DNA from: a virus
DNA: 21,472 nucleotides
Reading direction: 5' to 3' (one strand)
IMG/VR virus record: IMGVR_UViG_3300035702_000239
Span: 1 to 21,472 of that record
Shown: positions 1 through 21,472 of the stretch, one piece after another
How positions within the stretch are numbered: the stretch's first letter is position 1
Layout: every line of letters starts with the position of its first letter
Notes under the pieces: model-generated
What the model saw: the letters and a program-made list of their open reading frames with translations, nothing else
Databases searched by the model: none
What the model was told of the DNA's origin: nothing
Position numbers and translations under genes: made by a program

Positions 1-1148
1 CCTTTTGACATATTATATGATGAATCAACAGCAGCCAAATTTGTATAATGTCCTATTATAGCAGGGTCTATGTCATCAAGAAAGCCTTGTTTTTTTGAGT
101 ATACATGATCTAAGTGGTATCCGCTTACTTTGTGTTTATCAAAGTTAGGAATTTTGTCACTATGATTGATAATTGATAATTGAGTGTGTTTTTGTACTTC
201 GCTCATGTATGAATCAACTTCATAAGAATCCAATAACTTTAGTGAGTTATGGGCCAATGAAAATTGCGTCAAACGTTTTCTGTATTCTGTTTCCCAATCA
301 TCCCCATACTTTGCTTTATAAAAATCTTCGCCATTTGAGACAAATAAAGCCCGCCTGTCTTTCCATTTATCTTCCCAATCATTGAAGCGCATCATAAAAT
401 GTTCAACGGTATTACCTTTCCTGTATCCCTCGCGCCTTCCTACCCAATTAACATGGCCATGTTTTGTAATATAATCTTCTTTTCTGAGTCCCTTTGTTGG
501 ATTAATCGAATTCATAATTCCATCAATCTCATCTTCCGTATATCCCCTACTCACATAATATTGTCGGTTTACACCAGCATTGTTTAGCTGAAATTCAGAA
601 ACTAATTGAGAGGCTTCAACTTCCGAATAACCAAGATCAATATAATGTTCAACACACCACTTTGATGATTTCTTATACTTTTCAATCAAGGCATCACTAC
701 CATATTTTTCCCTATATTCATCTATCCATTTGACACTGGTTTTCTGAAATTTTTTAAATTTCTTTTCGCCAGCCTCTTTACCGTGTCTTTTTATAAACCC
801 ATCTTTGCTAGTACATTTATTCTTTTTTAATTTATCAACATATTCTTGACAGTATGTTATGTCACGGTTAAATTTGTATGTGAGTAGTTCAGCATTATAA
901 AGCCAATGCGGAGGTTTTATATTATGCCTTTTTACGTATTCCATCATATCATTAAAATGTGCAACAAAATCTTGTGGATAGTGATGCATATTCATTAAAA
1001 GACTATGAACTTGCTTACCACATTCTGATCCATGAACTTTCTTTATAAAAGAAAAATCATGGATTGCTTGTGTAAAAAGTGTGTCATCGTAATCAATTAC
1101 AGCATCATCTAATTTTTTTCTTAGGTTCTCTATGACATTCTTTCTCAT
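1..1148 (-). CDS. HNH-type free-standing homing endonuclease (3' end outside window)
   Basis: An uninterrupted minus-strand frame runs from ATG at 1148 to the window edge (382 codons, no stop). The start has a good Shine-Dalgarno (AAGGGA, 1156-1161, 7-nt spacing). The C-terminal part seen here reads YHLDHVYSKKQGF, then GHYTNL and SYNMSK. This is the H-x-D-H ... N-L ... N-x-x-K pattern of an HNH nuclease core common in phage homing endonucleases. Upstream, near residues 145 and 235, are two copies of a K-H-G-centred motif (FIKRHG, YITKHG) that I take to be DNA-binding repeats. The gene directly follows an nrdA fragment ending in an intein N-half, so it is probably the endonuclease of a fractured intein locus that promotes spread of the insertion. 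It has its own late-promoter/hairpin leader. Family assignment is from motifs only. Confidence 0.85.
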   Translation of the reverse strand, partial: MRKNVIENLRKKLDDAVIDYDDTLFTQAIHDFSFIKKVHGSECGKQVHSLLMNMHHYPQDFVAHFNDMMEYVKRHNIKPPHWLYNAELLTYKFNRDITYCQEYVDKLKKNKCTSKDGFIKRHGKEAGEKKFKKFQKTSVKWIDEYREKYGSDALIEKYKKSSKWCVEHYIDLGYSEVEASQLVSEFQLNNAGVNRQYYVSRGYTEDEIDGIMNSINPTKGLRKEDYITKHGHVNWVGRREGYRKGNTVEHFMMRFNDWEDKWKDRRALFVSNGEDFYKAKYGDDWETEYRKRLTQFSLAHNSLKLLDSYEVDSYMSEVQKHTQLSIINHSDKIPNFDKHKVSGYHLDHVYSKKQGFLDDIDPAIIGHYTNLAAVDSSYNMSK

Positions 1149-1168
1149 GGTATATTCCCTTAATTATT

Positions 1169-1211
1169 CCTGATTTTATAAACCTATATGAATAGTATTT
1201 ATAAAATCAGG
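1169..1211 (-). promoter_or_regulatory. 14-bp perfect hairpin in endonuclease leader
   Basis: Arms 1169-1182 and 1198-1211 are perfect 14-bp inverted repeats with a 15-nt loop, between the nrdA fragment and the endonuclease ATG. No U-tract follows on the minus strand, so this is not a typical terminator. The 3' arm ends 8 nt before the Shine-Dalgarno. A read-through transcript would form the hairpin; a transcript from the late promoter inside it would lack the 5' arm. T4 homing endonucleases (I-TevI, Mob and Seg types) are known to be held silent early by a hairpin and expressed from a late promoter, and this architecture matches. Confidence 0.75.
1196..1203 (-). promoter_or_regulatory. T4-type late promoter TATAAATA
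   Basis: Minus-strand TATAAATA is an exact match to the T4 late-promoter -10 element recognised by gp55/gp33/clamp polymerase. It overlaps the 5' arm of the hairpin. Transcription would be expected to start a few bases downstream, in the loop, about 40 nt before the endonuclease ATG. Confidence 0.65.
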
Positions 1212-1228
1212 GGTTCAAATGCCTACAC

Positions 1229-1588
1229 TCAAGACATGTGTGTCACAATGTCATCATCTTCAGATAGTTCAATTGCCATTTTCCAATGCTCTTTACCATC
1301 AGCATCTTTAACAAGAAATTTATGATGATGAGTACATTTGATAACATCCCCGTTTTCCATTGTGATATTAATATAATTGTTGTAGCCATTGTACCACACA
1401 CGTTCCACTTCTTTCAAACCAAATCGAGTTTTAACCTGAATTGGTGTCTGTAAAGAATACCATTGACCACCATTAAATTTATCATAATCAGCAACAGCTT
1501 CTTTGAAATCAACTTCAGCCAGATTGAATATCTGCTTCATGGACATATTACCCATTGAAGTCTGAATTTGTTGGTCTTCGTGCAAACA
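1229..1588 (-). other. Split-intein N-terminal fragment (IntN, 119 aa)
   Basis: This segment encodes nrdA residues 621-739. It begins with the nucleophile Cys directly after the conserved NrdA peptide MPSES. It contains an intein block A-like start (CLHEDQQIQT) and block B with the T-x-x-H of CTHHHKF. It ends about 25 residues past block B with a stop codon, the usual end of naturally split IntN pieces such as those of NrdJ-1 and gp41-1. No endonuclease domain, block F or block G is present. Protein trans-splicing with a downstream IntC is inferred. Confidence 0.88.
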
Positions 1589-3448
1589 ACTTTCGCTAGG
1601 CATATGCGCACATACAACAGAGTTTCTAATACCCCCATTGGTGATAACTTCTCGCCTCAATTCTTCCCAATCGTATTGTAGATCAGTACCCACTACAGCG
1701 TCAACATTCCTATTGTATGTGTCGATAGGCATCCAACCATCAACCCATTTTGTTTTATTGATCCATGGAGCATTACCAAGCTCTTTACCCAATTTCAGAC
1801 TTGCTTTGATCAGATAGTACATATGCTTTTCTGATACGTTGTGAATCTCTTTCTTGCCTTCCTCAGAGCTATAGCGAAAGCCTTTCTTAGCCATGTGATG
1901 AGCCAATCCGATAATACCCACACCAGCATTGAGTCTTGACTTAGCAGTAACTCCCAAATGCGGAAGTTCGTAATGTGTTCTATGAATGCATTTGTCGATC
2001 ATAAGCAATGCATAATAACAAGCTTTTTCGTATTCTTCATCATTCTTGACATTAGAAACAACAATACCGCCCAACGAACATAGAGCAATTTCACCCTTAC
2101 CATGATCTTCATAGGAATACAAGTCTGCCATATTCTCATACCCATCTGTAGGTAGAGAAATCTCAGCGCACAGATTGGAACTATAAATCTTATCATAGAA
2201 CGGAGTGTGTCTGTTCATCTCATCAGCCCAATGTAAATAGGAGCGTCCGGTTTCATAAGCTTCATTCAATGATGTCAGTAGTGTGTTTCTGGCATTTACA
2301 TAAGTTTTCTTAAAGTTGTCATCGTTTTCATACTTCTCATAAAGACTAGCAAACAATTCATCATCTTCACTATAAAATGCTTTGTAAAGATCGGGTGCAG
2401 TGAAAACGTTGAATAAAAATACTTCTTGATTTTTAGCAGCTTTCCTAGCATAAAACTTGTTGGTTCCTGCGTTATAATCCATGCCACGGATTTTCTTGTC
2501 CTCTGTAGACATAGGATTTTTTAATTGAGAAATAACGTTTACTTCTGGATCAAACATAGAATAATATGTTGTAGCAGCCCCACCACGACCATTCTGTAAA
2601 TTGGCTTTGATAGCCCCAACCAATGATCTATAGTATGGGAGTTTGCCTTGATGCTTAATCATACCACCACGGACAGGATCACCAACAGAACGAATTTGAT
2701 GATGTGCGCCAATTCCAGCACTCATGTACGTCATGGTGTATGCTATATGATCACCGATACCGATTGATTGTGCATTGTCATTAACAGTATACAAGCAACA
2801 ACTGGCAAAGCCTCTGAGAGAGGTTCCAAGGTTGACATAGTTGGGAGTAGGGGCATTGATCACCTTGTTAGATAAAAGCTCATAGAATGCGGTCACATCA
2901 ACCATACGAGTATCTTTTGGTTGATCTTCGGCAAGCGCCATAGCCATACGCATATAAACAAACTGTTGCGATTCGTATTCATCACCAGTGACACGATTAC
3001 ATAATGAATATTTTTGTCGAACCTGTTTCAATTCAAAATGACTTGCTTTTAAATCTTTATTGTGATCAATGAGTTTTTCAATCTCATCATATTCTTGATC
3101 TGTATAGCTAAGATATTCCATGATACCAAGCTTCTGTAATTTATGGTGCAGAGCCTTGACAGTCGGAATGTCACCATCATACAGTGTTTTATAGATCAGG
3201 GCCGCATACAGTCTACCCGCCATACGGTTATAAGGCCATGAATTGTATTCAAGACAGGTTTTTATTAATCTTTCTTGTAGAACTTGGGAAAAAGATTCTT
3301 TCGGGAGTGTGCTAACTGTGTGCAGTACAACACTAGACCAATCAACTTTCGATCCTAAATTTTTTGAGGCCCATTCACCCCATTGATTGACTTTTGATGG
3401 GGAAAAGGGTTCTCTATCCCCATTGCGTTTAACAATAGTTTCTATCAT
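1229..3448 (-). CDS. nrdA: Ribonucleotide reductase class Ia large subunit, N-terminal part fused to split-intein N-half
   Basis: 739 residues. Residues 1-620 are the alpha subunit that reduces ribonucleoside diphosphates. They include an N-terminal ATP-cone-like segment (MIETIVKRNG), active-site cysteine region FASCCLY (C217/C218), the NLCAE motif (N425, C427, E429) and the partner cysteine in ALCSLGG (C457). The enzyme breaks off at MPSES (616-620), the conserved site aligned with MPCESSSQ in T4 NrdA. Residues 621-739 are an intein N-half: C621 as first residue, a block-B-like IKCTHHHKFLV, and an end at LSEDDDIV plus four residues and TGA. The C-terminal radical-transfer tyrosines and redox cysteines are missing and should be encoded with IntC beyond position 1. 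I chose ATG 3448 for its Shine-Dalgarno (GAGGAA) and ATP-cone start; the frame stays open upstream to 3505 without support. Confidence 0.93.
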   Translation of the reverse strand: MIETIVKRNGDREPFSPSKVNQWGEWASKNLGSKVDWSSVVLHTVSTLPKESFSQVLQERLIKTCLEYNSWPYNRMAGRLYAALIYKTLYDGDIPTVKALHHKLQKLGIMEYLSYTDQEYDEIEKLIDHNKDLKASHFELKQVRQKYSLCNRVTGDEYESQQFVYMRMAMALAEDQPKDTRMVDVTAFYELLSNKVINAPTPNYVNLGTSLRGFASCCLYTVNDNAQSIGIGDHIAYTMTYMSAGIGAHHQIRSVGDPVRGGMIKHQGKLPYYRSLVGAIKANLQNGRGGAATTYYSMFDPEVNVISQLKNPMSTEDKKIRGMDYNAGTNKFYARKAAKNQEVFLFNVFTAPDLYKAFYSEDDELFASLYEKYENDDNFKKTYVNARNTLLTSLNEAYETGRSYLHWADEMNRHTPFYDKIYSSNLCAEISLPTDGYENMADLYSYEDHGKGEIALCSLGGIVVSNVKNDEEYEKACYYALLMIDKCIHRTHYELPHLGVTAKSRLNAGVGIIGLAHHMAKKGFRYSSEEGKKEIHNVSEKHMYYLIKASLKLGKELGNAPWINKTKWVDGWMPIDTYNRNVDAVVGTDLQYDWEELRREVITNGGIRNSVVCAHMPSESCLHEDQQIQTSMGNMSMKQIFNLAEVDFKEAVADYDKFNGGQWYSLQTPIQVKTRFGLKEVERVWYNGYNNYINITMENGDVIKCTHHHKFLVKDADGKEHWKMAIELSEDDDIVTHMS

Positions 3449-3464
3449 TTGTTCCTCTTTATTT

Positions 3465-4031
3465 TTAAATTTTATTGGTGATAAGGTAATCAACAATAGC
3501 CACACAATCTACCACATCACCAATGGGTGATTCAATCGTCTTTCGAGAATAATCGAGAATGGTTCTCAAATCCATATCGAAGCGATTATCAAATGCTTCA
3601 AGCATGGCTTCTTTTTTAGAATTACCCTTTCCAGAAAAGTGTTTTTTAATCGTTGTTGGTGCAGGCGTAGAAAATTCAATACCATTTTGCCATAGTTTGT
3701 ATTTGAGAAGGCCAGTGTTTTCGCCTATGTTAAACACCACACCTTTTGATCCCATTGAATAGCCTTCTAAAGCAACTTCCTTGACATTGAATTTTTGTAG
3801 GATTGCCAGCGACCATTCTGAAATATTGTCGAATCTTTCCATTTCAGATTCATAAGGAATGTGAGCCATTCCATAGATGTTTTTGTTGAAGCTGGACTTG
3901 TATTTAGTCTGAGAAGTGTAGAAAAACACTTTCACATCATTAAAATTTTTAATCGGTTTCATAGGATGAATTGCAATTGCAGGGCAGGACATTGAATAAT
4001 CAATTCCAGCTACCATAACTTTACTCATCAT
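3465..4031 (-). CDS. RuvC-like Holliday-junction resolvase (RNase H fold)
   Basis: About 188 residues. Features fitting the RuvC-type RNase H fold: a first strand AGIDYSMSCPAIAI with the catalytic Asp (near residue 11), an internal VALEGYSMG strand supplying Glu, a conserved middle section (NIGENTGLLKYKLW, then PAPTTIKKHFSGKGNSKKEA), and a C-terminal acidic pair in GDVVDCVAIVDYL. Such enzymes cut Holliday junctions or branched DNA, so here it likely serves recombination-dependent replication or packaging. The gene overlaps the zinc-ribbon gene upstream (ATGATGAGTAA), implying coupled translation; ATG 4031 or 4028 could be used, with only a weak Shine-Dalgarno. It ends just before nrdA. Assignment is by motif recognition; a general RNase H-fold nuclease is the alternative. 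Confidence 0.75.
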   Translation of the reverse strand: MMSKVMVAGIDYSMSCPAIAIHPMKPIKNFNDVKVFFYTSQTKYKSSFNKNIYGMAHIPYESEMERFDNISEWSLAILQKFNVKEVALEGYSMGSKGVVFNIGENTGLLKYKLWQNGIEFSTPAPTTIKKHFSGKGNSKKEAMLEAFDNRFDMDLRTILDYSRKTIESPIGDVVDCVAIVDYLITNKI

Positions 4032-4173
4032 CACTACCCATTTCTAACTCACCGCGTTCATATTCTGTCTCAACGGCATCACCACAAAACGGGCAATAAG
4101 CTACTTCTGAATTATCACTCAATACAATGTATTGCTGATCACAACTTGGACATATAATTTCTTGTTTTAACAT
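4021..4173 (-). CDS. Small zinc-ribbon protein (50 aa)
   Basis: A 50-residue protein with CPSC (residues 8-11) and CPFC (27-30), a complete four-cysteine zinc-ribbon. The acidic tail (GELEMGSDDE) overlaps the RuvC-like start. The Shine-Dalgarno AAGGAA (4182-4187, 8-nt spacing) lies inside the 3' arm of a 16-bp hairpin, so translation may be controlled by RNA structure. Function unknown; a nucleic-acid or protein adaptor for the adjacent nuclease would be a guess. Confidence 0.75.
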   Translation of the reverse strand: MLKQEIICPSCDQQYIVLSDNSEVAYCPFCGDAVETEYERGELEMGSDDE

Positions 4174-4224
4174 AAAAAAAATTCCTTGTAGAAAATTACT
4201 TAACTTGATTTCTACAAGGAATTT
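4174..4224 (-). terminator. 16-bp hairpin plus U-tract that also covers a Shine-Dalgarno
   Basis: Perfect inverted repeat 4179-4194 / 4209-4224 with a 14-nt loop. A run of T follows on the minus strand (complement of 4174-4181) and abuts the ATG of the zinc-ribbon gene. It resembles a rho-independent terminator for the gene at 4247-4684. The 3' arm contains AAGGAA, the best ribosome site for the next gene, so read-through mRNA would have that site sequestered. Confidence 0.75.
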
Positions 4225-4246
4225 ATATGCTATTAAAATTCAGTTT

Positions 4247-4684
4247 TTAAATGGTTTGTATGATAGTAATAGCCTGTATATCATATATTCTATTAACCAT
4301 AACTGCTTCAATAAAATAATGAATATCGTTCATTGAACATGAATCAAAAATTATTTTTGATGGTATAGTAGTACACCCCCTAAATCTGTTGAGATTTTTA
4401 ATGACATTAATAGAAATAGCCACATCAAATCCCAATTCTTTATTAATATCCCTAGCCAAAGTAATATTATCACATACAACTACAATTTCATCATCACTCC
4501 CTTGAACATATTGTTTAATTGCATTTGTATGTCCACACCGACGACCAAAACTAAACATTGTAGCTTTTTCAAGTGGATATGCGTTATTATACATTGGGTT
4601 TTTGAAATGATCGGTTGAAATTTCAACCATACCTCTAAGTAATTCTAATGTGTTGTAAGTCTTAACTGTTTTTACTAATTGCAT
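4247..4684 (-). CDS. Unknown phage protein with P-loop-like motif
   Basis: 145 residues, no confident family. A glycine-rich GRRCGHTNAIKQY near residue 48 resembles a degenerate Walker A (G-x-x-x-G-x-T), followed by a hydrophobic strand (IVVVCDN). Later KIIFDSCSM resembles a Walker B or DEAD-like strand ending in Asp. This suggests a reduced ATPase or helicase-like core, but the usual GK[S/T] lysine is absent. The gene lies between gp32 (upstream) and the zinc-ribbon/RuvC pair, with a terminator on each side, so it may be its own transcription unit. Start at 4684 has a usable GAGG (4689-4692, 4-nt spacing). Confidence 0.7.
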   Translation of the reverse strand: MQLVKTVKTYNTLELLRGMVEISTDHFKNPMYNNAYPLEKATMFSFGRRCGHTNAIKQYVQGSDDEIVVVCDNITLARDINKELGFDVAISINVIKNLNRFRGCTTIPSKIIFDSCSMNDIHYFIEAVMVNRIYDIQAITIIQTI

Positions 4685-4696
4685 ATTTTACCTCAT

Positions 4697-4717
4697 AAAA
4701 AAAGGGGCCGTAGCCCC
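4697..4717 (-). terminator. Rho-independent terminator after gene 32
   Basis: On the minus strand GGGGC-TACG-GCCCC is followed by seven Ts (complement of 4697-4703). It lies 18 bp beyond the gene 32 stop and just before the next gene. The strong stem and U-run are typical of the terminator that insulates highly expressed gene 32. Confidence 0.88.
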
Positions 4718-4734
4718 GTAAAGTTTGTTAGTGA

Positions 4735-5739
4735 TTAGTCACCGTTTGCTAGGCGCTCAAATTCACTAAGTAAATCATCATCGTCATCATCTTCTACAGC
4801 ATTAGGCTTTGATTGTACTTCATCAACAACCTCTGGTTCAGGCTCTTTTCCTTTGCTTGAGCTATCATCTTCACCAGAAGCTTCTTTATACTGGTCACGA
4901 AAATCGTCTTCTGCTTCCTTAGCGTGATCCTCAGAGGTCTTATCAAGCTTGTCGTAGTCCTCACCAGTAACAGCTTTGAACCGTTCTGAAAGCTCATCAA
5001 ATGACTTCACAGTAGCAAATTCAGACAGGTCATAGGTCTTTTCAAAGATTTCTTTCATCTTATCTTCGTCACCACCCATGAACTCACCAACATTACCAAA
5101 CAATGATTCTTCATAGTTAGGTACAACTACCTTATTACCAGTACGCTGATCAGGGATTTCATGACCGATAGCACGAATCTTGAGAGGCGCACCACTCCAC
5201 AGATCGAATGGATCAACAGGATCATCGTCTTCAAATTTAGGGTTAATCGCACCCTCAATCACTTTGAAGATTTGTGGTCCACATTCCATGATCATCACCT
5301 GACCTTCGCAATCAGGATTATTCTTGTCTTTCTCTACATAGACGTTGAAGAAATACTTCGTTCTGCGTTTACGATTACGTGCAACATTCTGGAATTTCTT
5401 TTTGTCTTCCGCGTTATCAGCCTTTTCCCCTAACTGCCAATACAAACCATTAGAAATACCTACAGGGTCTTTCTCATCAATGGTTGAACGAGAGTTTTCC
5501 CAATAGAAGTTATTGCCAACGTTAAAAGAATGGCTGAATTGGCGCACAAAATTGTCACCTTCCTGCGCGGGAAGTAAACGAATCACAGCATTACCAATAC
5601 CTTCTTTCTTATCAAACCCCGGCTTATAAATGCGTTCATCTTTCTTTGCACCACTGCCTTTGTTCATACCCTCAAGTTTTTCTGCCATTGCCTTGAGATT
5701 ACTACCTTTCTTTTTCTTTAGAGCGTTGAAATTAGCCAT
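4735..5739 (-). CDS. 32: Single-stranded DNA-binding protein gp32, zinc-ligand-deficient variant
   Basis: 334 residues (T4 gp32 has 301). Basic N-terminus (LKKKKGS) matching the LAST region used for cooperativity; a core with AVIRLLP, FNVGNNFYWE and TKYFFNVYV matching the T4 core; a long low-complexity linker; and an acidic C-tail (EDDDDDDLLSEF) used to recruit replication partners. gp32 coats ssDNA and organises replication, recombination and repair. T4 coordinates zinc with H64, C77, C87 and C90. Here the His is kept (H70) but the three Cys positions read S83, D91 and G94 (DPVG in place of CPVC), so the zinc site is absent. The start overlaps the gp59 stop (TAATG). A strong terminator follows. 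Confidence 0.93.
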   Translation of the reverse strand: MANFNALKKKKGSNLKAMAEKLEGMNKGSGAKKDERIYKPGFDKKEGIGNAVIRLLPAQEGDNFVRQFSHSFNVGNNFYWENSRSTIDEKDPVGISNGLYWQLGEKADNAEDKKKFQNVARNRKRRTKYFFNVYVEKDKNNPDCEGQVMIMECGPQIFKVIEGAINPKFEDDDPVDPFDLWSGAPLKIRAIGHEIPDQRTGNKVVVPNYEESLFGNVGEFMGGDEDKMKEIFEKTYDLSEFATVKSFDELSERFKAVTGEDYDKLDKTSEDHAKEAEDDFRDQYKEASGEDDSSSKGKEPEPEVVDEVQSKPNAVEDDDDDDLLSEFERLANGD

Positions 5740-6377
5740 TAATTATTACCTAAAATATTATTTAATTGAGTTTGTCCAATTTTTATCATTTCATCCTTGG
5801 ACTGTAGACGAGAGAAATAACATCGACGGTAGAAACCTACCCTTATACGATGTCTGTCAACCACTTCTGTCCATAGAAGCGGGTCATTACTATGGGATTC
5901 ATCAAATATGCTTTCTATGTATGCGTCAATAAAAAGCATTGTAAACCGCGATATTATCCCCTTATCATACCACACGTACAATAGAGGGTGCAAGTGGAAA
6001 TCACCACCACAGAATAAATCTTTGTACGTACAACCTTCGTGCTTTGCTATATCTACTATGTGGTTAATATCATCCTCAAAGGATACCATACTATCATTCA
6101 ATATTGCAAGCTGATTTTTATAAGATTTGTACCAGAGTTGAGGCACAAATGCTCTATACCCCTCTTTCTCCATGTTGACAAAAAAGAATGTTTCAAGCTC
6201 ACCAACACCAACACGCTTTTCAATGCCACCGAACTTAAAAACTTTCTGCTTATCGTCTTTGAATTTTTCGATTGTTGCCCTTGTCTTACCATTGTACTGA
6301 AAGTAATCATAATTTGACTTCTCATTGAAGTGCATCATGATAGCTAGGTACGTTTGATAAGCAGCAAATCCTCTCAT
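5739..6377 (-). CDS. 59: gp59 replicative helicase loader
   Basis: 212 residues (T4 gp59: 217). The N-terminal FAAYQTYLAIMMHFNEKSNY parallels the T4 helix ending in IKQHMNGKYDVIKYNW. The C-terminal pattern ISRFTMLFIDAYIESIFDE ... DPLLWTEVV ... YRR parallels T4 FETFILLDSFLNIIDKHDE ... DNLVWNNY ... YRK. In T4, gp59 binds gp32-coated forks and loads helicase gp41, gating leading-strand polymerase. Position between genes 33 and 32 is the conserved T4-type order. The start overlaps the gp33 stop (ATATGA) without an obvious Shine-Dalgarno, so it is likely coupled. Confidence 0.88.
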   Translation of the reverse strand: MRGFAAYQTYLAIMMHFNEKSNYDYFQYNGKTRATIEKFKDDKQKVFKFGGIEKRVGVGELETFFFVNMEKEGYRAFVPQLWYKSYKNQLAILNDSMVSFEDDINHIVDIAKHEGCTYKDLFCGGDFHLHPLLYVWYDKGIISRFTMLFIDAYIESIFDESHSNDPLLWTEVVDRHRIRVGFYRRCYFSRLQSKDEMIKIGQTQLNNILGNN

Positions 6378-6601
6378 ATAAGAGGCTCTAATTGATGACC
6401 CTTGATCATTTTTATATCCACACCTTCCCGTTCGATGCAGTCTATCAACTTTTTATTCAAAAGCTTTGCAATGTCTTCCATTTCCTGATCAGTTTCATTT
6501 TCATAAAAATGAATGATCGTTTCCATGTATGTATCGACTCCCAAATGTCTTTTAAGATTTTCTAGGTATAGACAGAAGTCATTCTTTGATTTAAACATCA
6601 T
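6374..6601 (-). CDS. 33: gp33-like late-transcription coactivator
   Basis: 75 residues, shorter than T4 gp33 (112), lacking much of its N-terminal arm. The segment from TYMETIIHFYENE through KKLIDCIEREGVDIKMI aligns by eye with T4 gp33 SYLEATTAFLEEN through GIIEKIQSEAIDENLL, and the order 33-59-32 is conserved. gp33 links host RNA polymerase to the gp45 sliding clamp for late transcription. The clamp-binding end in T4 is LDFLL; here it is LEPLI, similar in position but divergent. ATG 6601 or 6598 could start; AAAGG sits very close upstream. Confidence 0.75.
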   Translation of the reverse strand: MMFKSKNDFCLYLENLKRHLGVDTYMETIIHFYENETDQEMEDIAKLLNKKLIDCIEREGVDIKMIKGHQLEPLI

Positions 6602-6638
6602 CCTTTAAAGCAGCCTTTTTTTAGTTGAGTTACAATTT

Positions 6639-6848
6639 TTACGATTTGTCATCATTATTAAATTCTTCCATTCTCACTTTTAGCTGATCAACAGAATCTA
6701 TAGTAGAATCTTTATACCCATTAATATACGCTTGGTAAAGAGAATTATATAACATTGTACCATCTTGCACTGGTATGTTATAAAATCTGTGTGATTTAAT
6801 GAAGTTATTAAACCCATCTGATACATTATCACCCATCTCATTCTCCAT
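6639..6848 (-). CDS. Hypothetical small phage protein
   Basis: 69 residues, soluble, no recognised motif; aromatic centre (YNSLYQAYINGY) and a charged C-terminus. It overlaps the end of the preceding gene (6838-6848). Three ATGs lie close together. GGAG lies 6 nt before ATG 6836, so the true start could be 6836 (MGDNVSDG) instead of 6848. Expressed in the small-gene operon upstream of gene 33. Confidence 0.6.
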   Translation of the reverse strand: MENEMGDNVSDGFNNFIKSHRFYNIPVQDGTMLYNSLYQAYINGYKDSTIDSVDQLKVRMEEFNNDDKS

Positions 6849-7044
6849 TAATTATATCTTTAACTTGTATGAGAGTTTCTTCCACACCCTTAATAAAAGC
6901 GTATTCAAATGTAGATTTTAGAGCGTCATAGATGCCAAGGCTTTTTAATTCTTCAACTGAGCCACCTTTACCATTAAATCGTTCAAGATATTCTTGAAAG
7001 TGTTCATCTGTTTTTTCTTTGGTCATTGCATTATTAAAATCCAT
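6838..7044 (-). CDS. Hypothetical small phage protein
   Basis: 68 residues starting MDFNNAMTKEK. I chose ATG 7044 for its Shine-Dalgarno (AAAGGA, 7051-7056, 6-nt spacing); the frame is open to 7221 only as the shadow of the exonuclease remnant. Predicted helical and charged, with YDALKSTFEYAFIKGVEETL near the end. No family recognised. Its ribosome site overlaps the stop of the exonuclease 3' remnant. This suggests that before the endonuclease insertion it was the gene directly downstream of the exonuclease. Confidence 0.7.
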   Translation of the reverse strand: MDFNNAMTKEKTDEHFQEYLERFNGKGGSVEELKSLGIYDALKSTFEYAFIKGVEETLIQVKDIINGE

Positions 7045-7054
7045 ATATTTTCCT

Positions 7055-7276
7055 TTATAGTTTGTAGTAGAGTGAATCTGTATCAGGTCGATCACCGTTA
7101 AAGATTTCCATAAGCTTAATAAACTCTCCCTTGTACTTGTCGAGGGAAAACTTAAACCATTCCCCATTGGATGTATCATGATTACCAACAATGATACACC
7201 CTTTTTTAGCCTTGAGTCCAAACATTTCCTCTACACAGATTGCATACCCCACACATTGTAGGGCATATTTGAACAC
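7055..7276 (-). pseudogene. Displaced 3' remnant of the RecB/MGME1-like exonuclease gene
   Basis: The frame (73 codons, opening at a GTG with no Shine-Dalgarno) encodes FKYALQCVGYA ... KKGCIIVGNHDTSN ... DSLYYKL. This is homologous to the last 76 residues of the complete exonuclease at 8342-9085 (FRYAMQIHGYA ... EKGCIIVGNHNTSN ... ESVYFRL). Homology starts abruptly at the codon aligned with F172 of the full protein; just upstream is the leader of the inserted plus-strand endonuclease and an in-frame stop. It keeps the Q-x-x-x-Y motif but none of the D/D-x-K catalytic residues, so it should be inactive. The copies are clearly diverged, so this is not a recent exact duplication. Confidence 0.85.
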
Positions 7277-7279
7277 AAG

Positions 7280-7291
7280 TATTTATAAATA
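7280..7291 (+). promoter_or_regulatory. Overlapping divergent T4-type late promoters
   Basis: TATAAATA occurs on the plus strand at 7284-7291, 33 nt before the endonuclease start. Its reverse complement occurs at 7280-7287, forming the palindrome-like TATTTATAAATA. The plus-strand copy can drive the inverted endonuclease gene late in infection. The minus-strand copy would point into the exonuclease remnant and the genes beyond. Confidence 0.65.
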
Positions 7292-7324
7292 TCTAGTATA
7301 ACCTATCTATACGAGAAAATAGTT

Positions 7325-8347
7325 ATGAACTCAAAAAACCTTTATAAAATTTTATCCTCTAAGGAACACAATACACACTATCTTAACAGGTATTTGAATT
7401 TTGTCAATGCTTGCAATGAAAATAATTTTAATTTAGAAACATTTGAAAAGCATCATATATGCCCATCATCAAAAAATCTTTGGCCTGAATATAAATCAAA
7501 ATATAAAAATTCGTGGAATATAGTGAATTTAACTCCAAGGCAACATTATATAGCTCATTGGATTTTAGCTAGATGTTTTGGTGGTGGTATGTGGTTTGCC
7601 TTTAACATGATGTGTAATGGACAAAGAAAGGAAAGAAAATATAGAGTTTCTAGTAGAGCTTATCAAGAGCTTAGAAAAAATCTTTCTGAATTGTTATCTG
7701 GTAGAGTTGTATCAGAAAAAACCAGAAAGATGATGTCGGAAGCTAAAAAAGGAAAACCTCTTTCTGATCAACATAAATATAGGTTATCGCTTGATGTTAA
7801 AAATAAATTATGGATTTATAAAAATAATGAATCAAAACGAGTAAATAAAAATGAAATTGGGGTTTACTTAAATTCTGGTTGGTTAGTTGGTAGAGTTGAT
7901 TTTACAGATGAAGCTAAAGAAAATATGTCAAAATCGACAAAAGGTGTATCCAAACCAACGCGATCAGAAGAACATAAACAGAACATAGGAAAAACTGTAA
8001 AAAATAAAGTCGCAGTTAGGGATACAGAATCCAATACAAATATAGTTTTTCGTTGTTCCGTTGATGATCCACATTATTTATCTGGTAGGTACGTTTTTCA
8101 AGGAATTGGTAGAGTTGTTTCGGAAGAAGATAAAGAAAGAAGAAGAAATTTGGTCATGGTTCGTGATACGGAGTCAGATTCTACAGAATCATTCACTTGT
8201 GATAAAAATGACCCACATTGGATTTCTGGTAGGTATGTAGGCCACACAAAAGGGATAAAAGTAAAATGTCCTCACTGCGAAAAAGAAGGTGGTAAAGGTG
8301 TTATGACTCGTTGGCATTTTGAAAATTGCAAACAGAAGATTTCATAA
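7325..8347 (+). CDS. HNH homing endonuclease with NUMOD3-like repeats and C-terminal zinc finger
   Basis: 340 residues, the only clear plus-strand gene. An N-terminal HNH core: EKHHICP (residues ~41-47), NSWNIVNLTPRQHYIAHWIL (H-H ... N ... H). NUMOD3-like DNA-binding segments: VSEKTRKMMSEAKKGKPLS near 131-149 and RSEEHKQNIGK near 218-228. Two repeats of the type VRDTES ... DPH(Y/W)(L/I)SGRYV (around 234-258 and 280-305). A C-terminal finger CPHC ... MTRWHFENC. Typical of T4-like Mob-type mobile endonucleases that cut a recipient gene and spread by repair. It is inserted in reverse within the exonuclease gene; its stop overlaps the exonuclease stop by 6 bp. The Shine-Dalgarno is weak (ACGAGAAAA). 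Confidence 0.93.
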   Translation: MNSKNLYKILSSKEHNTHYLNRYLNFVNACNENNFNLETFEKHHICPSSKNLWPEYKSKYKNSWNIVNLTPRQHYIAHWILARCFGGGMWFAFNMMCNGQRKERKYRVSSRAYQELRKNLSELLSGRVVSEKTRKMMSEAKKGKPLSDQHKYRLSLDVKNKLWIYKNNESKRVNKNEIGVYLNSGWLVGRVDFTDEAKENMSKSTKGVSKPTRSEEHKQNIGKTVKNKVAVRDTESNTNIVFRCSVDDPHYLSGRYVFQGIGRVVSEEDKERRRNLVMVRDTESDSTESFTCDKNDPHWISGRYVGHTKGIKVKCPHCEKEGGKGVMTRWHFENCKQKIS

Positions 8348-9085
8348 TCTAAAATATACACTTTCATTAATGCTGCATTCGCCTTTGAATGCAGCAATCA
8401 AAATATCAAATTCCTTAACATAAAAATCATCATATACATTAAAATTTATTTTTTCCGAATTTGATGTGTTATGATTCCCCACAATAATACATCCTTTCTC
8501 AGCTTTGTATTTCTCACCAAACATATAATAAAAAGCCCTAGCGTATCCATGTATTTGCATTGCATATCTGAAAGATTTTTTTCTTCCTAAAGAGGTTTTG
8601 GTGTTTATTGGCTTTCTTGAATTTTTATGATCAACAATGGTTAATTTTTTATTCATACGGACTATTGCATCAACCCTACCAGCATAGCCATCAACATCGT
8701 TGTACAAGGCTACCTCGCAACCGTGAACAACCTCTATGGTATCAAGCAATGGCTTCACACGGTTGAACAATACCTTGCCCTTACCGCGTAGCTCAGAGCG
8801 ATCTAGCTCATTGCGTAAATACATCTCATTAAGATCATGAAGCGAGTTACCGCGTGTGGATGCTTCGGTTTTAATTCGTTCAGATTCTTCCACACCAACA
8901 CGCTCAATCCATGCATCTATACCCCCATCATCAAGAATACCTAAAATAGTGGTCATGGATGGTAGATTACCTACAGGGGTCTTGTAGAATCGCTTACCTG
9001 TTTCCTCATTAGTAACGGATTCCATTTCATCATACACCAACGGCTCCCAATCAAACGTTTTCCATGTGAAGGGGTCATTCTTCAT
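8342..9085 (-). CDS. RecB/MGME1-like PD-(D/E)XK exonuclease
   Basis: 247 residues from ATG 9085. N-terminal LPSMTTILGI; helix with RGNSLHDLNEMY (H83); E124; catalytic core GYAGRVDAIV (D139) then TIVDHKNSRKP (D152, K154), the PD-(D/E)XK pattern; followed by YAMQIHGYA (Q177, Y181), the Q-x-x-x-Y motif. This layout matches the RecB-like/MGME1 single-strand exonuclease family, likely used for DNA processing in replication or host DNA breakdown. The 3' third (8342 to about 8660) is visibly more AT-rich than the 5' part and resembles the adjacent endonuclease in composition. Together with the remnant at 7055-7276, this indicates that the 3' end was replaced during homing. The start overlaps the upstream membrane gene; the Shine-Dalgarno is weak. 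Confidence 0.85.
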   Translation of the reverse strand: MKNDPFTWKTFDWEPLVYDEMESVTNEETGKRFYKTPVGNLPSMTTILGILDDGGIDAWIERVGVEESERIKTEASTRGNSLHDLNEMYLRNELDRSELRGKGKVLFNRVKPLLDTIEVVHGCEVALYNDVDGYAGRVDAIVRMNKKLTIVDHKNSRKPINTKTSLGRKKSFRYAMQIHGYARAFYYMFGEKYKAEKGCIIVGNHNTSNSEKINFNVYDDFYVKEFDILIAAFKGECSINESVYFRL

Positions 9086-9326
9086 ATGAAGTACCACCAC
9101 CGTTCATAATACTGTTTGGATTATATCTTGTTGAGTATAGGTGAATAAAAATTACTATGTAAATTGCAGATGGAAGCCCAAGGAAAACCCACCAAAATAC
9201 TTCAAGTGGTATAAATCCATACTTAATGTCAAGTAATCCAGTAACCAAAACAAGACTTGGTGCATAAATCATCATAGCTAGAAAAAAAGATTTTAAGATT
9301 GCTTCTAATAATCTATATCTAATCAT
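9075..9326 (-). CDS. Small membrane protein, two transmembrane segments
   Basis: 83 residues. Hydrophobic helices at about 9-32 (ILKSFFLAMMIYAPSLVLVTG) and 43-66 (VFWWVFLGLPSAIYIVIFIHLY); polar C-terminus ending GGGTSYEE. No family recognised. The ATG overlaps the stop of the preceding gene (ATGA), so translation is probably coupled. It is part of a run of three small membrane-protein genes. Confidence 0.65.
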   Translation of the reverse strand: MIRYRLLEAILKSFFLAMMIYAPSLVLVTGLLDIKYGFIPLEVFWWVFLGLPSAIYIVIFIHLYSTRYNPNSIMNGGGTSYEE

Positions 9327-9523
9327 AATAAAATGAACCCCGAACCACCATTAACCAAATAAATTATCATATAACAAATGAGTGACATTACACCCATGCC
9401 ATAAATATCAGATGTATTTTTCATGGTATTTTTTACATCAATCTTTTTAAAAATCCTAGTCATAAGAGAATATAATAAAAGGCACCACCCCCAATACAAA
9501 ACATAATCGGCAATCATAATCAT
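9323..9523 (-). CDS. Small membrane protein, paralogue of the next gene upstream
   Basis: 66 residues from ATG 9523 (GGGGAG upstream at 9535-9540). Two hydrophobic stretches around DYVLYWGWCLLLYSLM and MGVMSLICYMIIYLV. Its sequence parallels the gene at 9520-9711: DYVLYW/DYLLYW, CLL(L/T), MIIYL/MIIVYL. The pair therefore looks like a tandem duplication. An ATGA overlap joins it to that gene. Function unknown. Confidence 0.65.
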   Translation of the reverse strand: MIMIADYVLYWGWCLLLYSLMTRIFKKIDVKNTMKNTSDIYGMGVMSLICYMIIYLVNGGSGFILL

Positions 9524-9711
9524 AGATATAATAGCTCCCCTGTAAGATATACAATAATCATGTATATAATCAATGACCAAACCCCTACTACTTTGATTGC
9601 ATATTCTTTCATAATCACTTTAAAAGGAACATTAGTGAATATCATGGTTAGAAGACAAAATGTTAAAAGGCAACTAACCCAATATAACAAGTAATCAAGA
9701 ATTATAATCAT
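9520..9711 (-). CDS. Small membrane protein, tandem paralogue
   Basis: 63 residues, two predicted transmembrane helices (LDYLLYWVSCLLTFCLLTMIF and VGVWSLIIYMIIVYLTG). Homologous to its downstream neighbour at 9323-9523. The start follows GAGATTAATCT and overlaps the upstream stop (ATGA). Function unknown; short membrane proteins of this kind in T4-type phages often alter host physiology. Confidence 0.65.
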   Translation of the reverse strand: MIIILDYLLYWVSCLLTFCLLTMIFTNVPFKVIMKEYAIKVVGVWSLIIYMIIVYLTGELLYL

Positions 9712-10112
9712 AGATTAATCTCATAGTCGCATTTTTTGTATCCGTTCTTACCTAGTACCGTAAGTGGCATCAGAGTGAAATATCCGTCTTTTCCATCATC
9801 AAATACAATGAAACAGATACTAACATCTTTTCGACGCACAAAGATAGCAACAGAATCTTTTGAATTCATTTTTTCTTTATCATTCTCAAAGATCGCAAGC
9901 AAAATATCATAATGATTTTTGAAAAGTAATTCAAAGATTTCTGTAAATGTTTTTTTGTCGATCTTGCGTTCAAGAACACGACCAAACAAATGTGGGTTGT
10001 ACTTTGTGAAGTATCGAATATTGCGATCACGATTTTGATCAAAGAACTCATCATTTAGAGGGTAGATCACATTTCGCATCACTTCTGACTTATATGCTAA
10101 TGCTGTAGACAT
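9708..10112 (-). CDS. Hypothetical phage protein
   Basis: 134 residues from ATG 10112, chosen for GGAG (10122-10125) upstream. The frame is open to 10154, but that part overlaps the previous gene. Basic and helical N-terminal half (TKYNPHLFGRVLERKIDKKTF) and beta-rich C-terminal half (VAIFVRRKDVSICFIVFDDG, then YFTLMPLTVLGKNGY). I do not recognise a family. It overlaps the membrane gene downstream by 4 nt. Confidence 0.65.
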   Translation of the reverse strand: MSTALAYKSEVMRNVIYPLNDEFFDQNRDRNIRYFTKYNPHLFGRVLERKIDKKTFTEIFELLFKNHYDILLAIFENDKEKMNSKDSVAIFVRRKDVSICFIVFDDGKDGYFTLMPLTVLGKNGYKKCDYEINL

Positions 10113-10131
10113 TTTTTTAATCTCCGTTGGT

Positions 10132-10353
10132 TTAGAGTTCTTTGATAACTTCAATTCGAATAATATCTTCCAGCTTTTCTTTTAGTGAAGTACATTCTAT
10201 GTTTATCCAGTTACAACAATGAAAATGTCTAACCCCATCCCTGTCATTTGAAATAGAAGCCAGCGAGTAACCACTATTTATCCAGTAAATTTTAACCAAA
10301 CCTAGCGGAACATTATAACATGATTCAGGAACTTCTCTAATAATTGTAGCCAT
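10132..10353 (-). CDS. Hypothetical small phage protein
   Basis: 73 residues starting MATIIREVPESCYNVPLG, with a good GGAG Shine-Dalgarno. Contains FHCCNWINIECTSLKEKLEDII: three cysteines, no clear zinc pattern. Domain unknown. Its stop lies just upstream of the ribosome site of the next gene. Confidence 0.6.
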   Translation of the reverse strand: MATIIREVPESCYNVPLGLVKIYWINSGYSLASISNDRDGVRHFHCCNWINIECTSLKEKLEDIIRIEVIKEL

Positions 10354-10394
10354 AAAATTTAATCTCCGTCAACAAACAGTTACATCATTTATAA

Positions 10395-10565
10395 TTACTT
10401 TTTAAAATTATTGTTGAACTTTTTAAGCCCATTGTTATATTCATTAAATTTCCTCTCTGAAATTTCGCTTTCTCTTTTTTCTCTAAGGTATTGTAATCTA
10501 AGATATTGTAGCTCATTCCACTCATTTAACAACTTATCAAAATCAGCAATTGTTATATTATACAT
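10395..10565 (-). CDS. Hypothetical 56-aa coiled-coil-like peptide
   Basis: Minus-strand ORF from ATG 10565 to TAA 10395, 56 residues. Charged and helical, with a short repeat (LQYLR, LQYLRE) and lysine-rich end. The upstream GAAGAA is a weak ribosome site. It fills an otherwise empty gap between tRNA-Arg and the gene at 10132, and its composition is like neighbouring genes, so I think it is real. Confidence 0.5.
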   Translation of the reverse strand: MYNITIADFDKLLNEWNELQYLRLQYLREKRESEISERKFNEYNNGLKKFNNNFKK

Positions 10566-10579
10566 ACAGTTCTTCTAAT

Positions 10580-10656
10580 TGGCCTGCCCGGAGGGATTCG
10601 AACCCCCAACCAAAAGAGTAGAAATCTTTTGCGCTATCCAATTGCGCCACGGGCAG
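10580..10656 (-). tRNA. tRNA-Arg (anticodon TCT)
   Basis: Acceptor stem CTGCCCG/CGGGCAG, D arm GCGC...GCGC, anticodon stem AAAGA/TCTTT with loop TTTCTAC (anticodon TCT), T arm with GGTTCGAATCC, discriminator G and encoded CCA (complement of 10580-10582). It reads AGA, a codon common in AT-rich phage genes and rare in many hosts. Isolated from the main tRNA cluster. Confidence 0.95.
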
Positions 10657-10671
10657 ATTTGTATTTAAAGG

Positions 10672-10896
10672 TTATTGTATCACAACAAACTCTGCAATAG
10701 CAATAGCAATAAGGTATAAAGTTGGAAGAACTACAGAGATTACAAATGCATCCCCATTAAATTCCATTTCCTGCTTATACTTCCTTGAATCACGAAAAGC
10801 TATACTAGTTGTAATTAGTCCAGTGGCTAGGCTCACAACAGACAACAATACCAGAAATATCATCAATGATTCGAAAAATAAGTTTACACTATTCAT
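10672..10896 (-). CDS. Small membrane protein, two transmembrane segments
   Basis: 74 residues. Helices at about 8-32 (ESLMIFLVLLSVVSLATGLI) and 50-72 (FVISVVLPTLYLIAIAIAEFV), with a charged loop (RDSRKYKQEMEFNGD) between. The Shine-Dalgarno AGGAT lies within the end of the deaminase gene, so the two are probably co-transcribed. No family recognised. Confidence 0.65.
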   Translation of the reverse strand: MNSVNLFFESLMIFLVLLSVVSLATGLITTSIAFRDSRKYKQEMEFNGDAFVISVVLPTLYLIAIAIAEFVVIQ

Positions 10897-10900
10897 AATT

Positions 10901-11398
10901 TTATCCTATTACCGTTTTTTGCCATTGGTTTAGCGCTTGAATGATTGTATCACTACTAGGTTTTTCAATCAATACGAATTCCATCCCAACATCCATCATT
11001 TCTGCTTTTGTTTCCAAATAATCCCATCTTTCAGAAAACTCTTCGTTTGGTTTTATAGCCACCACTTTGAAAATACCATTCTGCGCCAGTACATGTGAAC
11101 AATGCAAACAAGGTGGGTGTGTTACGTATGCTATGCAACCATCAACACTCTTTGATGCATTGAAAATGGCGTTTTCTTCTGCATGTAGTACACGCTTATA
11201 CTTCTCTGGTCGATCATTAAATGTATCTTCATCAAAGCGATAAGTTCTGGAAAAGCCATTCGTACCAAACCCAATAGGCCGATTCTGTCCATCAGTGATT
11301 ACACAACCTACCTTAGTAGATGGGTCTTTGCTGAATGTTGCATAGAAAAGAGCAAAACATAAAAATCGTTCACTCCACGTATTTTGGGAAGTCTTCAT
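10901..11398 (-). CDS. cd: Deoxycytidylate (dCMP) deaminase family enzyme
   Basis: 165 residues. The zinc-dependent deaminase signature is complete: HAEENAIFNA (H72, catalytic E74) and HPPCLHCSHVLAQNGI (C97, C100). The early DPSTKVGCVI is typical of the dCMP/ComE deaminase branch. It should convert dCMP to dUMP, feeding thymidylate synthesis alongside the ribonucleotide reductase at the left end. The start has GGGG with 7-nt spacing and overlaps the upstream gene by 29 nt. A somewhat different nucleotide specificity within the family cannot be excluded. Confidence 0.88.
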   Translation of the reverse strand: MKTSQNTWSERFLCFALFYATFSKDPSTKVGCVITDGQNRPIGFGTNGFSRTYRFDEDTFNDRPEKYKRVLHAEENAIFNASKSVDGCIAYVTHPPCLHCSHVLAQNGIFKVVAIKPNEEFSERWDYLETKAEMMDVGMEFVLIEKPSSDTIIQALNQWQKTVIG

Positions 11399-11711
11399 TT
11401 TTTACCCCTGTTAATTTAGTGGTCACTTCACGAAGCCTACCCCATTGATCATCTAAAAGAAAACTATCCAAAACAGGAAGATAGATTCTCATGTTTGGTG
11501 TTAATATCCCCCTAGTATCACAAATTGCTATAGATGTAAATAAACCTACCAACATTTCAATAATAACAATATCCTCTGAGAAATTAGCATTCTCCACTGA
11601 TTCACCAATTATATATTCAATGTTTTCTTTGTCTTCATTAAAGATTTGAACATCTACAGAGAATGTATATTTAATAAAATAGTTGTGATTAACCTTATTA
11701 GTAGCGGCCAT
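11370..11711 (-). CDS. Hypothetical phage protein
   Basis: 113 residues, start with GAGGAA upstream. Alternating hydrophobic pattern (YFIKYTFSVDVQIF, EDIVIIEMLVGLFTSIAI) suggests a mixed alpha/beta fold; no recognised motif. Its 3' end overlaps the deaminase gene by 29 nt, implying coupled expression. Confidence 0.6.
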   Translation of the reverse strand: MAATNKVNHNYFIKYTFSVDVQIFNEDKENIEYIIGESVENANFSEDIVIIEMLVGLFTSIAICDTRGILTPNMRIYLPVLDSFLLDDQWGRLREVTTKLTGVKNEDFPKYVE

Positions 11712-11739
11712 TTTTAAAAATTCCTCATTTAGTTTTGTA

Positions 11740-11949
11740 TCACCTGTAAGTCATTAATTTGTACCCATAATCCAGAAGAATTTGTTTCATCTGTCTATGG
11801 GAAAATTCGTGCTTAACCACTTCCTCTGGTAATTGTTTATCCCCAATGTAAAGAGCGTATGGAACCCCCTTTCTCATCAGAGCAAATACGTATCGTTTTT
11901 TTGGTAGTTCGGACTTCCCGTACTCATATGAAAGACTCATTTTTGGCAT
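11740..11949 (-). CDS. Hypothetical small phage protein
   Basis: 69 residues from ATG 11949. GGGG abuts that codon, so ATG 11940 (MSLSYEYGK, 8-nt spacing) is the better start. Basic, tyrosine-rich, with beta-like KKRYVFALMRKGVPYALYIG. No domain recognised. Lies 5 nt after the gene upstream. Confidence 0.6.
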   Translation of the reverse strand: MPKMSLSYEYGKSELPKKRYVFALMRKGVPYALYIGDKQLPEEVVKHEFSHRQMKQILLDYGYKLMTYR

Positions 11950-11954
11950 CCCCG

Positions 11955-12233
11955 TTATGACATACCAACATCACGGGTTGTGTGATATTCCCCGCTTTTT
12001 TGGACATAGAAGTGAAAGTAATAATTTTCAATGTAGCGCATTGCTTTAATAGCTTTCTGACCAATATAATCTGTGCCCCGTTTGAAATTGAACCGCTCAT
12101 TCAGGTATTCCGTTTTGGCTTCGGTTGCATTAATATCATTTTTATTTTTGGCTTTCAACCAATCAAAGTAATCGGTTTCTGTCATCCGTTTATGGAAGGG
12201 GTTTAATTCAAAAAATCGCTGTGTATAATCCAT
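11955..12233 (-). CDS. Hypothetical phage protein
   Basis: 92 residues with strong Shine-Dalgarno AGGAGA. Aromatic and charged (FELNPFHKRMTETDYFDWLK, YIENYYFHFYVQ). Family not recognised. It has its own sigma70-like promoter (12275-12303) and begins the run of genes toward the deaminase. Confidence 0.65.
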   Translation of the reverse strand: MDYTQRFFELNPFHKRMTETDYFDWLKAKNKNDINATEAKTEYLNERFNFKRGTDYIGQKAIKAMRYIENYYFHFYVQKSGEYHTTRDVGMS

Positions 12234-12274
12234 AATAAAATTCTCCTAAGTGGTTTAGTATCTCAATACACTAC

Positions 12275-12303
12275 ATTGTAGCGGGATTACGGTTAAAGTG
12301 CAA
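12275..12303 (-). promoter_or_regulatory. Sigma70-like promoter, TTGCAC-17-TACAAT
   Basis: Minus-strand -35 TTGCAC (complement of 12298-12303), 17-bp spacer and -10 TACAAT (complement of 12275-12280). It lies in the end of one gene and 42 bp before the next ATG. A short inverted repeat GTAT-N4-ATAC (12258-12269) sits near the expected transcription start. Confidence 0.65.
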
Positions 12304-12559
12304 GGACTTTTTTACTAACAATGTCGTTATCACAAGGATCAAATACGCTAATACGACCACTCACATGCCAGATGTTATATTCTTGAGTATGACGTACATT
12401 ACCGGGTTTGATGTAACTAATCGTTCCCTTTCCATCAAAGGAAGTGGTTTTGGGATTGGAGTTTTGTTTGACTTCGTGAATGTACACGGTCTTACCACCA
12501 CGGGTTTGATAGGTTCCAGCATCATCAATAATGGTTGGTAGATCATTCAGTGACATCAT
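12293..12559 (-). CDS. Conserved-looking hypothetical phage protein
   Basis: 88 residues from ATG 12559, selected because AGGAA is 7-8 nt upstream; the frame extends to 12574 without support. Beta-rich: GTYQTRGGKTVYIHEV, KGTISYIK, YNIWHVSGRISVFD. The last motif resembles small phage proteins I have seen without assigned function. Preceded by a terminator/promoter module at 12596-12626. Confidence 0.65.
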   Translation of the reverse strand: MMSLNDLPTIIDDAGTYQTRGGKTVYIHEVKQNSNPKTTSFDGKGTISYIKPGNVRHTQEYNIWHVSGRISVFDPCDNDIVSKKVLAL

Positions 12560-12595
12560 AAAAGTATTCCTCAATGAATTTAGCTATATCTTAGC

Positions 12596-12626
12596 AATAA
12601 AAAAAGGGACTCGCAAGCCCCTTTTT
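12596..12626 (-). terminator. Terminator/promoter module, copy 1 of a 31-bp repeat
   Basis: 31 bases identical to 15265-15295. On the minus strand a GC-rich stem (GGGGCT/AGTCCC) with loop TGCG is followed by seven Ts: a terminator for the gene at 12656-12856. The loop also yields TTGCGA, followed 17 bp later by TAAGAT, so it may carry a -35 element for the gene at 12293. This matches the 'promoter early stem-loop' cassettes described in T4-type phages. Confidence 0.85.
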
Positions 12627-12655
12627 TAAATAGTTTCAGCACCGTGTTAAAAGGT

Positions 12656-12856
12656 TTAATCTTCCTCGTTATCACCTTTCCAGTTTTTATCAACATAGTC
12701 ATAGAATTCTTTTTGCTTGTCTTTTGAAAGCTCATCCTGCGACTCAGCCCCAAACTTTTTCAGTGCTTTGTTAAAGAAAGCTTCGTATGCTGCATCATCA
12801 CCTTTTTTGGCTTTATCAGCAGACGCTTCGTTCATGTATTGTTTAAATGGTTTCAT
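12656..12856 (-). CDS. Small hypothetical phage protein, possibly virion or prohead associated
   Basis: 66 residues: MKPFKQYMNEAS, then a lysine-rich helix, then a C-terminal module ESQDELSKDKQKEFYDYVDK. The FYDYVDKNWK type of ending recurs in short T4-type phage proteins, some virion associated; the link is from memory and weak. Good Shine-Dalgarno (AAAGG). Followed directly by a strong terminator, which suggests a well expressed unit. Confidence 0.65.
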   Translation of the reverse strand: MKPFKQYMNEASADKAKKGDDAAYEAFFNKALKKFGAESQDELSKDKQKEFYDYVDKNWKGDNEED

Positions 12857-12887
12857 ATATTACTTACCTTTCTGGTTAGAATTTATT

Positions 12888-13235
12888 CTATTTATGCTTT
12901 TTCATAACCTTACCAAATGAAAGCACCCACCGTGAGCCTTTTTCTATTTTAGTAACATAGTGGTAAGAATCATCTGCCCTGAAAAAGAAAGCTCTGTTTT
13001 TCCATGACCATAGGGTTTTCTTACAAACAAACTGACCACCAATTTTTGCTTTCTTCAATTCTATGTTGAATCGGTACATAGGCCCATTATGTTTTGGGTC
13101 TTTGTGCTTAGGAATGTATGAACCCTGTTTATAATGGAATAGGTAAATATCAATGCCTAACTTTTTGGAAAACGCTATGGTAAAAATCCTGTAGCCAGTA
13201 TCATTAACGTCCTTACCCCATCTAAATAAGCGCAT
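12888..13235 (-). CDS. Small 2OG-Fe(II) oxygenase-like protein; probable UAG-containing 5' extension to 13268
   Basis: 115 residues from ATG 13235. The metal-binding H-x-D (HKD, H44 and D46) follows GSYIPK. A central YRFNIELKKAKIGGQF strand follows, then the distal His in SYHYVT (H92) and Arg in GSRWVLSFG (R102): the complete facial triad plus 2-oxoglutarate Arg. ATG 13235 has no Shine-Dalgarno. Eleven codons further upstream, in the same frame, ATG 13268 has an excellent one (GAGGAA, 6-nt spacing), but codon 3 is TAG (13260-13262). The gene also ends with TAG (12888-12890), followed three codons later by TAA. The tRNA next upstream has anticodon CTA. Either UAG is suppressed here, or ATG-AAA-TAG is a leader mini-ORF. 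Substrate unknown. Confidence 0.75.
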   Translation of the reverse strand: MRLFRWGKDVNDTGYRIFTIAFSKKLGIDIYLFHYKQGSYIPKHKDPKHNGPMYRFNIELKKAKIGGQFVCKKTLWSWKNRAFFFRADDSYHYVTKIEKGSRWVLSFGKVMKKHK

Positions 13236-13290
13236 TGTCGGTTTTGTGAGGTTTCTTTTCTATTTCATGGTTATTTCCTCTTAGTTGTTG

Positions 13291-13360
13291 TGGTGGTCCA
13301 TCAGGGAATTGAACCCTGTGTTATGGCTTTTAGAGAGCCTAACAACCTCCTGTATGGACC
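13291..13360 (-). tRNA. tRNA with amber anticodon CTA (suppressor-like), reduced D arm
   Basis: Acceptor GGTCCAT/ATGGACC (7 bp), T arm CAGGG-TTCAATT-CCCTG, discriminator A and encoded CCA are all canonical. The anticodon stem AGGCT/AGCCA (four pairs plus an A-A mismatch) holds the loop CTCTAAA with U33, so the anticodon is CTA, pairing with UAG. Only 13 nt separate the acceptor from the anticodon stem (about 19 is normal), giving a stunted D arm (ACA-GGAGGT-TGT at best). It could be a true amber suppressor or a decayed tRNA. It lies between two protein genes, 22 nt before an ATG whose third codon is TAG. Confidence 0.8.
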
Positions 13361-13368
13361 CTATCTAT

Positions 13369-13548
13369 TTATTGTAGCTTAGTACCAAGCCACATACCAA
13401 AACGCCAGCATCGTGTTCTAGGGTTGTCTACGATCTGATTTTCAGACGTATAGTACATTACTACGTAACCATATGCACTATATGACCCCTTACCATACGA
13501 CACTATATATCCAATCGAAAAATCTTTTATACAATTACTGATACTCAT
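13369..13548 (-). CDS. Hypothetical small phage protein (59 aa)
   Basis: ATG 13548 to TAA 13369, with GGAAG 6 nt upstream, overlapping the end of the previous gene region. Tyrosine-rich (YIVSYGKGSYSAYGYVVMYY) then DNPRTRCWRFGMW. No family recognised. It directly precedes the CTA tRNA, so the tRNA would be processed from the same transcript. Confidence 0.6.
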   Translation of the reverse strand: MSISNCIKDFSIGYIVSYGKGSYSAYGYVVMYYTSENQIVDNPRTRCWRFGMWLGTKLQ

Positions 13549-13550
13549 TT

Positions 13551-13724
13551 TTAGCTTCCATTATAACATAGATTCAATTCTTGAATTTCTTCGATGTTAG
13601 CCCAACGCCATTTATAATCCCAATCTTGACCAAGGCTTCTTGCTGGTCGCTTCACTTCAACACGAAAGGTAGCCTTGCCAAATCGTGTTGAGATAATCCA
13701 CTTACCCGTTAGTTCCCATTTCAT
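13551..13724 (-). CDS. Hypothetical small phage protein (57 aa)
   Basis: Begins MKWELTGKWIISTRFGKATF; ATG 13724 overlaps the upstream stop (TAATG) and GGAG lies about 10 nt upstream. The frame is open to 13745 but only from a GTG. Basic, beta-like, with DYKWRWANIEEIQEL. Function unknown. Confidence 0.6.
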   Translation of the reverse strand: MKWELTGKWIISTRFGKATFRVEVKRPARSLGQDWDYKWRWANIEEIQELNLCYNGS

Positions 13725-14047
13725 TAGTATAGATTCTCCGACCAAAGTTTTTCGTCATCATCGTAAATACTTTTTTGACTTCCAACAAGCCTAATGATCT
13801 GATTTTGACGTTTGGCTACTACCCATGCTGCGGAGCGGGTTAGGAAGTTGCCGTATTGGTCGATGAACCCCTGTACCTGACAACCTTCTGCACCAGTGAT
13901 ACCCTGTGCGTCGGCTTGCTTATGCATCCATGTATCCCAATGACGCGCCCCTAGCAGCACTACCCCATATATACTTACATTAGCCGCACACACAACTCTA
14001 CGATTAGCTTCCTGTACTATTGCCCGTTCTTCATCAGTCATACTCAT
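13724..14047 (-). CDS. Conserved phage protein of unknown function
   Basis: 107 residues. The run GFIDQYGNFLTRSAAWVVAK followed later by LWSENLY, with VVCAANVSIYGVVLLGARH near the start, is a pattern I recognise from many tailed-phage hypothetical proteins (GF(I/V)DQ(F/Y)GNFLTR ... LYSENLY). No reaction is known. The start overlaps the upstream gene by 4 nt. Confidence 0.75.
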   Translation of the reverse strand: MSMTDEERAIVQEANRRVVCAANVSIYGVVLLGARHWDTWMHKQADAQGITGAEGCQVQGFIDQYGNFLTRSAAWVVAKRQNQIIRLVGSQKSIYDDDEKLWSENLY

Positions 14048-14595
14048 TTATCACCTTTTCCACGAAGAATTATGTTTACTTCGTCATCATCATAATACTT
14101 ATTATTATCAGAATCGTGTTTTGCCATCATAGCATTTGCAAACCACCCCGCCATAGTATCACGATCATTGCAACCATCAGGCCACGTTTTTAAAAAGAAT
14201 TCAGCCCAAGCATCAGGATCAGGATTACTATGAATTGACATATCGTATTCAGAATCATATCTTGCATCTGGTTTACCTTGATCTACCCAATCATTAAAAA
14301 GAGTCTGAGCCTGATTTGCTAGATAAAGGTCATTTATTGTTGGGTGATTGTAATAACGATGATCAGCGGGTACACCTGTTTTTAGTAACAACCAATCATT
14401 ACAATTAAATGGGTGCAACCTAAAAACAGCTACATTTTTGGTTTTATATTCACGACTCTTTAGATATTTACTGGTAGAAACTTCTGTAAGATCGACGGTA
14501 GCATATTGAACTACTTGAGGACAACCAAAGACTTCTGAATCTTCATCTAGTATTGTGACCACATTACCAAAATTTAAAAACATTACTTTATTCAT
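14044..14595 (-). CDS. Hypothetical phage protein
   Basis: 183 residues, start with AAGGA. A beta-rich N-terminal part (MFLNFGNVVTILDEDSEVF, NVAVFRLHPFNCNDWLLLKT) and an acidic, aromatic C-terminal half (DPDAWAEFFLKTWPDG, MAGWFANAMM). Family not recognised. It overlaps the next gene by 4 nt. Confidence 0.65.
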   Translation of the reverse strand: MNKVMFLNFGNVVTILDEDSEVFGCPQVVQYATVDLTEVSTSKYLKSREYKTKNVAVFRLHPFNCNDWLLLKTGVPADHRYYNHPTINDLYLANQAQTLFNDWVDQGKPDARYDSEYDMSIHSNPDPDAWAEFFLKTWPDGCNDRDTMAGWFANAMMAKHDSDNNKYYDDDEVNIILRGKGDK

Positions 14596-14605
14596 TCTTT
14601 AGTCC

Positions 14606-14857
14606 TTATAAGATTTTATTTAATTCTTTTCTTGAAAGATATTCTGGTTCAAATGAAAGCTTAGGCCCGTAATGCTCATATCCCTTAGTTAATAGAAAAT
14701 CAACCTCACCATTACAACACTCACCAACAAATATAACTTTATTATCTTTTGTAACAGGATCATTCATCACAGAAAACAAAACAGATTGCTGTGAAGCATT
14801 CTCATAAACCAAATCACCCTTTTTAAGATTACACACTTCGTCAAAACTAAGACTCAT
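14606..14857 (-). CDS. Small hypothetical phage protein
   Basis: 83 residues, Shine-Dalgarno AAGGAA. Beta-rich: LKKGDLVYENASQQSVLFSV, VTKDNKVIFVGECCNGEVDF, GPKLSF. The K-K-G-D-L-V-Y start suggests a small SH3-like or OB-like barrel, though this is only a structural guess. Confidence 0.6.
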   Translation of the reverse strand: MSLSFDEVCNLKKGDLVYENASQQSVLFSVMNDPVTKDNKVIFVGECCNGEVDFLLTKGYEHYGPKLSFEPEYLSRKELNKIL

Positions 14858-14886
14858 AATTATTTTCCTTATAAACTTTTTCTGAA

Positions 14887-15225
14887 TTAGTCAATCCAAC
14901 CCCTAGAAAGTTCTTCAACTTCATCAGTTGTTGGTTTTGGTACGCCAGCATCTTTACAGAAAGAGAGGTAATTCATTGGGCTTATAGCTGTAGGACCAAA
15001 ACCCCACTTATCTTTTGTAGGATCGTAGTATTCTGCGTTCATAATAGCCTTTTCAAGTTTGTATGCATTGGACAGATTAAGTGACTCAACACCTTCACGA
15101 ACATTGTTAAGGGCCATTTTGTTCCCCTGATCAGCAACGCCATGACCAATTTTTCCAATAGCTTCATCAATGTTTGCGAGAAGACGATTCTTTGCGTTCT
15201 GTGCTACGTAAGTCATCATACCCAT
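14887..15225 (-). CDS. Hypothetical phage protein
   Basis: 112 residues, Shine-Dalgarno AGGAGA 7 nt from ATG 15225. Helical N-terminal half (YVAQNAKNRLLANIDEAIGK, NVREGVESLNLSNAYKLEK), then WGFGPTAISPMNYLSFCKDA. No family recognised. It is the first gene after terminator/promoter copy 2 and should be transcribed from it. Confidence 0.65.
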   Translation of the reverse strand: MGMMTYVAQNAKNRLLANIDEAIGKIGHGVADQGNKMALNNVREGVESLNLSNAYKLEKAIMNAEYYDPTKDKWGFGPTAISPMNYLSFCKDAGVPKPTTDEVEELSRGWID

Positions 15226-15256
15226 TTCAAATCTCCTGTTATCAGTTTATGTATTC

Positions 15257-15285
15257 ATTGTATCAATAAAAAAAGGGACTCGCAA
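15257..15285 (-). promoter_or_regulatory. Sigma70-like promoter, TTGCGA-17-TACAAT
   Basis: The -35 TTGCGA (complement of 15280-15285) lies in the loop of the terminator hairpin. After 17 bp comes -10 TACAAT (complement of 15257-15262), 32 bp before the next ATG. Terminator and promoter therefore share sequence. Confidence 0.65.
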
Positions 15286-15295
15286 GCCCCTTTTT
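15265..15295 (-). terminator. Terminator/promoter module, copy 2 of a 31-bp repeat
   Basis: Identical to 12596-12626 over 31 bases. It ends transcription of the YadA-like gene, whose stop is 5 bp away, and supplies the -35 element of the promoter for the gene at 14887-15225. Confidence 0.88.
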
Positions 15296-15299
15296 GTTT

Positions 15300-15950
15300 T
15301 TATGGTAAGAGAATCGTTACACCCATACCAAGGCTTTCACTACCTGAGCCTGAATTGGCAGAGGCAGAGGCATTGAAGAAAGCCCTATTACCAAGTGGTA
15401 CACCAACCGCGATACTCACTGCATTCTCGCCATTATACACACCACCAGCGATACTAACCTGCCCACCATTAAACCTCGGGTCAAACTGGTGTTGGCTCAT
15501 TGCGATTGCACTAGCAATACCAGCGGATAGGTTGCGATCCATTGTTTGCATATCATTTCGAATGGTATCAATTGAATTTGTATTCTCATAAATACCATAC
15601 TGACTAGCGTCAAAACGTTCAATATTGGTTTTGTTTACAGTGGATCGACTGGTGTTATTATTGATGGTTTGTTTGGTTTCTTCATCAACTACACCATCAA
15701 CACCGCGTTCGCCTTGATCACCTTTACTGCCCTTTAATGTAGCTACGTCGATTGTAACATCTTTTCCGTAGATGTTATTTCTTCCGTTTGACTTTTTCTG
15801 ATCCTCTACCCTAAGAACTAGGTTATCACCATCCACATAACCACTTTTTACGCGCATATCCTCGTTGTCAACTTGTTCAAGAGTTTTATCAAATGCACCA
15901 ACACTGGTAGCAAAGATACTAAACGAAACTGCAATAATTACTTTTTTCAT
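15300..15950 (-). CDS. Secreted YadA-like (trimeric autotransporter) outer-membrane protein
   Basis: 216 residues. Signal peptide MKKVIIAVSFSIFATSVGA with an A-x-A-like cut after residue 19; a short head; four collagen-like G-X-Y triplets (G74-G86, GSKGDQGERGVDG); a helical stalk around 88-140 rich in N/T/I; and a C-terminal region (139-216) with AGIASAIAMSQ, SIAGGVYNGENAVSIAVGVP and FFNASASANSGSG that matches the YadA anchor. Such anchors form 12-stranded trimeric barrels in the outer membrane. The protein ends TILLP without the usual terminal aromatic. In a phage it could alter the infected cell surface (adhesion or superinfection block). Its own terminator follows; TTGAAT-17-TAACAT upstream is a possible promoter. 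Confidence 0.85.
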   Translation of the reverse strand: MKKVIIAVSFSIFATSVGAFDKTLEQVDNEDMRVKSGYVDGDNLVLRVEDQKKSNGRNNIYGKDVTIDVATLKGSKGDQGERGVDGVVDEETKQTINNNTSRSTVNKTNIERFDASQYGIYENTNSIDTIRNDMQTMDRNLSAGIASAIAMSQHQFDPRFNGGQVSIAGGVYNGENAVSIAVGVPLGNRAFFNASASANSGSGSESLGMGVTILLP

Positions 15951-16023
15951 CAGTGTATTCCTTTAATTTTATTTAAGTTTTACTTCATGGTTGATTAAAT
16001 GTTATCAGGTATAAAAATATGAT

Positions 16024-16521
16024 TCAACGCTTTTTATATTCTTTTTTGTACTTTTTCATAAACTTATCACGTTGGACCTTTGATTGTATCCTGTCAGCTA
16101 TTGTGACGCCATCCAAGTGATCTATTTCATGTTGGAATATATGAGCGTTAATCCCTGTAAGGTGTTCTTCCTGTTGCTCTCCAAGTACGTCAGTGTACAC
16201 CACATCTACCCATACACGACGCTTAACGAATGCATTGATGCCTGCGAATGACAAACACCCTTCTGTTACTAGAACGGTTTCTTCTGAGCGATCAACAATA
16301 TCAGGGTTGATGAACAACTTATCATAACTAAAGAATGCTCTATCACTCATTCCAAGTTGGTTAGCAGCAATACCAGCACCTTTGTACCTCACACACCCCT
16401 CTTTTAGAATCTTATAAAGGGTCATCCTTTCCACCCTGTCATATTCAACAGGGTTGATATAGGTATTGAGGATTTGCTTTTGTGTGTTTGGCTTGAAATA
16501 AACCAGACTTTTATAATCCAT
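16024..16521 (-). CDS. def: Peptide deformylase
   Basis: 165 residues from ATG 16521 (MDYKSLVYF), chosen for GGAAG 5-6 nt upstream and the TAATG overlap with the gene before; the frame is open to 16554. All three family motifs are present: GAGIAANQLG (48-57), EGCLS (87-91, metal ligand C89) and HEIDHLDG (H131, E132, H135). It removes the formyl group from nascent proteins. Phage deformylases are known from marine phages and act on new proteins during infection. The C-terminus is strongly basic (KKYKKEYKKR). Confidence 0.93.
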   Translation of the reverse strand: MDYKSLVYFKPNTQKQILNTYINPVEYDRVERMTLYKILKEGCVRYKGAGIAANQLGMSDRAFFSYDKLFINPDIVDRSEETVLVTEGCLSFAGINAFVKRRVWVDVVYTDVLGEQQEEHLTGINAHIFQHEIDHLDGVTIADRIQSKVQRDKFMKKYKKEYKKR

Positions 16522-16793
16522 TAATCTTCCCCATTCTTTACTGCTTGGCACCAAGCATTGATATTATTTTCGGTTTTATACATGCTTGGCGGGAGATTCA
16601 TATAAATCCATCTCACAATATCTTCAAGACAATCTTTATTCAAATGATCAGCACTTGAAAGAGAGCCAAAAAGATCATTACACAGAACAGCAGTTAGGAA
16701 GCCTCCGGGTTTGTATCCTCGTTCAATATAATTTGTCAGGGATTCTTGTGTGTGTTCTGGAATGTTATACCCTTCAAAACTAGGGGTTTTCAT
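16521..16793 (-). CDS. Conserved small protein of unknown function
   Basis: 90 residues: IPEHTQESLTNYIERGYKPG, FLTAVLCNDLFGSLSSAD, LEDIVRWIYMNLP. The P-G-G-F-L-x-A-V-L-x-N-D-L core is a pattern I recognise from many short phage and bacterial proteins with no assigned function. The stop/start overlap with the deformylase gene implies a coupled pair. Confidence 0.72.
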   Translation of the reverse strand: MKTPSFEGYNIPEHTQESLTNYIERGYKPGGFLTAVLCNDLFGSLSSADHLNKDCLEDIVRWIYMNLPPSMYKTENNINAWCQAVKNGED

Positions 16794-16806
16794 AATATTA
16801 ATCCTT

Positions 16807-16825
16807 AAAAAAGGGCCGTAGCCCC
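16807..16825 (-). terminator. Rho-independent terminator
   Basis: Minus strand GGGC-TACG-GCCC (complement of 16813-16824), six Ts following (16807-16812). It ends the unit of the gene at 16831-17181. The stem-loop closely resembles the gene 32 terminator (GGGGC-TACG-GCCCC). Confidence 0.85.
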
Positions 16826-16830
16826 TGAGT

Positions 16831-17181
16831 TTACTTCAAATATTCTGGACCTGTCCAGCGACCAGAGAACCTACCTTCCAACACATTACCCCTTGCAGAG
16901 TTTCGAGCGGGGGCGGCAAAACCAGCGGGTTTTAGTAGGTCGCCTTTCTTAAATTTCTTATCATCATCAGTGTTAACGATAAAGGCTTTGACTGAATTAT
17001 CACTAACAATCTTGATATACTTTTTACCAACACGAACACTGAATCCATTTTTGAATTCTTCAATACGCTCTTTGGCGAAGTCTGGACGATCAGCAAGTGA
17101 ACGGTTTGTCCAAGCTGCATAATCATCAACCATGAAATCAATGTAAGCTGCAACGCCTGAATAAATATCTGAATAGCTCAT
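16831..17181 (-). CDS. Conserved hypothetical phage protein
   Basis: 116 residues, Shine-Dalgarno AGGAGA. C-terminal sequence KYIKIVSDNSVKAFIV, KKFKKGDLLKPAG, APARNSARGN, and WTGPEYL. The K-G-D-(I/L)-L-K ... A-P-A-R-N-x-A-R-G-N ... W-T-G-P-x-Y-L pattern recurs in T4-type phage proteins of unknown role. Helical N-terminus. It has its own promoter and terminator, which suggests an early monocistronic gene. Confidence 0.72.
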   Translation of the reverse strand: MSYSDIYSGVAAYIDFMVDDYAAWTNRSLADRPDFAKERIEEFKNGFSVRVGKKYIKIVSDNSVKAFIVNTDDDKKFKKGDLLKPAGFAAPARNSARGNVLEGRFSGRWTGPEYLK

Positions 17182-17204
17182 AATAAATCTCCTAGTGGTT
17201 ATTT

Positions 17205-17248
17205 CCTCAGTACAAGAATATTATCTCATACTGAGGTTAGGATTGCAA
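17205..17248 (-). promoter_or_regulatory. Sigma70-like promoter with inverted repeat across the -10
   Basis: Minus-strand -35 TTGCAA (complement of 17243-17248), 17 bp, -10 GATAAT (complement of 17220-17225), 39 bp before ATG 17181. An 8-bp perfect inverted repeat, CCTCAGTA/TACTGAGG (17205-17212 and 17229-17236), brackets the -10 box. It could be an operator or a 5' hairpin; no binding protein is evident. Confidence 0.6.
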
Positions 17249-17265
17249 ACACTATTTTCATTTCC

Positions 17266-17448
17266 TCAGTCTAAGATGTCAATTGTTGCCCATTTTTCAC
17301 TTTCTATATCGAAAATCTGTTTTACTTTTGTAAAGCTTAGCCACCGAATCTTGTATATCTTATACTCTTTATATTCTGCAACCCTTTTCAAAGGAACCCA
17401 AGTAAATACTGTTTTAATCCTGTAAATTTCATGGTCACAACAAAACAT
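17266..17448 (-). CDS. Hypothetical small phage protein (60 aa)
   Basis: Starts MFCCDHEIYRIKTVFTW; ATG 17448 overlaps the upstream stop region and GGTGG lies about 10 nt before it. Aromatic, basic and beta-like (KEYKIYKIRWLSFTKVKQIF). No motif recognised. Confidence 0.55.
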   Translation of the reverse strand: MFCCDHEIYRIKTVFTWVPLKRVAEYKEYKIYKIRWLSFTKVKQIFDIESEKWATIDILD

Positions 17449-17449
17449 A

Positions 17450-17914
17450 TTAAATCACCACCTTTAGGTATTTGGAATCAATTTGATGAACTTTATAGAT
17501 GTCAGATTTGTTATCGTCAACAATCTTAGCTGTGCGACTAGCAAAGCGAGAGAATGCTTTGATAACCTTATTAGCATCGCCTGTGACCTTGCGGAAAGGG
17601 GTTTTTACTGTACTCATTGCGAGATATGACCCTTGTGGTGGATTGACACTCAGGCCACTGATAGAGCTTGTAGCTTGATAGCTGTCTTCGCCCTTAATAT
17701 GGATGCAGAATGAATGATGCAATGGATCGTTGTGTCGAATCTTGCTAGAAACATCGTTGATGTCTTTAATCAGACCAAAACTAACAAATACAACGGGGGA
17801 AAGATTGTTTGAATAGAAGGCACGAATGTAGCCATTGGGGAAATGCTTTCTCAACTCTACTTCAATGTCAGAAGCAAGTTTTTCTGAAAGGAACTTAGTG
17901 GTTTCGTTGCTCAT
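17450..17914 (-). CDS. Hypothetical phage protein
   Basis: 154 residues, strong AGGAGA ribosome site. Mixed alpha/beta: FLSEKLASDIEVELRKHFP, then SPVVFVSFGLIKDINDVSSK, HHSFCIHIKG, and a basic helical C-terminal section (NKVIKAFSRFASRTAKIVDD). Family unknown. It stands after a terminator with its own candidate promoter. Confidence 0.65.
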   Translation of the reverse strand: MSNETTKFLSEKLASDIEVELRKHFPNGYIRAFYSNNLSPVVFVSFGLIKDINDVSSKIRHNDPLHHSFCIHIKGEDSYQATSSISGLSVNPPQGSYLAMSTVKTPFRKVTGDANKVIKAFSRFASRTAKIVDDNKSDIYKVHQIDSKYLKVVI

Positions 17915-17938
17915 AATAAAATCTCCTGTTTGTTTATC

Positions 17939-17977
17939 GTATAACCTATACTACCACCCTTTGTTGTTGGTTGTCTA
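17939..17977 (-). promoter_or_regulatory. Candidate promoter with GTATA-TATAC inverted repeat
   Basis: Minus-strand TAGACA (complement of 17972-17977), 18 bp, TAGTAT (complement of 17948-17953). The -10 overlaps the perfect short inverted repeat GTATA-ACC-TATAC (17939-17951). It lies directly after a terminator, again a terminator-promoter pairing. Confidence 0.45.
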
Positions 17978-17986
17978 TACCCCAAA

Positions 17987-18012
17987 TAAAAAAAACCCCA
18001 TTAACGGGGTTT
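17987..18012 (-). terminator. Rho-independent terminator overlapping a stop codon
   Basis: AAACCCC/GGGGTTT stem (17993-17999 and 18006-18012) with a 6-nt loop, followed on the minus strand by a T-rich run. The TAA of the gene at 18001-18210 lies in the loop, so the hairpin overlaps the end of the coding sequence. Confidence 0.85.
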
Positions 18013-18210
18013 GTATTGAGTCTTTCTATGTGTTTTCCACGACTTCTGGATTGTTCTAGGTTGGCGCTCATAAGAAATAGCATCAATCAGTGTATCATAA
18101 TGAGACTTCCAGCGAACTCGCTTAACTCCATATTCTCTAAATTCCATCTCAGAGTCTTCAACTTGTTTCAATAAACGAAACCAACTTTTTTGTTTACTTC
18201 TTGTCCACAT
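18001..18210 (-). CDS. Hypothetical basic phage protein (69 aa)
   Basis: MWTRSKQKSWFRLLKQVEDS, then EFREYGVKRVRWKSHYDTL and a very basic tail (TIQKSWKTHRKTQYKPR). The Shine-Dalgarno AGAGGAAA is good. The charge suggests nucleic-acid or ribosome binding, but no family is recognised. Confidence 0.65.
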   Translation of the reverse strand: MWTRSKQKSWFRLLKQVEDSEMEFREYGVKRVRWKSHYDTLIDAISYERQPRTIQKSWKTHRKTQYKPR

Positions 18211-18474
18211 TTGTATTTCCTCTCATGTTGTTTAACTACATGATCGGTAATCCATTTGATAATAAAACATAAGATATCCCTCTTTCTCCTATGCTTAGAA
18301 AAGTTTCCCGCCACAATGCCGCTTTAGCCACAATAAATAAGCGTTTGGACTTTCACCGTTTTGCATTGCTATTGAATAAGTTTGGATAACTTATCCCTTA
18401 TTATTCTTTGTCGGTAGAGTTTTTGCCATTAACCTGAGCGAAAACCTTTTCTAAGCTATCAAGGGTGTCAGCCC
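18211..18474. other. Gap with little coding content
   Basis: About 260 bases between the genes at 18001 and 18475. It contains the end of a possible 26-aa ORF (18401-18481), a near-palindrome GGATAA-C-TTATCC (18384-18396) and scattered minus-strand ORFs of 12-23 codons with partial ribosome sites. I see no tRNA, terminator or recognised RNA. Confidence 0.5.
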
Positions 18475-18481
18475 TCAACAT
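18401..18481 (-). CDS. Possible 26-aa micro-ORF
   Basis: ATG 18481 overlaps the stop of the gene before it (GAATGTTGA), with AGGAA 4 nt upstream. It encodes MLRADTLDSLEKVFAQVNGK plus six residues, then TAATAA. The overlap and amphipathic sequence make it plausible, but the length gives little statistical support. Confidence 0.4.
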   Translation of the reverse strand: MLRADTLDSLEKVFAQVNGKNSTDKE

Positions 18482-18660
18482 TCTTTCCTGTCTTTATATT
18501 TATGATAAACCATCACTGATCCTGCGATTATACCATACTTCCATGTGCGATACCCTCTGACAAACAAAACTACCTTTTCACGAAAGGACTCTGGTTTAAC
18601 AAAGAGTCTATTGGTGGTATTATAATTATCTTTTCGTACCTTTACTTTTACTGTTCTCAT
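18475..18660 (-). CDS. Hypothetical basic phage protein (61 aa)
   Basis: MRTVKVKVRKDNYNTTNRLF, then EKVVLFVRGYRTWKYGIIAGSVMVYHKY. A short central hydrophobic stretch may be a weak membrane segment. Shine-Dalgarno AGGAAT. A five-codon mini-ORF (18668-18682, ending TAG) with the stronger ribosome site AGGAG lies just upstream and may be a leader. Confidence 0.55.
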   Translation of the reverse strand: MRTVKVKVRKDNYNTTNRLFVKPESFREKVVLFVRGYRTWKYGIIAGSVMVYHKYKDRKEC

Positions 18661-18976
18661 AAAATTCCTAATACATTTGCATGATATAAATCTCCTGTGT
18701 GTTAAGGAAAACCCCTAACACACAATCCCGTTTCTGTTTCCAATGCGGGAAAACCATCAGAAGTCTATCAAGCTACGGCTTGAACTTCATAAGTGCTATC
18801 ATTTGCAGCATTTATTTTACTAAGTTTTATAGTGCTTTACCACTGGTGGTCAACCTAATCTTCCTAGCACAATCGAATCCAGAATATCCCCATCAGATGC
18901 ACTTTATCAGACTACTGACATTCAAGATTATCCCAAACCTTGATAGTGAGTGTTAATTCACCCTTTAAAGTACATT
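18661..18976 (-). other. Non-coding, hairpin-rich stretch beside the tRNA cluster
   Basis: No convincing gene on either strand; an 85-codon plus-strand frame (18699-18956) lacks a ribosome site and I treat it as chance. Minus-strand structure: hairpin 18697-18723 (GTGTGTTA/TAACACAC, extended by three inner pairs), directly followed by AGGAG; a CAAGC-CGTA-GCTTG stem near 18769-18782; and CCCG/CGGG pairing near 18727-18752. It may be a structured leader or small RNA, or decayed tRNA spacer. Confidence 0.45.
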
Positions 18977-19044
18977 TGGTGGAGATAAGGGGAGTCGAAC
19001 CCCTGTGTTGCACTGCTATTATTAAGCATCATACCACTATAGCT
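18977..19044 (-). pseudogene. Degenerate tRNA fused to the 3' end of tRNA-Lys
   Basis: Intact T arm (AGGGG-TTCGACT-CCCCT), acceptor 3' strand TATCTCC, discriminator A and encoded CCA. The expected 5' strand GGAGATA is absent; the sequence runs straight from the CCA of tRNA-Lys into AGCTATAGTGGTA. No anticodon stem with U33 can be drawn with confidence (best: TGCT/AGCA around TAATAAT). Probably the 3' part of a broken tRNA. Confidence 0.6.
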
Positions 19045-19120
19045 TGGTCGATGCGGTAGGACTTGAACCTACGACCTGAGAGTTAAAAGCTCCCTGCTCT
19101 ACCTGTTGAGCTACGCATCG
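19045..19120 (-). tRNA. tRNA-Lys (anticodon TTT)
   Basis: Acceptor CGATGCG/CGCATCG, D arm GCTC...GAGC, anticodon stem GGGAG/CTCTC with loop CTTTTAA (TTT), T arm GTAGG-TTCAAGT-CCTAC, discriminator A, encoded CCA. All stems complete. Confidence 0.95.
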
Positions 19121-19140
19121 TAATTATATCCTAAAAAAAA

Positions 19141-19217
19141 TGGTACAGGGAGAGAGACTCGAACTCTCAAACACTTGGACCTAAACCAAGCGGCTATGCC
19201 AATTCGCCTACCCCTGC
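19141..19217 (-). tRNA. tRNA-Leu (anticodon TAG) with short variable arm
   Basis: Acceptor GCAGGGG/TCCCTGT (G-U at both ends), D arm GGCG...GCCG, anticodon stem CTTGG/CCAAG with loop TTTAGGT (TAG, G37), T arm GAGAG-TTCGAGT-CTCTC, A73, CCA. The variable loop is only TGTTT; bacterial leucine tRNAs normally have a long class II arm. The anticodon is clear; charging with Leu is inferred from it. Confidence 0.88.
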
Positions 19218-19220
19218 ATA

Positions 19221-19481
19221 TTAAAAATTAAATCTTTGTACAACCTTCTTAGAATCTGTGTATAAAACGATAGATTTTTCATTTACACCACATTTACCCC
19301 TTAGAGTTTTGCTGTTTAAACCCTGTGCAATAGCTTCCTGTGCTACATGCTTCAATCGACACACAAACAACATACGGGTTTTGTCATCACAACCAGCCTG
19401 TAGTTTAATCCTCACATCATCATTATCTGTGATAGTGATTTTGAATTTTGTGTTGCCTTTGTCTTCAATTGATACGTTCAT
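19221..19481 (-). CDS. Hypothetical phage protein (86 aa)
   Basis: From ATG 19481 (MNVSIEDKGN), chosen for AGGAC 7 nt upstream; an earlier in-frame ATG at 19496 has no ribosome site. Contains TKFKITITDNDDVRIKL, then CRLKHVAQEAIAQGLNSKTL and SIVLYTDSKKVVQRF: a beta-beta-helix-beta pattern. No family recognised. Lies between tRNA-Leu and tRNA-Ile. Confidence 0.6.
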   Translation of the reverse strand: MNVSIEDKGNTKFKITITDNDDVRIKLQAGCDDKTRMLFVCRLKHVAQEAIAQGLNSKTLRGKCGVNEKSIVLYTDSKKVVQRFNF

Positions 19482-19506
19482 TATATAGTCCTGCATTCAA
19501 TTAAAA

Positions 19507-19582
19507 TGGTAGTAAGTGCTGGATTCGAACCAGCGACCCTCGCGTTATCAGCACGATGCTCTACCTACTGAGCTAACCTACT
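19507..19582 (-). tRNA. tRNA-Ile (anticodon GAT)
   Basis: Acceptor AGTAGGT/ACTTACT, D arm GCTC...GAGC, anticodon stem TCGTG/CGCGA with loop CTGATAA (GAT), T arm GCTGG-TTCGAAT-CCAGC, A73, encoded CCA. Confidence 0.95.
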
Positions 19583-19613
19583 AAATTCTTGTACTACTGT
19601 ACCACATATAGCC

Positions 19614-19823
19614 CTAATCATGCAACCTCACATCATACATACGCAACATACCTCTCTTATTAGATGCAATCGCAGAAAGTGTATGCACATACCCCTTGTA
19701 CAACGTATTGTAATTACATGCAACTCGTATAGCAATATCAAGTTGTTCTAGTGTTTTGCAGCTAAGAATTATTTTCTCAACCTTGGCATAATCTCTTTGC
19801 TCTTTGTTGTCGTGATCATTCAT
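19614..19823 (-). CDS. Hypothetical small phage protein (69 aa), TAG stop
   Basis: Starts MNDHDNKEQRDYAKVEKIIL from ATG 19823, with GAGGAT upstream; the longer frame to 19892 runs into tRNA-Ser and is not used. Helical, with CKTLEQLDIAIRVACNYNTL. It ends in TAG, one of the few amber stops here. Between tRNA-Ile and tRNA-Ser. Confidence 0.6.
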   Translation of the reverse strand: MNDHDNKEQRDYAKVEKIILSCKTLEQLDIAIRVACNYNTLYKGYVHTLSAIASNKRGMLRMYDVRLHD

Positions 19824-19865
19824 AATATCAATCCTCAAATTAAAGTAAACTAATTGTAAAGTAGT

Positions 19866-19958
19866 TGGAGGAAGGTAATGGATTCGAACCATTGGACCCT
19901 CATGGCGAGGGTCGGTGGGTTAGCAACCCACTGCATTAAGCCTCTCTGCCAACCTTCC
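19866..19958 (-). tRNA. tRNA-Ser (anticodon GCT)
   Basis: Acceptor GGAAGGT/ACCTTCC, anticodon stem GTGGG/CCCAC with loop TTGCTAA (GCT), long class II variable arm (GACCCTCGCCATGAGGGTC, itself a hairpin), T arm AATGG-TTCGAAT-CCATT, encoded CCA. The discriminator is T, where bacterial serine tRNAs usually have G. Confidence 0.93.
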
Positions 19959-19963
19959 TAAAA

Positions 19964-20039
19964 TGGTGCCCAAAGTAAGATTCGAACTTACGACCTGACC
20001 ATTACAAGTGGCCTGCTCTCCCAACTGAGCTATTCGGGC
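19964..20039 (-). tRNA. tRNA-Thr (anticodon TGT)
   Basis: Acceptor GCCCGAA/TTTGGGC, D arm GCTC...GAGC, anticodon stem GGCCA/TGGTC with loop CTTGTAA (TGT), T arm GTAAG-TTCGAAT-CTTAC, A73, encoded CCA. Only a few bases separate it from tRNA-Ser and tRNA-Pro. Confidence 0.95.
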
Positions 20040-20044
20040 AAAAA

Positions 20045-20121
20045 TGGTCGGGACAGCAGGACTCAAACCTGCGACATCTCCGCCCCAAACGGAGTGCTCT
20101 ATCAAACTGAGCTATGTCCCG
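20045..20121 (-). tRNA. tRNA-Pro (anticodon TGG)
   Basis: Acceptor CGGGACA/TGTCCCG, D arm GCTC...GAGC, anticodon stem CTCCG/CGGAG with loop TTTGGGG (TGG), T arm GCAGG-TTTGAGT-CCTGC, A73, encoded CCA. Confidence 0.95.
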
Positions 20122-20135
20122 ATAATATATAACCT

Positions 20136-20555
20136 TTAAAAAAGCTTTTTAGCAATATTTGACGCTTCCTTCCCATCAAATCTGCCTTTATATTCTGAAT
20201 TCAAAGCTTTCATCACCTGACCCATGTTATCACAACCATCAGCGTTAACAAGCTCGAAAATCAATTTTTCTAACTCTCTGCCTTCGATCTGATCAGGGAG
20301 GTATTCTTTCAGGATAGCGATTTCCTGAGTAGCAGCATTGCGCTTGTCTACACTACTTAGATACGGCATGGTTTCATTCAAGTTCTTTACGAACTTTGTT
20401 ATTACAGCTTCTACCTGAGCGTCTGTAACAGTCTCTTTACCGCTAGGTGATGCTTCCCCTAGCAAGGTAGTCAAAATGCTTGCCTTGATGGTGTCAGCAG
20501 CCTTCCTAGCCGTTAACTGGTCAACTTTAATCTGTTCTAGTAAGTTACTCATCAT
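20136..20555 (-). CDS. yqeY: GatB/YqeY-domain protein
   Basis: 139 residues, close to the length of bacterial YqeY. Conserved pattern: LLEQIKVDQLTARKA at the start, LTTLLGEAS, VTDAQVEAVITKFVKNL, EIAILKEYLPDQIEGREL, and NMGQVMKALNSEYKGRFDG-K near the end. The domain is the helical tail shared with GatB of the tRNA amidotransferase. Stand-alone YqeY proteins are thought to interact with tRNA or aminoacyl-tRNA metabolism, but no reaction is settled. Its place inside the tRNA array supports such a role. AAGGAT ribosome site; the start may be 20555 or 20552. Confidence 0.87.
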   Translation of the reverse strand: MMSNLLEQIKVDQLTARKAADTIKASILTTLLGEASPSGKETVTDAQVEAVITKFVKNLNETMPYLSSVDKRNAATQEIAILKEYLPDQIEGRELEKLIFELVNADGCDNMGQVMKALNSEYKGRFDGKEASNIAKKLF

Positions 20556-20573
20556 ATATCCTTACAATGTAAA

Positions 20574-20651
20574 TGGCTCCCCCGATTGGATTCGAACCAA
20601 TCTCCATCTTGATTAACAGTCAAGTGCGATCACCTAGATTGCTACAGGGGA
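20574..20651 (-). tRNA. tRNA-Asn (anticodon GTT)
   Basis: Acceptor TCCCCTG/CGGGGGA, a D arm that is weakly paired (GCAATC...GATCGC with offset), anticodon stem CTTGA/TCAAG with loop CTGTTAA (GTT), T arm GATTGG-TTCGAAT-CCAATC, G73 as expected for Asn, encoded CCA. Confidence 0.92.
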
Positions 20652-20659
20652 ATCTCCTA

Positions 20660-20840
20660 TTATGAAAATGTTGCTTGAAAGACTGTAGGTACATCTTTCC
20701 ATTCATCATCAAAATACTGCAAAACTTTTTCTTTATACCCTAATTGTTTTTTTGCTTCCTCCACACCACCAGCCATGAACTATTTGATATGCTTCAATTT
20801 TATCTGCACTAACTTGACGTATCACCCAACGAATTTCCAT
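20660..20840 (-). pseudogene. Small gene split by an apparent +1 frameshift
   Basis: Frame A, 20733-20840 (GAGGAA ribosome site), encodes MEIRWVIRQVSADKIEAYQI then HGWW and an out-of-place tail. Frame B, ATG 20776 to TAA 20660, encodes MAGGVEEAKKQLGYKEKV then LQYFDDEWKDVPTVF. They overlap at GGTGGTGTGG; skipping one T joins HGWW to VEEAKKQLG in a natural-looking protein of about 59 residues. Either one gene with a frameshift (mutation, sequencing error or programmed), or two overlapping micro-genes. Confidence 0.5.
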
Positions 20841-20866
20841 AATATAATTTCCTCAAATAAAATAAA

Positions 20867-20957
20867 TGGTGAGAGTGGTTGGATTCGAACCAACTAGTTT
20901 ACCACAAGGGGCGGGATTTACAGTCCCGTGTAACACCGCCATCGTTACCGCACTCCC
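20867..20957 (-). tRNA. tRNA-Tyr (anticodon GTA)
   Basis: Acceptor GGGAGTG/CACTCTC, anticodon stem CGGGA/TCCCG with loop CTGTAAA (GTA), long variable arm (about CCCCTTGTGGTAAACTA) as in bacterial class II tyrosine tRNAs, T arm GTTGG-TTCGAAT-CCAAC, A73, encoded CCA. Confidence 0.94.
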
Positions 20958-20963
20958 AATATT

Positions 20964-21158
20964 CTAAAAATTCTTCCAGTGTTCTTTAAATTTTTCAATA
21001 TCTTTCTGTAAGTCGTACTCGGTGCCATGATACTTATGATAAAATGTAGCCAGTATAACAGAAGACATATCATCTGCATGAGTTAAACCCAAACTTTCTA
21101 GATTTTTACTCAACTCACCACCAGACCACAAATTCCAACCATTACGAATATCACGGAC
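20964..21158 (-). pseudogene. 5'-truncated phage ORF ending at the GC-rich junction
   Basis: The minus-strand frame ends at TAG 20964 and encodes RDIRNGWNLWSGGELSKNLE through YDLQKDIEKFKEHWKNF, phage-like in composition. No ATG or ribosome site is found upstream. Beyond about 21158 the frame enters the GC-rich segment and meets a TGA within 10 codons, so its 5' end seems cut off by the junction. Family unknown. Confidence 0.55.
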
Positions 21159-21351
21159 CGCTCGCTGGCTCCACTCTCATAATCACGTCTTCGATGAACT
21201 CGATCAGGCGTTGCGCGTCGCCTCTGTCGATGCAGACGGTGTCGGTTGCCTGGCTTGGCTCGTGGTGGTTTGCCGTGATGAACAGCTCCCCGTGTTCGCC
21301 GATGGATGCGTAGGCGCCATCGCCCAAGTGTATTGCTTGTTCTTCACTCAT
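21151..21351 (-). CDS. Hypothetical protein in the GC-rich tail (66 aa)
   Basis: ATG 21351 with a strong Shine-Dalgarno (AAAGGAG). Encodes MSEEQAIHLGDGAYASIGEH, GELFITANHHEPSQATD, then a helical C-terminus (DAQRLIEFIEDVIMRVE). The L-G-D-G-A-Y-A ... T-A-N-H-H motif resembles small proteins of high-GC bacteriophages, from memory. G/C-ending codons contrast sharply with the rest of the window. The frame is open to 21459 but that part belongs to the gene upstream. Confidence 0.65.
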   Translation of the reverse strand: MSEEQAIHLGDGAYASIGEHGELFITANHHEPSQATDTVCIDRGDAQRLIEFIEDVIMRVEPASGP

Positions 21352-21472
21352 CGTCTTGCTCCTTTGACCGACCATCCGGCACACGCACAGCCTGATCTTG
21401 CTTATCATCTGTGCGCTGTAAATCGCCTTGTGTCTCAGCTTCGGTGGATTGCGGTACATAAAGATCTCGCAC
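21157..21472. other. GC-rich segment of foreign composition
   Basis: From about 21157 the sequence switches within a few bases from AT-rich phage DNA to clearly GC-rich DNA with different codon use. The switch truncates the ORF at 20964. No repeat, attachment site or tRNA marks the junction. An assembly chimera at a contig end is the simplest explanation; illegitimate recombination is the alternative. Confidence 0.65.
21344..21472 (-). CDS. C-terminal fragment of a gene entering from the right edge
   Basis: Open frame from the edge to TGA 21344-21346, overlapping the start of the next gene (ATGAGTGA). Encodes a polar tail: VRDLYVPQSTEAETQGDLQ, then RTDDKQDQAVRVPDGRS and KEQDDE. Too short to identify. 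Codon use matches the GC-rich tail. Confidence 0.5.
   Translation of the reverse strand: MRDLYVPQSTEAETQGDLQRTDDKQDQAVRVPDGRSKEQDDE

Follow-up and report, generated by a model that had tools for sequence, protein, structure and literature searches.

The virus DNA analysed here (the window, the first 21,472 bases of a linear virus fragment of 29,301 bases) very probably carries a fractured nrdA gene. A mobile cassette, consisting of an N-terminal split intein half (IntN), an HNH endonuclease gene and a C-terminal intein half (IntC), would be situated at the PSES|S site of NrdA. The enzyme would be restored by trans-splicing, the cassette would be spread by HNH homing, and the HNH gene is probably expressed late. 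Reportedly, in fractured genes as described by Dassa et al. in 2009 a split intein interrupts the gene of a conserved enzyme, and a separate endonuclease gene lies between the two parts. The window nrdA appears to be a fractured gene in that sense, and comparison with related sequences provides unusually direct evidence of its recent homing.

The nrdA open reading frame and the insertion point

A 739 aa open reading frame at positions 1229–3448 (minus strand) consists of NrdA through residue 620 and then, in one frame, of an intein N-half. Residues 5–622 align to positions 7–626 of E. coli NrdA (E-value about 1e-107), and the ATP-cone, all-alpha and barrel domains are matched in Pfam within the NrdA part. 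MPSES closes with its final S at residue 620, and the intein Cys1 follows as residue 621. The preliminary description, made from the letters of the window, had the NrdA frame switching after MPSES to a Cys-initiated IntN of 119 aa followed by a stop; both the reading frame and the domain matches agree with it. By the alignment, the insertion falls after the residue equivalent to E. coli T624 and before the one equivalent to S625, within the substrate-phosphate loop of NrdA, whose role in binding the phosphate of the substrate is established. Features of the region are given in Table 1.

Table 1. Features of the fractured nrdA region in the window
Feature	Positions	Strand	Evidence
HNH-like homing endonuclease gene, 382 aa read, cut by contig end	3–1148	-	motif and homology
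RNA hairpin between IntN stop and HNH start, 14–15 bp stem	1169–1211	-	intergenic fold z = −3.5
T4-type late-promoter −10 element TATAAATA, in 5′ arm of hairpin	1196–1203	-	motif
IntN, 119 aa, Cys1, block B CTHHHKF, with stop codon	1229–1588	-	profile and motif evidence
Co-converted flank, 9 nt, AGCGAAAGT	1589–1597	-	comparison with L035 and L003
nrdA N-extein, 620 aa, ends MPSES	1589–3448	-	E. coli NrdA match, reading of the open reading frame

The contig itself ends at position 1 of the window, thus the sequence past this point is unreadable for the window phage itself. An intact second nrdA in the same genome had been named beforehand as evidence against a fracture. The 29.3-kb record holds one NrdA match, with neither a second NrdA nor an IntC fused to the C-terminal part of NrdA (IntC::NrdA-C).

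Arrangement in relatives

Relatives were taken from IMG/VR, where a search with the NrdA part gave 41 of them; the loci nearest the window are all from metagenome contigs. In L003, L004 and L005 the order is nrdA-N::IntN, the HNH gene, and IntC fused to NrdA-C. nrdB is found next after NrdA-C in L003 and L005, and the L004 contig terminates within NrdA-C. L006 shows the same layout. In L003–L006 the start codon of IntC lies inside the 3′ end of the HNH gene, so that the two overlap by about 14–30 bases. Alignment of the HNH gene showed that L023–L030, L026/L027 and L031 are arranged in this way too, with the insertion again at this NrdA site; contigs of the L023–L030 set reach 196 kb, and some stop before IntC. 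Further cassettes at this NrdA site carry HNH genes homologous to that of the window. IntN and IntC thus interrupt a conserved enzyme gene at a single position, and in the window and relatives a separate gene with a nuclease role predicted from its motif lies between the halves. This layout agrees with the earlier proposal that the window holds a fractured gene of the known kind. Intein and NrdA trees were made by a quick method from few columns and are given no weight.

The split intein

The N-half starts with Cys, carries blocks A and B, and ends at a stop codon at positions 1231–1229. The Pfam Intein_splicing model matches residues 627–736 of the open reading frame with an E-value of 6e-7, which is under the cut-off because only half of the intein is present. 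When the window IntN is joined to the IntC of L003, the same model gives 53.8 bits (E-value = 2.5e-14, cut-off 35.8). TIGR01445 (intein_Nterm) gives 36 bits (cut-off 24.5). A comparison of IntN with known inteins had been proposed at the outset. The profile matches are given above, and the matches from the PDB are weak: a profile search of PDB sequences gave intein matches with E-values of 0.1–1, and a PDB fold search with the model of IntN alone gave nothing at E ≤ 0.001, the best match being an intein (GyrA, E-value = 0.36). The AlphaFold model of IntN alone has a pLDDT of 65, and its fold is unusable as evidence.

IntC in L003, L004 and L005 is a 36 aa sequence ending in ..VVHN, followed by SSKAS and the remainder of NrdA-C; in L006 it has 39 aa. 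The preliminary description had predicted just such a reading frame, starting with 35–40 residues that end in HN and continuing with S and the NrdA C-terminus. It also placed this frame past position 1 of the window, a prediction that holds in L003–L005 and is carried over to the window phage by comparison. L003 has a copy of the very cassette seen in the window (99.75% identical), and the window phage would probably continue as IntC::NrdA-C as well. The further suggestion of a new split-intein variant stands as to the sequence family, which is new, and not as to the arrangement, which was already known.

Cys1, the block B T..H, the terminal HN and Ser+1 are kept in all split members compared. 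The intein halves are therefore predicted to trans-splice to full NrdA, and the ligated junction would read MPSES-SSKASGTTNG, the same as in uninterrupted NrdA. Alternatively, nrdA could be a pseudogene killed by the cassette, its task taken over by the host ribonucleotide reductase, or its unspliced pieces could act as a complex. The latter state is known from Aeromonas phage Aeh1, whose nrdA, like that of the window, has an HNH endonuclease gene (mobE) inside it but, unlike the window, no intein, and whose two pieces function without splicing (PMC3653736, PMC2988022). Disrupted nrdA of Campylobacter phages has moreover been described as degenerating (PMC3653736), in favour of a pseudogene. 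Against this, every splicing residue is retained even among split members that have diverged widely, and the two NrdA pieces are both open reading frames in L003–L006, L023, L026 and L031, where IntC::NrdA-C is on a separate polypeptide. With the active-site loop itself interrupted, an unspliced 119 aa tail would presumably be hard to tolerate. A dead or unspliced nrdA is accordingly considered improbable, and trans-splicing to full NrdA remains the preferred reading.

Empty sites, transfer and co-conversion

The nrdA genes of L034 and L035 are 100% identical to the window over the first 1,851 nt and are without the insert (MPSES|SSKAS). In L035, NrdA is a full-length open reading frame and the sequence upstream is 99.2% identical to the window. 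The cassette, in turn, is 99.75% identical between the window and L003 over the 1,588 nt available. The nrdA flanks of these two show 60–78% identity in 50-nt steps and leap to about 100% at the intein boundary; NrdA identity is approximately 77%. L004 and L005 repeat the pattern independently, with cassettes 99.6% identical and N-exteins 90% identical. L004 has near-identical empty alleles in L043, L050 and L052 (L050 and L052, 99.1% over the last 580 nt), and the C-extein plus nrdB of L005 are 99.5% identical to those of the empty L038–L040.

The 9 nt before the insert read AGCGAAAGT in the window and in the occupied L003, and TCTGAATCT in the empty sister L035. Upstream of these 9 nt the window has the L035 sequence throughout. 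L004 departs from its empty sister over 10 nt on the 5′ side and over up to 15 nt on the 3′ side of the insert. Thus in both the window and L004 the 9–10 nt of 5′ flank agree with the occupied and not with the empty allele. Flank co-conversion is a recognised companion of homing (PMC2988022), and the 9-nt match to the occupied allele appears to be such a footprint. Empty alleles, exact insertion, flank co-conversion and transfer between diverged genomes, the marks of a homing element, are all found here. The anatomy of the cassette, its exact boundaries, the empty sites and a recent horizontal transfer are established by these comparisons. The cassette appears, then, to have been mobile recently, a point that the preliminary description had missed.

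Presence and absence alone give no direction, and the cassette could be ancestral and later lost in L034 and L035, not recently gained by the window lineage. Loss would need excision that was exact and that also restored different codons, TCTGAATCT for AGCGAAAGT. Ancient gain is at odds with a cassette 99.75% identical to that of L003 despite only about 77% NrdA identity, so that recent transfer is needed in any case. Ancestral presence with later loss therefore has little probability.

The junction in the window could also be an assembly artefact, in which an empty, L035-like nrdA was joined to the cassette of another phage. The window contig does end in the cassette, as is expected where shared sequence breaks an assembly, and near-identical empty alleles exist. 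However, L035 and L003 share no exact match of more than 12 nt near the N junction. The usual assembly words are longer, thus a mistaken join by the assembler is not expected. The reading frame is kept across the join, which falls exactly at the intein boundary and has the 9-nt co-converted flank beside it; L004 and L005 repeat the pattern, and cassettes with both sides are present in L003–L006, L023, L026 and L031. A chimeric assembly is very unlikely.

The free-standing HNH-like gene

The complete L003 copy of the HNH-like gene codes for 413 aa. The H-x-D-H..N..N pattern is invariant across six homologues of the product, and the HNH label is given because of this pattern and homology, not because of a profile match: in Pfam no model reaches the cut-off. 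The assignment of the gene at 3–1148 to the HNH endonucleases is therefore at motif level, and to that extent it agrees with the earlier identification of the gene after IntN. PHROGs matches are to families 5104 and 23051, of unknown function. A search of bacterial and archaeal genomes gave no relative of the product, and its AlphaFold model is poor (pLDDT 48, no usable fold).

A hairpin upstream of the HNH gene

All six cassettes that were folded have a strong hairpin in the gap that separates the IntN stop from the start of the HNH gene (z from −3.5 to −7.7). Its sequence in the other folded cassettes differs from that of the window; its position is the same. In L006 and L023 the HNH start codon lies within the 3′ arm, and in the window the HNH ribosome-binding site is just outside the stem. 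In half of the folded cassettes (the window, L004/L005 and L006) the hairpin contains TATAAATA. In T4 endonuclease genes, that of Aeh1 mobE included, a hairpin combined with a late promoter postpones translation to late transcripts (PMC2988022). Late control of the window HNH gene by the hairpin and TATAAATA is suggestive only, because TATAAATA also arises in about 1–5% of shuffles of the three short regions. An autorepressor operator, i.e. a copy of the homing site upstream of the HNH gene as in I-TevI, was considered and rejected, the best matches being no better than those of shuffled sequence.

Taken together, these features suggest a scheme in which trans-splicing, cleavage by the HNH protein and regulation by the hairpin are predicted steps. 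With the cassette IntN–HNH gene–IntC in the codons of the PSES|S loop, two products, NrdA(1–620)::IntN and IntC::NrdA-C, would be made. IntN and IntC would bind each other and splice in trans by way of Cys1 and HN|Ser+1, and full NrdA would result without a scar. On read-through transcripts the hairpin would block the HNH start region, probably resulting in late expression. In a cell also infected by a relative whose nrdA is unoccupied, the HNH enzyme would then cut that nrdA near the insertion site, and break repair would copy the cassette and a few flanking nucleotides into the recipient nrdA.

Contiguous and fractured inteins in Campylobacter phages

The nearest inteins in isolates are those of Campylobacter phage nrdA, at the same NrdA site and with 31–37% tblastn identity to IntN. 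In the Firehammervirus phages CP220, CP20, CPt10, CC_R7 and IBB_35 the intein at the PSES|S site is contiguous, whereas that of the window is split. CP21 and WX1 carry the CP220 intein at 94–97% DNA identity, but, like the window, have it split by an HNH-type gene. The insertion replaces about 25 bp of the intein and creates the new ends ..GDSIICKN* and MVVKNIKI... The WX1 HNH is homologous to the window family (hhalign E-value = 1.5e-21); the CP21 copy is frameshifted, and the nrdA of CPt10 is annotated as a pseudogene. CP220 on the one hand and CP21 and WX1 on the other appear to form a natural before/after pair of how a fracture arises. Insertion of the HNH gene into a contiguous intein would be the simpler direction, rather than its loss, because the more distant F336 has the contiguous form. 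One further candidate was rejected: a phiKZ-like NrdA match that starts inside IntC could be read as another intein, but nrdA of 201phi2-1 and of OMKO1 are annotated as single open reading frames without one.

Relation to known systems

Fractured genes have been proposed as the missing link that joins split inteins to inteins containing their own endonuclease. Scattered pieces of metagenome make it difficult to recognise movement of the complete unit. In the present set, near-identical phages supply both occupied and empty alleles, and donor-like and recipient-like sequences are both known. These sequences allow direct tests of the homing model, of how split inteins originated and of whether two split inteins in a single enzyme are orthogonal; new naturally split inteins are, in addition, tools for protein engineering. 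Seven nrdA subunits interrupted by inteins in ocean metagenomes are attributed to Dassa et al. 2009 in PMC3653736. Relative to the kind of gene represented there, the additions here are empty-site sisters with co-converted flanks and a pair of contiguous and split inteins. The DNA polymerase B gene of MIJ3 is like the window nrdA in that a split intein and a free-standing HNH gene are found in a phage replication gene (PMC6892783). It differs in the host gene, and the portion of PMC6892783 available presents no evidence of empty sites or transfer. NrdA-2 is, like the window intein, a split intein in a metagenomic NrdA (PMC7090010).

Two fractured sites in one nrdA

The nrdA of L003 is in three pieces, with two split inteins and two endonuclease genes. 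At site 1 a split intein at SSNL|C is accompanied by a GIY-YIG gene (Pfam E-value = 1e-11), and the second site holds the PSES|S cassette of the window with its HNH gene. The sequence of the NrdA-2 intein presumably resembles that of the L003 intein at site 1, and not that of the window. The site-1 cassette is 99.9% identical among L003, L050, L051 and L052, although the N-extein beside it in L003 is only 79% identical to those of L050, L051 and L052. L043 is 99.5% identical to L050 and is without the site-1 cassette. nrdA may thus be the target of two independently mobile cassettes, in which case two orthogonal trans-splicing reactions would join three polypeptides into NrdA. This reading is tentative, its chances put at a little under even, and it is proposed because L003 and WX1 carry split inteins at both sites. 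If true, it would be a natural three-piece enzyme, of a kind without description in the literature searched. In WX1, two unknown open reading frames are situated between the halves of the site-1 intein.

Probable fractured nrdA genes and further intein sites

Among the Campylobacter phages, CPt10 has its nrdA annotated as a pseudogene, and the annotation of CP20 and CC_R7 gives two reductase genes instead, but in all three the gene reads as fractured. So read, it would carry a split intein at NLC|C (site 1), the halves of which are separated by two unknown open reading frames, and at PPAGN|S a contiguous intein. The halves of the site-1 intein were read in WX1, another Campylobacter phage, and in IBB_35. 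The nrdA of IBB_35 (L013, 244-2373) displays an additional contiguous intein, which follows IQIGRGG|C (..SHN|SSNLS); this is a third insertion site within nrdA. The nrdA-N of the relative L031 (2098-4815) is 905 aa long and, besides the split intein at LPSES|S, contains an apparent contiguous intein at SNLC.

L003, which has the same cassette as the window, and L051 are 99.95% identical 5′ of nrdA (L003 1-2172), whereas the N part of nrdA (L003 2173-3453) shows only 79% identity. The change point is the start of nrdA, as if the gene had been exchanged between phages.

A second HNH gene in the window

At window 7055-9100, a PD-(D/E)XK exonuclease gene is broken by a second HNH homing endonuclease gene. 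The exonuclease gene is unbroken in the near-identical sister phage L035 (136-882 of L035). The insert brought along a divergent substitute 3′ end of the exonuclease, and the former 3′ end is present as a remnant. The motif TATAAATA, at window 7284 (+), 41 bases 5′ of this HNH gene, is common to the upstream regions of both window HNH genes.

Coordinates of the nrdA locus and of features of the broken exonuclease gene
Feature	Sequence	Position	Strand	Match
nrdA locus	L014 (CPt10), L016 (CP20), L017 (CC_R7)	766-4834		
Remnant, former 3′ end of exonuclease gene	window	7055-7276		
Second HNH homing endonuclease gene	window	7325-8347	+	phrog_655, E 7e-44
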